Below, piece after piece: positions 1 through 64,000 of a stretch of DNA of 64,000 nt. Origin of the DNA: Amycolatopsis lexingtonensis (GTDB lineage: Bacteria; Actinomycetota; Actinomycetes; Mycobacteriales; Pseudonocardiaceae); NCBI RefSeq assembly GCF_014873755.1, contig NZ_JADBEG010000001.1, forward strand, positions 7,290,501 through 7,354,500, written 5' to 3'. Below the pieces are notes generated by a model, which saw only the letters and a program-made list of their open reading frames with translations, was not told the origin of the DNA and did no database searches. The translations under genes were made by a program, and so were the position numbers. The stretch's first letter is position 1, and the number at the start of each line of letters is the position of its first letter.

Positions 1-1
1 C

Positions 2-301
2 GGCACGGTCTCGATGTTCGCGTTCGGCCTGCTGGCGGCCGCGGTCGCCCGGACGGCCAAGAGCGCGGGCGGGTTCGCGCTGATCGCGTTCCTGCCGACG
101 ATGTTCTTCGGCGGGGTCTACCTGCCGAGGCCGCTGCTGCCGGAGGTCCTGCGGCGGATCGGCGACTACGTCCCGCCGGGCACGCAGCCGCTGCAGGACG
201 CGTGGGTCGGCGCCGGCGTGCAGCCGCTGCAGCTGGTCGTGCTCGCCGCCTTCGCGGCGATCGGGACGGCACTGGCGGCGAAGCTCTTTCGCTGGGAGTG
301 A
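2..301 (+). CDS. ABC-2 type transporter permease, C-terminal part (cut by window edge)
   Basis: The reading frame is already open at the left edge, so only the last ~99 residues are visible. They contain hydrophobic segments (FALIAFLPTMFFGGVYLP; LVVLAAFAAIGTALAAKLF) and the loop YVPPGTQPLQDAW, typical of the C-terminal end of ABC-2 membrane permeases that work with a separate ATPase. The C-terminus FRWE is usual for this family. The substrate cannot be told. The ATP-binding partner is presumably upstream, outside the window. Confidence 0.7.
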   Translation, partial: GTVSMFAFGLLAAAVARTAKSAGGFALIAFLPTMFFGGVYLPRPLLPEVLRRIGDYVPPGTQPLQDAWVGAGVQPLQLVVLAAFAAIGTALAAKLFRWE

Positions 302-401
302 CCGGGGCTTCCGCCATATTGGTGATGATCATCGTTTTCTCTTGTGGCGGGGCCACCCGGCCGGTAGCCAAGAGGGTGGCCCTGCTCAAACTGGAGGTTC
401 G

Positions 402-794
402 ATGTCCCTGGACGTGTCACCCGCGCTGCTGGAGAAGGCCGAGCGCGGGGAGGTCACCGACGCCGAGTTCGTCACCTGCGTCAAGGAATCCCTGCCGTAC
501 GCCTGGGAGGTCATCACCGGCGTCATCGCCGACGCCGAGGGCGCCGCGGACGGCTTCGCCGACAACGAGACGCCGCCGCCGAGCGAGGCCGCCCGCGGGC
601 AGCTGCTGCGGGCACTGGCCTCGGACGCGATCCGCGGCGGCCTCGAGCGGCACTTCGGCGTCAAGCTCGCGTTCCAGAACTGCCACCGGGTCGCCGTCTT
701 CAAGACGTCCGAAGTGGACGGTGACCGCTACCGCGCGTTCGTCTCGCCGCGCGGCCAGCTGCTCAACCAGAGCCCGGAACTGCGGGACTGCTAG
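402..794 (+). CDS. conserved hypothetical protein, 130 aa
   Basis: Soluble, acidic protein of about 130 residues starting MSLDVSPALLEKAERGE. I chose the ATG at 402 because CTGGAGG lies about 5 nt upstream. No signal peptide or membrane segment is visible, and I do not recognise the family. Its last 32 bases overlap the convergent luciferase-like gene. A 10-bp palindrome, GATGATCATC, lies at 324-333 in the short upstream gap. Function unknown. Confidence 0.6.
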   Translation: MSLDVSPALLEKAERGEVTDAEFVTCVKESLPYAWEVITGVIADAEGAADGFADNETPPPSEAARGQLLRALASDAIRGGLERHFGVKLAFQNCHRVAVFKTSEVDGDRYRAFVSPRGQLLNQSPELRDC

Positions 795-1752
795 CCCGCA
801 GCGCGGGCAGCACCTCGGTGCCGATCCGCGCGATGTTCGCGTACGTGCCCTCCGGCGTACCCGACGCTTCCACGAGCATCAGCACGTGGGAGACGCCGGT
901 GCGCCGGAGGCTCGTTTCCAGGGTCCGGACGCAGTGGTCCGCGTCGCCGACCGGGTGGATCGCGCAAAGCCGTTCGGTGTACTCCCCCGGATCGCGCGCC
1001 GGCCCCGGCCGCCCGTCCACCGTGACGTGCGCGCCGAGCCCGTCCTTCAGCCACGCGGGCAGCGCTTTTCGGACGACGCCGGCGTCCCCCACCTGGCAGA
1101 GCACGGTCGAGACGTGGGCCGCCGGCTTCCCGTAGGCCGCGACGGTGGCCGCCTTCTCCTCGTCGTCCGCGTGCAGGCCGAGCAGCAGCGGCAGGTCCCG
1201 CTCCGCGGCCTGGCGCACCGCGTCCGACTTCGGCCCGCCGCACGCGACGACGACGTCCGGCCGCCGTTCCGGCGCCGGGACCAGCGGCACCTCCCGGAAG
1301 GCGAAGTGCCTCCCGTCGGCGTGCGCCCGGCCGGTGGTGGCCCGCAGGAAGACGTCGAGGGTCTCCTCGAAGCCGGTTTCGTAGCGATCCAGCCCGGTGC
1401 CGAAGACCTCCAGGTCCTGCCAGGGGCCACCGCGCCCGACGCCGAGCCGCAGCCGTCCGTCGGACACGGCGTCGAGCATCGCCCACTGCTCGGCGAGCGC
1501 GACCGGGTGCGTGGTCGAGAGGACGCTGACGGCGGTCCCGACGCCGATCCGCGACGTCCGCCCGAGCACGTGCGCGGCGAGCGTGATGGCCGAGGGGCAG
1601 ACGCCGTAGGGCAGGAAGTGGTGTTCGGCGAACCAGACGTCGTCGAAGCCGGCTTCTTCGGCCAGCTCGGCGGCGCGGACCGACCGGCGGAGGACGTCGC
1701 CGTCCGACTGGCCGGGGAAGCGGCCGCTGACCAGGAAGACCCCGAACCTCAA
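763..1752 (-). CDS. LLM-class (luciferase-like) flavin/F420-dependent oxidoreductase
   Basis: A 329-residue protein of the bacterial luciferase-like TIM-barrel family: N-terminal MRFGVFLVSGRFPGQ strand, then AGFDDVWFAEHHF, RIGVGTAVSVLSTTHP and the RLRLGVGRGG loop that binds the cofactor phosphate. Members oxidise or reduce small substrates with FMNH2 or F420; the substrate here is unknown. The best start fitting the family is TTG, with no clear ribosome-binding site. The 3' end overlaps the convergent small gene. F420 use is plausible because the window also has a deazaflavin-type protein at 16897-17343. Confidence 0.8.
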   Translation of the reverse strand: MRFGVFLVSGRFPGQSDGDVLRRSVRAAELAEEAGFDDVWFAEHHFLPYGVCPSAITLAAHVLGRTSRIGVGTAVSVLSTTHPVALAEQWAMLDAVSDGRLRLGVGRGGPWQDLEVFGTGLDRYETGFEETLDVFLRATTGRAHADGRHFAFREVPLVPAPERRPDVVVACGGPKSDAVRQAAERDLPLLLGLHADDEEKAATVAAYGKPAAHVSTVLCQVGDAGVVRKALPAWLKDGLGAHVTVDGRPGPARDPGEYTERLCAIHPVGDADHCVRTLETSLRRTGVSHVLMLVEASGTPEGTYANIARIGTEVLPALRASSPAVPGSG

Positions 1753-1765
1753 GAGCCGAGCGCCT

Positions 1766-1921
1766 TCAGTTGACCGCGACCTCGTTGAACCACAGCCGCG
1801 GCTCCAGCCACGGGAACACCACGAACATCAGCAGCGCGACCACCCCGAGCACGAGGACCACCGCGATCGTCAGCTTCACCGCGAACGGGCCGGGGAACTT
1901 CCGCCACAGCCAGGCGTACAT
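1766..1921 (-). CDS. small single-span membrane protein downstream of sortase, 51 aa
   Basis: A 51-residue protein, too short for most gene callers. It has a basic N-terminus (MYAWLWRKFPG), one long hydrophobic helix at about residues 14-38 (KLTIAVVLVLGVVALLMFVV) and a short tail. Its ATG overlaps the sortase TGA (TGATG), so the two are translationally coupled. The pairing suggests an accessory role for the sortase at the membrane; this is inferred from position only. Confidence 0.6.
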   Translation of the reverse strand: MYAWLWRKFPGPFAVKLTIAVVLVLGVVALLMFVVFPWLEPRLWFNEVAVN

Positions 1922-2985
1922 CAGGCCTCCCCGATCTTCGAAAGCAGGTCGCCGTAGTCCTTGACCTGGTTCTTCGGCACCTGCTGGGTCAGCACCGAGG
2001 TGATGATGAGCCGCTCGCGGGCGGAGAACTGCGGGTGGCAGGTCGTGAGCGTGAGCAGCGCCGCCTGCTGGGCCTTCGGGAGCGTGTCGGCGTCCTTGTA
2101 CGGGACCGGGTTCACCGCCGTGCCCTGGCTGGGCAGGACGACCTTGCGGCCGAACGTCTCGCTGTACGCGCCGCCGTCTTCGGCGTTCGGGTCGCGCAGG
2201 GTCGAGACGCCCTTGCACTTCGGGTCGGCGCCCTTGGTGCCCGCCCAGTTCTCGACCTCGTCGTCGTAGGGCAGCACCTTGTAGATGTAGAAGTCGGTCG
2301 AGGTTTCGATCACGATCTGGTCACAAGAGGAGAGGTTGTCCAGGTCGTTGAACGGGGCACCCTTGCCGACGCGGTGGCCGGCCACGGCGAAGTTGCCGGG
2401 CTCGCCGGGCAGCGACGTGCCCTTGTAGTGGCCCGGGCCGACTTCCAGGGCGGCCTCGTCGGTGCCCTCCTGGATGGTGAAGTTGTAGTCGACGCCGAAC
2501 GTCGGGATGTGGATGCGGGCGAACGCCTTGCCGTCGATCAGCTCGGGGTGCAGCGTCCGGTCGTGCGCCCACTCGCCGTCGAGCTGGTCGCTCGCCTCGG
2601 ACTGCTTGCCCGCCGAGAACAGGTCGGTCACGTAGAGCTCGTAGACCATGAACAGCAGCACGACCAGGCCCAGCGTGATCAGGATTTCGCCGGCGGTCCG
2701 GATCGCGACGCCGCCCTTGCCCAGCGGGGCCGGGGCGGGCTTCTCCTTGGTCGCGGCGCCGCCCTTCCCGACCGGGGCGAACACGACGGTCTCCTCGTTC
2801 GCGCCCGGCGGCGGCGGACTGGCGTAGCGGCGGGGCGCCGGCGAGCGCCGGGGCGGCTGGCCCTGTGCGCCGCGCTGGGGCGGCCGGGGCGGCACCTGGC
2901 CGCGAGGGGGCGTGGCGGGGCGGCGCGGCGGTACCGGCCGCTGCCCTGGGTGTCTGCGCCGGTCGTCATCCGGTCCTTCGCGCAT
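1921..2985 (-). CDS. srtE: class E sortase
   Basis: A transpeptidase that joins secreted proteins carrying an LAxTG-like signal to peptidoglycan. The 354-residue protein has a Pro/Arg-rich cytoplasmic N-terminus (~130 residues), one membrane helix (ILITLGLVVLLFMVYELYV) and an extracellular sortase domain. The catalytic triad is visible: His in FAVAGHRVGKG, Cys in TLTTCHPQFS and Arg in ARERLIITS. I placed the start at the ATG giving MREGPDDDRRR; the open frame continues upstream but that part looks non-coding. It is coupled to the small membrane protein behind it. Its substrates are not in this window. Confidence 0.85.
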   Translation of the reverse strand: MREGPDDDRRRHPGQRPVPPRRPATPPRGQVPPRPPQRGAQGQPPRRSPAPRRYASPPPPGANEETVVFAPVGKGGAATKEKPAPAPLGKGGVAIRTAGEILITLGLVVLLFMVYELYVTDLFSAGKQSEASDQLDGEWAHDRTLHPELIDGKAFARIHIPTFGVDYNFTIQEGTDEAALEVGPGHYKGTSLPGEPGNFAVAGHRVGKGAPFNDLDNLSSCDQIVIETSTDFYIYKVLPYDDEVENWAGTKGADPKCKGVSTLRDPNAEDGGAYSETFGRKVVLPSQGTAVNPVPYKDADTLPKAQQAALLTLTTCHPQFSARERLIITSVLTQQVPKNQVKDYGDLLSKIGEA

Positions 2986-3088
2986 CTCCACGCAAGCTCC
3001 TCTCAAGCCGCGCCGAACCCTGGGTGACGCCGTTGTCACGGTGCGGGAAAATCCGACCACTCCGGCCGCTGCTTTCCTGCGGTCGTTT

Positions 3089-3098
3089 ACGTTAACGT
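3089..3098. promoter_or_regulatory. 10-bp palindrome upstream of crgA
   Basis: ACGTTAACGT is a perfect 10-bp palindrome about 80 bp before the crgA start, in the 190-bp divergent gap between srtE and crgA. It may be an operator for either gene. Nothing beyond symmetry and position supports this. Confidence 0.25.
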
Positions 3099-3177
3099 GT
3101 GCACGTGGCGCTGGTTGCGCACCCTCAGCGGGACATCGCCACCAGACGAGCCCGAAGAGCACCGCGAGGAACACACG

Positions 3178-3444
3178 ATGCCCAAGTCCAAGGTCCGCAA
3201 GAAGACCGCTTACACCCCGCCCGCCGACCGGCGCACACCGGTGAAGGTGCGGGCGGCCGGCCCCACCGGCCTCGCCTGGAAGATCCCCATGTTCGGGCTG
3301 ATGCTCGTGGGCCTGGTCTGGCTGCTGGTGAACTACATCGCCGGGGACAAGATCTCCTGGATGGCCGATCTGGGCAACTGGAACTTCGCCGGCGGATTCG
3401 CCCTGATGATCGCGGGTCTGCTCATGACCATGCGCTGGCGCTGA
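3178..3444 (+). CDS. crgA: cell division protein CrgA
   Basis: A small membrane protein of the division site that in mycobacteria and streptomycetes interacts with FtsZ and divisome proteins and affects septation. The 88 residues match the family: basic N-terminus ([15 protein letters not shown]), the [20 protein letters not shown] first helix, a short external loop with [11 protein letters not shown], and a second helix ([15 protein letters not shown]) ending the protein. The ATG follows GCGAGGAACACACG. Position close to the origin next to ppiA and a PH-type gene matches the mycobacterial layout. Confidence 0.93.
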
Positions 3445-3499
3445 TTATTACTCCGATTGGCGGCTTGACGCCGAATTACACCGGTGTGACTCATCCCCA

Positions 3500-3934
3500 G
3501 TGTGGATAACCCCTGTGGATAACTACCCCACCTCTTGGGCGCCACGCCGGGCCGTTGTGGTATCGGCCTGGGCGGTCACGGCGTTGCTGCTGGTCGCCGT
3601 GGTGACCGACGCGCTGCTCGGCGACCGCGGCGGCCTGGTGCTGTTCGCGCTGGCGGCGGTGGCCGTCGGCGCGTTCGCCGGCCACGCCACGCTCGTCCGG
3701 CCGCGGCTGGCCGCCGACGCCGAGGGCCTGGTGGCCCGCACGCTGGGCGGCACGCACCGGCTGCCGTGGGCGCAGACCCGCACGCGGCTGCGCACCACCC
3801 GCCGGATGGGCCGCGACGGCGTCACCCTCGAGGTCGAGCACGACGAGCAGCTGTACGTCTTCGGGTGGCTGGACCTCGGCGAGGACCCGCGGGACGTCCT
3901 GGACGTCCTCAGCACGCTGCGGGCGCGCGGCTAG
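3500..3934 (+). CDS. PH-domain-type small membrane protein (Rv0010c-like)
   Basis: A 144-residue protein with two N-terminal membrane helices (VVVSAWAVTALLLVAVV and GLVLFALAAVAVGAFAGH) and a C-terminal region of beta-strand character (LVARTLGGTHRLPWAQ ... GVTLEVEHDEQLYVFGWLDLGEDP), as in actinobacterial PH_6-type proteins. The gene beside crgA and ppiA in mycobacteria is of this type, so position agrees. The start is GTG at 3500 or GTG at 3515; both lie within a pair of consensus DnaA boxes (3501-3523). The end overlaps the convergent rhomboid gene by 4 bp. Biochemical role unknown. Confidence 0.7.
   Translation: MWITPVDNYPTSWAPRRAVVVSAWAVTALLLVAVVTDALLGDRGGLVLFALAAVAVGAFAGHATLVRPRLAADAEGLVARTLGGTHRLPWAQTRTRLRTTRRMGRDGVTLEVEHDEQLYVFGWLDLGEDPRDVLDVLSTLRARG
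3501..3523. promoter_or_regulatory. pair of DnaA boxes at the start of the PH-type gene
   Basis: Two copies of TGTGGATAAC (3501-3510 and 3514-3523), 13 bp start to start. Each contains the exact reverse complement of the DnaA box TTATCCACA. They lie about 28 kb from oriC and overlap the translation start of the PH-type gene, so DnaA could affect its expression or be titrated here. Binding is an inference. Confidence 0.5.
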
Positions 3935-4884
3935 CCGCAGCTGTAGAGCTGGACCCCGCGGTACTGGACGAACCCGCAGGTCTCGGGCCCGTACTGGCCG
4001 CCTTGGAAGGCCAGCAGGCCGACGATGGCCAGCACGATGATCGCCAGCCCGATCGCCTGCCAGCGCAGCTGGTTCGCCTCCGGGGCGTAGAGCAGGGCGA
4101 CCGTGACCAGTGCCCCGGTCACCAGGCCGCCGACGTGCGCGTAGATCGAGATGCCCGGGATGCCGAAGGTGATGAAGGCGTTGAGGGCGAGGGTGATGAT
4201 CAGCCCGGTCGGGTTCAGCCGGAGCTTGAGCACGATCACCGCGTAGGCGCCCATCAGGCCGAACAGCGCGCCGGATGCGCCGGCGGTCGACTTCTGCGGG
4301 TCGTCGAACAGCAGCACGGCCGCGGACGCGCCGAGCATGGAGATGAAGTAGAGCGCCAGGTAGCGGCCCCGGCCGCAGACCTGCTCCAGCGACCGGCCCA
4401 TCATCCACAGCGAGAACATGTTCACCGCGACGTGGATCGGGCCGTAGTGGAGGAAACCGCTGCTGAAGACCCGCCACCACTCGCCGTTGCCGAGGGTCGC
4501 GTCGCCGTAGAGCTTGCCGTACTGGAACAGCGACGAGAAGTCGTTGTCGTTGAGGCTCTGCGCCTGGAAGGCCGTGAAGAGGAAGACCAGGACGTTCACC
4601 GCGAGGATGACCTGGGTGACGAGCACGGACTGCGAGAGGCGCGCGCCGAAGACCGTCCGCTGGCCGAAGCCGGCTTCCTGGTAGTCGCGGTGCTGACGGC
4701 GCTGCTGCCGGCCCCCGCTGTGCACGCAGTCGGTGCACTGGAAGCCGACGGGGGCTTCGCGGAGGCAATCCGGACATGCCGGACGCCCGCACCGGGAACA
4801 GCTCAGTCCGGTCGGGCGGTTCGGGTGCCACCAGCACCCGGGGAGCGCGGCTTGTTCGGCGGCGGGGTTCGGCGGTTGGTTCAC
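3931..4884 (-). CDS. rhomboid family intramembrane serine protease
   Basis: A membrane protease that cuts other membrane proteins within the bilayer. The 317-residue protein starts with a zinc-binding B-box-like module (CWWHPNRPTGLSCSRCGRP with further CPDC and CTDC pairs), then six or seven helices. The catalytic serine motif GASGALFG and the partner histidine in IYAHVGGLVTG are present, as is the family's HVAVNMFSLWMMG loop. GTG start. The C-terminal tail has two cysteines (ETCGFVQ, LYSCG). It lies between ppiA and the PH-type gene, an addition relative to mycobacteria. Substrate unknown. Confidence 0.88.
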   Translation of the reverse strand: MNQPPNPAAEQAALPGCWWHPNRPTGLSCSRCGRPACPDCLREAPVGFQCTDCVHSGGRQQRRQHRDYQEAGFGQRTVFGARLSQSVLVTQVILAVNVLVFLFTAFQAQSLNDNDFSSLFQYGKLYGDATLGNGEWWRVFSSGFLHYGPIHVAVNMFSLWMMGRSLEQVCGRGRYLALYFISMLGASAAVLLFDDPQKSTAGASGALFGLMGAYAVIVLKLRLNPTGLIITLALNAFITFGIPGISIYAHVGGLVTGALVTVALLYAPEANQLRWQAIGLAIIVLAIVGLLAFQGGQYGPETCGFVQYRGVQLYSCG

Positions 4885-4922
4885 GATGGAACCAACCTAC
4901 CGAAACCTCGCTGCACGGGCCG

Positions 4923-5441
4923 TCAGTGCTCGATGGTGACCTTTTCGATCACGACGTCGGTCAGCGGGCGGTCCGCCGGGCCGGTGGCGGTGCGCGCGAT
5001 CGCGTCGACGACGTTGCGCGACTCCTGGTCGGCCACCTCGCCGAAGATCGTGTGGCGGAAGTTCAGGTGGGCCGTCGGCGCGACGGTGATGAAGAACTGC
5101 GAGCCGTTGGTGCCGGGCCCGGCGTTCGCCATGGCCAGCAGGTACGGCTTGCTGAACTGCAGCTCCGGGTGGAACTCGTCGCCGAACTTGTAGCCGGGGC
5201 CGCCGCGGCCGGTGCCGGTCGGGTCGCCGCCCTGCAGCATGAAGCCGTCGATGACCCGGTGGAAGATCGAACCGTCGTAGAAGGGGCCGGAGTTCGTGCC
5301 CGCCGCGTTGGGCTGGGTGTACTCCTTGGTGCCTTCCGCGAGCCCGACGAAGTTCGCGACCGTCTTCGGCGCGTGGTCGGGGAGCAGGTTCAGGTGGATG
5401 TCACCCTGGTTGGTGTGCAGCGTAGCTTTCACGAGGTTCAT
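4923..5441 (-). CDS. ppiA: cyclophilin-type peptidyl-prolyl cis-trans isomerase
   Basis: Catalyses cis-trans isomerisation of proline peptide bonds in the cytoplasm. 172 residues cover a single cyclophilin domain: FHRVIDGFMLQGGDPTGTG with the catalytic Arg, FGDEFHPELQFSKPYLLAMA, GTNGSQFFITV and LNFRHTIFGEV. No signal peptide. Divergent from the CwsA-like gene, the same arrangement as ppiA and cwsA in mycobacteria. Confidence 0.95.
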   Translation of the reverse strand: MNLVKATLHTNQGDIHLNLLPDHAPKTVANFVGLAEGTKEYTQPNAAGTNSGPFYDGSIFHRVIDGFMLQGGDPTGTGRGGPGYKFGDEFHPELQFSKPYLLAMANAGPGTNGSQFFITVAPTAHLNFRHTIFGEVADQESRNVVDAIARTATGPADRPLTDVVIEKVTIEH

Positions 5442-5530
5442 CGTGCCATCTGCGGCGGGCGGCGGGAAAAAGGGGCACGATAGGTTACGGGTAACAGAGC
5501 AGTGTCAAAACGAATGATGAGGTGAAGCCC

Positions 5531-6067
5531 ATGTCCCGGGCGACAGCCCAGGCCGTCGAGACCGCCGACAAACTCGTCACCGAGGGTGTCAAGCAGGGGC
5601 GGCGCGCGCAGAAGAAGCTCGCGAAGAAGACGGAACTGACCCGCAAGGAGCTCAAGAAGAGCTCGAAGGCCGCTCGCGAGGAGGCGCTCGCGCGCCTGTC
5701 CGAGCTGCGCAAGCCGGGTCGCAAGGCGAAGAAGGCCGCCATCAAGGCCGCGAAGGCGGCCGGCGAGTCGAAGCGCCGCGGCAAGAAGGACTTCAAGGCG
5801 GCGAAGAAGGACTTCTACGCCGCTCTGACCGAGGCCAAGTCGGCCGCGAAGGGCACCCGCAGCCGTCGCAAGTGGCCGTGGCTGCTCGGCCTGGTCGTGG
5901 TCGGTGCCGGCGCCGCCTACGCCCTCCGCTCGAAGCAGGAGCCGCCGGTCGCGCCCGCGCCGCCGAAGGCCACCCCGCCCGCGCCGAAGCCCGCCGAAGC
6001 GGCGAAGCCGACCCCGCAGGCGAACGGCAAGGCGCCCTCGCCGGCGCCCGCCGAAAAGAAGAACTGA
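5531..6067 (+). CDS. Lys/Ala-rich single-span membrane protein, CwsA-like in position and layout
   Basis: A 178-residue protein with a very basic helical N-terminal region (many K/A/R heptad-like stretches, likely coiled coil), one membrane helix near residues 117-135 (WPWLLGLVVVGAGAAYAL) and a Pro/Ala-rich tail. The ATG at 5531 is preferred over an upstream in-frame GTG because GAGGTGA lies just before it. Mycobacterial CwsA, a cell-wall and polarity protein, has the same plan and also sits divergent from ppiA. I see no close sequence match, so the link is positional and architectural. Without that context it would be an unknown protein. Confidence 0.6.
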   Translation: MSRATAQAVETADKLVTEGVKQGRRAQKKLAKKTELTRKELKKSSKAAREEALARLSELRKPGRKAKKAAIKAAKAAGESKRRGKKDFKAAKKDFYAALTEAKSAAKGTRSRRKWPWLLGLVVVGAGAAYALRSKQEPPVAPAPPKATPPAPKPAEAAKPTPQANGKAPSPAPAEKKN

Positions 6068-6077
6068 ACGAGACGCG

Positions 6078-6110
6078 AAGAGGCCCCCGGGGGTGCACCG
6101 GGGGCCTCTT
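6078..6110 (+). terminator. strong hairpin terminator
   Basis: A perfect 13-bp stem, AAGAGGCCCCCGG pairing with CCGGGGGCCTCTT across a 7-nt loop, 11 bp after the stop of the CwsA-like gene. It can end that transcript and also the converging one from 6131-6583. The U-tract is short. Confidence 0.8.
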
Positions 6111-6130
6111 CAGTCTTGCGCGGAACCAGC

Positions 6131-6583
6131 TCAGACGGCAGCGGCGTGCTTGTCGATCAGCTGGCCGAGACGCGGCAGCGCCTCCTCGACGTTCTTCTTG
6201 CCGTTCGGGCGCAGCTTGCCGTAGACCTTCTTGATGCTGTCGCGGCTGCTCTTCTCCGCGCGCGAGTCGGTGACGCTCAGCAGCGCGTCGGAGGCCTCGT
6301 CCGAGCGGCTGGACAGGTAGGCACCGAAGTCGTTGCCACCCTTGGCGCGGTAGTCGCCGTAGAACGGCTCGAGCGCGGAGGCGAAGTCCGGCAGCAGCGT
6401 GTCGACGGCCGAGGGGATGATGCCCGGCTTGATCTTCTTGACCGCGGCGAAGCCGGTCTTCACGACGGCACCCGAAACGCCGCCCTTGTCCGAGACCTCG
6501 GCGTCCACGAGGGTCTCGAAGTCGGAGACGACAGCCGGGCGACGGCTGGAGTCGAGCAGGATTTCCTTGAGGGTGTCAGCCAC
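6131..6583 (-). CDS. conserved actinobacterial protein (DUF6918-type), 150 aa
   Basis: A soluble 150-residue helical protein starting MADTLKEILLDSSRRPAVV (GTG start), with the region VKKIKPGIIPSAVDTLLPDF and a C-terminal SIKKVYGKLRPNGKKNVEEA. The pattern resembles an actinobacterial family I recall as DUF6918, of unknown function. The DUF assignment is from memory. It is converging on the CwsA-like gene and shares its terminator. Confidence 0.6.
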   Translation of the reverse strand: MADTLKEILLDSSRRPAVVSDFETLVDAEVSDKGGVSGAVVKTGFAAVKKIKPGIIPSAVDTLLPDFASALEPFYGDYRAKGGNDFGAYLSSRSDEASDALLSVTDSRAEKSSRDSIKKVYGKLRPNGKKNVEEALPRLGQLIDKHAAAV

Positions 6584-6729
6584 GAATCTTGTCCTTTGTC
6601 GTTGCAGAGTTGGTGCCCCGCCCCGGGGTGGGGATCCCCGGTGGCTGCGGTGCGCGAGTCCACGAAGCCTGCGCGTGACGCACAGGGTAATACAAGATCA
6701 ACATCACTCACCCGTGTGGAGCCCGCTAC

Positions 6730-7257
6730 CTAGAGCTTCAGCGCAGCGATAGCCTTCTTGACCACTGTGCGTGCCTTCACGCTTTGCTTCTGGTTGGTGG
6801 TCGCGATGACCGCCGCGGAGCCCTTGGCGACAGCGTAGACAGCACCGTCGTCGGTGGACAAATAGCCGCCCTTCCAGCCGGAAGGGTCGCTCGCCGGGTT
6901 CGACGAGTCCACTGGCGCCGCCTGGTTGACCAGCGCCGTCGCCGTCTTCGCGTCCCCGACGTACACCCGGACGGTGAGCTGGACCTTCCCGTCCGGGCGA
7001 TAGAAGAAGCACGCCGGGTGAGGCTGGTCGGCGGACACGCGCACCTTCGAGACGTGCTGGCCGTTCGACTCGGCCACGAATTCGCTGCCGAGGTACGGGC
7101 AGTCCTCGGTCGCGCCCGGCTGCGGTTCGGGCGGCAGGCCGGAGCCGGCCGCGGAGGCGGCGGACGGCGTGCTGGGCGCCGCGGTGCCGGACACGATGGT
7201 GGGGCCGCAGCCGGCCAGCAGGACCACGGCGGGCGCGAGAAGTACGAGTCGTCGCAT
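6730..7257 (-). CDS. putative lipoprotein, DUF2020-like
   Basis: A 175-residue secreted protein. Residues 1-17 form a lipoprotein signal with lipobox LLAGC, so it should be anchored by a lipidated Cys17. A Ser/Ala/Pro linker follows, then a compact domain (CPYLGSEFVAESNGQ, HPACFFYRPDGKVQL, GAVYAVAKGSAAVIATTNQ) that resembles the DUF2020 family of actinobacterial surface proteins. The start MRRLVLLAP is the only one that gives a proper signal peptide. Role unknown. Confidence 0.7.
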   Translation of the reverse strand: MRRLVLLAPAVVLLAGCGPTIVSGTAAPSTPSAASAAGSGLPPEPQPGATEDCPYLGSEFVAESNGQHVSKVRVSADQPHPACFFYRPDGKVQLTVRVYVGDAKTATALVNQAAPVDSSNPASDPSGWKGGYLSTDDGAVYAVAKGSAAVIATTNQKQSVKARTVVKKAIAALKL

Positions 7258-7356
7258 AGCGCGCACAGTCAACCATGAGGCGTGTGTGAAACCCGCTGGC
7301 TGACGTCGCCGTGAGACGATGGCCGCGAGGTCGGTCCAGATCAGGGAGGTCCCGGC

Positions 7357-8031
7357 GTGCTCACCCCCGAGCAGTACCTCGGCGCGGTGGCCGAGCGCAT
7401 CCAGCGCTCGGGCGGCCGGCTGAACTCCGTGCAGATCGGGCCCGCGACCGCCGTCGTCGGCCTGTTCACCGAATCGGTGATGCTCTCGACGATGAACTAC
7501 TGCGTCATCGCCGCCGCCGTGCCCGAGGTCAGCGCCGCGGCGCTGTACGACTTCACCGGCCGCGCCACGCAGCACGCGCGCGCCAACCTGATCGGCACCA
7601 TGGGCTGGACGGCGGCCTCGGTCGTCATCGCCGGGCTCGTCGGCCAGCGCGTCTACCCGGACGCCGCGCAGGCCGCGTCCGCGAAGTCGGGCAACCAGTT
7701 CGGTGGCGAGACGCGGATGGTCGCGGTCGACCTCTCGGCCGGGCAGATGTTCGCGTTCGTCGGCGGGAAGTTCTGGGGCGCCGCGGTGCAGGGCTCGGTC
7801 AACGCCAAGCTGACGTACTGCTTCCCACAACCCGCCGAGGTCTACCAGTACGTCCAGTGGCAGCAGGCGCAGCAACAGCAACCGCCCGCCCAACAGCCGC
7901 CGCCAGGCTGGCAGCAGCAGCCCCCGATGCCGCAGGTCCCGCCGCCACCGGCGGCCGGCCCGGCCGGTCCGCAGCCGCCCGTCTACCCGCCGCCGGGGCA
8001 CCACCCCCAGCAGGGGCCGTACGGTTACTGA
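7357..8031 (+). CDS. hypothetical protein with Gln/Pro-rich tail, 224 aa
   Basis: The first ~165 residues are a folded domain (LTPEQYLGAVAERIQRSGG ... FTESVMLSTMNYCVIAAAV ... VAVDLSAGQMFAFVGGKFW). The last ~60 are low-complexity Q and P (HHPQQGPYGY end). GTG start preceded by GGGAGGT. No signal peptide or clear membrane helix. It ends 2 bp before the PdxH-like gene, so the two are probably one transcript. I do not recognise the family. Confidence 0.55.
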   Translation: MLTPEQYLGAVAERIQRSGGRLNSVQIGPATAVVGLFTESVMLSTMNYCVIAAAVPEVSAAALYDFTGRATQHARANLIGTMGWTAASVVIAGLVGQRVYPDAAQAASAKSGNQFGGETRMVAVDLSAGQMFAFVGGKFWGAAVQGSVNAKLTYCFPQPAEVYQYVQWQQAQQQQPPAQQPPPGWQQQPPMPQVPPPPAAGPAGPQPPVYPPPGHHPQQGPYGY

Positions 8032-8032
8032 C

Positions 8033-8671
8033 ATGGTGCGGTTGCGCGGCTGGCCCTCGTTCCCCGAAGAACTCCCCGTGTTCACGCCGGAAACGGCGCC
8101 GGCGGACCCGCAGGCGCTGTTCCTGGAGTGGCTGACCGAAGCCGGGGAACACGTGCTCGCGCCGCACGCCGTCACACTGTCCACAGTGGACGCCGACGGT
8201 GCGCCCGACGCCCGCGTCGTGATCCTCAAGGACGTCGGGCCGGCCGGCTGGGCGGTCGCGACCAGCTCGGAAAGCCCGAAGGGCCTGCAGCTGCGCAAGG
8301 ATCCCCGTGCCGCGCTGACGTTCTTCTGGCCCGGCCGCGGCCGTCAGGTCCGGCTGCGCGGACCGGTTTCCCCGGCGGCGCCCGAAGTGTCGGCGGAGGA
8401 CTTCCTGGCCCGGCCGCCGGCTTCGCGCGTCGAAGCGTTCATCGGGCGCCAGTCGCAGGTGCTGGCGGACCCGGCCGACCTCGACGCGGCGGCCGCGGAA
8501 GCGGAACGCTGGGTGGCGGAAAACCCGGCCACCGCACCCGAAACGTGGACGCGGTACCTCGTGGACCCGGACGTCGTCGAGTTCTGGCAGGCCAGCCACG
8601 ACCGGCGGCACGTGCGGCTGCGCTACCGCAAGACCGACGGCGCCTGGGTCCGCGAACGCCTCTGGCCCTGA
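8033..8671 (+). CDS. pyridoxamine 5'-phosphate oxidase family protein (PdxH-like)
   Basis: An FMN-binding protein of the PNPOx family. Real PdxH oxidises PNP or PMP to pyridoxal phosphate. The 212 residues show the split-barrel FMN region (GAPDARVVILKDVG, ATSSESPKGLQLRKDP, AALTFFWPGRGRQVRLRG), the SRVEAFIGRQSQVL segment, and a C-terminal dimerisation piece VEFWQASHDRRHVRLRYR ending ERLWP. The usual substrate-binding RLH element reads DRRH here, so substrate preference may differ. ATG start right after the preceding stop. Confidence 0.75.
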   Translation: MVRLRGWPSFPEELPVFTPETAPADPQALFLEWLTEAGEHVLAPHAVTLSTVDADGAPDARVVILKDVGPAGWAVATSSESPKGLQLRKDPRAALTFFWPGRGRQVRLRGPVSPAAPEVSAEDFLARPPASRVEAFIGRQSQVLADPADLDAAAAEAERWVAENPATAPETWTRYLVDPDVVEFWQASHDRRHVRLRYRKTDGAWVRERLWP

Positions 8672-8725
8672 GAAGCCCTGATCGGGGGTATCCCGCACGC
8701 GGGCGGCTGTGCGCATGATGCACCC

Positions 8726-10117
8726 ATGCGCTCGAAGATCCTGACCGCCGGGCTGGTCCTGGCGCTGACCGCCGCACTCGGGGGTGTGGCCTCGGCCGAC
8801 GCGCGTCCTGGGGGACGACCGAAGCTGACGGATCCGCACCCGTGCCCGGGCCAACCGGGCTTCACCTGCTCGACCTTGACCGTGCCGCTCGACCACACCG
8901 GACGGCTGCCGGGCACGCTCGACCTCGCCGTGGCGACCGCCGACAACGCCGACGCGCCCAAAGGCGTGCTGCTCTTCTTGACCGGCGGGCCCGGGCAGGG
9001 CGGCGTCGGCGCCATCAAGCGGATCGCGAAGCAACGGCTGCCGGAAGTCTCGAAGGACTACCGGTTCGTCATGCTCGACCAGCGCGGCACCGGCCCGTCG
9101 GGCGCGCTGAAGTGCCCGGGGCTGCAGGAGCAGATGGGCAGCTCGGACATCGCGACGCCGACGGCGGACGCGGTGCGGGAGTGCGCGCGGATCCTCGGCC
9201 CGACGGCCCCGCTGTATTCGACCGACCAGACGGTCGCGGACTTCGACCAGCTGCGCCGCGCGCTGGACGTGCCGAAGCTGGTCGTCGACGGCGTCTCGTA
9301 CGGCTCGTTCACGGCGGCGCGGTACGCGCTCGCGCACCCGGCGAACGTCAGCAAGGTCGTCCTCGATTCGGTGCTGCCGCACCACGCGACCGCGTCGGCG
9401 TCGCTCTACCTGACGGGCCTGACGGCCGAAGCCCGGGTGCTGCGCGCGGCGTGCGCGGTGGCCCCGGCCTGCGGCTACGACCCGGCCGACGACCTGGCGT
9501 GGGTGGTCCGCCACCGCGGCACGGCCGACGGCGTGCGGATCTTCGACCTGATCGTCACCTATGAGTTCGTCGACCCGACCTACCGCAACGCGGAGGCGGG
9601 CGACCTCATCGGCGCCCTCCACGAAGCCCGCGGCGGCGCGTCGGCGCACCTGGACGGCTTGCTGGAGGCCTACAAGTCCGGCGGCGACGACCCGGCGTCC
9701 TTCAGCTCCGGCCTCCACGCGGCGACGCTGTGCGCGGACCAGCGCTTCCCGTGGGGCTCGGCGGCGACGCCGGAGCCGCTTCGGCAACCGCTGCTGTCGC
9801 TGGCCGCCCGGACGTTGCCGCCGAGCGCGACCTGGCCGTACACCACGGAGGTCGCCACGCGGCAGGGATTCATCCAGAGCTGCCTCCCGTGGCCGGCCGA
9901 ACGCCCCGGCTCGAACCCGGCAGGCAAGCTGCCGAACATCCCGGTGCTGCTGCTCAACGGCGACCGCGACCTGTCGACGCCGCTGGAGTGGGCGAAGGAG
10001 GAAGCGACCCAGGCCCCGAGCGGCCGGCTGGTGATCGTGCCGGGCGAGTCCCACTCGATCCAGAACCGGGAGCGCGGGCACGCGGGCCGGGACGCGGTGA
10101 TCAACTTTCTTCGCTGA
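8726..10117 (+). CDS. secreted alpha/beta hydrolase, tripeptidyl aminopeptidase-like
   Basis: A 463-residue exported serine hydrolase or peptidase. The signal peptide covers about residues 1-25 (LTAGLVLALTAALGGVASADA). The oxyanion region is LLFLTGGPGQGG, followed by MLDQRGTGPSG. The nucleophile elbow is GVSYGS, the acid lies in LNGDRDLSTPLEW, and the histidine is in VPGESHSIQ. This matches the actinobacterial TAP-like family that cleaves short peptides from the N-terminus. The last 17 bases overlap the convergent lipB gene. Confidence 0.85.
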   Translation: MRSKILTAGLVLALTAALGGVASADARPGGRPKLTDPHPCPGQPGFTCSTLTVPLDHTGRLPGTLDLAVATADNADAPKGVLLFLTGGPGQGGVGAIKRIAKQRLPEVSKDYRFVMLDQRGTGPSGALKCPGLQEQMGSSDIATPTADAVRECARILGPTAPLYSTDQTVADFDQLRRALDVPKLVVDGVSYGSFTAARYALAHPANVSKVVLDSVLPHHATASASLYLTGLTAEARVLRAACAVAPACGYDPADDLAWVVRHRGTADGVRIFDLIVTYEFVDPTYRNAEAGDLIGALHEARGGASAHLDGLLEAYKSGGDDPASFSSGLHAATLCADQRFPWGSAATPEPLRQPLLSLAARTLPPSATWPYTTEVATRQGFIQSCLPWPAERPGSNPAGKLPNIPVLLLNGDRDLSTPLEWAKEEATQAPSGRLVIVPGESHSIQNRERGHAGRDAVINFLR

Positions 10118-10736
10118 GGGCAGCGAAAACGGCGTCTCGCACCTCGGCGTCCGATGGTGTCCCTCGTCCGCGTTCGGCCGCGAGCTCGGCGAGGGACACC
10201 ATCGTGACGTCGGCGAGGCCGCAGGCGACGAAGTGCCGGAAGGCGCTCATGTCCGGGTCGACGTTGAGCGCGAAGCCGTGGCTGGTGACGCCCCGCCGGA
10301 TCCGCATGCCGATCGAAGCGACCTTCCGGTGGTCCGGCGTCCACACCCCGGCGAGACTCGACTCCCCCTTCGGCGTTTCCCGCCGGACCGCGGGAAAGCC
10401 GAGGTTCGCCAGCGCGGCCACCAGACCGGTTTCCAGCCACCGCACGATGTCGACGGGCCCCCGCGCCTTGACGTCGACGACGAGGTAACCGACGAGCTGC
10501 CCGGGCCCGTGGTACGTGGCGAACCCCCCACGATCGACCTGGACGACGGGAAGATCGGCCGGCAGGTCTTCGGGCTTGGTGCGCGGCCCGTAGGTGACGA
10601 TCGGCGGATGGCTGAGCAGGAAGAGCCGGTCTTCGGCCAGGCCTTGCTGGCGCTGCGCGACCCAGGTGCTCATGTCGGCGAGTGCCTGCTGGTAGCCGAC
10701 CTCACCGAGGTCGACCCGCTTGATGGGCCATCCCAC
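10101..10736 (-). CDS. lipB: lipoyl(octanoyl) transferase LipB
   Basis: Transfers octanoate from acyl carrier protein to lipoyl domains, the first step of lipoate assembly. 211 residues with the family signature RGGFATYHGPGQLVGYL, the lysine region KVASIGMRIRRGVTSHG, and the catalytic Cys in FVACGLADVTMVSL. lipA, its usual partner, is not in the window. The gene converges on the hydrolase and shares 17 bp with it. Confidence 0.9.
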   Translation of the reverse strand: MGWPIKRVDLGEVGYQQALADMSTWVAQRQQGLAEDRLFLLSHPPIVTYGPRTKPEDLPADLPVVQVDRGGFATYHGPGQLVGYLVVDVKARGPVDIVRWLETGLVAALANLGFPAVRRETPKGESSLAGVWTPDHRKVASIGMRIRRGVTSHGFALNVDPDMSAFRHFVACGLADVTMVSLAELAAERGRGTPSDAEVRDAVFAALSEES

Positions 10737-10746
10737 GAAATCCAGG

Positions 10747-11958
10747 CTACGCCCAGGTGACCGGCAGTTCGTGGACGCCGTAGATGTTCATGTCCGTCCG
10801 CAGCTTCACCTCCCCGGCCGGCACGGCGAGCTCGAGCGTCGGGAACCGCCGCAGCAGGGCCTCGAAGCCGGCGCGCATCTCGATGCGGGCCAGTTGCTGG
10901 CCGAGGCACTGGTGTACGCCGTGGCCGAACGACAGCAGGCCGCGGGCGTTGCGGTGGACGTCCAGGGTGTCCGGGTTTTCGAAGCGGCGGGGGTCGTGGT
11001 TGGCGGCCAGCAGCGAGACCACGACCGTCGAGCCCTTGGTGATCGTTTCGCCGCCCAGCTCCAGGTCTTCGGTGGCGTAGCGGAAGAAGATGTCGGCCAC
11101 GGACAGGTAGCGCAGGAGTTCCTCGACCGCGCCCGGCAGCAGGTCCGGGTTCGCGCGCACTTCGGCGGCCTGCTCCGGGTGCTCCAGGAGCGCGAAGGTG
11201 CCCAGCGACAGCATGTTCGCGGTCGTCTCGTGGCCGGCGAGCAGCAGCAGGAACGCGGCGCCGGTCAGCTCTTCGACCGTCAGGTCCTCGTGGCGGGCCA
11301 GGTCGGACAGGATGTCGTCACCGGGCTCGGCGCGCTTGCTCGTGACGAGTTCCGTCAAGTACGTGTTCAGCGCGACGTACGCGCCCATCTTCGTCTCGAG
11401 CGGCTGGTCGCGGACCATGAACTGCGCCGAGTCGGCCTGGAAGCTCTCGCGGTCCGCGTACGGCACGCCGAGCAGTTCGCAGATGACCAGCGACGGCACC
11501 GGGAGCGCGAACTCCTTGACCAGGTCGATCGGCGGGGTCAGCCCGGCCAGGTGGTCCAGCTGCCGCTCGACGATCTCGACGATGTGGTCCTCCAGCGTCT
11601 TCATCCGCTTGACGGTGAAGGCGCCGGTCAGCTTGCGCCGCAGCCGGCCGTGGTCCGGCGGGTCCATGGCGATGAACATGCCCGGGAGCTGCGGCGACGG
11701 CTCGGTGGCGGCGGGCATGCCCGTCTCGTAGGGCACGTGGACGACGTCGAGGTCCAGCCGGGAGCTGAACCGGGTGTCGGCCATCATCTGCCGGACCTCT
11801 TCGTAGCCGGTGACCAGCCAGCCCTCGTGGCCGTCGGGGAACACGAGGGGGCTGACGGGGCGCGCGTCGCGCAGCCGGCTGATCTCGCTCGGCGGGTCGA
11901 AGGGGCCCGCGTCGCGCTCCATGGGCAGGCCGTGCGGGACGTCGACCAGGTTGCTCAT
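10747..11958 (-). CDS. cytochrome P450
   Basis: A 403-residue soluble bacterial P450. I-helix motif AGHETT, K-helix EELLRYLSV, and the haem-binding loop FGHGVHQCLGQQLARIE with the ligand cysteine. The ATG giving MSNLVDVPHG is preceded by AAAGGAAATCCG, a good ribosome-binding site. No ferredoxin or reductase gene is adjacent. It is divergent from the SARP regulator, and the gap carries three 11-bp-spaced heptamers reading toward this gene, so it is probably a SARP target. The substrate is unknown; a role in secondary metabolism or detoxification is likely. Confidence 0.92.
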   Translation of the reverse strand: MSNLVDVPHGLPMERDAGPFDPPSEISRLRDARPVSPLVFPDGHEGWLVTGYEEVRQMMADTRFSSRLDLDVVHVPYETGMPAATEPSPQLPGMFIAMDPPDHGRLRRKLTGAFTVKRMKTLEDHIVEIVERQLDHLAGLTPPIDLVKEFALPVPSLVICELLGVPYADRESFQADSAQFMVRDQPLETKMGAYVALNTYLTELVTSKRAEPGDDILSDLARHEDLTVEELTGAAFLLLLAGHETTANMLSLGTFALLEHPEQAAEVRANPDLLPGAVEELLRYLSVADIFFRYATEDLELGGETITKGSTVVVSLLAANHDPRRFENPDTLDVHRNARGLLSFGHGVHQCLGQQLARIEMRAGFEALLRRFPTLELAVPAGEVKLRTDMNIYGVHELPVTWA

Positions 11959-12002
11959 CGGATTTCCTTTCGTGGTGGCTGCCGCCACGATGACCGGGCC
12001 GG

Positions 12003-12031
12003 CTGACACGGGCCTGACACCGCTCGGACAC
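12003..12031 (-). promoter_or_regulatory. SARP-type operator: three heptamers with 11-bp pitch, P450/SARP divergent promoter
   Basis: On the plus strand CTGACAC (12003-12009), CTGACAC (12014-12020) and CGGACAC (12025-12031), each 11 bp apart. SARP regulators bind heptamer direct repeats of this spacing beside the -10 box. Read toward the P450 gene they are GTGTCAG units followed by CCGGCCCG, almost the same arrangement as upstream of the ABC exporter. They also cover the likely -35 region of the SARP gene. Its -10-like CAAGAT (12044-12049) is 7 bp before its GTG, so that transcript may be leaderless. Confidence 0.65.
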
Positions 12032-12056
12032 CGGCGGCCGTGGCAAGATCTGCCTG

Positions 12057-15000
12057 GTGCAGATCGGGATGCTGGGTCCATTCGAGGTCCGCGCGGACGA
12101 CGGCGCGCCGGCCGACGTGCCGGGCGCCCGGTTGCGCGGCCTGCTGGCCGCCCTCGCGCTCGACCCGGGACACGTCGTCCCGAAAGCGACGCTGGTCGAC
12201 TGGATCTGGGGTGAACAGCCGCCGGCCGACGCCGCGAACGCGTTGCAGCGCCTGGTTTCCCGGCTGCGGAAGGCGCTGCCGGACGGGTCCGTCGACGGGC
12301 AGCCGACCGGCTACCGGCTGCTGATCGGTCCCGACGACGTCGACGCCGTGCGGTTCGAACGCCTCGCCGCCGATCCGAACCGGCTCCGGGAAGCTCTCGA
12401 GCTGTGGCGCGGTCCGGCCCTGCAGGACGTCGACCTGCCGGAAAGCGCGGCGCTCGAAGCCGCGGCGACCCGCCTCGAAGCCCTGCGACTGACGGCCATG
12501 GAGGAGTACTTCGACGCGGAGCTCAACCTCGGGAACGGCGCGAAGGTGGTCGCCGAGCTGACCGATCTGGTCGCCGCGAACCCGATGCGCGAACGGCTGG
12601 TCGCCGCGTTGATGCGGGCCCTCGTCGCGAGCGGCCGCGACACCGAGGCACTGCTCGTGTACCAGCGCACGAAGGACGCGCTCGCCGATTCACTCGGCGT
12701 CGACCCCTCACCGGAACTCTCGGCCCTGCACGTCGCGCTGCTGCGGGGCGAGCTGGCGCGGCCGGAGGCGGACCGGAAGACCAACCTGCGGGCCGAGCTG
12801 ACCAGCTACGTCGGCAAGGACGCCGACGTCACCGCGGTCGGCGAGCTCATTTCCGAGCACCGGCTCACCACCGTGATCGGCCCGGGCGGGTCCGGGAAGA
12901 CCCGGCTGGCCACGGAAACCGCGCGGCAGCTGCTGAGCGACCTGCCGGACGGCGCCTGGGTGGTGGAGCTGGCGGCCATCGGCGCCGACGGCGACGTCGC
13001 GCAAGCCACGCTCGGCGCGCTCAAGCTGCGGGACGCGCTGCTCGGCGAGGCACCGGACGCGGAGCCGACGGACCGGGTCATCGCCGCGCTCCGCGAGCGG
13101 TCGATGCTGCTGGTGCTGGACAACTGCGAGCACGTCATCGAGTCCGCGGCGGCGTTCGCCCACCGCGTCCTCGGGGAGTGCCGGCGGCTGCGGATCCTCG
13201 CGACGAGCCGGGAGCCGCTCGGCATCACCGGCGAGGCGTTGTGGCAGCTCGCGCCGCTGATGCTGCCCGGCCCCGACGCCGACCCGGCGGAGATCGAGGC
13301 CGCCCCGGCCGTCCGGCTGCTGCGCGACCGGGCCGGCGCGGTGCGCAAGGAGCTCGCGACCGACGACGCCGCTTTGCCGACGCTGGCCCGCGTCTGCCGG
13401 GCGCTCGACGGGATGCCGCTGGCGATCGAACTCGCCGCCGCGCGGCTGCGCACCATGTCCCTCGACCAGCTCGCCCACCGGCTCGACGACCGCTTCCGCC
13501 TGCTGACCGGCGGCAGCCGCACCGCGCTGCCCCGGCACCGGACGCTGCGCGCGGTCATCGACTGGAGCTGGGAGCTGCTGACCGACGCCGAGCGCGTCGT
13601 GCTGCGGCGGCTCTCGGTGTTCGCCGGCGGGGCGAGCCTGGAAGCGGCCGAGCGAGTCTGCGGCGGCGACGTCGTCGAGGAGTGGGAAGTCCTCGAGCTG
13701 CTGACCGCGCTGACCGAGAAGTCCCTGGTGGTGGCCGGCGAGCGCGATGGCGTGCAGCGGTACCGGATGCTCGGCACGATCAAGGAGTACGCCGAGCAGC
13801 GGCTCGCGGAAGCGGGCGAGACGGAATCGGCGCGTCACGCGCACCTGGCCTACTTCACCGAACTCACCGAAACCGCCAAGCCGCACCTGCGCGAAGCCGA
13901 CCAGCTGGCGTGGCTGGCGAAACTCGAGGCCGAGCACGAGAACATCGCCGCGGCGATGCGTGGTGCGCTCGCGGCGGCCGAAGCCGAAGCCGCGATGCGC
14001 CTGGCCGCCGGCGCCGCCTGGTACTGGTGGCTCGGCGGGCACCGCGCGGAGGGCAACGAGCTGGTCCTGGCGGCCACGGCCGTACCCGGCGAGGTGCCGG
14101 ACGTCCTTCGCGGCGTCGTCTATTCGTTCGTCGTCCAGTTCGTGACGTCCGGGCAGCAGAGCGACGAATCCCAGGCGGTGGACTGGATCCGGAAGGCCTA
14201 CGAAATCAGCCTGCGGCACCCGGACGGCGACATCGAGCTGCGGTTCGCTCCCGCGCTGGAACGCCTGCTGCACGGGCCGGACGCGGCGCTGACCGCGTTC
14301 GAACCGCTGCTCGCCGACGAAGACCCGTGGGCCCGCGCGGTGGCCCGGCTGCAGCTCGGCAAGATGCGGATCCAGCTCGGCCACGGTGATCGCGAGGCGG
14401 ACGAGCACCTCGAGACGGCGCTCGCCGAGTTCCGCGCGATCGGCGAACGCTGGGGCATGTCGTTCGCGCTGACCGAGCTGGCTGATCGCATCGCCGCGCG
14501 CGGCGAGTTCGCCGGCGCGTGCGCGCACTACGAGGAAGCCGTCGTGGTGGTCACCGAGGTCGGGGCCACCGAGGACGTCGTGCGGATGCGGATGCGGCAG
14601 GCCCAGCTGTACTGGCTGCTCGGCGAGGCGGACGCGAGCGCGACCGCGCTGGCCGCCGCGCAACGCGCCGCGGAACGGGTCGCCTGGCCGAACGCGCTGG
14701 CCGAGCTGGCGCTGTCGAAGGCGGAGCTCGCGCGCTGGCGCGGTGACTTCGAGCAGGCCCGCCGCCAGCTCGAAGTCGCGACCACGATGCTGGGCGACGA
14801 CGCCGGGCTGCCGACCGTCCGCGCGGTGACCGGGGACCTGCTCGGCTACCTGGCTTCGGACATCGGCGAGTCCCGCGAGCACCGGGCCGAGGCCTTCCGC
14901 GCGGCGTCCGAGACCGGGCACCCGCTGATGATCGCCCGGGTCATCGTGGGGATCGCGGACCTCGCGCTGCGCGGCGAAGAGCCCGCGCAGGCCGCCCGCC

Positions 15001-15173
15001 TGCTCGCGGCGAGCGCTGCCCTGCACGGGCTGCCGGACCGGTCCCACCCGGACGTGGCCCGGATCGAAGCGGAAACCCGGCGTCGCCTCGGTGACGAGGG
15101 GTTCACCGAGGCGACGCGGGAGGGGACGGCGGCGAGCTGGGACGAGCTGGCCGGCGTCACGCTCGCTTCGTGA
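12057..15173 (+). CDS. AfsR/SARP-family transcriptional regulator with NTPase and TPR-like C-terminus
   Basis: A 1038-residue large SARP. Residues 1-90 are a winged-helix DNA-binding domain (MLGPFEVRADDG, LRGLLAALALDPGHVV, LVSRLRKALP). About 95-235 is the bacterial transcriptional activation domain (NPMRERLVAALMRALVASGR). An STAND-type NTPase follows, with P-loop GPGGSGKTRLA near 275 and Walker B LLVLDNCEHV near 352. The rest is helical TPR-like repeats. Such proteins activate biosynthetic or resistance genes. GTG start without a Shine-Dalgarno site, consistent with a leaderless mRNA. Neighbours with matching operators are the P450 and the ABC exporter. The end overlaps the permease gene by 17 bp. 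Confidence 0.9.
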   Translation: MQIGMLGPFEVRADDGAPADVPGARLRGLLAALALDPGHVVPKATLVDWIWGEQPPADAANALQRLVSRLRKALPDGSVDGQPTGYRLLIGPDDVDAVRFERLAADPNRLREALELWRGPALQDVDLPESAALEAAATRLEALRLTAMEEYFDAELNLGNGAKVVAELTDLVAANPMRERLVAALMRALVASGRDTEALLVYQRTKDALADSLGVDPSPELSALHVALLRGELARPEADRKTNLRAELTSYVGKDADVTAVGELISEHRLTTVIGPGGSGKTRLATETARQLLSDLPDGAWVVELAAIGADGDVAQATLGALKLRDALLGEAPDAEPTDRVIAALRERSMLLVLDNCEHVIESAAAFAHRVLGECRRLRILATSREPLGITGEALWQLAPLMLPGPDADPAEIEAAPAVRLLRDRAGAVRKELATDDAALPTLARVCRALDGMPLAIELAAARLRTMSLDQLAHRLDDRFRLLTGGSRTALPRHRTLRAVIDWSWELLTDAERVVLRRLSVFAGGASLEAAERVCGGDVVEEWEVLELLTALTEKSLVVAGERDGVQRYRMLGTIKEYAEQRLAEAGETESARHAHLAYFTELTETAKPHLREADQLAWLAKLEAEHENIAAAMRGALAAAEAEAAMRLAAGAAWYWWLGGHRAEGNELVLAATAVPGEVPDVLRGVVYSFVVQFVTSGQQSDESQAVDWIRKAYEISLRHPDGDIELRFAPALERLLHGPDAALTAFEPLLADEDPWARAVARLQLGKMRIQLGHGDREADEHLETALAEFRAIGERWGMSFALTELADRIAARGEFAGACAHYEEAVVVVTEVGATEDVVRMRMRQAQLYWLLGEADASATALAAAQRAAERVAWPNALAELALSKAELARWRGDFEQARRQLEVATTMLGDDAGLPTVRAVTGDLLGYLASDIGESREHRAEAFRAASETGHPLMIARVIVGIADLALRGEEPAQAARLLAASAALHGLPDRSHPDVARIEAETRRRLGDEGFTEATREGTAASWDELAGVTLAS

Positions 15174-15900
15174 ACTTCGCCCGCGCCCAGACGTAACCGA
15201 TCACGGCGATCCCGGCGCACCAGGCGATCGCGGCGATCGCGTAGCCGGTGGAGGGCGTGCCGGTCAGCAGCCCGCGCACGGTTTCGATGATCGGCGTGAA
15301 CGGCTGGTATTCGGCGAATTCGCGGAGACCGGGACCCATTTTGTCGGCGGGCACGATCGCGCTGCTGAAGAACGGCAGCATCACCAGCGGGACGGCGGCC
15401 ATTCCCGCCGTTTCCGGCGTTTTCGCGGCCAGTCCCAGCGCGACGGTGAACCAGCCGGCCGCGAAACCGAGCAGCACGATCATGCCGACCACGCCGAGCC
15501 AGTCGAGGAAACTCGCGGACGGGCTGAACCCGAGCAGGAAAGCCACGCCGACGAGAGCCGCGATGGCGATCAGGTTGGTGAGCACGCTCGCGACGACGTG
15601 GCCGGTGAGCACCGCGCCGCGCGAGACGTCCATGACCTTGAAGCGGTTGATGATTCCCTTCGTCATGTCGGAGTTCACCGACGTCGCCGTGGCGCCGAGG
15701 CCGTAGCAGATGGCCAGCAGCATCAGGCCCGGCGTGGCGTAGTCGACGTAATCGACGCCGACGTCGAAAGCGTCGCCGAGCATGTACACGAACATCAGCA
15801 TGATCACGATCGGCATCAGGACGGCGTTGAAGACCGACGTCGGATTCCGGGCGATGTGCTTGAAATTGCGGCGAAGCATGACTGTGGCGTGGGTGCTCAT
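15157..15900 (-). CDS. ABC exporter permease, DrrB-type
   Basis: A 247-residue ABC-2 permease with about six helices (FNAVLMPIVIMLMFVYML, GLMLLAICYGLGATATS, NLIAIAALVGVAFLLG, VVGMIVLLGFAAGWFTV, AAVPLVMLPFFSSAIVP, AIAAIAWCAGIAVIGYV). The FSSAIVPADKMGPGLR and YQPFTPIIETVRGLL elements are typical of daunorubicin-resistance DrrB proteins. Its ATG overlaps the stop of the ATPase gene (ATGA), so both are made together. It exports an unknown, probably hydrophobic, compound. Confidence 0.88.
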   Translation of the reverse strand: MSTHATVMLRRNFKHIARNPTSVFNAVLMPIVIMLMFVYMLGDAFDVGVDYVDYATPGLMLLAICYGLGATATSVNSDMTKGIINRFKVMDVSRGAVLTGHVVASVLTNLIAIAALVGVAFLLGFSPSASFLDWLGVVGMIVLLGFAAGWFTVALGLAAKTPETAGMAAVPLVMLPFFSSAIVPADKMGPGLREFAEYQPFTPIIETVRGLLTGTPSTGYAIAAIAWCAGIAVIGYVWARAKFTKRA

Positions 15901-16832
15901 CGGGAAACAACCTCCGTGGCGTGGCCGGTGAGGGCGAGGAAGACGTCGTCGAGATCGGGGGTGTGGACGGAAAACTCTTCGGCGGTGAGCGCGTATTCGT
16001 CGAGCCGGTCGAGCAGGGCGCGCAACGATTTCGAGCTCCCGTCGCCGGGAACGCGCAAAGTCAGTGCTTCGTCGTCGCGGGTGGCGTCGGTGAGGACGCG
16101 CGCGGCGGCGTCGAGCTCGGCGGCGGTGGCGAACCGGAGCCGGACGTGGGTACCGGGCAGCCGGCGCTTGAGCTCGTCGGCGGTCCCCTCCGCGACGAAC
16201 CGGCCCTGGTCGAGCACCGCGATCCGGTCGGCGAGCTGATCGGCTTCCTCGAGGTACTGCGTGGTGAGGAAGATGGTGACGCCGTCGGCGACGAGGTCCC
16301 GGATGATCGCCCACATCGTCCGGCGGCTGCGCGGGTCCAGGCCCGTCGTCGGCTCGTCGAGGAAGATGATCCGCGGGTTGCCGACGAGCGTCATCGCCAG
16401 ATCGAGCTTCCGGCGCATGCCCCCGGAGTACGTCGACGCCGGCTTGCCCGCCGATTCCGTGAGCTGGAAGCGGTCGAGCAGGTCGGCGACGACCCGCTTG
16501 CCGTCCTTGACGCCGCTGAGATCCACCATCAGCTGGAGGTTCTCTTCGCCGGTGAGCAGCTCGTCGACGGCCGCGAACTGGCCGGTGACCCCGATCGCGG
16601 ACCGGACCTTCTTGGTCTCGGCCGCGATGTCGTGGCCGGCGACGCTGATCGTGCCGCCGTCGGCCTTGAGCAGCGTGGTCAGGACGTTGACCATCGTGGT
16701 CTTCCCGGCGCCGTTCGGGCCGAGGAGGGAGAAGATCGTCCCCGCGGGGACCTGCAGGTCGATGCCGTCGAGCACGACCTTGTCCTGGTAGGCCTTCCGT
16801 AGCCCGGAAGCCGTGATCGCCATTTCTGTCAT
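15897..16832 (-). CDS. ABC exporter ATP-binding protein, DrrA-type
   Basis: 311 residues. Walker A GPNGAGKTT, Q-loop GVTGQFAAVDE, signature YSGGMRRKLD, Walker B RIIFLDEPTTGLD and H-loop ending LTTQYLEEAD are all intact, so it should hydrolyse ATP. The C-terminal ~90-residue extension (HTPDLDDVFLALTGH) is typical of daunorubicin-resistance ATPases. A set of three 11-bp-spaced heptamers lies 22-50 bp upstream. With the overlapping permease it forms a two-gene exporter operon, likely controlled by the neighbouring SARP. Confidence 0.92.
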   Translation of the reverse strand: MTEMAITASGLRKAYQDKVVLDGIDLQVPAGTIFSLLGPNGAGKTTMVNVLTTLLKADGGTISVAGHDIAAETKKVRSAIGVTGQFAAVDELLTGEENLQLMVDLSGVKDGKRVVADLLDRFQLTESAGKPASTYSGGMRRKLDLAMTLVGNPRIIFLDEPTTGLDPRSRRTMWAIIRDLVADGVTIFLTTQYLEEADQLADRIAVLDQGRFVAEGTADELKRRLPGTHVRLRFATAAELDAAARVLTDATRDDEALTLRVPGDGSSKSLRALLDRLDEYALTAEEFSVHTPDLDDVFLALTGHATEVVSR

Positions 16833-16854
16833 GGGAGCACTGTGTTCGGCCGGC

Positions 16855-16883
16855 CTGACACCGACCTGACCTCACCCTGACAC
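16855..16883 (-). promoter_or_regulatory. SARP-type operator upstream of the ABC exporter
   Basis: Plus-strand CTGACAC (16855-16861), CTGACCT (16866-16872) and CTGACAC (16877-16883), exact 11-bp pitch. Read toward the exporter they are GTGTCAG, AGGTCAG, GTGTCAG, then GCCGGCCG and an AT-richer stretch (AACACAGT) suitable as a -10 before the ATG. The same heptamer, pitch and GC flank occur at 12003-12031, so one regulator probably binds both. Confidence 0.65.
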
Positions 16884-16896
16884 GGGCGCTGTCACG

Positions 16897-17343
16897 TCAG
16901 TCCTGTGGCGTGAGCAGCACGATCGGGATCACGCGGTCGGTCTTGCCCGCGTATTCGTCGTACAGCGGGAAGATGCCCGCCATCATCGGCCAGAGCGTCT
17001 CGCGTTCGGCTGCGGACGCGACCCGCGCGCGGGCGGTGAACCGGCGGGTGCCGGCCTGGACGCCGACATTTGGATTCGCCTGAAGGTTCTTGAACCACGC
17101 GGGATCGTCGTCGGAACCGGCCTTCGAAGCGACGACCACGAAGTCGTCCCCGGAGGTGCCGTAGATCAGACAACAACGTCGCGGGGTCCCGGTCCGGCGT
17201 CCGGTCGTGGCGAGGATCAGCGTGCGGAGACCGTTCGACTCGTGTCCCTCGGTTCCCCCGGAGTCCAGGTATGTGCGGGTTTGCTCGGCGACCCAATCCC
17301 AAGCCGAGTCGGTGGCGCGGTCGAGGTCATCGGCGACGGCCAT
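16897..17343 (-). CDS. nitroreductase/deazaflavin-dependent reductase (DDN family)
   Basis: 148 residues of the F420-binding split-barrel family typified by mycobacterial Ddn: TLILATTGRRTGTPRRCCL, DFVVVASKAGSDDDPAWFKNL with the family's AWxxNLxANP motif (QANPNVGVQAG), and a C-terminal segment YAGKTDRVIPIVLL. Members use reduced F420 to reduce quinones or xenobiotics. ATG start. It is 12 bp from the VOC gene and in the same direction, so the two are probably co-transcribed. Confidence 0.85.
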   Translation of the reverse strand: MAVADDLDRATDSAWDWVAEQTRTYLDSGGTEGHESNGLRTLILATTGRRTGTPRRCCLIYGTSGDDFVVVASKAGSDDDPAWFKNLQANPNVGVQAGTRRFTARARVASAAERETLWPMMAGIFPLYDEYAGKTDRVIPIVLLTPQD

Positions 17344-17354
17344 GACAGTTCCCT

Positions 17355-17792
17355 TCAGCTGAGTTCTTCGACGAGCCCGACGATCACGCCCGCGGGACCA
17401 CGGACGTAGGCGTACCGGCAGTAGTCCTGGTACCGCGCGACTTCGCCGACGAGTTCACCGCCGTGGCCGCGCAGGCGTTCGAGGACGTCGTCGACGTCGT
17501 CGATGACGAAGGTGATGCGCGGGATGCCCGGAACGTTCACGGGAGCCCACGGCGCGTTCTTCGTGGTGGTCGGCGTTCGGAAGGTCGAGAGCTCGACTCG
17601 GCCGTGCCCGTCCGGCGTCCGCAGGAAGGCGATGTCCGTTTTGACGCCGTCGAGCCCGATGAGCTTGTCGGCCCAGTCCCCCTCGACCGTGGTCTCGCCT
17701 TCGAGCTCCATGCCGAGTTCGACGAAGAACGCGACGGCGGCCGCGAGGTCCTCGACCACGTAACCGGTGTGGTCCAGCCGGTGGATCGCCAT
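17355..17792 (-). CDS. VOC (glyoxalase/bleomycin-resistance) family protein
   Basis: 145 residues with two beta-alpha-beta-beta-beta halves: HRLDHTGYVVEDLAAAVAF with the first metal-type histidine, GHGRVELSTF with the glutamate, PRITFVIDDVDDVLERL, and GPAGVIVGLVEEL. The second-half histidine is not obvious, though the C-terminal GVIVGLVEE glutamate is there. Members are metal-dependent isomerases, dioxygenases or drug-binding proteins; which one applies here is open. Confidence 0.8.
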   Translation of the reverse strand: MAIHRLDHTGYVVEDLAAAVAFFVELGMELEGETTVEGDWADKLIGLDGVKTDIAFLRTPDGHGRVELSTFRTPTTTKNAPWAPVNVPGIPRITFVIDDVDDVLERLRGHGGELVGEVARYQDYCRYAYVRGPAGVIVGLVEELS

Positions 17793-17875
17793 GATTGCCT
17801 CCCGTGTCACGCGGCCTCCGTGGCCGCTCGTACTCCTGGGACGGAGCCGGCTTCGGGTTCTCGACAATTTCCGGT

Positions 17876-17913
17876 ACGACAAAGGCCAGGTCTTCGGACC
17901 TGGCCTTTGTCGT
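17876..17913 (-). terminator. 17-bp hairpin terminator of tRNA-Ala
   Basis: The two arms ACGACAAAGGCCAGGTC and GACCTGGCCTTTGTCGT pair over 17 bp with a TTCG tetraloop. The hairpin begins 7 bp after the tRNA-Ala 3' end on the minus strand, so it is the expected transcription terminator or 3' processing barrier. Confidence 0.8.
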
Positions 17914-17920
17914 CGTGCTG

Positions 17921-17993
17921 TGGAGCTGAGGGGAATCGAACCCCTGACCCCCGCCTTGCAAAGGCGGTGCTCTACCAATTGAGCTACAGCCCC
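17921..17993 (-). tRNA. alaT: tRNA-Ala(UGC)
   Basis: A 73-nt cloverleaf on the minus strand. The acceptor stem GGGGCTG pairs with CAGCTCC and includes the G3:U70 pair that identifies alanine tRNAs. The anticodon is TGC in CTTTGCAAG, and the T-loop is GGTTCGATTCC. Discriminator A; CCA is not encoded. Together with tRNA-Ile near gyrA this matches the mycobacterial ileT-alaT layout, but here about 3.9 kb separates the two. Confidence 0.97.
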
Positions 17994-18025
17994 GGACGCG
18001 GACGGCGCACCGCCCGCGGAAAACC

Positions 18026-18193
18026 TCAGTTGTGGGAAGCGCCCGCCGGCTTGGCCGGGGTCGTGCCGTTGTTCGAGGGGACCGGCGCGGTCGCCTCACG
18101 CCAGAGGTCGGCTTCGGCCTTGGCCGCCTTGTTGCGCTTCACGACGAACAGGACGCCGCCCGCGATGACCGCGAGTGCCAGCAGCTTCTTCAC
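18026..18193 (-). CDS. DLW-39 family small protein, 55 aa
   Basis: A short gene found by reading the minus strand. The GTG start at 18193 follows AGAAGGGGG and gives MKKLLALAVIAGGVLFVVK (initiator Met), a single membrane helix, then RNKAAKAEADLWREAT and a Pro/Asn-rich tail. The DLWREAT motif is the hallmark of the actinobacterial DLW-39 proteins, which are usually found next to tRNA-Ala near gyrA, as here. Function unknown. Confidence 0.8.
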   Translation of the reverse strand: MKKLLALAVIAGGVLFVVKRNKAAKAEADLWREATAPVPSNNGTTPAKPAGASHN

Positions 18194-18270
18194 CGAAGCC
18201 CCCTTCTCAGCTTGCTTCCCTTACCCCGCGATGTTACTGCACCGCCCGCGAAGTGATGTCGGGTGCCGGT

Positions 18271-18286
18271 GGTTCCACGTGGAACC
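18271..18286. promoter_or_regulatory. parS-like palindrome
   Basis: GGTTCCACGTGGAACC is a perfect palindrome built of the GTTCCAC half-site. That half-site also occurs in the mixed sites of the parAB cluster (for example TGTTTCACGTGGAAC at 37701). It is therefore a plausible extra ParB binding site on the other side of oriC. Confidence 0.55.
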
Positions 18287-18470
18287 ACCGGTAATCGACG
18301 TCACACGTCCGGGGAAATACGGGGCCCGGGTGTCCTGTTGTACCCACTGGTCGGTGCGCCCACCGTGTCCCCCGGGCCTCAACCACTGCCTTCGCGGAGT
18401 TCCGTTCGGCTGGAGCCGCGATGCGCCTCATCGCCGAGAGGCGACCGTGGTGCGCATCGACCGTGATTGC

Positions 18471-18506
18471 TCAGCCCTGCCGGTCTTCTCTTCCCGGCAG
18501 GGCTGA
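18471..18506. terminator. 13-bp perfect hairpin, possible terminator or leader structure
   Basis: TCAGCCCTGCCGG pairs with CCGGCAGGGCTGA around a pyrimidine-rich 10-nt loop. No U-tract follows on either strand. It lies 98 bp before the lipoprotein start, so it could be a leader element of that gene instead. Confidence 0.4.
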
Positions 18507-18603
18507 CCTGTATCCGGGACATCTCAGGGTCGAGCCCTGATGTCGTCACCTTCCGCCAAAGACACCCTCGGAAGGGAAAGTCGTCAACGGAAGGAGTTCC
18601 CGG

Positions 18604-18885
18604 ATGCGTGCCGCCTTGATCGCCGGTGCCGCCGCCCTGCTCGTCGCGACCGCCGCGTGCAGTTCCCCGACCCCGCCGGCCGCCCCCGCACCACACTCGG
18701 TCGACCAGGCCCAGGCGGCCCGGATCGCCACCGGCAAGTACGGCGGGCGATCGCTGGGCGTGGAGCAGGACACCGCGCGGGGACAGCCGAGCTGGGAAGT
18801 CGAGATCGCGGACAGCGCCCAGGGCCGCATCGAGGTCGACGTCGCCCAGCGGACCGGCGCCGTGCTGACGATGGAGCGGGACTGA
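18604..18885 (+). CDS. small PepSY-like lipoprotein, 93 aa
   Basis: Signal peptide with lipobox VATAAC (lipidated Cys at residue 19), then a short Ser/Pro/Ala linker and one PepSY-like repeat (SVDQAQAARIATGKYGG ... SWEVEIADSAQGRIEVDVA ... TGAVLTMERD). PepSY modules are often extracytoplasmic inhibitors or sensors. ATG start preceded by GGAAGGAG. Role unknown. Confidence 0.7.
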   Translation: MRAALIAGAAALLVATAACSSPTPPAAPAPHSVDQAQAARIATGKYGGRSLGVEQDTARGQPSWEVEIADSAQGRIEVDVAQRTGAVLTMERD

Positions 18886-18898
18886 TCACACACCCGGT

Positions 18899-19378
18899 TC
18901 AGGAGCAGCACCCCTCGGGCTGGGTCGCCTTGTCGACCTGGCCGGTCTCGGCGTCGGGCGTGCAACACGTGGCCGGGGCGGTGAGGGCGGCACTGTCGGA
19001 GCCGAAGGTCTGCGAGTCGGCCTTGACCGTGTAGACCTCCCACGGCTCCTGGCCGGGGCCGTGCACCCACACCTTGTCCTGCACGGCGTAGCAGCAGGTG
19101 GTGTTGTCCTCGGTCAGCGTTTCCAGACCCTCGCCGGTGAGGCGCTTGCCGGCCTCGCTGACCTGGTCGATCGACTCGACCTCGACGCCGAGGTGGTCCA
19201 TGACGGTCGCCTGGCCGGGCTCGCCCTCCAGGAGCACGAGCTTGAGCGCGGGCTCGGCGATGGCGAAGTTCGCGTACCCCGGACGGAGCTTGGCCGGCTC
19301 GGTGCCGAAGAGCTTCGAGTAGAAGTCGATCGAGCCTTCGAGGTCCCCGACCCGCAGTGCGAGCTGTACCCGTGACAT
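18899..19378 (-). CDS. arsI: ArsI/CadI family metalloenzyme (organoarsenical/cadmium-induced VOC protein)
   Basis: 159 residues. The first ~120 form a VOC fold beginning MSRVQLALRVGDLEGSIDFY, close to mycobacterial CadI. The diagnostic pair is TTCCYAVQDKVWVHGPG (Cys95-Cys96), which in ArsI proteins binds trivalent arsenic before an Fe(II) dioxygenase cleaves the C-As bond. His62 (MDHLGVEVESID) and Glu114 (WEVYTV) are likely metal ligands. The tail has two more CC pairs (ATCCTP, EGCCS). It is divergent from an ArsR gene, as in M. tuberculosis. CadI proteins are also cadmium-induced, so the physiological metal is not certain. Confidence 0.85.
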   Translation of the reverse strand: MSRVQLALRVGDLEGSIDFYSKLFGTEPAKLRPGYANFAIAEPALKLVLLEGEPGQATVMDHLGVEVESIDQVSEAGKRLTGEGLETLTEDNTTCCYAVQDKVWVHGPGQEPWEVYTVKADSQTFGSDSAALTAPATCCTPDAETGQVDKATQPEGCCS

Positions 19379-19446
19379 CCCGTCCTCCTTGAATAGACGT
19401 TCATCGAAACAGTGACGAGGCTCAGATTGCCCCCTGAATAGATGGA

Positions 19447-19460
19447 TGTCAAGATAGACA
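19447..19460. promoter_or_regulatory. candidate ArsR operator between arsI and arsR
   Basis: The 83-bp divergent gap has an inverted repeat TGTC-AAGATA-GACA just before the arsR ATG. Two GAATAGA elements are also present, at 19391 and 19436. ArsR/SmtB proteins bind imperfect 12-2-12 repeats in such gaps. Assignment is from position and symmetry. Confidence 0.4.
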
Positions 19461-19461
19461 C

Positions 19462-19824
19462 ATGCCGAAACAGCTGCCGATCGTCGCGCTGGACGCCTGC
19501 TGCTCCCCGCTCTCCCGCGAACCGCTGAACGAGGGCCAGGCCGTCGAACTGTCGAAGCTGTTCAAGGCGATGGCCGACCCGGTCCGCCTGCGGCTGCTGT
19601 CGCTGATCGCCTCCCACGGCGGCGGCGAGGCGTGCGTGTGCGACCTGACCGACGCGTTCGACCTGACCGGCCCGACCATCTCCCACCACCTGAAGGTGCT
19701 GCGCGAGTCCGGCCTGATCACCGGCGAACGGCGTGGGACCTGGGTCTACTACCGCGTCCACCCCGAGGTGCTGGCCCGCCTGTCGGCCGTGCTCGTCCCT
19801 GGTGACAGTCCCGTTCCGGGGTGA
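19462..19824 (+). CDS. arsR: ArsR/SmtB-family metalloregulatory repressor
   Basis: 120 residues. Winged-helix core: LFKAMADPVRLRLLSLIA, CVCDLTDAFDLTGPTISHH (recognition helix), GLITGERRGTWVYYRV. Likely metal or arsenite ligands are the N-terminal DACCSP pair and the ACVCDL pair. It should release the arsI/arsR divergent promoter when As(III), Sb(III) or Cd(II) binds. ATG start. Confidence 0.9.
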   Translation: MPKQLPIVALDACCSPLSREPLNEGQAVELSKLFKAMADPVRLRLLSLIASHGGGEACVCDLTDAFDLTGPTISHHLKVLRESGLITGERRGTWVYYRVHPEVLARLSAVLVPGDSPVPG

Positions 19825-19852
19825 TCCCTCGCGCCGGCTCTCTTTATCGTCT

Positions 19853-19868
19853 ATCGTCGATTAACGAT
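19853..19868. promoter_or_regulatory. candidate operator in front of second arsR-arsM unit
   Basis: ATCGT-CGATTA-ACGAT inverted repeat, preceded by another ATCGT at 19846-19850. It lies just upstream of the GTG start chosen for the second ArsR, a usual place for autoregulation. Confidence 0.4.
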
Positions 19869-19881
19869 GAAGGGAAGTGCT

Positions 19882-20214
19882 GTGCTGGACCGTGCTACCG
19901 CTGAGACCTACGCCGGTTGGTTCCGGGCGCTGGCCGACCCGACCCGGGTGCAGATCCTCAACCTGCTGGCCCCGACCGGCGCCCCGATGACGGTCGGGCA
20001 GATCGTCGACCAGGTCGACGTCGGCCAGTCCACCGTGTCCGCCCACCTGAAGATCCTCACCGAAGCCCGGTTCGTGCTCGCCGAAGCACGCGGCACGTCC
20101 CGGCTCTACCAGGTCAACGAGCGCTGCGTGTCGTGCTTCCCGACCGCCGCCGACGTGGTGATGGGCCGCGGAGTCCTGCCGTTCACGGCCGTCACCTGCG
20201 AGACCACCCGATGA
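19882..20214 (+). CDS. second ArsR-family repressor
   Basis: About 110 residues: AGWFRALADPTRVQILNLLA, VGQIVDQVDVGQSTVSAHL, FVLAEARGTSRLYQVN, then a C-terminal RCVSCFPTAADVV in which the CxxC-like pair is the probable metalloid site. This type is common in front of arsM. I chose GTG 19882 because GAAGGGA lies 7 nt upstream. An in-frame ATG at 19867 would add five residues but overlaps the inverted repeat and has no ribosome-binding site. Its TGA overlaps the ATG of the next gene. Confidence 0.85.
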   Translation: MLDRATAETYAGWFRALADPTRVQILNLLAPTGAPMTVGQIVDQVDVGQSTVSAHLKILTEARFVLAEARGTSRLYQVNERCVSCFPTAADVVMGRGVLPFTAVTCETTR

Positions 20215-21413
20215 ACCCCGACGCCGTTCGCGAGCGCTATGCCGCCGCTGCCCGCCGGGCGCTGGACGGCGAGGGAACCGGTCTTCTAGCCGGCGAAGGA
20301 GACGCCGAACGGCTCGGCGCCGTCCACTACACGGGCGAAGAAATCCCGGCCGAGGTGTCGGCGGCCAGCCTGGGATGCGGGAACCCCCTGGCCGTCGCCG
20401 ACCTGCACCCCGGGGAAACGGTGCTCGACCTCGGTTCCGGCGGCGGCCTCGACGTCCTGCTCTCGGCCCGCCGCGTCGGCCCCACCGGCCGCGCCATCGG
20501 CCTGGACATGACCGACGAAATGCTCGCCCTCGCCCGCCGCCACGCCGAGCAGGCCGACGTGGGCAACGTCGAGTTCGTCAAAGGCACGATCGAGGACATC
20601 CCGCTGCCGGCCGCTTCGGTCGATGTGGTCATTTCCAACTGCGTCATCGCGTTATCGCCGGACAAGCCGGCCGTGTTCGCCGAAATCGCCCGCGTCCTGC
20701 GCCCCGGCGGCCGCCTCGGCATCACCGACATCCTCGCCGACGACACCCTCACCGACGCCGAACGCACGGACGCGGTCGAATGCCTCAGTGGCGCGCTCAC
20801 GGCCTCGCGCTACCGGGCTCTCCTCCGCGACGCCGGGCTGGCCGGAATCGACATCCGCGTCACCCACGAAGTCGGCGACAAACTGCACTCGGCGATCATC
20901 CGCGCCGACCGCCCGGCGCCGGTCCGCATCGACACGATGACGTCCGACCACGGTGGAGAGGTGTTGACGATCTACCAAGCCGGGCTCGACGGCGGGCACG
21001 CCAGCTTCGAAACCACGGCGCCCGACTGGGCCACCTGGGACGCCACCCATCTCCCCGACCACCGCCTGGTGGCCCTGGATCCCGCCGGACGCGTACTCGG
21101 CTGGACCGCGGTCTCCGCCGTTTCTTCTCGGTGCGTGTATGCCGGTGTCGTCGAGCACAGCGTTTACGTCCACCCGAACGCTCAGGGCCGGGGTATCGGC
21201 CGCGCATTGCTGAGGGCGCTTGTCGCCTCGACCGAGGCGGCCGGGATCTGGACGATTCAGAGCGGCATCTTCCCCGAGAACACCGCGAGCAGGGCACTTC
21301 ACCGTGGCGCCGGCTTCCGCGAAGTAGGTACCCGCGAACGAATCGGCCGGCATCACGGCCAGTGGCGCGACGTCGTGATGATCGAACGGCGAACGCAGCG
21401 CCTGCGATCTTGA
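20211..21413 (+). CDS. arsM: fusion: arsenite methyltransferase (ArsM) + ArsN1-like GNAT acetyltransferase
   Basis: 400 residues with two domains. Residues 1-~235 are ArsM: SAM motif [13 protein letters not shown] (72-84) and the three arsenic-binding cysteines Cys56 (SLGCGNPLA), Cys144 ([12 protein letters not shown]) and Cys191 (ECLSGAL). Residues ~245-395 are a GNAT domain resembling phosphinothricin/arsinothricin acetyltransferases: [32 protein letters not shown] (acetyl-CoA loop 325-330), [19 protein letters not shown] and [11 protein letters not shown]. ArsM methylates As(III); ArsN1 acetylates arsinothricin. The frame is continuous with no sign of an error. Start overlaps the arsR stop (ATGA). 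Substrate of the GNAT half is inferred. Confidence 0.88.
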
Positions 21414-21437
21414 AGGCCAAGTCGTCACCGGCGTTCG

Positions 21438-21854
21438 TCAGTCCCAGTAGTTGAAAAGTGCTTCGCCGAGGTTGCCAGGCCGCCAGTACTTCATGTCGTC
21501 CGACCGGACGTCAGGCCAGTCCGCGGGATCGAATGGGCCGTTCAGCTCGGACGGGGGGAGCACCTCAAACCCAGGCAGCTCCGCCAGGACAGCCATCAGC
21601 GCAGGAACGTCTACAAACGTCAGCGGGCCTGAATCGCGAACGTCGTCGACGAACTGGATGGTTCGGGGCTCTGCGACGGCCAGTATCGCCGAGTCGCGGG
21701 TGCAGACTACGGCGACCGTTCGATCGCGATAAGTGATGAGCGCCTGGTGGAAGTTGGGTGTCACGTCATCGGCGAGGCGGAACTCGACCACCTCACCGCC
21801 GACACGGCGGGCAGCTGTGTGACAGGCAAGCCGGAAGTTGCGGATGTCCGTCAT
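21438..21854 (-). CDS. hypothetical protein, 138 aa
   Basis: A soluble protein starting MTDIRNFRLACHTAARRVG; earlier in-frame codons look like non-coding sequence overlapping the terminator. Features: VVCTRDSAILAVAEP, TIQFVDDVRDSGPLTFVD, and a Trp-rich C-terminus (DWPDVRSDDMKYWRPGN, LFNYWD). It looks like a variant of the small proteins found beside polymorphic toxin or immunity genes, but I cannot name the family. It lies between the arsenic genes and tRNA-Ile. Confidence 0.55.
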   Translation of the reverse strand: MTDIRNFRLACHTAARRVGGEVVEFRLADDVTPNFHQALITYRDRTVAVVCTRDSAILAVAEPRTIQFVDDVRDSGPLTFVDVPALMAVLAELPGFEVLPPSELNGPFDPADWPDVRSDDMKYWRPGNLGEALFNYWD

Positions 21855-21889
21855 CCAGCGAAGATATCCGCTTCCCCCACGCAGGCAGC

Positions 21890-21923
21890 AAAAAGCCCGG
21901 CTCACGAGACGCGAACCGGGCTT
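21890..21923 (-). terminator. terminator of tRNA-Ile
   Basis: On the minus strand AAGCCCGG...CCGGGCTT forms an 8-bp stem followed by a run of T (plus-strand AAAAA at 21890-21894). It starts 9 bp after the tRNA-Ile 3' end. Confidence 0.75.
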
Positions 21924-21931
21924 GACCTGCG

Positions 21932-22005
21932 TGGGCCTACCAGGACTTGAACCTGGGACCTCTTCGTTATCAGCGAAGCGCTCTAACCGCCTGAGCTATA
22001 GGCCC
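21932..22005 (-). tRNA. ileT: tRNA-Ile(GAU)
   Basis: A 74-nt cloverleaf on the minus strand. Acceptor GGGCCTA pairs with TAGGCCC, D-arm AGCTCAGGCGGTTAGAGC, anticodon GAT in CTGATAACG, T-loop GGTTCAAGTCC. CCA not encoded. It follows the DUF3566 gene downstream of gyrA, as ileT does in mycobacteria. Confidence 0.97.
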
Positions 22006-22024
22006 TTGAACGAGGAGAACTTTA

Positions 22025-22046
22025 CAGGACCCCCGGAGGGGTCCTG
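22025..22046 (-). terminator. hairpin after the DUF3566 gene
   Basis: CAGGACCCC pairs with GGGGTCCTG (9-bp stem, 4-nt loop) 9 bp downstream of the DUF3566 stop codon. There is no U-tract, so termination strength is uncertain. Confidence 0.5.
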
Positions 22047-22054
22047 CAACCGGG

Positions 22055-22714
22055 TCACTCCCGTTCCGACAGCGTGACTTCGAGGCCACCCGCCAGGTCC
22101 GCGGACACGTTGTAGATGAACGCGCTGACCGTCGCCAGCGCGGACACCAAGACGATGTTGATCGCGCCGAGGATGGCCGCGATGCCGAAGACGCGGCCCG
22201 CGCTGATCAGGGGTTCCGACGACGCGTTCGCGCCTTCGCCGCCGACCAGGGACGAGTACGTGCCGTTCAGCTTGTCCCAGACGCCCATGCCGTCGAGGAC
22301 CGTGTACAGGACGCCGACCGCGACCAGCCAGACGAAGAACATCGCCACGCCCAGGACCAGGGACAGCTTCAGGACCGACCACGGGTCGAACCGCTTGACC
22401 TGCAGCGATGCCCTACGCGGGCCGCGACCTGGTCGCCTCAGTGCGCTGGGGCGGGCTCGCTGGGTCGACGCCGAGGGCACCGCCTGCTCGCCGCCCGGTG
22501 GGGTGTCGCCGCTGCCGCCGAAGAGGCGGGGGGCGGCGCTTCCGGTCACCACCGGGCGCTGGTCCGGGGAGACCGGCTGGGTCTCTCCGGCCGGCGGCTC
22601 CGTGGCCAGCTTGACCGTCGCTTCGGCGTCGCCTTCCTTGTCGACCCGCTGCCAGGGCGGGCTGGCCGGCGTTCCGTTCGAACCCGCTGCCTCGGGATTC
22701 TCGGATGGTGTCAC
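22055..22714 (-). CDS. DUF3566 membrane protein (Rv0007-like)
   Basis: 219 residues. The first ~100 are disordered and Pro/Ser-rich. Then come LQVKRFDPWSVLKLSLVLG and two membrane helices (LVLGVAMFFVWLVAVGVLYTV; IAAILGAINIVLVSALATV) separated by a loop with GMGVWDKLN, ending FIYNVSADLAGGLEVTL. This is the DUF3566 pattern. It always follows gyrA in actinobacteria and is likely co-transcribed with it here (49-bp gap). Function unknown; a link to the cell envelope or division is often suggested. Confidence 0.85.
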   Translation of the reverse strand: MTPSENPEAAGSNGTPASPPWQRVDKEGDAEATVKLATEPPAGETQPVSPDQRPVVTGSAAPRLFGGSGDTPPGGEQAVPSASTQRARPSALRRPGRGPRRASLQVKRFDPWSVLKLSLVLGVAMFFVWLVAVGVLYTVLDGMGVWDKLNGTYSSLVGGEGANASSEPLISAGRVFGIAAILGAINIVLVSALATVSAFIYNVSADLAGGLEVTLSERE

Positions 22715-22763
22715 GAAGAGTCAGTCCTTACCCGTGCCGTGGGGCCGCCGTCGGAGAGCAAAC

Positions 22764-25319
<2,556 letters not shown>

Positions 25320-25370
25320 GGGGTCCTTCTCGGGTGCGGGTGGTCCAGGCGGGACAAGAGCGGGGGACGC

Positions 25371-27437
<2,067 letters not shown>

Positions 27438-27535
27438 TCACAGACGAACGAAATCGGTTCGAGCCGAGTCTTGACGTATCTCGGGAGGTCTGGATGCGTT
27501 CTCGGGGCATTCAACCGAGCAACGCGCAACCCGGG

Positions 27536-28276
27536 TCAGCCGTACGTGTCACGCGGGCCGCGCCCCGGCACGTGCCGGGGCCCTTTCCGCCAGCTCGGGG
27601 CGGTCGGACCCTGGATCCGCATCCGCTTGACGACGCCGTTGCCGACGCCCGCGGCGATCTTGTGCAGCAGTTTTCCCTGCAGCAGCCGGAGCTGGGTGGC
27701 CCACGCCGTGGAGCTCGCGCGCACGGTGAGTTCGCCGTCCTTCAGCGCGACCGGCTGGGCGTGTTCGGCGACGTCTTCGCCGACCAGGCGCCCCCACTGG
27801 GCGAAGACGCGGGCGGTCGTGACACTCTCGTTCCAGCCCCGGTCGGTGACCAGCCGGGAGACGAGCCGGCCGAGCGGCTGCGGGTCGCGCGGGTCCGCTC
27901 CCGGCCCTGACCAGCGGCGACGCCGGGGGTTCTGCCCGCTACCGCCACCGACGGTGCGCCGCCGGTAGCCCGGTGAGGTGCCCCGCTCCTTGGCCTTCGC
28001 CTTGGCCGCTTCGAGCGCGGCGTGGGCGAGGTCGCGTCCGGTCGGGGGTGCCTCGTTCGGCCCAGCACCGCCGTCACGCTCAGTGCCAGCCGGCGGCTTG
28101 GTGCCGCTTTCGGGCGTTTTACGCCACCTATCTGGCCGTACGGTCACGGGCAGCGATAACTCATTCACCGTGTTATCCACACTGTCCACAGGTTTGTCCC
28201 CAGATCGGGTGCGGTTTGTGCGGCCCGTCACACCGGGTGGTCTCTCGTCGTGCTCAGCCACGCGTGATCTCGCCAT
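27536..28276 (-). CDS. dciA: DciA-type replicative helicase loader (DUF721)
   Basis: 246 residues. Long basic, disordered N-terminal part, then the DUF721 KH-like domain ([65 protein letters not shown]). DciA helps load DnaB in bacteria lacking DnaC. The ATG lies 20 bp inside the recF 3' end, so start choice is not firm; later GTG codons are possible. Two DnaA-box-like sites lie within its first 35 codons. Confidence 0.85.
28173..28190. promoter_or_regulatory. DnaA box pair inside the 5' part of dciA
   Basis: TTATCCACA (28173-28181, exact consensus) is directly followed by CTGTCCACA (28182-28190, one mismatch from TTGTCCACA). If the true dciA start is one of the downstream GTG codons, the pair would sit in its promoter region. 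Confidence 0.5.
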
Positions 28277-29408
28277 CCGCCACCACGAACCGGCCGCCGG
28301 CCAGCTCGCTGGGCACGTCTTCGTCGACCGCGGCGGTCACCAGCACCTGCTCGGCGCTCGCCGCCACTTCGGCCAGCCGGGCCCGGCGCTTGCGGTCCAG
28401 CTCGGCGAACACGTCGTCGAGCAGCAGCACCGGTTCGCCCGCCTCCCCGCGCAGCAGCTCGTAACTGCCGAGCCGGAGAGCCAGCGCGAACGACCACGAC
28501 TCGCCGTGGCTCGCGTAGCCCTTGGCCGGCGCCTCGCCCAGGATCAGCTCCAGCTCGTCCCGGTGCGGGCCGACCAAGCTGATCCCGCGCTCGAGTTCGG
28601 CCTTCCGGGCTTCACCGAGCGCCTTGAGTAAGACGTCCTTGAGGACGTCGGGTTGCGCGCGTTCCCCGTCCGGTACGCCGTACGTCTCCGGCAGGGCGGC
28701 ACCCAGCGACGACCGGTACGCGATCTTCGCCGGCCGGGAGTCGGGCGCCACCCCCATGTACGCCGCGGCCGCGTGCGGCCCGAGGTCCGCGACGAGGTTC
28801 AGGCGCGCGGCCAGCAGCTCCGCGCCCGCCACCGAAAGGTGGTCGTCCCAGACTTCCAGCGTCGACAGCGCGTACGGGTCTTCGCGGCCCGTACGTCGTT
28901 TACCCGCCGTCTTCAGCAAGGCGTTGCGCTGCTTCAACACCTTCTCGTAGTCCGCGCGGACCCCGGCGTACCGCGGCGCCCGCAGCACGAGCAGCTCGTC
29001 GAGGAACCGGCGTCGCTCGCCCGGGTCGCCCCGCACGAGCGCCAAGTCCTCCGGCGAGAACAGCACCGTGCGCAGGATCCCGAGCACGTCTCGCGGCCGG
29101 CCGACCGCGCCGCGGTTGACCCGGGCGCGGTTCGCGCGGCCCGCCGTGATCTCGAGCTCGACGGTCAGCTCGCGGTCGTCGTTGACCACCGCGACCCGCA
29201 CCAGCGCGCGCTCGCAGCCGTGCCGGATCAGCGGCGCGTCCGTCGCGACGCGGTGCGAGCCCAGCGTCGCGACGTACCCGATCGCCTCGAGCAGGTTGGT
29301 CTTGCCGCGACCGTTCTGGCCGACCAGCACGGTCGGCCCCGGGTCGAGCGCGAGATCGGCCTGCGGCCAGGAGCGGAAGTCGGTGACCTGCAGGTGACGC
29401 AGATGCAC
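28254..29408 (-). CDS. recF: DNA repair protein RecF
   Basis: SMC-like ATPase of gap repair and replication restart. 384 residues: Walker [15 protein letters not shown], the [19 protein letters not shown] element, EYG-type signature region and Walker [19 protein letters not shown] start, 10 bp downstream of gnd. Its 3' end overlaps dciA by 23 bp. Confidence 0.97.
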
Positions 29409-29418
29409 CCGGAACTCC

Positions 29419-30309
29419 TTATCCGCCGACCTTCTTCACGGCGTGCCCGCCGAACTGGTTGCGCAGCGCGGCGACCGCGCGCATCGCGGCCGAGTGCTCC
29501 TGGCGCGAAGCGAACCGCGCGAAGAGCGCGGCCGAGATGACCGGCGCCGGCACCGCGTTGTTGATCGCCTCTTCGAGCGTCCACCGGCCTTCGCCGGAAT
29601 CCTCGACGTAGCCTTCGAGGTCGTCCAGCTCCGGGTCCTCGTCGAGCGCGCGCACGAGCAGGTCGAGCAGCCAGGACCGGACGACCGTGCCGCGCTGCCA
29701 GCCCTTGATCACCGCGGGCACGTCGTTGACGACCTTCGCGGCCTCGAGCAGCTCGAAACCTTCGGCGAAGGCCTGCATCATGCCGTACTCGATGCCGTTG
29801 TGGATCATCTTCGCGTAGTGGCCCGCGCCGACGTCGCCGGCGTGCGAGAAGCCTTCTTCGCGCGGGCCTTCCGGTCGCAGCGCGTCGAAGATCGGCATCG
29901 CGCGCTCGACGTCGGCGGCCGTGCCGCCGACCATCAGGCCGTAGCCGTTGTCCTTGCCCCACACGCCACCGGACACGCCGCAGTCGACGTAGCCGATTTC
30001 CTTCGCAGCCAGGAGATCGGCGTTCAGCTTGTCGTCGGTGTACTTCGAGTTGCCGCCGTCGATCACCATGTCGCCGGCGGACAGCAGGTTGCCGAGCTCG
30101 GTGACGGTCTGCCGGGTCGGCTCGCCGGCCGGCACCATGATCCACACGATCCGCGGGCCGTCCAGTTTGGACACCAGGTCCTCGAGCGACGTCGTGTCGG
30201 AGACGTCCGGGTTGCGGTCGTAGCCGACCACCTCGTGACCGGCCGCGCGCAGCCGCTCACGCATGTTGAAGCCCATCTTGCCCAGGCCGATCAGACCGAG
30301 CTGAACCAT
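29419..30309 (-). CDS. gnd: 6-phosphogluconate dehydrogenase, decarboxylating (short GndA/NAD type)
   Basis: Makes ribulose 5-phosphate in the pentose phosphate pathway. 296 residues, the short class. Rossmann motif [22 protein letters not shown], substrate loop [20 protein letters not shown] and catalytic Lys in [18 protein letters not shown]. It lies between dnaN and recF, a placement seen in several actinobacteria and probably part of the same transcript. Confidence 0.95.
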
Positions 30310-30342
30310 GAGATCCCCTTACGTGCTAACGAAAAGTGCGGG

Positions 30343-31476
30343 TCAGCCCGGCAGGCGGACCGGCATCAGGAGGTAGAGGTAGCCGGGGACGACGTTGCCC
30401 TCGGCGTCGGCGGGCTTGATCAGCGCGGGGCGGTTCGGCGTGGTGAACGTCAGCTCCGCCCGGTCGCTGTGGAGCGCGCCGAGGCCGTCGACGAGGTAAC
30501 CCGGGTTGAACGCGATGGTCACCGGCTCACCTTCGTACTCGACCTGGAGCTCCTCTTCGGCGCTTCCTTCGTCGTCGCCGCCCGCGGACAACCGCAGCGA
30601 GTTGTCCCCGAACTCCAGTCGTACCTGAGTCCCCCGCTCCGCCACCAGCGAAACGCGCTTGATGGACTCGGTGAGAGCGGACACGTCGATGACCGCGCGT
30701 GAAGTGTGCGACGCGGGCAGCAACTGGCGGTACGGCGGGAATTCCGCGTCGAGCAGGCGGGTCGTCGTGTAGCGCCCGGAACCGGACAGGCCGAGCAGGC
30801 CTTCGCCGCTGGCGAGGGCGAGGCGGATGGTGGCGCCGCTAGCGCCGAGCGTCTTGGCCGCTTCGGCGAGGGTGCGAGCCGGGACGAGCACCGCGGCGTC
30901 GGCCAGGCCTTCGGCGGGCTGCCAGGTGAACTCGCGCATGGCGAGCCGGAAGCGGTCGGTCGCGACGAGGGTCAGCGAGCTGCCGGAGATCTCGAGCCGC
31001 ATGCCGGTCAGCATCGGCAGGGTGTCGTCCTTGCCCGCGGCGACGACGACCTGGGTGACGGCCTGGCCGAACGCGTCGCCGGCGAGCTCGCCCGCGAAGG
31101 CGGGCTGGGACGGCAGCTGCGGGTAGTCCTCGACCGGCATGGTCGGCAAGGAGAAGCGCGCGCTGCCGCACGTGATGGTGGCGCGGGCGCCGTCGACGGA
31201 GATCTCGACCGGCTGCGCGGGCAGCGCCTTGGTGATGTCGGCGAGGAGGCGGCCGGAGACCAGCAGGCGGCCGCCGTCGGCGATGGTCGCCGGGACACCC
31301 ACCGTCGCGGAAACCTCGTAGTCGAAGCCCGAGACGGTCAGCGCGTCGGTGTCGCCGTCCGGACCGGCGTCGAGGAGGACACCGCCGAGAACCGGCACGG
31401 GAGGCCGGGAGGGGAGGCTTCTGGCCACCCACGCGACGGCGTCGGCGAGCCCGTCACGCTCGACGCGGATCTTCAT
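30343..31476 (-). CDS. dnaN: DNA polymerase III sliding clamp (beta)
   Basis: Ring-shaped processivity clamp. 377 residues, three clamp domains: [68 protein letters not shown], and the C-terminal [13 protein letters not shown] of the family. ATG 31476 has GAAAGGA upstream; the open frame continues far into oriC but that part is not coding. Confidence 0.98.
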
Positions 31477-31679
31477 GCGCGCATCCTTTCGACGACCGAG
31501 CCGCGGTGGCTCGGGCCAGGCCTCTTCTCGCGGGACAGTGACCGGCTGCCCCCTCCGGCCGGTCCGCCCTCCGCGTGAGCGGCCGGAGCGCGGACCAGGT
31601 GCAGGCGTCCACGTTAGGCCGTCGCGGCGGCCGACGTCACCTCGGCCTCCCCTTGACTTTGTCGACTTGACGACACGTT

Positions 31680-32213
31680 CTCGCGGCTGTCCCCAACTTC
31701 GTCCATCGCCTGTTTTTGTTTTGTTCTCTCTTAGAAAAGATCTAAGGGCAGTAGCAGTAGTAGGCGTTGTGGATTGTGTGGATCGAGCTCGTTCGCGCAG
31801 GTCGGACGGCTCGCGGGCATGTGGGTAACCGTGGTGGCAGTCCTGTGGGTAGATCGGGGCGTCGGTGGATGGTTTCGGGCGGGCGCCGATTCGTCCACAG
31901 CCATCCCCAGTTGTCCCCACGGTTGTCCCCAGGTGTGGGGCGATCCGTCCCCAGGTTCTGAGGACGCCCGGAGAGGTCCGGTTCGCCCTTCCGGGTGATC
32001 GGCTCCTCCTGTGCACAGAATGTGGGCAACCTGTGGAATCAGCGTGGACAAAGGTGTGGATGCGCTGTGGATCACCTGTGGGCGGGGTGTGGACGAAATC
32101 CGCGTCGTCGCTGATGGGAGATCCGTTGGCACTGTGGGCAAACTGCCCACACCATGGGGAAACCCGCTTGTGTACAAAGAAGTTTCACGAATTTCGCGCG
32201 GGCACGCCGAAGA
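31680..32213. other. oriC: oriC: DnaA box array between dnaN and dnaA
   Basis: The ~800-bp dnaN-dnaA gap is non-coding. It is dense in 9-mers close to TTGTCCACA or its complement. Examples: 31768-31776 TGTGGATTG, 31777-31785 TGTGGATCG, 31820-31828 TGTGGGTAA, 31891-31899 TCGTCCACA, 31911-31919 and 31923-31931 TTGTCCCCA, 32021-32029 TGTGGGCAA, 32043-32051 CGTGGACAA, 32066-32074 TGTGGATCA, 32088-32096 TGTGGACGA, 32133-32141 TGTGGGCAA. Most are one or two bases off consensus, as in actinobacterial origins. Orientation is mixed, with left-half sites and a right-half block of TGTGG sites. Confidence 0.93.
31708..31750. other. AT-rich stretch of oriC, probable duplex-unwinding element
   Basis: This stretch contains TGTTTTTGTTTTGTTCTCTC followed by TTAGAAAAGATCTAA, strikingly AT-rich in ~70% GC surroundings. 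It lies at the dnaN-side edge of the box array. TTAGA...TCTAA also forms a short inverted repeat. This is the likely melting site. Confidence 0.65.
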
Positions 32214-32254
32214 CGACTTCGGGGCGTCCACTGTGTGCGGACGCCCCGAAGTCG
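32214..32254 (-). terminator. dnaA terminator at the oriC border
   Basis: A perfect 16-bp stem (CGACTTCGGGGCGTCC with GGACGCCCCGAAGTCG) and 9-nt loop, 22 bp after the dnaA stop on the minus strand. It separates the dnaA message from the origin. Weak U-tract. Confidence 0.8.
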
Positions 32255-32275
32255 TTGCGGAGTAAGGGAGAAGTG

Positions 32276-33886
32276 CTACTGGCGGGCGCGCTGCTTGATG
32301 CGCGACGTCAGCTCCTGCACCTGGTCGTAGATGCGCCGGCGCTCGGCCATCTCCTTGCGGATCTTCTTGTCCGCGTGCATGACGGTCGTGTGGTCGCGGC
32401 CGCCGAACGTCTGCCCGATCTTCGGCAGCGACATGTCGGTCAGCTCGCGGCAGAGGTACATCGCGATCTGGCGGGCCGTGGCGAGCGCCTTCGTCTTGCC
32501 GGGGCCGCACAGGTCGTCGAGCGTCACGTCGAAGAACTCGGCCGTGACGCCCATGATGGTCGGCGCGGTGATCTCCGGCGCGTGCGAGTCCGGGATCAGG
32601 TCCCGCAGCACGATCTCCGCGAGCCCGACGTCGACCGGCTGCTGGTTCAGCGACGCGAACGCCGTGACGCGGATGAGCGCGCCTTCGAGCTCCCGGATGT
32701 TCGCCTCGACGCGCGAAGCGATGAACTCCAGGACCTCGCCGGGCACCGCCAGCCTGTCCTGCGCCGCCTTCTTCCGGAGGATCGCGATGCGCGTCTCGAG
32801 CTCGGGCGGCTGGATGTCGGTGATGAGGCCCCACTCGAACCGCGTCCGCAGCCGGTCCTCCAGCGTCTCGAGGCGCTTCGGCGGGCGGTCGGAGCTGACG
32901 ACGATCTGCTTGTTCGCGTTGTGGAGGGTGTTGAAGGTGTGGAAGAACTCTTCCTGCGTACCTTCTTTGCCTTCCAGGAACTGGATGTCGTCGACGAGCA
33001 GGATGTCTATGTCGCGGTAGCGCCGCTGGAAGGCGACCTTGCGGTCGTCGCGCAGCGAGTTGATGAAGTCGTTCGTGAACTCTTCGGTCGAGACGTACCG
33101 GACGCGCATGCCGGGGAAGAGCCGCTGCGCGTAGTGGCCGACCGCGTGCAGCAGGTGCGTCTTGCCGAGCCCGGACTCGCCCCAGATGAAGAGCGGGTTG
33201 TACGCGCGGGCGGGCGCTTCGGCGACGGCGACCGCGGCCGCGTGCGCGAAGCGGTTGGACGCGCCGATGACGAAGGTGTCGAAGGTGTACTTCTCGTTCA
33301 GCTTCGTCTTCGACGTCTGCGGCTGCGCCGGCGCGGTGTAGGGCTGGCCGGCGATCGGCTGCCCGGAGAACGTGGGCCAGATCTCGTGGACGGCGGCGAG
33401 CGCGTCGCCTTCTTCGTCCACCTCTTCGTCGGTGTCGTCCCCGTCGTCCGGCTTCGCGGCGCCGGCCTGGTGCGGCGGCAGCGGCGGAACCGGTTCGGGA
33501 CGCGGCGGGGGCATCATCGGCGCGCCGTTGGCCGGCAGCGACGGGACCGGCTCGGGGGCCGCGCCGTTTTCCACCCGGCCGGGTGACGGCGCGTAGCGGG
33601 GGGCGGGGGCCGGGGCCACCGCTTCGGCGCTGTCGACCTTCACTGCGAGCGAGATGGCGCGGCCGAGCCGCCGGGAAAGCGCGTCCGTGATCGCGCCGCG
33701 CAGGCCGCGTTCGATCGCTTCCTTCGCGAAGTCGCTGGGGGCCGCCAGCAGGGCGGTGCCGTCGAGCAGGCCGATCGGGCGGGTGACGCGCATCCACGCG
33801 CGCTGCTGCGGGGACAGGGTCCCGTCCGACAGTTCGCGTACCACCTGTTCCCAGATGACACCCAGATTGTGCTGGTGCTCCGACAC
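32276..33886 (-). CDS. dnaA: chromosomal replication initiator DnaA
   Basis: Binds the oriC boxes, melts the origin and recruits helicase. 536 residues. Domain I starts [19 protein letters not shown], domain II is a long Pro/acidic linker (about residues 90-200), domain III is AAA+ (Walker [12 protein letters not shown], Walker [13 protein letters not shown], Arg finger region [11 protein letters not shown]), and domain IV has the box-binding signature [18 protein letters not shown] start; upstream in-frame residues are not family-like. A consensus DnaA box lies 112 bp before the start, so it is probably autoregulated. Confidence 0.98.
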
Positions 33887-34462
33887 CTGACTGGCTCCCC
33901 TCCCCTCGTCGGCGTGGACGGCCGAACGCCCCTGGTCACGCGGCCCTAGCGCATCAGCGGACCCGCGTGTGCACCGGCACAGCGAATATCCACATAGTTG
34001 TCCACAGCTGTGCACTAATGTACGGCGACCCGCGGCGACGCCACCTGCGGGCTCGTCGTACGCCGGTGGGCACTCCACCACCCGGATACTCGTGCACCTC
34101 GACCGGTGACCCGAGAGGGGCACGCTAACAAGCCCCGCCCGCTGCCACAAGGCATCCTCGGCGGCCAGCATTTCACGGTGCACGGCGTGTTGCCATTCGG
34201 TGCCGCGGCGTCGATGATCTCGCCTCCGCGAGCCGGTCGCGTACCGTGGCCGAGGGGGTGCTTACCGGCCGCCCGACGGGGGTGCGTACCCTCGTAAGGT
34301 CTCCCGTATGCGACGGGTGCTATTCGCGTGCCCACGTTGTCGTCGCTCGTCGTGACGAGGCCACACGTTGGTAGGAGACACCAGAGACTGCCGTGCGCCC
34401 GCACGACACGCCAGGTGGGGGGAAGAGATTCTTCCCGCCCGACGCGACACACAGGAGAAGCA
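33887..34462. promoter_or_regulatory. dnaA-rpmH divergent control region with DnaA boxes
   Basis: 576 bp without a recognised gene. DnaA boxes: TTGTCCACA at 33998-34006 (exact) and ATATCCACA at 33986-33994 (one mismatch), a close pair suited to dnaA autoregulation. The other half should contain the rpmH-rnpA promoters and a long rpmH leader. I could not fix a -35/-10 pair with confidence. Confidence 0.6.
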
Positions 34463-34606
34463 GTGAGCAAGGGTAAGCGCACCTTCCAGCCGAACAACCG
34501 CCGTCGCGCCAAGACGCACGGCTTCCGCCTGCGCATGCGGACGCGTGCCGGCCGGGCCATCCTGGCTGGCCGTCGTCGCAAGGGCCGCGCCGCGCTGTCC
34601 GCCTGA
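34463..34606 (+). CDS. rpmH: 50S ribosomal protein L34
   Basis: 47 residues, [19 protein letters not shown] then [19 protein letters not shown], the complete L34. GTG start after AGGAGAAGCA. First gene of the rpmH-rnpA-yidD-yidC-jag block. Confidence 0.98.
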
Positions 34607-34627
34607 TCCGGCACGTCGGGGCGCGCC

Positions 34628-35062
34628 GTGCTGCCGGCTGCCGCACGTCTGCGGCGGAGCGAGGATTTCCGCGTGGTTCTCCGTCGCGGGTCCCGGGCAG
34701 GCAGGCGTCGCCTCGTCGTCCACGCACTGACCACGGACCCGTCCGGGGCCGCCGACCAACCGTCGGCGGCCAGGGCGGGTTTTGTGGTGAGCAAGGCCGT
34801 CGGCAACTCGGTGGTGCGCCACCGCGTCTCCCGCCGATTGCGTCATCTCGTTTCCGCCAAGCTCGGAACACTGCCCGCCGGCACTTCGTTGGTCGTACGG
34901 GCATTACCGCCGTCGTCGACCGCGTCCAGCGCCGAGCTCGGGTCCGATCTCGACGCCGCGCTGCGTCGGCTGGGGCTTCTGTCGTCGCGCCGTCCGGCCG
35001 GGGATGTCCCCCGCCCGACGCGTCCCGCGGACGCGACCCCCGACCACGGATCAGCGGTGTGA
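34628..35062 (+). CDS. rnpA: ribonuclease P protein component
   Basis: Protein partner of the catalytic RNase P RNA in tRNA 5' maturation. 144 residues: [35 protein letters not shown] and VSRRLRHLV carry the conserved RNR-type basic residues. The C-terminal ~30 residues are a Pro/Arg-rich tail. GTG start. Confidence 0.95.
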
Positions 35063-35391
35063 CCGGCATGCGAGCCACCCCCGAGCACGACCACTCCCAC
35101 GACGTCGAACCCGCGCCCCCGCGCCCCGGTCCCGTCGCCTGGGTCCTGCTCCTCCCCATCAAGCTCTACCGCAAGGCGATCTCGCCCTTCCTCCCGCCGG
35201 CTTGCCGGTTCTACCCGAGCTGCAGCGCGTACGCAGTCGAAGCCCTCACCCGGCACGGTGCCGGCCGCGGCTCCTACCTCGCGCTGCGCCGGCTGCTGCG
35301 CTGCGGCCCCTGGACGCCACCCGGCCGCGACCCCGTGCCCGAGGAGTTCTCGTGGCGCCACCGACGACCTGAAACACCGATCGAGGAGTAG
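35059..35391 (+). CDS. yidD: membrane protein insertion efficiency factor YidD
   Basis: 110 residues; helps YidC-dependent insertion. [38 protein letters not shown] and [19 protein letters not shown] are the family core. The ~25-residue N-terminal extension has a DHSHD cluster. GTG 35059 overlaps the rnpA stop (GTGA); ATG at 35068 is an alternative. Confidence 0.93.
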
Positions 35392-35396
35392 CAGCA

Positions 35397-36512
35397 GTGC
35401 TCGATTTCATCTACTACCCCGTGTCCTTCATCCTCTGGTGTTGGCACAAGGTCTTCGGGTTCATCTTCGGGGAGTCGACGGCGGTTGCCTGGATCCTCGG
35501 CATCATCTTCCTGACGTTCACCGTCCGCGGCATCATGTTCAAGCCGTTCGTGAACCAGGTCCGGTCGATGAAGAAGATGCAGGACTTCGCGCCGGAGATG
35601 AAGAAGATCCAGAAGAAGTACGCGAGCGACCGGCAGCGCCAAGCGCAGGAGATGCAGAAGCTCCAGCGCGAGCACGGCGTCAACCCGCTCGGCAGCTGCC
35701 TGCCGATGCTGCTCCAGATCCCGGTCTTCATCGGCCTGAACCACGTCCTGCGCGCGTTCACCATGCCGCCGCCCGGTGGCGGGCCGAAGACCGAGAACTA
35801 CTTCTTCAGCCAGCACGACGTCGAGTCCTACGTCAACGCGAAGCTCTTCGGCGTCAACCTCGGTGAGGCCGTCTACAACGGTGTCGGTGTCGTCAGCGGC
35901 GGGGCCACGAACGTCGGCTTCCACTGGAGCGTGCTCCCGGTCGCGCTGCCCCTGATGATCGTCGCGTCGATCGCCACGCACCTCACCGCGCGGCACTCGG
36001 TGGCCCGCCAGAACGCCGCGTCGGCCACCCCGCAGACCGCGATCATGAACAAGCTGACGATGTACATCTTCCCGCTCGGTGTGCTCGTCTTCGGTGCGCT
36101 GTTCCCGCTCGGCCTCCTCTTCTACTGGCTGGCGAACAACGGCTGGACCCTGATGCAGCAGCGGCTCGTCTACACGAAGATCGACAAGGAAGAGGCGGCC
36201 CGCAAGGCGGAGGCCGCGGAGAAGCGCGCGTCGCTCGGCCCGAAGCCGGGCCAGAAGCCGACCGCGCCGAAGGTCGGTCAGAAGCCGGTCCAGCAGAAGA
36301 AGAACCAGCCGGCTCAGGGCGGCGCCCCGAAGAAGGTCGCGAAGGCGGGTTCGGCCCACGGCTTCGCCCAGACGACTTCCGCGAGCGATTCCGCGAAGGC
36401 GGACACGACGCCCACCGAGACCAACGGCCAGAACGGCTCGAAGGACAACGGCACCGACGTGCCGGGCCTTCTCAAAGACTCGACCAGGAAGTCGGGCCGG
36501 AAGCGCCGCTGA
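35397..36512 (+). CDS. yidC: membrane protein insertase YidC
   Basis: Inserts proteins into the plasma membrane alone or with Sec. 371 residues; five helices starting FIYYPVSFILWCWHKVFG, with the conserved FTVRGIMFKPF Arg of the hydrophilic groove, the coiled loop FAPEMKKIQKKYASDRQRQ, and FGALFPLGLLFYWLANNGW. A ~100-residue Lys/Gln-rich tail follows, ending RKSGRKRR, likely a ribosome-binding extension. GTG start. Confidence 0.96.
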   Translation: MLDFIYYPVSFILWCWHKVFGFIFGESTAVAWILGIIFLTFTVRGIMFKPFVNQVRSMKKMQDFAPEMKKIQKKYASDRQRQAQEMQKLQREHGVNPLGSCLPMLLQIPVFIGLNHVLRAFTMPPPGGGPKTENYFFSQHDVESYVNAKLFGVNLGEAVYNGVGVVSGGATNVGFHWSVLPVALPLMIVASIATHLTARHSVARQNAASATPQTAIMNKLTMYIFPLGVLVFGALFPLGLLFYWLANNGWTLMQQRLVYTKIDKEEAARKAEAAEKRASLGPKPGQKPTAPKVGQKPVQQKKNQPAQGGAPKKVAKAGSAHGFAQTTSASDSAKADTTPTETNGQNGSKDNGTDVPGLLKDSTRKSGRKRR

Positions 36513-36539
36513 GGCGCGACCGGTTCGGAGAGGAGACGA

Positions 36540-37097
36540 ATGATGTCGGAGACGATCGAGACGATCGACGCCGATAAGGACGACGTGACCCCGGCCGACG
36601 GAGAAGCGGGCGAGCAGAAGGCGGGCGGTGGTGACGACGTCCTCGTGCAGGAGGGCGACATCGCCGGCGACTACCTCGAGCGGCTGCTCGATCTGCTCGA
36701 CTACGACGGCGACATCGACTTGGACGTCGAAGCGGGCCGCGCGATCGTCAGCATCGACGGCGGCGAAGACCTGGAGAAGCTCGTCGGCCCGCGCGGCACC
36801 GTGCTCGAGGCGCTGCAGGAGCTGACCCGCCTGGCGGTCCAGCAGGAGACCGGCTCGCGCAGCCGGCTGATGCTGGACATCGCGGGCTGGCGCGCGGACC
36901 GTCGCGAGGAGCTCCGCGAGCTCGGCCGCTCGACGGCGGAGTCGGTCCTCCAGAGCGGCGAGCGGGTGCGGCTCCAGCCGATGAGCCCGTTCGAGCGCAA
37001 GGTGGTCCACGACGCGGTGGCGACGGTCGCCGGTGTCACCAGCGAGAGCGAGGGCGAAGACCCGAAGCGCCGCGTGGTGATCTTCCCGGAGTCCTGA
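36540..37097 (+). CDS. jag: Jag/KhpB-like RNA-binding protein (KH-R3H)
   Basis: 185 residues. Acidic N-terminus (~40), KH-like part (YLERLLDLLDYDGDIDLDV, GGEDLEKLVGPRGTVLEAL), and R3H domain with the RADRREEL-type residues, MSPFERKVVHDAVATV and EGEDPKRRVVI. It binds RNA and follows yidC in most Gram-positives. Overlapping ATG ATG start. Confidence 0.92.
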   Translation: MMSETIETIDADKDDVTPADGEAGEQKAGGGDDVLVQEGDIAGDYLERLLDLLDYDGDIDLDVEAGRAIVSIDGGEDLEKLVGPRGTVLEALQELTRLAVQQETGSRSRLMLDIAGWRADRREELRELGRSTAESVLQSGERVRLQPMSPFERKVVHDAVATVAGVTSESEGEDPKRRVVIFPES

Positions 37098-37110
37098 GAC
37101 CCGGTTTCGC

Positions 37111-37147
37111 GAAGCGGCCCCACCTCCGGGTGGGGCCGCTTCTTTTT
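37111..37147 (+). terminator. rho-independent terminator after jag
   Basis: 14-bp stem GAAGCGGCCCCACC/GGTGGGGCCGCTTC with TCCG loop, followed by TCTTTTTG. It ends the rpmH-to-jag transcript. Confidence 0.92.
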
Positions 37148-37163
37148 GTGCTAGGTGTGGTCG

Positions 37164-37700
37164 ATGCGTCCGGCCCCCGGCGAAGTACTCCACTTTTCGG
37201 AAGACCCGGCGATCACCCGCTTCGAGCCGCACGTGGCCGCGACGGCCCGGCAGCCGGAGGCGTACGTGTGGGCGGTCGACGCGGCGCGGGCGCCGGACTA
37301 CTGGTTTCCGCGACAGTGCCCCCGCGTGCTGGCTTGGCCGGTCGAGACGACCACGGCGGCGGACCGCGCGTGGCTTGGCAGCGCCCGGGTGCACGCGATC
37401 GAGTACGGCTGGCTCCCGGCGCTGCGGTCGGTCCGGCTGTACGCGTACCGGTTCGCGGCGGCGTCGTTCCGGCCGTTCGGTGCGGAGGCGCACGCGGTCG
37501 TGTCGACCGAGCCGGTCTCCCCGTTCGGACCGCCGGAGCCGGTCGGCGATCTGCTGGCGCTCCACGACGAGGCGGGGATCGAGCTGCGCGTGCTGACCAA
37601 CCTGTGGCCGTTCGTCGATGCGGTGTCGACGAGCTCGCTCGGCTTCAGCGGGATCCGGTTGCGGAACGCCCGGCCGCGGCCGGGCGAATTACAGCGGTGA
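37164..37700 (+). CDS. DUF6886-type hypothetical protein, 178 aa
   Basis: Soluble: MRPAPGEVLHFSEDPAITRF, then AYVWAVDAARAPDYWFPRQCPRV, ARVHAIEYGWLPALRSVRL and ELRVLTNLWPFVDAV. I recognise this as a family of small proteins annotated DUF6886 (memory). The start MRPAPGE agrees with the family; AGGTG lies 7 nt upstream. It is an insertion between jag and rsmG relative to mycobacteria. Function unknown. Confidence 0.65.
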   Translation: MRPAPGEVLHFSEDPAITRFEPHVAATARQPEAYVWAVDAARAPDYWFPRQCPRVLAWPVETTTAADRAWLGSARVHAIEYGWLPALRSVRLYAYRFAAASFRPFGAEAHAVVSTEPVSPFGPPEPVGDLLALHDEAGIELRVLTNLWPFVDAVSTSSLGFSGIRLRNARPRPGELQR

Positions 37701-37716
37701 TGTTTCACGTGGAACG
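37701..37716. promoter_or_regulatory. parS site 1
   Basis: TGTTTCACGTGGAACG: centromere-like ParB site, one half-site GTTTCAC and one GTTCCAC. Starts right after the preceding stop codon. Confidence 0.85.
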
Positions 37717-37744
37717 CGCTCGCGTTCGACGGTGCGGGCGGCCG

Positions 37745-37760
37745 TGTTTCACGTGGAACC
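37745..37760. promoter_or_regulatory. parS site 2
   Basis: TGTTTCACGTGGAACC, same core as site 1, 44 bp away. Confidence 0.85.
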
Positions 37761-37853
37761 ACCCACAGGCGGCCGCCGGGTGAGTGGAGTTGTCCACATC
37801 TGCGGTCTGTCGGCTCGTTTTCGCTCCGACATCAGGGACAATCGAACGAGCGC

Positions 37854-37869
37854 GGTTTCACGTGAAACG
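37854..37869. promoter_or_regulatory. parS site 3
   Basis: GGTTTCACGTGAAACG, containing the perfect 14-bp palindrome GTTTCACGTGAAAC. It lies 22 bp before rsmG, so ParB binding could influence the rsmG-parAB promoter. Confidence 0.88.
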
Positions 37870-37890
37870 CGCGGACGAGGAGTAGACGGA

Positions 37891-38574
37891 GTGAGCTTGG
37901 ATCAGGCCGCGGTGGCGGTACGGGCCGCGGCGGAGCGGGTGTTCGGTGAGCACGTCGACCAAGCCGCCGGGTACGTCGAACTCCTGGAGCGTCACGGCGT
38001 CGAGCGCGGGCTGATCGGGCCGCGTGAGGTCGAGCGGCTGTGGGAACGGCACGTCCTCAACTCGGCCGTCATCGGCGAGCAGATGCCCGAAGGGGCTCGT
38101 GTCGTCGACGTCGGCTCGGGAGCGGGGCTTCCGGGAGTACCGCTCGCGATCGCGCGACCGGACCTCGATATCGTCTTGCTTGAACCGATGGCTCGCCGGG
38201 TGGACTGGCTGGCCGAGGTGGCCGAGAAGCTGGAACTCCCGATCACCATCGTCCGTGGACGCGCGGAGGAGCGGCCTGTGCGTGAGCGGCTCGGTGGCGC
38301 CGACATCGTCACCGCTCGCGCGGTCGCCCCGCTCGCCCGGCTCGCGGACTGGTGTCTGCCGCTCGTTCGTTCCGACGGTTTCCTGGTGGCCCTCAAGGGC
38401 GCCAGCGCGGCGGACGAGATCGACCGGGACGGCGCCGCCATCCGCAAGGCCGGCGGGGCCGACCCACTGATCGTCGAATGCGGTGCCGCAGTACTAGAGG
38501 TCCCCAGCACGGTCGTGAAGATCCGTCGCCTCCCAGCAGCAAGCAAGCCGAAGGCGCGGAGCAGGAAGCGTTAA
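37891..38574 (+). CDS. rsmG: 16S rRNA (guanine527-N7)-methyltransferase RsmG
   Basis: 227 residues. Methylates G527 of 16S rRNA. LWERHVLNSAVIGEQMP, SAM motif VVDVGSGAGLPGVPLAIAR, DIVLLEPMARRVDWL and IVTARAVAPLARL are the GidB signature. GTG start after a GA-rich stretch. In many actinobacteria loss of this gene gives low-level streptomycin resistance; here it is intact. Confidence 0.96.
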   Translation: MSLDQAAVAVRAAAERVFGEHVDQAAGYVELLERHGVERGLIGPREVERLWERHVLNSAVIGEQMPEGARVVDVGSGAGLPGVPLAIARPDLDIVLLEPMARRVDWLAEVAEKLELPITIVRGRAEERPVRERLGGADIVTARAVAPLARLADWCLPLVRSDGFLVALKGASAADEIDRDGAAIRKAGGADPLIVECGAAVLEVPSTVVKIRRLPAASKPKARSRKR

Positions 38575-38584
38575 CGGGTCGCCA

Positions 38585-38600
38585 TGTTCCACGTGAAACG
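38585..38600. promoter_or_regulatory. parS site 4
   Basis: TGTTCCACGTGAAACG, between rsmG and parA, ~50 bp before the parA start. Confidence 0.82.
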
Positions 38601-38651
38601 ACGCGACTCGACCACCGACCAGACGTCAACATGGAGGAGGTGTCGAGACCG

Positions 38652-39578
38652 GTGAATCCCCCGCCGTCCGACTCCACAGAGACCACCCCCGACGTGGGCT
38701 GGACCCCGATCGCCGAAGAAGCCGCCCGCGCCGCGCGTCTGCTGCACCCGGAGGAAGGGACGCTGCCGCGGCCCGGCCGCCGTCGGGTGCTGACCGTCGC
38801 CAACCAGAAGGGCGGCGTCGGCAAGACCACGAGCACGGTCAACCTCGCCGCCGCGCTCGCCGTCCACGGGCTCAAGACGCTCGTGGTCGACCTCGACCCG
38901 CAGGGCAACGCGAGCACCGCGCTCGACGTCGACCACCGGTCCGGGACGCCGTCCATCTACGAGGTGCTGATCGGTGAGGTGACGCTCGCGGAGGCCGCCC
39001 AGGCGACCGAGCAGTCGCCGAACCTCTTCTGCGTTCCCGCGACGATCGACCTCGCCGGCGCCGAGATCGAGCTCGTCTCGATGGCGTCCCGCGAGTCCCG
39101 GCTCAAGGAAGCGATCTCCTCGGAGATCCTCAACGAGATCGGCGTCGACTACGTCTTCATCGACTGCCCGCCGTCGCTCGGCCTCCTCACGGTCAACGCG
39201 ATGGTCGCCGCGCAGGAGGTGCTCATCCCGATCCAGTGCGAGTACTACGCGCTCGAAGGTCTCGGGCAGCTGCTGAGCAACATCGAGCTCGTGCAGCAGC
39301 ACCTCAACCGCGAGCTCCACGTCTCGACGATCCTCCTCACCATGTACGACGGCCGGACCAAGCTGGCCGACCAGGTGACGAACGAGGTCCGCAGCCACTT
39401 CGGCGACACCGTGCTGAAGACCGTCATCCCCCGCAGCGTGAAGGTGTCGGAGGCGCCTGGCTACGGCCAGACCGTCCTCGCTTACGATCCCGGTTCGCGC
39501 GGTGCGATGAGCTACGTCGACGCGGCCAAGGAGATCGCCGAGCGCGGCGCAAAGTTGGAGAGGGGTAGTTCGACATGA
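38652..39578 (+). CDS. parA: chromosome partitioning ATPase ParA
   Basis: Deviant Walker [31 protein letters not shown], Walker B region [18 protein letters not shown] and the [13 protein letters not shown] loop. About 308 residues with a ~50-residue N-terminal extension. GTG 38652 has AGGAGGT about 10 nt upstream. An in-frame ATG at 38631 (MEEVSRP) would give 315 residues but has no ribosome-binding site. Moves ParB-parS complexes after origin duplication. Overlaps parB (ATGA). Confidence 0.96.
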
Positions 39579-40573
39579 CCGAGCGCCGAGGAGGGCTGGG
39601 GCGCGGCCTCGCCGCCCTGATCCCGACCGGACCCGCCACCGGCGGTCCTCTGGCCGCCGCCGGTGACACGGCGGCGGACAAGAAGGCGGCCGAAGACAAG
39701 GGCTGGTTCGCGGCCAACGGTCAGGCGAAGCAGCACAGCGGCGAGGTCGCCGGCGCCGTCTACCGCGAGATCCCGGTCGGCTCGGTCAAGCCCAACCCGA
39801 AGCAGCCGCGGCAGGTTTTCGACGAGGACGCGCTCGCCGAACTCGAGCACTCGATCCGCGAGTTCGGGCTCATGCAGCCCATCGTGGTCCGCGAGCTCGG
39901 GAACGACGAGTACGAGCTCGTCATGGGCGAGCGGCGGCTCCGGGCATCGCAACAAGCGGAGCTCGAGGCGATCCCGGCGATCGTCCGGCAGACCGCCGAC
40001 GAGTCGATGCTGCGCGACGCGCTCCTGGAGAACATCCACCGCGTCCAGCTGAATCCGCTCGAAGAGGCGGCGGCGTACCAGCAGCTGCTCGACGAGTTCG
40101 CGGTGACGCACGAGGAGCTGGCGAGCCGGATCGGCCGCAGCCGCCCGGTCATCACCAACACGATCCGGCTCCTCAAGCTCCCCCTGCCGGTCCAGCGCCG
40201 GGTCGCCGCGGGCGTCCTGTCCGCCGGGCACGCGCGTGCGCTCCTGTCGCTGGAGGACGCGGACAGCCAGGAAGAGCTCGCCGCGCGGATCATCGCGGAA
40301 GGCATGTCGGTCCGGGCGACCGAGGAAGCCGTCACGCTCAAGAAGAGCGAGAAGCCGGCCAAGCCGAAGCCCGCCGCGCGCAAACCGATCCAGGCGCCGG
40401 GACTGCAGGAGCTCGCCAACCGCCTCTCGGACCGGTTCGACACCCGCGTGAAGGTCGACCTCGGCCGGCGCAAGGGCCGGATCACCCTCGAGTTCGGGTC
40501 GGTCGACGACCTCGAGCGGATCGTCGCGATCATCGATGCGAATGGGATGAATCAGACACCGAAAACCGATTAG
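39575..40573 (+). CDS. parB: chromosome partitioning protein ParB
   Basis: Binds parS and spreads as a CTP-dependent clamp. 332 residues: N-terminal [11 protein letters not shown]arA-activating motif, [22 protein letters not shown]-binding region [13 protein letters not shown] with [36 protein letters not shown], and C-terminal dimer domain [19 protein letters not shown]. All expected parts are present. Confidence 0.97.
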
Positions 40574-40640
40574 GGATCACCCCGGGGTGTTTCGTCACGG
40601 TGATGATTGCGGAGCGATCATTCCGTCGCGACGCTGAGCA

Positions 40641-41276
40641 ATGGGGGGAACGGTGTGGGATCCGACCGGTTCGATCGGCCGCGCGCTCTGGATCGGCGGT
40701 GCGCAGTGGGCGGGCAAGTCGACCGTCGCCCGGCTGCTCGCCGTCCGGCACGGGCTGACGGCGTACCACTACGACTACCACGATGCGCGCGGCCACAACG
40801 ACCGCTTGATCGCCGCCGGCGCACCCGCGCGTGATCCGGAACGGATGTGGGTGCGCTCGACGCCGGAGGAGATGGCGGCCGCGTCGCGCGAGATTTTCGC
40901 GTTGCGGTTCGAGTGGGCGCTCGACGACTTGCGCGCGCTCGTCTCCGGTCGGCCATTGCTCGCCGAGGGGTGGGGGCTGCGCCCGGAGTTCGTGGCGCCG
41001 CTGCTCGACTCGCCCCGCCGGATGGTGGTGATGGTGCCGACCGAGGAGTTCCGGCAGCACCAGCTGAAGGCCCTGCCGCGGGCCGGGACCTTCTCGCCGG
41101 CCGTCAGCGATCCCGTACTCGCACAGCGGAACCGGATCGCCCGGGACCGGCTGCTCGCCGAAGACGCCGTCCGCAGCGCGCGCGATCACGGCATCCGGGT
41201 CTTGGCGGTGGACGGCTCCCGGAACACAGAAGAAGTGGCCGACCAGGTGGCCGACCACTTCAGTCCGTACCTCTGA
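40641..41276 (+). CDS. P-loop NTPase/kinase-like protein, 211 aa
   Basis: Walker A GGAQWAGKSTVA at about residues 19-30, then YHYDYHDARGHNDRL and a helical C-terminal part. A lid-like Arg cluster (QRNRIARDRLL) and the conserved RPLLAEGWGLRPEF segment suggest a small-molecule or sugar kinase of the zeta-toxin/chloramphenicol-phosphotransferase kind. I cannot name the substrate. ATG start. The 40578-40589 palindrome CACCCCGGGGTG lies upstream. Confidence 0.65.
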   Translation: MGGTVWDPTGSIGRALWIGGAQWAGKSTVARLLAVRHGLTAYHYDYHDARGHNDRLIAAGAPARDPERMWVRSTPEEMAAASREIFALRFEWALDDLRALVSGRPLLAEGWGLRPEFVAPLLDSPRRMVVMVPTEEFRQHQLKALPRAGTFSPAVSDPVLAQRNRIARDRLLAEDAVRSARDHGIRVLAVDGSRNTEEVADQVADHFSPYL

Positions 41277-41277
41277 G

Positions 41278-42222
41278 TCAGCGGGAAATCGCGCGTCCGA
41301 TGAGTTCGCCGAACACCGTGCCGAGCGACTTGCCCGCGGCTTCGATCGCCATCGGTACCGTCGACGTCTCGGTGAGCCCCGGCGACGGGTTCACTTCGAG
41401 GAAGTGCACCGTGCCGTCCGCGGTGACGACCGCGTCGGTGCGGGAGATGTCCCGCAGTCCGAGCACGCGGTGCGCGGCGACGGCCAGCTCGGCCACCGCC
41501 TTGGCCGCGGCGTCGTCGAGACGCGCCGGGGTGAAGAAGTCCGTCAGGCCGGCGGTGTAGCGGGCCGTGTAGTCGTACACGCCGCTCTCCGGGACGATCT
41601 CGACCGCGGGGAGGGCCTCGGGCCCGTCCTCCCCCTCGATGACCGTCACGGCCACCTCGACGCCGTCCACGAACCGCTCGGCGAGCACCGTGTCGCCGTA
41701 GGCGAAGCAGCCGACCATCGCCGCCGGGAGTTCCGTGGCTTCGCGGACCACCTGGGTGCCGAGCGCCGAGCCGCCCTGGTCGGGCTTGAGGATCAGCGGC
41801 AGGCCGAGGCGCTCCACCATCGCGTCGAGCACCGCCTGGGCGCCCAGCTCGCGGAACGTGCTGTGCGGCAGCACCACCCAGTCCGGCGTCGTGAACCCGG
41901 CGTTCTCGATGAGCGCCTTCGCGGTCGGCTTGTCCCACGCGCGGCGGCAGCCCTGGGAGCCGGTGCCGACGAACGGCACCTCCAGCATCTCCAGCACCGT
42001 CTGCACCGAGCCGTTCTCGCCCTCACCGCCGTGCAGCGCGACGACCACCGCGTCCGGCCGCTGGGTGCGCAGGCGCTCCAGCAGGCCCGCGTCGGTGTCC
42101 CACTCCTCGATGCCGAGGCCTTCGGACTTGAGCGCCGCGGAGAGCCGTCGCCCGGACCTCAGCGAGACGTCGCGTTCGTGCGAGAGGCCGCCGGCGAGCA
42201 CGGCAACGGTACGGTCGACCAC
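41278..42222 (-). CDS. ddl: D-alanine--D-alanine ligase family ATP-grasp enzyme
   Basis: 314 residues: VAVLAGGLSHERDVSLRSG (N-terminal substrate site with His-Glu-Arg), VVVALHGGEGENGSVQ, ATP-grasp LPLILKPDQGGSALGTQVV, omega-loop region VYDYTARYTAGLTDFFTPA with the tyrosine typical of Ala/Ala ligases, and metal-binding FLEVNPSPGLTETS. It should make D-Ala-D-Ala for peptidoglycan. It is short (DdlB size), and a separate ddl probably exists elsewhere. GTG start. Not present at this place in mycobacteria. Confidence 0.85.
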   Translation of the reverse strand: MVDRTVAVLAGGLSHERDVSLRSGRRLSAALKSEGLGIEEWDTDAGLLERLRTQRPDAVVVALHGGEGENGSVQTVLEMLEVPFVGTGSQGCRRAWDKPTAKALIENAGFTTPDWVVLPHSTFRELGAQAVLDAMVERLGLPLILKPDQGGSALGTQVVREATELPAAMVGCFAYGDTVLAERFVDGVEVAVTVIEGEDGPEALPAVEIVPESGVYDYTARYTAGLTDFFTPARLDDAAAKAVAELAVAAHRVLGLRDISRTDAVVTADGTVHFLEVNPSPGLTETSTVPMAIEAAGKSLGTVFGELIGRAISR

Positions 42223-42250
42223 CGTGGAAACTCCTTAGCCCTAAAAAGAA

Positions 42251-43570
42251 TCAGACCGTGTCCGGAGACGGCGTCTGCGGTCCCTGGATCTGGCGCGCGC
42301 TCACGTTACCGAAGGTACGGGCCAGGTCCATTTCGGACTCCAGCACGGCGGCCAGCCGCCGCACGCCCTCGCGGATCCGCTCCGGTGTCGGGTAGCAGTA
42401 CGACAGCCGCATCTGGCGGCTGCCGAAGCCGTCGGCGTAGAAGCCGGTGCCGGACGCGTACGCCACCCGGGCGGTCACCGCGCGCGGCAGCATCGCCTTG
42501 GTGTCGACGCCCTCCGGCACCGTCACCCAGACGTAGAACCCGCCGTCCGGTTTCGTCCAAGAGCAGCCCGGGGGCAGGTACTGCTCCAGCGCGGACAGCA
42601 TCGCGTCGCGCCGGTCGCGGTAGTTCTCCCGGAACTTCTTGATCTGGCCCTTCCAATCGTGCGTCGCCAGGTAGCGCGACACGATCATCTGGTTGAACGT
42701 CGGCGGGCACAGCGTCGCCGACTCCGCGGCCAGCACGAGCTTCTCGCGCACGGCGTGCGGCGCGAGCACCCAGCCGACGCGCAGGCCGGAGGCGAACGTC
42801 TTGGAGAACGACCCGAGGTACACGACGTTGTCGGGGTCGGTCGAGCGCAGCGCCGGGTACGTCTGGCCGTCGAAGCCGAGCAACCCGTACGGGTTGTCTT
42901 CGACGACCAGGACGCCGTGCTCGCGGCAGATCTCCAGGATCTCCGCGCGTCGCTCGACGGCCAGCGTGACGCCGGCGGGGTTGTGGAAGTTCGGGATCGT
43001 GTACAGGAACTTGACGCGGCGGCCGGCCTTCTCCGCCTGGGCGAGCGCCTCGCGCAGGAGCTCCGGCACCAGGCCGTTGTCGTCCATGGCCACGTGCACG
43101 ACCTGCGCCTGGTAAGCGGCGAAGGAGCCCAGCGCGCCGACGTAGGACGGGCCTTCGGCGATCACGACGTCACCGGGGTCGCAGAACAGCCGCGTGACCA
43201 TGTCCAGGCCCATCTGGGAGCCGACGGTCACGACGACGTCGTCCGGGTGCGCCTTGATGCCTTCGAGCGCCATGATTTCGCAGATCTGCTCGCGCAGCGC
43301 GGGGACGCCGTGCGCGGAGCCGTACTGCAGCGCCACCAGGCCGTCCTCGGCGATGATCTCCGCCACCTGCGCCGAGAGCGTGTCGAGCGGGAGCGCCGCC
43401 AGGTTCGGCATGCCGCCGGCCAGCGAAACCACCTCGGGCCGGCTGGCGACCGCGAAGAGCGCTCGGATCTCCGAAGCGGTCATCCCCGCGGTGCGAGCGG
43501 CGTACCGCTCGAGGTGCGGGTCGAGGTTCTGGCGGCCGCTGTGCGGCTTGCTGGGGCGGTTCTCGGTCAT
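42251..43570 (-). CDS. PLP-dependent aminotransferase, class I (MocR/AAT-I-like, ARO8 group)
   Basis: 439 residues. Fold type I: VVSLAGGMPNLAALPLD, LQYGSAHGVPALREQI, VTVGSQMGLDMVTRLF, NFHNPAGVTLAVERR, DNPYGLLGFDG, PLP-lysine in LGSFSKTFASGLRVGW, and RLSYCYPTPERIREG. It resembles the 2-aminoadipate/aromatic/branched-chain transaminases of the Aro8/LysN group. ATG at 43570 (MTENRPSKPH) fits the family better than the open frame upstream. It lies 28 bp upstream of ddl in the same direction; an amino-acid supply role is possible but not shown. Confidence 0.85.
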   Translation of the reverse strand: MTENRPSKPHSGRQNLDPHLERYAARTAGMTASEIRALFAVASRPEVVSLAGGMPNLAALPLDTLSAQVAEIIAEDGLVALQYGSAHGVPALREQICEIMALEGIKAHPDDVVVTVGSQMGLDMVTRLFCDPGDVVIAEGPSYVGALGSFAAYQAQVVHVAMDDNGLVPELLREALAQAEKAGRRVKFLYTIPNFHNPAGVTLAVERRAEILEICREHGVLVVEDNPYGLLGFDGQTYPALRSTDPDNVVYLGSFSKTFASGLRVGWVLAPHAVREKLVLAAESATLCPPTFNQMIVSRYLATHDWKGQIKKFRENYRDRRDAMLSALEQYLPPGCSWTKPDGGFYVWVTVPEGVDTKAMLPRAVTARVAYASGTGFYADGFGSRQMRLSYCYPTPERIREGVRRLAAVLESEMDLARTFGNVSARQIQGPQTPSPDTV

Positions 43571-43758
43571 CGACGATTCACCCGGGGCTCGGTTAACAGA
43601 TCCTGTCGAGTGTAACCGTGCACCCATCCGGGACCCCTGGCCTTTCGGCGCTCGTCACATCGGCCTATCCTCGACCATGGCTCCCGTGTTCGTGCTGTGG
43701 TTCCGCGCGGCTTGACGACCGGGCAGCCGGTCGGGAGCGCAGGTCAGGGAGGTCGCGG

Positions 43759-44403
43759 GTGTCGCGTCGCGTCGTGGGCGTCACACTGGACAACCTCGAG
43801 CACTTGCCGAAGAGCTGTCGCCGGTGCGTCTACTGGGAGCTCGCCCCGCACCTGAAGAACCAGGCGGAGGAGTTCGGCGCCACCGAGGTCGAGAAGGAAG
43901 CCTGGGTGTCGAGCGTGCTGCTCGAGTGGGGCTCGTGCGGCCGCATCGTCTACAGCGACACGCTGCCGGTCGGGTTCGTGCTGTACGCCCCGCCGAACGC
44001 CGTCCCGCGCGCGCTGGCCTTCCCGACGTCCCCGCCGAGCGCGGACGCGGTGTTGCTGACGGCGTTCCAGGTGCTCCCCGAGTTCCGCGGTGGCGGTCTC
44101 GGCCGGATGCTGGTCCAGGCGGTCGCCAAGGACCTCACCAAACGCGGCGTACGCGCGATCGAGGCGTTCGGCGACGCGCGCCCCGACGAGACCGACCCGG
44201 ACGGCGGCCACAGCTGCGTGCTGCCCGCGGCCTTCCTGCAGAGCGTCGGCTTCAAGACGGTCCGCCCCCACCAGAAGTGGCCGCGCCTGCGCCTGGAGCT
44301 GCGCTCGGCGATCACCTGGAAGGAAGACGTCGAGGCCGCGCTGGAGCGCCTCCTCGGCCAGGTGACGATCACCACCGCCGAGCCGAGCCTCGGCCGCGCC
44401 TGA
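43759..44403 (+). CDS. GNAT family N-acetyltransferase
   Basis: 214 residues; GNAT fold with LTAFQVLPEFRGGGLGRML (acetyl-CoA loop) and a Cys-containing N-terminal part (LPKSCRRCVYWELAPHL). The same type of protein (Rv3916c) precedes cwlM in mycobacteria, so it belongs to the conserved origin block. GTG start with AGGGAGGT upstream. Substrate unknown. Confidence 0.85.
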   Translation: MSRRVVGVTLDNLEHLPKSCRRCVYWELAPHLKNQAEEFGATEVEKEAWVSSVLLEWGSCGRIVYSDTLPVGFVLYAPPNAVPRALAFPTSPPSADAVLLTAFQVLPEFRGGGLGRMLVQAVAKDLTKRGVRAIEAFGDARPDETDPDGGHSCVLPAAFLQSVGFKTVRPHQKWPRLRLELRSAITWKEDVEAALERLLGQVTITTAEPSLGRA

Positions 44404-44409
44404 CCGAAC

Positions 44410-44423
44410 CGCAAACGTTTGCG
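44410..44423. promoter_or_regulatory. 14-bp palindrome CGCAAACGTTTGCG
   Basis: Perfect palindrome of the LacI-family operator type, 7 bp after the GNAT stop codon. The same core occurs at 57503-57516 inside the CCA-adding enzyme gene. Function unproven. Confidence 0.3.
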
Positions 44424-44425
44424 CC

Positions 44426-44454
44426 AGCGTTTCGGGCTACCCGAAACGCTCTTT
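44426..44454 (+). terminator. hairpin terminator after the GNAT gene
   Basis: AGCGTTTCGGG pairs with CCCGAAACGCT (11-bp stem, 3-nt loop) and is followed by CTTT. Confidence 0.75.
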
Positions 44455-44490
44455 CGGGTACGTGTGCACAACTGTGGAAGAAGTGCCGAG

Positions 44491-44524
44491 TTATCCACAG
44501 ACCGCTGATAGGAGCGGTGGACAA
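44491..44524. promoter_or_regulatory. DnaA boxes between GNAT and cwlM genes
   Basis: TTATCCACA (44491-44499, exact) and GGTGGACAA (44516-44524, one base off the complement of the box). They sit in a 218-bp convergent gap with no promoter need, so titration or a cryptic structural role is as likely as gene control. Confidence 0.45.
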
Positions 44525-44621
44525 GCTGTGGAGAACTGCCCGCCACCCTGGGGACGGCGAGCGCGCGTCCCCAGGTGTGGTGGAGCAGGTGAAGGTGAGC
44601 CGCTAGGGGTTGTGGTCGGGC

Positions 44622-45770
44622 CTACTCGGCCTTCGCGAGCTCGTGCGCCAGGACGTCGGCGAACGTGAACGTTCCCGTCGGCTGGTCGCCTTCGCCGAGC
44701 AAGTACAACCGCTTGACGGCGATGAGGATGCCCTCGGCGACGATGTCGCGGAACGCCGGATCGGCCAGCTTGCGGCTGTCGTCCGGGTTCGTCAGGTAGC
44801 CGATCTCCACGCGGACCGCCGGGCAGCGGGTGCGGGTGAAGATCTCCCACGTCTTGTAGTGCGTGCGGCAGTCCAGCATGCCCGTGCGGGCCGCGACCTC
44901 GCGCTGGATGAAGCCGGCCAGCAGCTCGCCCACCGTCGACGTCGTGCCGTTGCCGGTGCCGAAGTGGAAGCTCGCGATGCCCTGGGCGCGCGGCGAGGGG
45001 TTGCCGTCGCTGTGCAGGGACAGGAACAGGTCGGCACCCGCGTCGTTCGCGAAGCGGGCGCGCTCCAGCTCGGTGGGGCTGTGGTTCGGGCCGCGGGAGA
45101 TCAGCGCCTCCATGCCGGTGGCCTTCATCCGGCCTTCGAGGCGGCGCGCGAGGTCCCACGCGATGTCGGCCTCACGCAGGCTCCCGGCGACCACACCGAG
45201 GTCGTCGCCGCCGTGCCCGGGGTCGATCACGATGCGCTTGCCGCGCAGCCGGGGGCCGGCCTGGCGCACCTGCTCCTGCTCGCGCAGGAACACGGGGCGG
45301 CCGCCGCGGGCGCGCGGCGAGGACAGGCGGTGCAGCTCGCGGATGGTCGCCGGGCCGCACATGCCGTCCGGCGTCAGGCGCATGTCGCGCTGGAACGTCT
45401 TGAGCGCGCGCTCGGTAGCCGGGCCGAAGTAGCCGTCGGGGCGGCCGGCGTCGAAGCCCAGCTCGGTCAGCCGCTCCTGGAGCGTGAAGACGTCGTCGCC
45501 GTGGACCGGGGACGCGATCATGTAGGACAGCGGACGGCTGCCCAGGTGGTAGCTGGCGCCCTTGAGCGCCTGGAACGTCGCCGGACCCACGACGCCGTCG
45601 GTGATGAGCCCACGGCGCTGCTGGAAGGCACGGACGGCGTGCTCGACGGCGACGTCGAACGTGCCGTAGTCGCCGGTACCGGTGACCGGCGGGAGCAGGT
45701 CCATCCCGGCCAGGATGGACCTGATCTCGGCGACGTCCGGACCGGCGTCACCGCGGCGGAGTACCCGCAT
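44622..45770 (-). CDS. cwlM: N-acetylmuramoyl-L-alanine amidase-like protein CwlM
   Basis: 382 residues. Two peptidoglycan-binding domains (about 4-70 and 85-150: AVRAFQQRRGLITDGVVGP; ALKTFQRDMRLTPDGMCGP), then an Amidase_3 domain with zinc ligands His (VIDPGHGGDD), Glu (READIAWDLA), His (LFLSLHSDGNP) and catalytic Glu (RVEIGYLTNP). No signal peptide. In M. tuberculosis the cytoplasmic CwlM, when phosphorylated, activates MurA, so regulation rather than cutting is the likely role. Lies beside trxAB as in mycobacteria. Confidence 0.92.
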   Translation of the reverse strand: MRVLRRGDAGPDVAEIRSILAGMDLLPPVTGTGDYGTFDVAVEHAVRAFQQRRGLITDGVVGPATFQALKGASYHLGSRPLSYMIASPVHGDDVFTLQERLTELGFDAGRPDGYFGPATERALKTFQRDMRLTPDGMCGPATIRELHRLSSPRARGGRPVFLREQEQVRQAGPRLRGKRIVIDPGHGGDDLGVVAGSLREADIAWDLARRLEGRMKATGMEALISRGPNHSPTELERARFANDAGADLFLSLHSDGNPSPRAQGIASFHFGTGNGTTSTVGELLAGFIQREVAARTGMLDCRTHYKTWEIFTRTRCPAVRVEIGYLTNPDDSRKLADPAFRDIVAEGILIAVKRLYLLGEGDQPTGTFTFADVLAHELAKAE

Positions 45771-45984
45771 GCACTCCTCGCTCTTCCTAAGGCACCGATT
45801 CGGGGGCTCGGTGCGTGGCAGAAAACCTTCGCTGGGACAAGCCCAGGTCCTCTATTGTGCCTTGCGAACTCTCGGTGACAGCGCAGGCCCGGTAGGTGCG
45901 TCAAGAACCCGTTCGTGGCGAACCTTAAGTGGCCCTCGTCACGCTGGATTCACCCACATCGGTGTGATTCCCCCGAACGACGAA

Positions 45985-46024
45985 GACCCGGGGCTCACGG
46001 GAGCGTTCCCGCAGGCCCCGGGTC
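45985..46024 (-). terminator. terminator after trxA
   Basis: Outer 10-bp stem GACCCGGGGC/GCCCCGGGTC with an inner CGGGA/TCCCG stem, 18 bp after the trxA stop on the minus strand. The longer gap (45771-46042) otherwise holds only the cwlM promoter region. Confidence 0.65.
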
Positions 46025-46042
46025 CGCCGGGTGTGTCAGGGA

Positions 46043-46366
46043 TCAGAGAACGTCGGCGAGGTCCGACAGCAGCGCGGCCTTCGGCTTGGCGCCGACGATC
46101 TGCTTCACCGGCTTGCCGCCCTGGAACAGGATCAGCGTCGGGATCGACATCACCTGGTAGTCACGCGGCGTGTTCGGGTTCTCGTCGATGTCGATCTTGG
46201 CGATGGTCAGCTTCTCGCCGTTCTCGGCCGCGATCTCCTCGAGCACCGGGGCGACCATCTTGCACGGCCCGCACCAGGTGGCCCAGAAGTCGACGAGAAC
46301 CGGCTTTTCGCTGGTCAGGACCTCGTCGACGAACGTCGCGTCGGTCACCTTCACGGTGTTGGACAT
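46043..46366 (-). CDS. trxA: thioredoxin
   Basis: 107-residue dithiol oxidoreductase; active site [14 protein letters not shown], cis-Pro region [14 protein letters not shown] start; 35 bp downstream of trxB and probably co-transcribed with it. Confidence 0.97.
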
Positions 46367-46401
46367 GGTTGCTCCTTCAGGGGTGAGTGAACGCCGGAAA
46401 G

Positions 46402-47394
46402 TCAGTTGGTGCCCGCGCCGTAGCCGCCGCCGACGAGCTCGGCCGCTTCGTGCGCGTCCGATTCGCCGTGCTCCGCGAGCCATCGTTCCGCGTCGATCGC
46501 CGCGCTGCACCCGGAGCCCGAGGCGGTGATCGCCTGCCGGTAGGTGCGGTCCACCAGGTCGCCGGCCGCGAAGACGCCGTCGAGGTTGGTGTAGGAGGTG
46601 CGGCCCTGGGTGATGACGTAGCCGTCCTCGTCCAGGTCGACCTGCCCGCGCACGAGCTCGCTGCGGGGGTCGTGGCCGATCGCGACGAAGAAGCCCGAGA
46701 CGTCCAGCGTCGACTCGCTGCCGTCCTTGGTGTCCTTCAGCCGCAGGCCCTCGACCTTGCCGTCGCCGAGCACCTCGGTGATCTGCGAGTTCAGCTGCCA
46801 CTTGATCTTCTCGTTCGCGCGGGCGCGCTCGAGCATGATCTTGGACGCGCGGAACTCGTCGCGCCGGTGGACCAGGGTGACGGACTTCGCGAACTTCGTC
46901 AGGAAGGTCGCCTCCTCCATCGCCGAGTCGCCACCGCCGGCGACCACGATGTCGTGGTCGCGGAAGAAGAAGCCGTCACACGTCGCACAGGCCGAGACGC
47001 CGCGGCCGAGCAGCTCCTGCTCGCCCGGCACGTTCAGGTACCGCGCCGCCGCGCCCATGGCGAGGATGACCGCGCGGGCGGCGTAGCGCTTGCCGTTCGC
47101 GTGGACGTACTTGACGTCCCCGGTCAGCTCCAGCGACTCGACGTCCTCCGCGCGCAGCTCGGCGCCGAAGCGCTCCGCCTGCTTGCGCATCTCCTCCATC
47201 AGGTCGGGACCCATGATGCCGTCGCGGAAGCCGGGGAAGTTCTCGACCTCGGTCGTCGTCATCAGCGCGCCGCCGAACTGCGTGCCCTCGAACACCAGCG
47301 GTTCCAGCTGGGCCCGTGCCGCGTAGACGGCAGCGGTGTATCCGGCAGGACCCGACCCCACGATGATCAGGTTCCTGATTTCCTCGGCAGCCAC
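46402..47394 (-). CDS. trxB: thioredoxin-disulfide reductase
   Basis: 330 residues. FAD motif [16 protein letters not shown], redox-active [15 protein letters not shown] motif [13 protein letters not shown] and C-terminal FAAGDLVD. Reduces thioredoxin with NADPH. Low-molecular-weight bacterial type. GTG start. Confidence 0.97.
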
Positions 47395-47473
47395 CCGTGA
47401 CCTCCGCTCGTAGTGACCCGTGTACCAGGCTCAACACGATGGTAGGTGGCCATGTTCCCAGCCGTGACAGCCG

Positions 47474-48253
47474 CTACTTCTCCCCAACGACCTTGTCGAA
47501 CAACACAGCCGGATTACCGGGCCCGCAGTCCGCGCCGAAAGCCACCAGGCGGAACTGGGCGAGCTTGCCGGTGGTGAGGATGATCATCACCCCGGCCTTG
47601 CCGCCGACGTTCACCGGGCGGATGCCCTCCGGGCGCACCTTCGGGTCGAGTCCGGCGGCCGCGATGCACGCGTCCAGCTTGTCCTCGGTCTTCAACGGGC
47701 CGAAGTCGCGGACGCCGATCGCCTTGCCGACCAGGGCCTGCGCCCCGGCGCCGTCGTTGCCCACCGAGGGGCCCGAAGGCGCCGGTGCGGCGACGTCCGG
47801 CGTGCCGGACTGCTGCGACGTGCCGGGGATGGCGACCGTCACGGCGACGATCGCCGCCGCGGCCGCGGTCAGCACCCCGCCGGCCCAGCCGAGCCGCTTG
47901 TTCCGCCGCCGCCGGGCCGCCGCGAGGTCCACCACCTGGGCGTCCTGCGGTGCCGGAGCTGCCTGGCGGGCGCTGGGAAACTTGGCGGCTGCTTCGGCGG
48001 CCAGCGCCGCGTCCAGCCGGGCCGCGAACTCCGCGGGCATCGGCGGCGCGGGCGCGTCCGCGAGCGAGGCCAGGTCGGCCTGCGTGGCGTCGAGGGCCTC
48101 CAGGATCGCCCGGGCTTCCGGATCGGCGTGGACCAGCGGCCACAGCTCGGCCGCCTGAGCGTCGTCCAGCACCCCGGCGTGGAGGTCGGCGAGCACGTCG
48201 ACAGACCAGGGCGGACCGACGGTCCCCCCGATCCCCCGGCTTTCGTCCGTCAT
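47474..48253 (-). CDS. putative anti-sigma factor of SigM (RsmA-like)
   Basis: 259 residues; cytoplasmic part (~105) of the anti-sigma kind (WSVDVLADLHAGVLDD, SARQAAPAPQDAQVV), one membrane helix near residues 120-143 (LTAAAAAIVAVTVAIPG), then an extracellular domain (VRDFGPLKTEDKLDACIAA, PGNPAVLFDKVVGE) with Cys pairs. No zinc-type HxxxCxxC motif is visible. Overlaps sigM (GTGA/ATGA), and the same pair (sigM-rsmA) exists in M. tuberculosis. The sensed signal is unknown; the trxAB neighbours hint at oxidative stress. Confidence 0.75.
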   Translation of the reverse strand: MTDESRGIGGTVGPPWSVDVLADLHAGVLDDAQAAELWPLVHADPEARAILEALDATQADLASLADAPAPPMPAEFAARLDAALAAEAAAKFPSARQAAPAPQDAQVVDLAAARRRRNKRLGWAGGVLTAAAAAIVAVTVAIPGTSQQSGTPDVAAPAPSGPSVGNDGAGAQALVGKAIGVRDFGPLKTEDKLDACIAAAGLDPKVRPEGIRPVNVGGKAGVMIILTTGKLAQFRLVAFGADCGPGNPAVLFDKVVGEK

Positions 48254-48873
48254 CGTCCCTCCCCGCTACCCGGCTGACGCCCGGCCCGTTTGCTTTCGTG
48301 AGTTGGGACGTTCGCAATCGCATCGGGGTTCCGCAGGTGCCCGAGAACCTTCGCGAGTTTTCCGCGGCCCCGCGCGCACCGGCTCTTCACGGTGCCTTCG
48401 GCGATGCCCAGCAGCTTCGCCGTCTCGGCGACGGAGTAGCCCTCGACGTCGACGAGCACGATCGGGGCGCGCTGGTCTTCGGGCAGCTGGTCGAGGGCTT
48501 CGCGTACGAGCAGGCTGGTCTCCCGCTCGGCCATCGAGTCGCGCGGCGACGCCGGCTCGTTGAAGCCGGTCTCCGGCAGCGGCACGGTCGGGCGGGCCTG
48601 GCGGCGGCGGATCCGGTCGAGGCAGGCGTTCACCACGATCCGGTGCAGCCACGTCGTGACCTGCGACTCCGCGCGGAACTTGTCGGCGGCCCGGAACGCC
48701 GAGATGAACGCGTCCTGCAACGCGTCGGCGGCCTCTTCGGGATCGCGGACCGTGCGCAGCGCGACCGCCCACATGCGGTCGCGGTGTCGCTGGACGAGTT
48801 CGCTGAACGCATGGGGGTCCCCCGCGGCGTGAGCCGCTATCAGATCCGCATCCGTGGGAGCTGCAGCTGTCAC
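48250..48873 (-). CDS. sigM: ECF sigma factor SigM
   Basis: 207 residues. Region 2 (FSELVQRHRDRMWAVALR, DAFISAFRAADKFRAES) and region 4 (LPEDQRAPIVLVDVEGYS, ETAKLLGIAEGTVKSRCAR). GTG start. Followed by its anti-sigma factor and trxB-trxA, in M. tuberculosis order. A C-terminal extension of ~30 residues is disordered. Confidence 0.93.
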   Translation of the reverse strand: MTAAAPTDADLIAAHAAGDPHAFSELVQRHRDRMWAVALRTVRDPEEAADALQDAFISAFRAADKFRAESQVTTWLHRIVVNACLDRIRRRQARPTVPLPETGFNEPASPRDSMAERETSLLVREALDQLPEDQRAPIVLVDVEGYSVAETAKLLGIAEGTVKSRCARGRGKLAKVLGHLRNPDAIANVPTHESKRAGRQPGSGEGR

Positions 48874-48904
48874 CCGGCAGAGCCTACTGACCCTGTCGGG
48901 TGGG

Positions 48905-50500
48905 TCACCCCGCAGGCAGGAAGGTCAGGTCCGCGATTTCGGTCTGGAACTCGTTGTCGGCGCCACCCAGCTGGGTGATCCAGACGATGAAGTACTCGCC
49001 CTGGGTCGGCTGGGCCAGCGGGATCGTGGTGTCGCCGTCCTTCAGGTCGCCGTTGCCGACCACCTTCGTGTCGGCCAGGTCGGGGTTCTTCTCGGTCGCC
49101 GAGCGGATCTCGACCTTGGTGCCCGCGGTGCCGCCGGACACCTGCACCTGGCTGAGGTTGATCGGGTCCTTGAAGGTGACGACCAGCCCGACGCCCGGTT
49201 TCACGGCCGGGAACTGCTGCTTGTACTGCTCGGTCCGCCACTGCGTATCGGGCTTGCCGTCGATGGCGTACCTCGCCCGCGCGGTGTTGTCGCCCTTGCC
49301 CTCGGGGTTGTAGACGGCCACGGCCTGCGGCTTCACCGGAGCGCCGACGCTGGGCGCCGACGGCGGCGGGGCCGGCTGGCTCGAGGGCGGCGGCCCGGCG
49401 GGCTGGCTCGACGCCGGCGGCGCGGCGACGTTGATCGTCGGCCCGGTCGCCTTCGAGTCGCCCTGGAAGACGTTGATCAGCATCAGCCCGCCCCAGGCGA
49501 GGATGACGACGGTCGCGACCACCAGCACGGTGACGCCGAGCGCGAGCTTGCGCCGCCGGGCGACGTCCTTGACCGGCTTCTTCGTGGTCCAGACGGTGCC
49601 TTCGCCCTCGGCCGGGTCACCGCCGACGGCCTTGATCAGCTGGGTGCGCTCTTCCTCCTCGGCCACCTGGTCGAGCATCCGGAGGATGGCCGCGCTGGTG
49701 CGGATGCCGCCGTTGCCGCCGTCCTCGATGGTGCGGACGGCCAGGGACGACAGGTCCGCCGGGACCGTCGGCACCAGCTGGCGGGGCGGGACGATCCGGC
49801 CCTGCGGCGACAGCGGCGCCGCAGGGATCGCGGGCGGACCGCCGGGCAGCGCCCAGCGGCCGGTCAGCAGCAGGTAGAGGACCGCGCCGAGCGCTTTGAC
49901 GTCGTCGCGCAGGGTGGCTTCCGGCAGCGGGCCGGGGAACGCGAGCTTGAGCGCGCCGTTCGGTGTCAGGCGGAGGCGTTGCGGGTGGTCGAGCCCGAGG
50001 ACGAGCCCGTTCTGGTGCGCCTGCTCGACGGCTTCGGCCAGCGCCTGCACCATCCGCGCGGCCGCGGCGGGGGCCACCGGGCGCTGCGCGACGAGGTCGA
50101 CCAGGTCACTGCCCTTGGTCCACTCCGCGACGACGACGCCGAGCAGGCCTTCGCTGGAGGTGATGCCGCTGCCGAGCGCGAGGACGTCCAGCACGCGGGC
50201 GACGCCGCCGTGACCGAACTTGGACGCGTGCGTGGCGCGTTCGAGGGTGCGCCGGGCCAGCCGGGCGGCTTCGGGGTCGGCCGGGTCGCCGACCAGCAGG
50301 GTCAGCGCGACGTCCCGCTTCAGCTGCCCGTCCCGGGCGCGCCAGAGGTGCGCGTCGCCCCGCTCGTCCACGCCGAACTGCGCGAGGAGGCGGTAGCGGC
50401 CGTCGCCGACCACACGCCCGGGGGCCAGCGATCCGACCTGGGCCTTGCCCACGTGGTTCGCACCCCCCGCCTGTTCGCTCCGCCTCGTGTCCACCCTCAC
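48905..50500 (-). CDS. transmembrane pseudokinase with extracellular discoidin-like domain
   Basis: 531 residues. A protein-kinase-like region (~25-265: GDGRYRLLAQFGVDERGD, VVVAEWTKGSDLVDLV, DVKALGAVLYLLLTGRW) without the usual catalytic residues: no VAIK-type Lys (DVALTLLVG), LVLGLDHPQRL for the HRD loop and no DFG. Then a helix near residues 318-342 (LALGVTVLVVATVVILAW), a Pro/Ser linker and a beta-rich extracellular domain (TVQWR-like; LGGADNEFQTEIADL). In M. tuberculosis this module is fused to MurJ (MviN) and binds FhaA; here it is a separate gene next to murJ. GTG start at 50500 or 50452. Confidence 0.85.
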   Translation of the reverse strand: MRVDTRRSEQAGGANHVGKAQVGSLAPGRVVGDGRYRLLAQFGVDERGDAHLWRARDGQLKRDVALTLLVGDPADPEAARLARRTLERATHASKFGHGGVARVLDVLALGSGITSSEGLLGVVVAEWTKGSDLVDLVAQRPVAPAAAARMVQALAEAVEQAHQNGLVLGLDHPQRLRLTPNGALKLAFPGPLPEATLRDDVKALGAVLYLLLTGRWALPGGPPAIPAAPLSPQGRIVPPRQLVPTVPADLSSLAVRTIEDGGNGGIRTSAAILRMLDQVAEEEERTQLIKAVGGDPAEGEGTVWTTKKPVKDVARRRKLALGVTVLVVATVVILAWGGLMLINVFQGDSKATGPTINVAAPPASSQPAGPPPSSQPAPPPSAPSVGAPVKPQAVAVYNPEGKGDNTARARYAIDGKPDTQWRTEQYKQQFPAVKPGVGLVVTFKDPINLSQVQVSGGTAGTKVEIRSATEKNPDLADTKVVGNGDLKDGDTTIPLAQPTQGEYFIVWITQLGGADNEFQTEIADLTFLPAG

Positions 50501-50576
50501 TCGCTCCCGCTCGATCCCCGCTGTCGAGGGTACCCAGAATACGACGCACGAGTCGTCGCCATCCGTACCGGAATCG

Positions 50577-53500
50577 TTACCCGCGCTTGATCAACCGGGT
50601 GAACCTCGAAGTGGCCGGTTTCAGCTCTTCCACCTTCAGCGCCATCAGCACGCCGAACGAGACGACGATGCCCACGACGCTCTGCAGGAGAAGTTTGGCC
50701 CACGCACCGAAAGTCGGCCCGAACGAGTCCGGCACGAGCTTGCCCGCGACCCACGCGGCGGCGACCCCGAGCACGCTCGCGACCACCGTGAACAGGATCA
50801 CGCCGATCACCCGCTTGCTCCGCAGGTTGCCCAGCGTCACCCAGAGCCACACCTGGCCGAGGATCGCGCCGACCACGAACGTCAGCGCGTTGACCATCAT
50901 GACGCCGAGCACGACGTTGTCCGGCGACAGCAGCACCGGGCACAGGTACAGCAGCGGCACCTTGACCAGCGTCATCACGATCATGATCAGCGTCGGCGTG
51001 CGCGCGTCCTTCATCGCGTAGAACACCCGCATCTGAAGCATGACCAGCGCGTACGGCAGCAGCGCGAACGCCGAGATGGCCAGCGCGTCGCCGAGCCGCT
51101 CGGCGGTCTCGACCGTGCCCTTGCCGAAGGTGAACAGCGCGATGCCGATCGAACCGCCGACCACGGTCATCACCGCGGAGATCGGCACCAGCATCACCGT
51201 CGAGATCCGCGACGCGTACGAGAGGTCGCCGATCAGCTTCTTGTGGTCGCCGTCGGCGGCCGCGCGGCTCATCCGCGGCATGATCGCCGTCAGCAGCGAG
51301 ACGCCGATGACGCCGTACGGCAGCTGGAAGAGCAGCCAGGCGTTGCTGTACGCGGTCACACCACCGGGTGAACCGCTGGTCAGCACGCGCGTGTTGATCG
51401 TGTAGCCGATCTGGCTGACGGCGACGTAGCCGAGGATCCAGAGCGCGAGGCCGCCGAACTCCTTCATCTGCTTGTCGATGCCCCAGCGCCACTTGAACCG
51501 GAAGCCGGACCGCAGCAGCGGCGGCACCAGCAGCAGGGCCTGGGCGACGATGCCGCCGGTGACGCCGATGCCCAGCGTCAGCACCTTGGGGTCGGTGATC
51601 GACACGTTCGCGGTGTCGATGTCGCCCGGCATGATCCAGACGACCAGGATCGTGAAGATGACGACCAGGTTGTTGATCACCGGCGCCCACGCCGTCGGGC
51701 CGAAGATCTGCTTGGCGTTCAGCACCGCGGAGAGCAGCGCGAAGACCCCGTAGAAGAAGATCTCGGGCAGCAGCAGGTAGGCGAACGCCGTGGTGAGGTC
51801 CGCGCTCGCCTTGCCGGACGAGTCGACATAGAGACTCGTGAACGCCGGCGCCGCGATCACCGCCACCACCGTGCCGACCAGCAGCAGCGAGAACGCCACC
51901 GTGATCAGTCGCTGGGTGTAGGCCGCGCCGCCGTCGGGGTCGTCCTGCGAACGCACCAGCAGTGGCACCACGACGCTCGCGAGCACGCCACCCATCAGCA
52001 GCTCGAAGATGATGTTCGGCATCGTGTTGGCGACGTTGAACGAGTCGTTCGCGATGCCCTGGCCGATCGCGCCGACCAGCAGCAGCTTCCACAGGAAGCC
52101 GGTGATCCGGCTGATCAGCGACGCGATCGCCATCCGGCCGGACGCCTTCGCCAGCGACGGCGCCTTGGCCGGCGCCTCCGGCGCTTCCCCGTCCGGCCGG
52201 GGCTTGACCAGCGGCCCCTTGAGCGCCGGCATGACCTGGGTGGCCAGCGCGTCGTACGGGCGCATCACGTCCGGGTCGGCGACCGGCCACCGCGAGTTCA
52301 TCGGGACGCCGGCGGTGCGCGGGATGAACCGCGTGGCCTCCGGGTCGGGCGGGCGCTGGGCCTCCTCCTGCCACGGCCGCACCGGCGCCGGACGACGCGC
52401 GCCGCGACCGCGCGGCGGGACCGGCGTGCCCGGCGGCGGGGTGCCGGGAGCCGGGACGCCGGGTGGCGGGGTCGCGGGCGGGCTCGGCTGGGGCAGCCGT
52501 CCCTGGTGCGGGCCGGGGCCGCCCGGCTGCGATGTGACGGGCTGGGCGCCGCTCAGCGGCTGGCCCGGCTGCAAACCACCCAGCCGGTCGCCGCTCGGCT
52601 GGCCTTGGGGCTGCGGGCCGCTCGGTGGCTGGCCTTGGGGCGGTGCGATCGGTTGGGCGGCGCTGGGCGGCAGGCCGCCTGGCTGTGACGTGACGGGCTG
52701 GGCGCCGCTCAGCGGCTGGCCCGGCTGCAGGCCACCGAGCCGGTCGCCGCTCGGCTGGTTTTGGGGCTGCGGGCCGCTCGGTGGCTGGGCGTGCGGCGGT
52801 GCGATCGGTTGGGCAGCGTTGGGCGGCAGGCCGCCTGGCTGGGAGGTGACCGGCTGGGCGCCGCTGAGGGGTTGGCCTGGCTGCAGGCCACCGAGCCGGT
52901 CGCCGCCCGGGGGTGGGCCGCCCGGCTGCGGCGGGAGCGGCGGTACGGGCTGAACGCGGGTCGGCGCGGGGCCACCGGCGCCGCGAGGCGGCTGTCCCCC
53001 GCGCGGCGGGGGTTGCTGCGGGGGCGGGCCTTGCGGAGCGCGGCGCTGCGGCCGGTCCTCGCGGAGGGCGCGGTCGTCGACAGGTCGGTCGCCGCGGGGG
53101 ACGCGGCCGTCCGCGGGCCGGTCGCCTCGGGGGGCGCGCTCGTCCGGCGGCCAGTCCTCGCGAGGCCGGTCGTCCGGGGGCCAGTCGTCGCGAGGCCGCT
53201 CGCCGTGGGGGTCGCGGCGGGGGCGGTCACCCCGAGGGGCGCGGGGCGGGACGTCGTCCCGAGCCGGGCGGTCAGCGCGCGGCGGGAGGTCATCACGACC
53301 TCGACGCCGCTGGCGGTCGTCGGCGGGGGGCCGCTCGCCGCGGACAGGGCGGTCGTCGGCCGGGGGGCGGTCGCCGCGGCGGGGCTGGCCGTCGCGGGAC
53401 GGGCGCTGGTCGCGCGGTGGGGCGTCGTCCGGCGTCGGCAGGTGGCGGGTGTGGCCGTTGCGGGGCGGCTGCCTGCGGCCGCGCTCCTCCGGTGGCGGCG

Positions 53501-53681
53501 GGGGCGGCTGCTGGCGGCGGACCGGCTGCGACGCGCGCGGCGGCCCGTCCCCCCGTTGCGGGGGCGGACCGGCTTCGCGCCGAGGACGACTCGCACGCTC
53601 GGGTGGTAAGCCCGGCTCTCTCTCCAACGCGCGCCCAATCCTCGGTGCTCTACTCCGGTGCCGCGGCCCGGTGCCGCGCAT
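50577..53681 (-). CDS. murJ: lipid II flippase MurJ with ~500-residue disordered N-terminus
   Basis: 1034 residues as drawn. The MurJ core runs from ~515: AIASLISRITGFLWKLLLV, NTMPNIIFELLMGGVLASV, VVPLLVRSQDDPDGGAAYT and 14 helices in all, ending HxxR-type VEELKPATSRFTRLIKRG. It moves lipid II across the membrane. Before it lie ~500 residues of Pro/Gln/Arg/Asp-rich sequence: a RDDWPP/GDRP-rich charged part (~85-210) and three 52-residue repeats (residues 260-388). No clear ribosome-binding site; the true start may be a later codon such as TTG near residue 19. Confidence 0.85.
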   Translation of the reverse strand: MRGTGPRHRSRAPRIGRALEREPGLPPERASRPRREAGPPPQRGDGPPRASQPVRRQQPPPPPPEERGRRQPPRNGHTRHLPTPDDAPPRDQRPSRDGQPRRGDRPPADDRPVRGERPPADDRQRRRGRDDLPPRADRPARDDVPPRAPRGDRPRRDPHGERPRDDWPPDDRPREDWPPDERAPRGDRPADGRVPRGDRPVDDRALREDRPQRRAPQGPPPQQPPPRGGQPPRGAGGPAPTRVQPVPPLPPQPGGPPPGGDRLGGLQPGQPLSGAQPVTSQPGGLPPNAAQPIAPPHAQPPSGPQPQNQPSGDRLGGLQPGQPLSGAQPVTSQPGGLPPSAAQPIAPPQGQPPSGPQPQGQPSGDRLGGLQPGQPLSGAQPVTSQPGGPGPHQGRLPQPSPPATPPPGVPAPGTPPPGTPVPPRGRGARRPAPVRPWQEEAQRPPDPEATRFIPRTAGVPMNSRWPVADPDVMRPYDALATQVMPALKGPLVKPRPDGEAPEAPAKAPSLAKASGRMAIASLISRITGFLWKLLLVGAIGQGIANDSFNVANTMPNIIFELLMGGVLASVVVPLLVRSQDDPDGGAAYTQRLITVAFSLLLVGTVVAVIAAPAFTSLYVDSSGKASADLTTAFAYLLLPEIFFYGVFALLSAVLNAKQIFGPTAWAPVINNLVVIFTILVVWIMPGDIDTANVSITDPKVLTLGIGVTGGIVAQALLLVPPLLRSGFRFKWRWGIDKQMKEFGGLALWILGYVAVSQIGYTINTRVLTSGSPGGVTAYSNAWLLFQLPYGVIGVSLLTAIMPRMSRAAADGDHKKLIGDLSYASRISTVMLVPISAVMTVVGGSIGIALFTFGKGTVETAERLGDALAISAFALLPYALVMLQMRVFYAMKDARTPTLIMIVMTLVKVPLLYLCPVLLSPDNVVLGVMMVNALTFVVGAILGQVWLWVTLGNLRSKRVIGVILFTVVASVLGVAAAWVAGKLVPDSFGPTFGAWAKLLLQSVVGIVVSFGVLMALKVEELKPATSRFTRLIKRG
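52518..52904 (-). repeat. 156-bp tandem repeat in the murJ N-terminal region
   Basis: Unit GDRLGGLQPGQPLSGAQP with period 52 residues (156 bp): copies at 52749-52904, 52593-52748 and a partial one at 52518-52592. Copies differ in a few residues (NAAQPIAPPHAQ versus SAAQPIAPPQGQ), so the array is not brand-new. Confidence 0.85.
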
Positions 53682-53733
53682 GTGCGGACCAAGGGTAATC
53701 GGGAACCGCCCGGAACACTCGAAGGCCGAGGGA

Positions 53734-55887
53734 TCAGTCCACTACATCGCGTCCGGCCCGGGCGTCCTTTACCCGCCGGTAGATCCGTCGCGACGCGAGC
53801 AGAAGCAGCGCCACACCTGCGGCGACGGTGGCGATGATGGTGATCGCGCCGTACTCGGTGGACGTCAGTTCGAACCGCGCGGATGACCCGAGCGGGGTAT
53901 TGCTCGGCGTGCTCAACGACACATCGACGCTGAACCGGCCGGCCCGCAGCGCCTCCACGGGGAGCAGGTACTGCCGCCCGCCGCCGGCCGGGAACGACAC
54001 CTCCTTGCGGTCGTCGACGCGCAGTCCGGTGTTGTTGCTCAGGGTGAACCGCGCGTTGATGCCGACCGGCAGGTCGTTCACCACGTACACCGGCAGCGGG
54101 GAGTTGCCGGACGCCAGCGCGATGGTCTGCCGCGGCTGCTGGACGCTCACGCGGTCGCTGATCGCCGCGATCTCCGCCTGGGCGTTCGCGGCCGCCGCGT
54201 CGGCGGGCAGGCCGCGCCACGCCGTCGACGCGCCGCGGAGCTCGGCCAGCCGGACCGGGGCGACGACGTCGTCCGGTTTCACCCGTTTGGTGGCATCGAG
54301 CTGCATCGAGGACGCCATGCCGGTGGCCTGGCCGTCCACGGCCGAAAGCGCCGAGACGACCTGGGGGTCGACGGCCGCGTTCGGGTCCTGGCCGCCGTCG
54401 CCGACCGCGCCGGTGCCTGCCGGGTCGGCCGAGAGCAGCGACGGGAGGGGGAGCGGGTTGACCACGCCGGCGCTGATGAAGCCGCCGACCTGCTCGAGGT
54501 ACGCGGTCAGCTCCGCGGCCGGCGCGTCCCAGCGCCGCGGCGGGGCGACCAGCAGGTGGTCGGGCCGCTCCTGGCCGGCGGGCTGGCCGAGCCCGGCCCG
54601 GAAGGCGAGGGCGCCGAGACCGTTCTGGCTCGAGATCGCCCGTTCGGTGTTCACCGGCACGGTGACCGAGTCGGGCACGCTCGGCACGCCCGTCATGGCG
54701 GCCGAGACCAGCGAGTCGGTCGGCTGGGCGCGCACGGCGCTGCCCTGCACGGTGACGCCACCGCCGGCCGCGGCGGGCGCCAGCTTGCCCGCGTCGGTCA
54801 GCACCGTGTGGACGCCGGCCTGGGACAACGCCGCCAGCACCGCTTCGCTCGGCGTGCTGCCCGGCCAGAGCACACCGGTCTGCGTGGTGACTCCCACCAG
54901 CTGCTGGATCGTGGCCGCGCCCGAGACCGCGCCGGTCACCAGCGAGGTGTCGCCCGGGCGGATCTTGGCGACGGCCTCGAGGTCGGCGTCGGCGAAGGGC
55001 AGCGCCACGACGCACCGGCCGGTCAGCAGCGTCTTGAGCGAGGCGAGCCAGGTCTTCGCGGCCTCAGTGCCCTTGCCGTCGACGTTCCCGCCGTCGGTGT
55101 GCACCTGGTAGCCGCGGCTCATCGCGTCGACCGTGGCCAGGAGGTCCGGGTCGAGGGCGAAGCACATCGACCTCGCGAGGTTCGAACTGCCGCGCACGGC
55201 CGAGGCCGCGGCGGTGACCAGCGCGTTCAGCCGGCCGTCCCCGCTGATCTCGGCGGCCAGGCGGTCGTCGCGCAGCACCAGCGGCTGCCCGTACGGGGCC
55301 GCGTACACCTGCGGGACGCTGCTGGTCAGCGGCCAGAGCAGGGTCATGCTCGGCGCGCCCGCGTGGCCGCTCGACTGCTTGCCGGGGGCGGTCAGCACCG
55401 GCATCAGCATGCTGACCGCGCCGAGCCGTGCGGGCCCGCCGAACTCCGGCGTGCCGTTCACGTTCACCAGCAGCGGGTAGACGCCGGGGCGGCCGAACCG
55501 CTCCGCCCGCGTCCCGGTCAGGTTCACCGTGATGTTCAGCGGCGCGCTCTGCCCGGGGTCCAGCGCGTCCGCGACCGGGGCGAAATCGGTCAGCGGGCTG
55601 TCCTTGATGACGGCGCCGGAGAGCACGTCGTTGACCCCGCGCGAGGTCGTGACCCGCTCGCCGACCTGCAGGCGGACCTGCGGCCGGGTGATCTTCCGGT
55701 CGCCGGTGTTGGTCACCGTGCCCGCGACGGTCAGCGTCGTCGTCGACCCGGTGATCACGCGCGGGGCGAGCTGGTCCAGGTCGACGCGCAGGCGGGCGCC
55801 CTCTTCCGCCTGGGCCACCGAGGCTCCGGCGAAGGCGGGGACGGCCAGGAAGAGGACGGAAAGGAAGGCTGCGGCGAACCGCTTCAC
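53734..55887 (-). CDS. DUF6049 secreted/membrane protein (Rv3909-like)
   Basis: 717 residues. Signal peptide ([19 protein letters not shown]), several beta-sandwich and TIM-barrel-like parts ([50 protein letters not shown]), one C-terminal membrane helix ([15 protein letters not shown]) and a basic tail [13 protein letters not shown]. It precedes murJ as Rv3909 does. Probably an extracytoplasmic cell-envelope factor; function unknown. GTG start overlaps the NUDIX stop (4 bp). Confidence 0.8.
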
Positions 55888-56426
55888 TCGGGGGCTCCCT
55901 CAGGGGCGTGCTCGTCTCGTCCGTGGACGTCCGGGCGCGCGAAAAGTTCCTTGGCCTTCCGGACGAGCTTGCGCTCGTCGGAGTAGGCGAGTTTGGTCTC
56001 CAGCTCGGCGAGCGGGACCCAGGCCACCTCGGTGACCTCGACGTCCTCGTCGGACAGCTCACCGCCGAGCGCCTCGAGCAGGAAGTGGTGGACGGTCTTG
56101 TGGATGCGCCGCCGCTCGGCCACGAACCAGTAGTCGATGGTGCCCAGTGGCCGCATGACGCGCGCGGAGATGCCGGTTTCCTCCTTCACCTCGCGCACGG
56201 CCGTCTGTTCCACCGTCTCACCGTCCTCGATGTGGCCCTTGGGCAGCGACCACAGCAGTCTGCCGTGCCGGTCGAGCCGGCCGATCAGCACCGCCTGTTC
56301 GCGTGCCGCGTCCACCACGAGGCCACCGGCCGACGTCTCGTCGACCGTGGTCAGGCGCCTGCCGCGCTGACGCCTTCGCCGCCTGCGCGGCTTCGAGGCG
56401 CCGGGTCGGCCGGCTGATCCAGACAT
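55884..56426 (-). CDS. NUDIX hydrolase (MutT4-like)
   Basis: 180 residues. The NUDIX box runs [20 protein letters not shown] then TGISARV and is complete. Basic N-terminus ([14 protein letters not shown]). Hydrolyses a nucleotide diphosphate, possibly oxidised dNTPs or Np_nA. ATG start, divergent from the CCA-adding enzyme as mutT4 is from pcnA. Confidence 0.88.
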
Positions 56427-56527
56427 GCTGCGATGCTAGAGCAAACGGTTGCCCCGGTAGGCTGGCTCTCCGTGTCCGTGTCCGGCGGTGCTCGGAGCAA
56501 GCGCACCTGGAACGTAGTGGGATTTTC

Positions 56528-57970
56528 GTGAACGACGTGGTCGTCAAGCAGAACGCGGTGGTGGAGCTGATGCGGGTCTCCCCCCTGGCCGAGGAACTGG
56601 CGGAGCGGTTCGCCAGTGCCGGCCACCGCCTTTACCTGGTCGGTGGCAGTGTGCGCGACGCGCTGCTCGGCCGGCGGTCCGGCGACCTCGACTTCACCAC
56701 GGACGCCCGGCCCGACCGGGTGCTGAAGATCGTCAGCGAGTGGGGCGACGCGGTCTGGGACGTCGGGATCGCCTTCGGCACGATCGGCGTGACCAAGAAG
56801 GGCATGCAGCTCGAGATCACGACCTTCCGCGCGGACAGCTACGACCGCGTCGGCCGCAACCCCGAGGTCACGTTCGGCGACAGCATCGAGGGTGACCTGC
56901 TCCGCCGCGACTTCACGGTCAACGCGATGGCCGTCGAGCTGGCGTCGGGGACGTTCATCGACCCGCACGACGGGCTGAGCGCGCTCCGGGAGAAGGTCCT
57001 GGACACCCCGGCGACGCCGCAGGAGTCGTTCGCCGACGACCCGCTTCGGATGCTGCGGGCCGCCCGGTTTGCCGCGCAGCTCGGCTTCACCGCCGCGCCG
57101 CGGGTGGTCGACGCGATGACGTCGATGGCGGGCGAGATCGACCGGATCACCGCCGAGCGCGTGCAGGCCGAGCTGTCGAAGCTGCTGCTGGCCGCCGACC
57201 CGCGGCCGGGCCTGGAGCTGCTGGTCGACACCGGGCTGGCCGACCGGGTGCTGCCCGAGGTGCCCGGGATGCGGCTGGCCATGGACGAGCACCACCAGCA
57301 CAAGGACGTCTACCAGCACTCGCTGACCGTGCTCGCCCAGGCGATCGAGCTGGAGACTTCGCACGAGCCGGCCTCCGGACCCGATCTGATCCTGCGGCTG
57401 GCGGCGCTGCTGCACGACGCCGGGAAGCCGGCGACGCGGGAGTTCCAGCCGGGCGGCGGCGTGAGCTTCCACCACCACGAGGTGGTCGGCGCGCGGATGG
57501 CCCGCAAACGTTTGCGGGCGCTCAAGTACTCCAAGGAGATCGTCGACGACGTCTCCCAGCTCGTGTTCCTCCACCTGCGGTTCCACGGCTACGGCAAGGG
57601 CGAGTGGACGGACTCGGCGGTCCGCCGGTACGTCACCGACGCCGGGCCGCTGCTGACCCGGCTGCACAAGCTGGTCCGCGCCGACTGCACCACGCGCAAC
57701 CGCCGGAAGGCGGCCGCGCTGCAGGCGACGTACGACGACCTCGAGGCCCGGATCACGGCGCTGAAGGCGAAGGAAGACCTCGACCGCGTCCGCCCGGACC
57801 TCAACGGCGAGCAGATCATGGAGCTGCTCGGCCTCAAGCCGGGGCCGGACGTCGGGAAGGCGTGGAAGTTCCTCAAGGACCTCCGCCTGGACCGGGGGCC
57901 GCTGGAGCACGACGAGGCCGTGGCCGAGCTCAAGCAGTGGGCCGCGGAAAACGGCGTCGGGAACGGCTGA
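56528..57970 (+). CDS. cca: CCA tRNA nucleotidyltransferase (HD domain)
   Basis: 480 residues. Nucleotidyltransferase motif LYLVGGSVRDALLGRRSGDLDFTT, DFTVNAMAVEL, head domain DDPLRMLRAARFAAQLGF, and an HD phosphohydrolase part (LLHDAGKPATREF, HHHEVVGARMARKRLRAL). Adds CCA to tRNA 3' ends; needed here because neither tRNA in this window encodes CCA. GTG 56528; ATG 56570 is an alternative. Equivalent to pcnA in mycobacteria. Confidence 0.93.
   Translation: MNDVVVKQNAVVELMRVSPLAEELAERFASAGHRLYLVGGSVRDALLGRRSGDLDFTTDARPDRVLKIVSEWGDAVWDVGIAFGTIGVTKKGMQLEITTFRADSYDRVGRNPEVTFGDSIEGDLLRRDFTVNAMAVELASGTFIDPHDGLSALREKVLDTPATPQESFADDPLRMLRAARFAAQLGFTAAPRVVDAMTSMAGEIDRITAERVQAELSKLLLAADPRPGLELLVDTGLADRVLPEVPGMRLAMDEHHQHKDVYQHSLTVLAQAIELETSHEPASGPDLILRLAALLHDAGKPATREFQPGGGVSFHHHEVVGARMARKRLRALKYSKEIVDDVSQLVFLHLRFHGYGKGEWTDSAVRRYVTDAGPLLTRLHKLVRADCTTRNRRKAAALQATYDDLEARITALKAKEDLDRVRPDLNGEQIMELLGLKPGPDVGKAWKFLKDLRLDRGPLEHDEAVAELKQWAAENGVGNG
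57503..57516. repeat. second copy of CGCAAACGTTTGCG
   Basis: Inside the CCA gene (codes for ARKRLRAL). Same 14-bp palindrome as at 44410-44423. Probably chance within a coding sequence, but noted because of the exact match. Confidence 0.25.
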
Positions 57971-57973
57971 GCC

Positions 57974-59281
57974 GTGCCGGGCGGGGGCAGCTTCCTGGTG
58001 GCGCTGATGCGCCGCGGCGCCCCCGCGATCGCCACCGCCACGAGCGAGCTCCCCGACGAGATCGCCGACCCGGCGCCCATGCACGCGCTCCGGCGCATTT
58101 CGCAGATGAACGGCCCGATCGACCCGAGCGAGCGCGACGGCCTGCTGCTGCGCGCCACCCGGTACGTCGTGCTCATCCCGCTGGCCTACCGGCTGCTCGC
58201 CGTGCCCGGCCAGTTCGGCGCCTACGCCTTCCGCCACGGCACGACCGGGCTGCTGCCGGTCGGGGTGTTCACGCTGCTGTCGGTCGCGCTGAACGTGATC
58301 GGCCTCCGCTGGATGTTCCGCTCGGCGCCGTTCCGCGGCCGGGACGCCGGGAAGCTCCTCGCGGTCGACTTGGTCTTCACCGTGCTCTCGCCGCTCGTCC
58401 TCGCCGTGACCGTGCCGTCGGACGGCTACTCCGACGCGCTGGCGGTGAGCAGCGTCCACCTGTTCGGCGAGGCCGGGCTGCTGACGCTCGCGCTGGGCGT
58501 CCCGAGCGGCCTGGTGTTCGGGCTGGCGAGCTTCCCGCTGCGGATGCTCGCGAACTGGCTGAACACCGGCCGGTTCGAGGTCGGCGCCGCGTTCTCGACG
58601 TACTCGGTGCTGCTCGCGGAGCTGTTCCTGGCCACCGCCGCCCTGCTGCTGACCGGCCTCGGCACGCGGCTGGCGCTGGCGTACGGCACCCGCAACGGAC
58701 GGCTCGCCGAGCGCGCCCAGCAGCACCGGATGCTGCACGACACCGTGCTGCAGACGCTCGAGGCGATGGCGCTGTCCGGCACGGCGAACCCCGAAGAGCG
58801 GCTGGTCGAGATCCAGCGGCTCGCCCGGGCGCAGGCGATGGAGATCCGGCACACGATCGAGTCGGCGAAGTCCGAGCGGGCCGAGGCGGGGGCCCGGCCG
58901 CTGGGCGAGAAGCTCGCCGCGCTCGCCGCCGAGATGGCGCGTGACGGCCTGCGCGCCCAGCTCGTGGTCGCGGAGCTGGACAACGACACGCTTTCCGAGG
59001 TCCGGCAGATCGCCATCCGCGACGCCGTGCGCGAGGCCCTGCGGAACACGATGAAGCACTCGGGCACCGACCGGGTGGTGGTCCGGGTCGAAGAACGCGA
59101 CGGCGGCATCGCGGTGATTACCCGCGACCACGGCAGCGGTTTCAGCGCCGCCGATCACCCGGCCGGGTTCGGCATCAGCGAGTCCATCACCGCACGCCTG
59201 GCCGAGGTCGGCGGCACCTCGCGGGTCGAGTCGGGACTCGCCGGGGGCGGCACGCGAGTGACGTTGTGGGTCCCGTTCTGA
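57974..59281 (+). CDS. orphan sensor histidine kinase-like protein (HATPase)
   Basis: 435 residues, GTG start 3 bp after cca. Six helices between ~63 and ~235 (YVVLIPLAYRLLAVPG, LLSVALNVIGLRWMF, LVFTVLSPLVLAVTVP, LLTLALGVPSGLVFGL, VLLAELFLATAALLLTG). H-box HRMLHDTVLQTLEAMAL with His255. HATPase: N-box EALRNTMKHSG, DHGSGF, GFGISESI and GGGTRVTLW. NarL-type class without a response regulator nearby. Signal unknown. Confidence 0.8.
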   Translation: MPGGGSFLVALMRRGAPAIATATSELPDEIADPAPMHALRRISQMNGPIDPSERDGLLLRATRYVVLIPLAYRLLAVPGQFGAYAFRHGTTGLLPVGVFTLLSVALNVIGLRWMFRSAPFRGRDAGKLLAVDLVFTVLSPLVLAVTVPSDGYSDALAVSSVHLFGEAGLLTLALGVPSGLVFGLASFPLRMLANWLNTGRFEVGAAFSTYSVLLAELFLATAALLLTGLGTRLALAYGTRNGRLAERAQQHRMLHDTVLQTLEAMALSGTANPEERLVEIQRLARAQAMEIRHTIESAKSERAEAGARPLGEKLAALAAEMARDGLRAQLVVAELDNDTLSEVRQIAIRDAVREALRNTMKHSGTDRVVVRVEERDGGIAVITRDHGSGFSAADHPAGFGISESITARLAEVGGTSRVESGLAGGGTRVTLWVPF

Positions 59282-59293
59282 TATCTCCTGACC

Positions 59294-60145
59294 ATGACCT
59301 CGATCGAGCTGCTCGCCGACGCTCTCGCCGCCTACCGCGCCGGTGACCGCGACCAAGCCGCCGACCTCGCCGCCCGAGCCGGGCGCGCCGGCTCTTCGCT
59401 GGCCGACGAACTGCGGGCCTACCTGGGCGGAGACGGCTCGGCGCCGGTGTACGACCAGCCGGGCGCGTTCACGGCGTTCATCCGCGGTGGCGGCAACGTC
59501 GGCCTGTACCGGGCGCTGAGCGCCGCGCTCGCCGAGCGCTACGACGCCGGGAAGCCCGAATCGCTGCTCGACCTGGGCTGCGGGGACGGCCTCGCGGTCG
59601 TGCCCGCGCTGGAGCAGGCGGCGCACACCCCGGCGCGGATCGACCTCGTCGAGCCGTCGGCCGCGTTGCTCGAGGGCGTCCACGAGCGGGTGCCGTCGGC
59701 CCAGTGCTGGCAGTCGACCGCCCAGGACTTCCTGGCCCGCGACGACCTCGGGTGGGACTTCGTCCAGTCGACGTTCGCGCTGCAGTCCATCGAGCCGGAG
59801 CAGCGCGCCGAGGTGCTGCGGGCGCTGCAGCTGCGCAGCGGGAAGCTGGTCATCGCCGAGTTCGACGTCCCCGAGTTCGAGGAAGGCTCGCCGGCGCACC
59901 TGCGCTCGCTCGTCGAGCGCTACGAGCGCGGGGTCGCCGAGTACGGCGACGACGCCTCCCTGGTCGCGCAGGGTTTCCTGCTGCCGGTGCTGCTCGGGAT
60001 CGTCTCCGGGCAGGAGCGGACGAACTGGGAGCACCCGGCCGCGGGCTGGGCCGAGCAGCTGAAGACGGCGGGCTTCACCGACGTCGACGTCACCCCGCTC
60101 GCCGACTACTGGTGGTCGCCCGCCGTCCTGATCACTGCCTGCTGA
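59294..60145 (+). CDS. class I SAM-dependent methyltransferase
   Basis: 283 residues. Motif I LLDLGCGDGLAVVPAL, motif II-like IDLVEPSAALLEGV, and TAQDFLARDDLGWDFVQST. Disordered helical N-terminus. The C-terminal lobe has TGFTDVDVTPLADYW-like features. The substrate cannot be predicted. Its 3' end overlaps the convergent TNT-like gene by 14 bp. Confidence 0.8.
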   Translation: MTSIELLADALAAYRAGDRDQAADLAARAGRAGSSLADELRAYLGGDGSAPVYDQPGAFTAFIRGGGNVGLYRALSAALAERYDAGKPESLLDLGCGDGLAVVPALEQAAHTPARIDLVEPSAALLEGVHERVPSAQCWQSTAQDFLARDDLGWDFVQSTFALQSIEPEQRAEVLRALQLRSGKLVIAEFDVPEFEEGSPAHLRSLVERYERGVAEYGDDASLVAQGFLLPVLLGIVSGQERTNWEHPAAGWAEQLKTAGFTDVDVTPLADYWWSPAVLITAC

Positions 60146-62039
60146 GCGAGCCCGTCTCGAGGTGCTGGGCGAGCGGCCGCGGCAGCAGGTAGGCGACCGC
60201 GCCGCCCGGCATCCCGCTCCACGGCGCCGTCACGCCGGTCAGCACCCGCACCGCGCGCTGCACCCGGTACAGCCGCTTCTCCCGCTCCCGCTCGAAGGCC
60301 AGCGCCGTCTCGACGAACCGCGTGCCCGCGGCGTGCACCAGGTTGCCGGTCTCGTTGCCGAACCGGACGACCGTGGTGCCCGGCGCGAGCGTGATCAGGC
60401 GCTTGCCGCGGTAGAAGTTCAACGGCGGTTCGCCGCGCATCGGCAGGATCGGCCAGTCGGCGGGCTGGTCGGACTCCTCGGCCGGGCGCGGCGGCAGCAT
60501 CAGCAGCACGCCGAGCAGGAACCGGGCCGCGTCGCCGAGCGAGCCGAACGCCACCGGCTCGTCGAACGGCGGCCGCGAGACCTCCCAGCCGTTCTCGGCG
60601 CGGCGGAGCGTCCAGACGCCCTCGGCGGGCACCTCGTTCGCCCCGATCCGGTAGGCCGCGGCCGGCACGCCGTGCTCGGCCAGCCGCTGCTGGAGCAGCT
60701 CCAGCGTCTCCGCGCCGCGCAGGTTCCGCACCTGCTCGCCGCGGGCGACGCGGGTCAGCGCGCGCTCGTCCGGCAGGTCGGCGGGCGTCTGCGCCGGCCT
60801 CGGCGTGCCGTTGACCTCCGCCTCCGCCGTCGCGCGCACGAGCTCGCCGACGAACGGCGGGCGGAACCCGGCCGCCCGGATGTGCTCGACCAGCTCCGGC
60901 TCCGGCGGCACCCCGTACTTGCGCAGGTAGTGTGGCACGGCGGCGGGCCAGATCCAGGTGCCGTCGGTGTGGAACGCGTTCGGCACGTCCGGTTTGGCGC
61001 CCGGCACGCCGAAGATGTCCGGCAGCGGCGCCGGCCGGTGCAGCGCGACCGGCGAGCGGAACAGGTAGTCGAGCACCCCGCGGATCTGGTCCGGCGGCAC
61101 CGGCGGCCGGTTGACCACCGGACGTTCGCCCTCGGTGTGCGAGTCCGCGGCCCGCGCGAGGCGGAACGCGATGTCCAGCGGGAGCCCGGCCTTCGCGGTC
61201 AGCCACGGCGGCATGTGCTTCGGCGCGCGCGGGTAGGTCGCCAGCTCCAGCTCGTAGGCGGCGGTCGACGGCCGCCCGCCGTCGTTGGGCGGCACCCGCC
61301 AGTCCGGCTCGCGGTCGGCGTCGAAGTCGAAGTCGAACGACGACGCCGAGTCGAGCGTGAACGTACCCTGGAACCAGGTGCCGGCTTCGGGCTGGAACAT
61401 CGCGGCGCGCAGCCGCGCGAAGAGCCCGCCGAGCCGGGGCGCGGCGGGCAGCGAAACCGACACCGGGCCGTCTTCGTCGCCGACCGCGCGGACCTCGATC
61501 TCCGCGTAGTCGCCGACCTGCCGGAACTGCGCCCCGACCCGCGACCAGCCGCCCGGCACGGTGTGCAGCAGCGTCCGGCCGATCGCGCGCAGCAGCGCGT
61601 TCTGGTCGCCGGTGCCCGGCTGCGGCCGCGCCTCCGGCGCTTCCGTGAAGTCGAGCCGCGTCTGCCACAACGCCGTGACCTGCTTGGCCGGCACGGTGAC
61701 GGAGAAGTCGGTCAGCCCCAGCTGCGCCGCGCGGACGCTGTCGTCGTGGACCCAGCGCAGGGTCAGCTCGGGCCGCTCGCCCGGAGCGACCTCGAAGACC
61801 TCCCCGTCGTACTCGGCGAAGGTGCGCAGCGTGAACGTCGACGGCACCTCGCTCGCCGGCACCACTCGCGCCGGCCGCCCGTCGTGCTCCTTGTCGAACC
61901 CGTCCGGCGCCTCTTCCTCCGGCAGCACGGACAGCAGCACTGTGCCGTCCGTGGTGGACCGCTGCGCGCGGAACGTCCCCTCGCCCCACGTCGCGTACAG
62001 GCCGTCCGGGCGTTCGGCCACCTCAACCCGGTAACGCAC
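60132..62039 (-). CDS. TNT-domain protein with degenerate catalytic motifs
   Basis: 635 residues. The N-terminal ~300 residues form beta-rich regions; ~320-400 is a SMI1-like-style DGTWIWPAAVPHYLRKYG module common in TNT proteins. The C-terminal ~100 residues resemble the tuberculosis necrotizing toxin NADase: VVRFGNETGNLVHAAGT, ETALAFER, KRLYRV and APWSGMPGGAVAYLLPRP. The catalytic glutamine of the family's GQPGG motif is methionine here (GMPGG). The HxxY-type histidine and the conserved Arg before ALP also appear missing. GTG start. No export signal. Neighbour of an ADP-ribosylglycohydrolase. Confidence 0.7.
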   Translation of the reverse strand: MRYRVEVAERPDGLYATWGEGTFRAQRSTTDGTVLLSVLPEEEAPDGFDKEHDGRPARVVPASEVPSTFTLRTFAEYDGEVFEVAPGERPELTLRWVHDDSVRAAQLGLTDFSVTVPAKQVTALWQTRLDFTEAPEARPQPGTGDQNALLRAIGRTLLHTVPGGWSRVGAQFRQVGDYAEIEVRAVGDEDGPVSVSLPAAPRLGGLFARLRAAMFQPEAGTWFQGTFTLDSASSFDFDFDADREPDWRVPPNDGGRPSTAAYELELATYPRAPKHMPPWLTAKAGLPLDIAFRLARAADSHTEGERPVVNRPPVPPDQIRGVLDYLFRSPVALHRPAPLPDIFGVPGAKPDVPNAFHTDGTWIWPAAVPHYLRKYGVPPEPELVEHIRAAGFRPPFVGELVRATAEAEVNGTPRPAQTPADLPDERALTRVARGEQVRNLRGAETLELLQQRLAEHGVPAAAYRIGANEVPAEGVWTLRRAENGWEVSRPPFDEPVAFGSLGDAARFLLGVLLMLPPRPAEESDQPADWPILPMRGEPPLNFYRGKRLITLAPGTTVVRFGNETGNLVHAAGTRFVETALAFEREREKRLYRVQRAVRVLTGVTAPWSGMPGGAVAYLLPRPLAQHLETGSLSRQ

Positions 62040-62075
62040 GTTTTGTCCTCCCCTGCCCCAGTGACCCCAGGAAAT

Positions 62076-64000
62076 CTAGTCGACCGGGTACCGAGCGAAC
62101 CACCGGTCGTCGCCGGGCGCACCCGGGCCGAACTCGGTGATCGCGTCGTCCGCCAGGCCGATGATGACGTCGCGGAGCTCCAGCTGCTCCAGCCAGCTCT
62201 TCCGCAGTGCTTCCTCGCCGTACATCGCGCCGACGAGGTTGCCGCAGACCGAGCCGGTCGAGTCGCTGTCCCCGCTGTGGTTGACCGCCGCGAGCAACGC
62301 CGTGTCCGCGTCGGTGGTGGTCAGCGCGACGTACACGGACATCGACAGCGCGGTCTCGCCGACGTTGCCCTGCCCGAGCGTCTCGAGCTTCTCCGGCGTC
62401 GGCGGGCCCTGCTCCGCCAGCGCGAGCGCCGCGTCGAGTGCCGCGCTCTGCTCCTCGTGCCCCGCGTACTTCACCAGCTCGGCCCGCGCCGTCGCGACCG
62501 CGTCGAGCAGCGGCTTTCCGTGCAGCAACTCGTGCACGACCACCGCGAAGCACCCGGACGACAAATACCCGCTCGGGTGACCGTGGGTCAGCGCCGCGCT
62601 CTCGGCACCGAGCCGGAACACCTCGGCGAGGTCGTCCGACCACAACGCGATCGGCGCGGCCCGCATCACGCCGCCGCAGCCCTTCGAGTTGTTGATCGGC
62701 CGTTCGATGGTGCCGCGGACGCCCGAGCGGCCGTACGCCTCGAGCTCGCCGAAGCAGGTCAAGCCCGGGGCGCGGCGGCTGAACAGCTCCTGGTGGGTGA
62801 TCAGCCAGCCGTCCGGCGCTTCGACGGCCGACTGCGGCCCGCGCGCCCGGTCCCACGCGACGCCCTGCGTGTGCAGCCAGCGCTGGTAGGCCAGCTGCAG
62901 CGAGTGCACGACGTCGGCCGAGCCGGTCCGCCGCCGCTGGGCGTGCGCCCGGATCAGCGCTTCGAGCGTGAAGAGCGTCATCTGCGTGTCGTCGGTGATC
63001 CGGCCGACACCGCCGTACGCGGGGATGAAGTCGGTGATCCCGGCCGGCCCGGCGAGCTCGCGGATCCGGTCGATCGAGTCGAACTCCGTCTTGGCGCCCA
63101 GCGCGTCGCCGATCGCCCCGGCCAGCAGGCTGCCCCGCAGTCGCGATCGCAAGTCCGGTCCCTTCGGTCGCGGGGTGAACCGGCCGCTCGGGTACCGGCG
63201 CTCCCAACGCGCGTGTTCGGCGGTCTCCGTCTGGAGGCCGTTGCGGTTGAAGTACCAGAAGACGTCGCTCGCGATGTCTTCCACCAGCCCGAGGTCGGGC
63301 AGCGAGGTCACCCAGGGCAGGCCCGGCAGGCCGCCACGGGCGCCGACCAGCGCACCGGCGAGCGCGCCGGCCACCGGGCCGGACCGCGCGGCGAGCGTGA
63401 TCGCGGCCGCGGGGTCGTAGCCGCGCTTGGCCGCGGCGAACAGCGCGCGGCCGAGCACCGAGCGCACGCTCCGGCCGTCGCCGATGCTTTCGAGCTGGGT
63501 GACGTCGTCGGCGTCGCGGTCTTCGCGCAGCGCCAGCGTCGACGCGGCCAGGTCGCCACCCACTTCCCGCAGGCGGACGTGCACCGGCAAGGCGAACGCG
63601 TCGCGGGTCAGCAGGGCCTGGAACACCGCGATCAGCAGCTCGACGCCTTCGGTGACCTCGGCCCCGGCGCCGCTGCCGATCAGCTCGCGGGCGACGTCCT
63701 TCGCGTACCGCTCGCCGTCGACGTCGGCGAGCGCGACCGCGCCGGCCGGGGTCGCGGCCAGCGCCGTGGCCAGCAGCGCGGAGAACTCCGCGGGCGGCGG
63801 CCCGGCGTGCCGGGTCGCGACGGCGAGCCAGCCGACCGGGTCCGGTTCGGGCAGCGTGGCCGGGACTTCGCCGGTCGGCACCGGCGGCAGGCCGCGCAGC
63901 ACGATGTCGGTGTGGAACAGCAGGTGGCGTGTCAGCCCGCCCAGCGGCAGCGGGCCGGCCGGGTCGGCGCCGCCACCCAGCGCGTCACCGATCGCGAAGC
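62076..64000 (-). CDS. ADP-ribosylglycohydrolase family protein, tandem domain, 5' end cut by window edge
   Basis: The frame remains open to the right edge (the last codons read FAIGDALGGGADPAG). At least 641 residues. Two ADPRGH halves. The C-terminal half is canonical: RGSLLAGAIGDALGAKTEFD, ITDDTQMTLFTLEALIRA (metal-binding DDT), NNSKGCGGVMRAAP and HSGDSDSTGSVCGNLVG. The N-terminal half keeps the fold (IGDALG, ARSGPVAGALAGALVGA) but has HTDIVL where DDT should be, so it is probably inactive. The C-terminal half should remove ADP-ribose. It precedes the TNT-like gene by 36 bp in the same direction. Confidence 0.85.
   Translation of the reverse strand, partial: FAIGDALGGGADPAGPLPLGGLTRHLLFHTDIVLRGLPPVPTGEVPATLPEPDPVGWLAVATRHAGPPPAEFSALLATALAATPAGAVALADVDGERYAKDVARELIGSGAGAEVTEGVELLIAVFQALLTRDAFALPVHVRLREVGGDLAASTLALREDRDADDVTQLESIGDGRSVRSVLGRALFAAAKRGYDPAAAITLAARSGPVAGALAGALVGARGGLPGLPWVTSLPDLGLVEDIASDVFWYFNRNGLQTETAEHARWERRYPSGRFTPRPKGPDLRSRLRGSLLAGAIGDALGAKTEFDSIDRIRELAGPAGITDFIPAYGGVGRITDDTQMTLFTLEALIRAHAQRRRTGSADVVHSLQLAYQRWLHTQGVAWDRARGPQSAVEAPDGWLITHQELFSRRAPGLTCFGELEAYGRSGVRGTIERPINNSKGCGGVMRAAPIALWSDDLAEVFRLGAESAALTHGHPSGYLSSGCFAVVVHELLHGKPLLDAVATARAELVKYAGHEEQSAALDAALALAEQGPPTPEKLETLGQGNVGETALSMSVYVALTTTDADTALLAAVNHSGDSDSTGSVCGNLVGAMYGEEALRKSWLEQLELRDVIIGLADDAITEFGPGAPGDDRWFARYPVD

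Follow-up and report, generated by a model that had tools for sequence, protein, structure and literature searches.

An ArsM-type methyltransferase joined to a GNAT domain in one protein of an Amycolatopsis lexingtonensis arsenic cluster

ArsM and ArsN are each already known as partners in protein fusions. The literature mentions arsN fused to arsC or to arsD (PMC6205960, citing Chauhan 2009), an ArsR-ArsM fusion has been reported (PMC10190100), and the NCBIfam ArsM_AhpD and ArsM_DUF2284 selenoproteins are other ArsM fusions. We describe here a gene of Amycolatopsis lexingtonensis that encodes an ArsM-type domain followed by a GNAT domain, so that, as in the ArsN-ArsC, ArsN-ArsD and ArsR-ArsM proteins, arsenic genes are united in one polypeptide. 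No description of ArsM joined to ArsN or ArsN1 was found in the open-access literature. The gene is a known kind of fusion, the ArsM-GNAT pairing being a new variation on the ars fusions, and such proteins are already named GNAT family or arsenite methyltransferase in the databases.

For most ArsMs, a fourth cysteine has been described (PMC8552651). Among the acetyltransferases, the ArsN1 of P. putida has been tested and acts on arsinothricin; its contacts are Ile31, Phe33, Arg75, Arg77, Ala124 and Val158, with Arg77 as a substrate residue and Ala124 among the residues around carbon CE of arsinothricin, and its general base is Asp85, corresponding to Glu88 in ShPAT (PMC6465285).

The fusion gene and its methyltransferase half

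The stretch of DNA that was analysed, called the window below, comprises 64,000 nucleotides and carries the fusion gene with these parts:

20211..21413, + strand: ArsM-GNAT fusion gene, 400 aa (translation, Pfam/NCBIfam, AlphaFold2 model)
20211..20909, + strand: ArsM-type arsenite methyltransferase half, residues 1-233 (NF008823; the best PDB matches are ArsM)
20376..20378, + strand: C56, at the position of C72 in solved ArsM (117 of 120 listed homologues have Cys, the other 3 a gap)
20421..20453, + strand: putative SAM-binding motif, residues 71-81 (9 of 11 positions invariant among 17 fusions)
20640..20642, + strand: C144, at the position of C174 in solved ArsM (all 120 listed homologues have Cys)
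20781..20783, + strand: C191, at the position of the third arsenic cysteine in solved ArsM (119 of 120 listed homologues have Cys)
20910..20936, + strand: short linker, residues 234-242 (homologue alignment, junction comparison)

That ArsM and GNAT lie in one uninterrupted frame had been proposed from the letters alone, and this is borne out by translation, domain families, folds and homologues. The frame runs from ATG to TGA without a break; the proposed HMM search detects the methyltransferase and a GNAT domain (residues 249-393) by Pfam and NCBIfam; and in the AlphaFold2 model (mean pLDDT 85.3) the first part resembles solved ArsM and residues ~237-400 resemble PAT/ArsN structures when matched against the PDB. 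Fused architectures were counted among the homologues, and all 120 listed (the query included) have both halves in the same order, the domain envelopes being 9-20 residues apart. The search scored the 7998 candidates with the most words in common and listed the best 120, a list that favours full-length matches, so that 120 of 120 is not a frequency.

No frameshift or stop codon separates the domains, either in the window or in the nine Amycolatopsis relatives compared with it, all of which have the fusion with one open frame over the junction. Chance joining or a frameshift as the origin of the fusion is excluded by the listed homologues together with these open junctions. An assembly or sequencing artefact that joined two separate genes has a practically vanishing probability, as the same architecture recurs in many separate assemblies and every one of the compared relatives keeps the single frame. 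Measured between the window and the same nine loci, which belong to a set of 15 fused Amycolatopsis neighbourhoods (L193-L207), dN/dS is 0.14-0.23 for the ArsM half and 0.17-0.27 for the GNAT half; both halves are under purifying selection. The fusion architecture and its arsenic context are solid.

The claim of a full ArsM-type half with three arsenic cysteines and a SAM site likewise agrees with the alignment and the fold. Residues 71-81 are what we take to be the SAM-binding motif, and the third arsenic cysteine of solved ArsM is presumably C224, in keeping with the title of a C224A PDB entry. Fold, SAM motif and the three cysteines are common to the fusion half and ArsM/AS3MT (PDB 4fr0, 5evj, 8xt7), whereas the fusion half is short (~233 aa), carries a GNAT domain at its C-terminal side, and, as read from the translation, is devoid of the fourth, N-terminal cysteine. 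It also remains below the cut-off of its best model, NF008823 ('arsenite methyltransferase'), which matches residues 4-225 with 247.5 bits for the whole protein and 249.4 bits for the half alone (cut-off 263) and ends at model position 236-238 of 272. Because of this score and the early end of the match we class the half, by residues and fold, as ArsM-type and not as a member of the curated NF008823 subfamily. The fourth cysteine is no fixed feature of the group, since a cysteine ahead of the first motif occurs in only 47 of the 114 listed homologues where the motif could be located, and the fusion has none. Methylation of As(III) is a likely activity of this half.

The fusion is not confined to the genus. 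Whole-genome searches found 16 fusion rows in 14 of 80 genus genomes, and in a class sample 9 of 394 genomes, the source genome included, had it at E 1e-85 or better, the other eight all belonging to one family (f103). Among the matches listed for the order sample (n=298) and the phylum sample (n=396), the source genome alone gave a full-length fusion row; two rows of the phylum sample (G319, G316) that reach about residue 300 via stop codons were left out of the count. Among the named species with the fusion are Microbispora catharanthi, Streptomyces albidus, Actinomadura nitritigenes and Nonomuraea montanisoli. In one fusion (L194:8670-9848) the GNAT match stops early, at residue 359 of 392, and the same genome has a second, full copy.

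The acetyltransferase half

The GNAT half and its principal residues are placed as follows:

20937..21410, + strand: GNAT half, residues 243-400, in a clade adjoining ArsN1 family A (models, tree, structure match)
21123..21125, + strand: S305, at the P. putida ArsN1 substrate contact Arg75 (Ser in 119 of 120 listed homologues)
21129..21131, + strand: R307, at the position of the substrate residue Arg77 in P. putida ArsN1 (Arg in 119 of 120 listed homologues)
21153..21155, + strand: E315, at the general-base position (Glu in 119 of 120 listed homologues)
21270..21272, + strand: F354, at Ala124 of P. putida ArsN1 (Phe in 120 of 120 listed homologues and 4 of 4 ArsN1a rows)

The motifs of this half had been called closest to those of PAT and ArsN1, which holds at the level of the superfamily but not by the cut-offs of the three curated models. 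Family A of ArsN1 (NF040503) gives 131.7 bits with the whole protein and 134.8 bits with the half (cut-off 170), family B 74.8-78.2 bits (cut-off 210) and PAT 45.7-48.3 bits (cut-off 300). By itself the family A score carries little weight: scores of up to 152.3 bits, still below the cut-off, are reached on the same model by other GNATs of the phylum.

A tree of 102 GNAT domains (midpoint root) was made from hits above 150 bits at selected loci and from reference sets, with rows below 110 residues and duplicates dropped, so that its rows are a choice and not the total. In it, the GNAT half falls into an actinobacterial clade of 44 rows (100/99), of which 27 are fused to ArsM and 17 are not. 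This clade is adjoined by ten rows (99/78), four of them members of family A and six scoring below the cut-off, the union being found at 99/89 under the midpoint root. The four family A members form a 100/99 group of their own, and the fusion GNAT stands outside family A. The P. putida ArsN1 (PDB 5jtf, 5wph, 6m7g) groups with ArsN1b, with PAT on the same side, on the other side of the tree from the fusion GNAT clade. The description 'ArsN1-like' is thus apt as far as relatedness and a clade adjoining family A are concerned, but the half lies outside the curated ArsN1 models and apart from the P. putida enzyme.

Family A is the nearest named acetyltransferase family on the tree, and like the fusion GNAT all four of its rows have Phe in place of Ala124. 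The fusion GNAT differs from it by its score, by its own clade and by Ser for Arg75, a residue that is also Ser in two of the four family A rows. The residues of P. putida ArsN1 were read from the alignment: the positions of Phe33, Arg77, Tyr80 and Val158 are kept in the fusion GNAT, and its general base is Glu, as in PAT. Its contact set differs, as Ile31 (Ala in the fusion GNAT and in 120 of 120 listed homologues), Arg75 and Ala124 are all replaced; ShPAT and the ArsN1b rows also vary at some of the contacts. Activity on arsinothricin is possible both for the fusion GNAT clade and for family A, and an organoarsenical amine is our best guess for the substrate of the GNAT half, a moderately supported one.

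A free ArsN1b-like gene lies elsewhere in the genome (C1:2062102-2062569; L292:6100-6615) and scores 200.3 bits, where the family B cut-off is 210. No ars genes of the kinds looked for were seen beside it. This gene could handle arsinothricin or phosphinothricin itself, for which reason the fused GNAT may be freer for another substrate.

Regulators and neighbouring genes

Upstream of the fusion gene the window holds:

18899..19378, - strand: arsI/cadI-type metalloenzyme gene, divergent (NF041414, 204.4 bits, over the cut-off of 116)
19462..19824, + strand: arsR1, ArsR-family regulator (Rv2640c-like but below that cut-off; over the generic NF033788 cut-off)
19846..19868, + strand: 23-bp operator-like dyad ATCGTCTATCGTCGATTAACGAT before arsR2 (site scan)
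19882..20214, + strand: arsR2, ArsR-family regulator, 110 aa, or 115 aa from 19867 (HTH_5, and NF033788 over its cut-off)

The stop codon of arsR2 overlaps the start of the fusion gene by 4 nt (ATGA), an overlap also found in 13 of the 15 fused Amycolatopsis loci. A recurring motif, CVxCFP, closes ArsR2 at its C-terminus, and we infer it to be a two-thiol metalloid site. With at most one mismatch, the dyad occurs in 28 of 41 neighbourhoods (L193-L233), namely L193-L206, L209-L216, L221, L226, L228 and L231-L233, and, over the whole scan of 66 loci, in 33 (L113 and L233 being one place); 20 Markov copies of the window gave no match. In the 13 neighbourhoods without the dyad, inspection showed no full-length arsR2 directly upstream of the ArsM or GNAT gene. 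A strict rule that arsR2 always has the dyad was rejected, as at one locus (L301) an arsR2 match (68%) comes without any site at three mismatches or fewer; two others (L296, L300) have sites with two mismatches. The dyad provides a handle for finding which arsenical induces the fusion. A promoter scan found nothing.

The role of ArsI we assume to be that of a C-As lyase. Located beside ArsM, the ArsI/CadI-type enzyme would undo methylation if it acted as a lyase on the same compound. Further along the window the cluster adjoins gyrA/gyrB (22764-27413), while groEL is found in L202, and the housekeeping genes differ from species to species (L193, L197, L202, L209); these differing neighbours suggest that the ars cluster has moved between sites.

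A tailoring enzyme had also been proposed as a role of the fusion, which would place it in the pathway of an arsenical natural product in its producer. Actinomycetes do make organoarsenicals such as bisenarsan (PMC12159101), but what lies around the fusion, as far as examined, is arsI, arsR1, arsR2 and housekeeping genes (gyrA and gyrB, for example), and nothing in the genome scores over the cut-off of NF040538, the model for the ArsM of arsinothricin biosynthesis, a result to be read with the fact that 14 control genomes also had none and so gave no positive control. The proposal has gained no support, and we regard it as very unlikely.

Other arrangements were seen at compared loci. At L207, L227 and L230 the fusion lies beside genes for a PmbA/TldD-like protein, an FAD oxidoreductase, one further protein, aminopeptidase N, an ArsR and a CobW GTPase (the copies in L207 served for the family tests). 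Glutamine synthetase is the target of arsinothricin. A gene for it adjoins the ars cluster with ArsM alone at L211, L212 and L216 (GlnA over cut-off in L211), an adjacency that may be an insertion site only. In the source genome, a second ars locus (C1:988652-990751; L291:6653-8752) comprises a fusion gene of HTH and ArsC-like (LMWPc) parts, an ArsC-like gene with an N-terminal domain of its own, and a MIP channel gene. No ACR3 pump was found in this genome, the empty search alone being weak proof.

A modular acetyltransferase clade

GNAT domains of the same clade are joined to further arsenic proteins. They are fused to an ArsC-like domain in two genomes (L222, L224) and to an ArsR domain in four (gene 7 of L207, L221, L128, L250), all six cases being supported by Pfam. 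The ArsC-like parts match LMWPc and, below the cut-offs, arsenate reductase models, as does the separate ArsC of L194; on NF033788 (cut-off 55) the ArsR part scores 54.5 in L221 and 57.4 in L207. Free GNAT genes are found directly behind an arsC-like gene in L218-L220.

The order of the cluster in Amycolatopsis, with gene starts at the compared loci taken from a simple codon-score caller, is arsI-arsR1-acr3-arsC-arsR2-arsM(-GNAT), the ACR3 of L194 passing its cut-off. Loci that lack both arsR2 and arsM have the GNAT as a free gene after arsC (L218-L220) or fused to the ArsC-like gene (L222), and one that lacks arsM has it fused to ArsR2 (L221). Saccharopolyspora endophytica (L128) has a separate arsM and then an ArsR-GNAT. 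We considered whether the GNAT invariably closes its unit and dropped this as a rule: in L304 it stands ahead of arsC, and several relatives have the unit of arsR2 and fusion upstream of arsI-arsR1-acr3. Taken together, the fused and free arrangements fit a domain that becomes attached to adjacent ars genes better than they fit a dedicated link between methylation and acetylation. The sequence-only reading had expected the fusion to couple these two reactions; we see no support for a special link between them, since the GNAT clade occurs also with ArsC-like proteins, with ArsR or free.

The ArsM tree (77 rows from selected loci; hits <150 bits, rows <180 residues and duplicates dropped) points the same way, as Amycolatopsis ArsMs are found both with and without the GNAT. 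The fused forms make up two groups, one entirely fused (11 rows) and the other with 16 fused and 10 unfused rows. The label 'fused' needs 8 changes on this tree, at least five of them forced by starred branches, and 5 changes on the GNAT tree, at least four forced. The label changes on the two trees leave a single fusion event unsupported; repeated loss after one fusion may account for them. One such loss did happen at L216, since a GNAT remnant (L216:8632-8724; 31 aa, 74%) lies directly behind its unfused ArsM. At the other nine of the ten unfused ArsM loci, tblastn for a GNAT beside ArsM gave no match at E<=1.

A version of coupling in which one molecule, for example trivalent hydroxyarsinothricin, is As-methylated by the ArsM half and N-acetylated by the GNAT half has to be weighed against these data. 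An ArsM methylates the amino-acid arsenical hydroxyarsinothricin in arsinothricin biosynthesis (PMC8552651), so that one molecule could meet both sites, and the two groups of fused forms on the ArsM tree would fit such channelling. The ArsC-like and ArsR fusions of the same GNAT and the Amycolatopsis ArsMs of both kinds argue against it, as does the score of 121.8 that the fusion reaches on the biosynthetic ArsM model (cut-off 500). We consider channelling improbable, and independence of the two activities the more likely arrangement.

An arsenical substrate for the GNAT is itself a matter of argument. Its location might be regulatory or historical, with the enzyme acting on a general amine or on non-arsenical amino acids (phosphinothricin, methionine sulfoximine, a metabolite). 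Of 28 free or otherwise fused GNAT loci examined, 20 have clear ars genes within the fetched stretch, and none was found in the stretches of the other eight (L223, L225, L294, L297, L298, L302, L303, L306), L298 showing only a 33% ArsR match. The fusions to three kinds of arsenic protein and the 20 loci speak against a non-arsenical role, and at the Arg77 position, kept here, PA4866 and the closely related 1yr0, 4j3g and 4mbu have Phe or Trp; we judge this alternative to be rather unlikely. Still less probable, in our estimate very much so, is a contribution of the GNAT half to inorganic-arsenic resistance by a novel route, as has been reported of the first arsN. The ArsC-like fusions of the clade would suit it, and arsN has been tied to arsenate resistance with arsC or arsD (PMC12607644), which misfits a purely organoarsenical role, but inorganic arsenic has no amine to acetylate and the P. 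putida ArsN1 was found to act on arsinothricin (PMC6465285).

We favour, with somewhat better than even confidence, a genuine two-domain arsenic-detoxification enzyme that is made together with ArsR2 and whose halves work independently, the GNAT half on an organoarsenical amine. Arsenicals would detach ArsR2 from the dyad, upon which the fusion would be made; the ArsM half would methylate trivalent arsenic with SAM through C56, C144 and C191; and the GNAT half would, on its own, use acetyl-CoA to N-acetylate an organoarsenical amino acid from the soil, arsinothricin or a relative. The two halves need not have a common substrate. We read the GNAT as a modular organoarsenical N-acetyltransferase of ars clusters that becomes joined to a neighbouring ars gene, here to arsM in a frame overlapping arsR2 and elsewhere to arsC-like or arsR genes, and because it is such a module the fusion may mainly fix co-expression and amount.

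This explanation is supported by the single frame with both folds, the catalytic residues kept in both halves, the purifying selection on both, the recurrence of the fusion, the ars cluster context, the 4-nt overlap with arsR2, the conserved dyad, the place of the GNAT clade next to ArsN1a and the modularity of that clade. Counting against it are the GNAT scores below both ArsN1 cut-offs with the three replaced contacts, the family A scores of other GNATs of the phylum, which are as high, the eight GNATs without a clear ars gene, the ArsM half with its score below the cut-off and no fourth cysteine, the adjoining ArsI, if it is a lyase, and the review passage that ties arsN to arsenate resistance (PMC12607644).

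The analysis defines an acetyltransferase clade that is fused to three kinds of arsenic protein, and this argues well for an arsenic role of proteins that databases mostly name only GNAT family. The clade is a concrete candidate for asking whether it is arsinothricin or some other organoarsenical from which ArsN1 family A and the adjoining clade give protection. A bolder idea, to which we give a low probability, is that the clade represents a third type of arsenic acetyltransferase beside ArsN1 and ArsN2, directed at an actinomycete organoarsenical other than arsinothricin, with both halves of the fusion acting on the same molecule. If true, it would point to an unrecognised arsenical antibiotic in soil.
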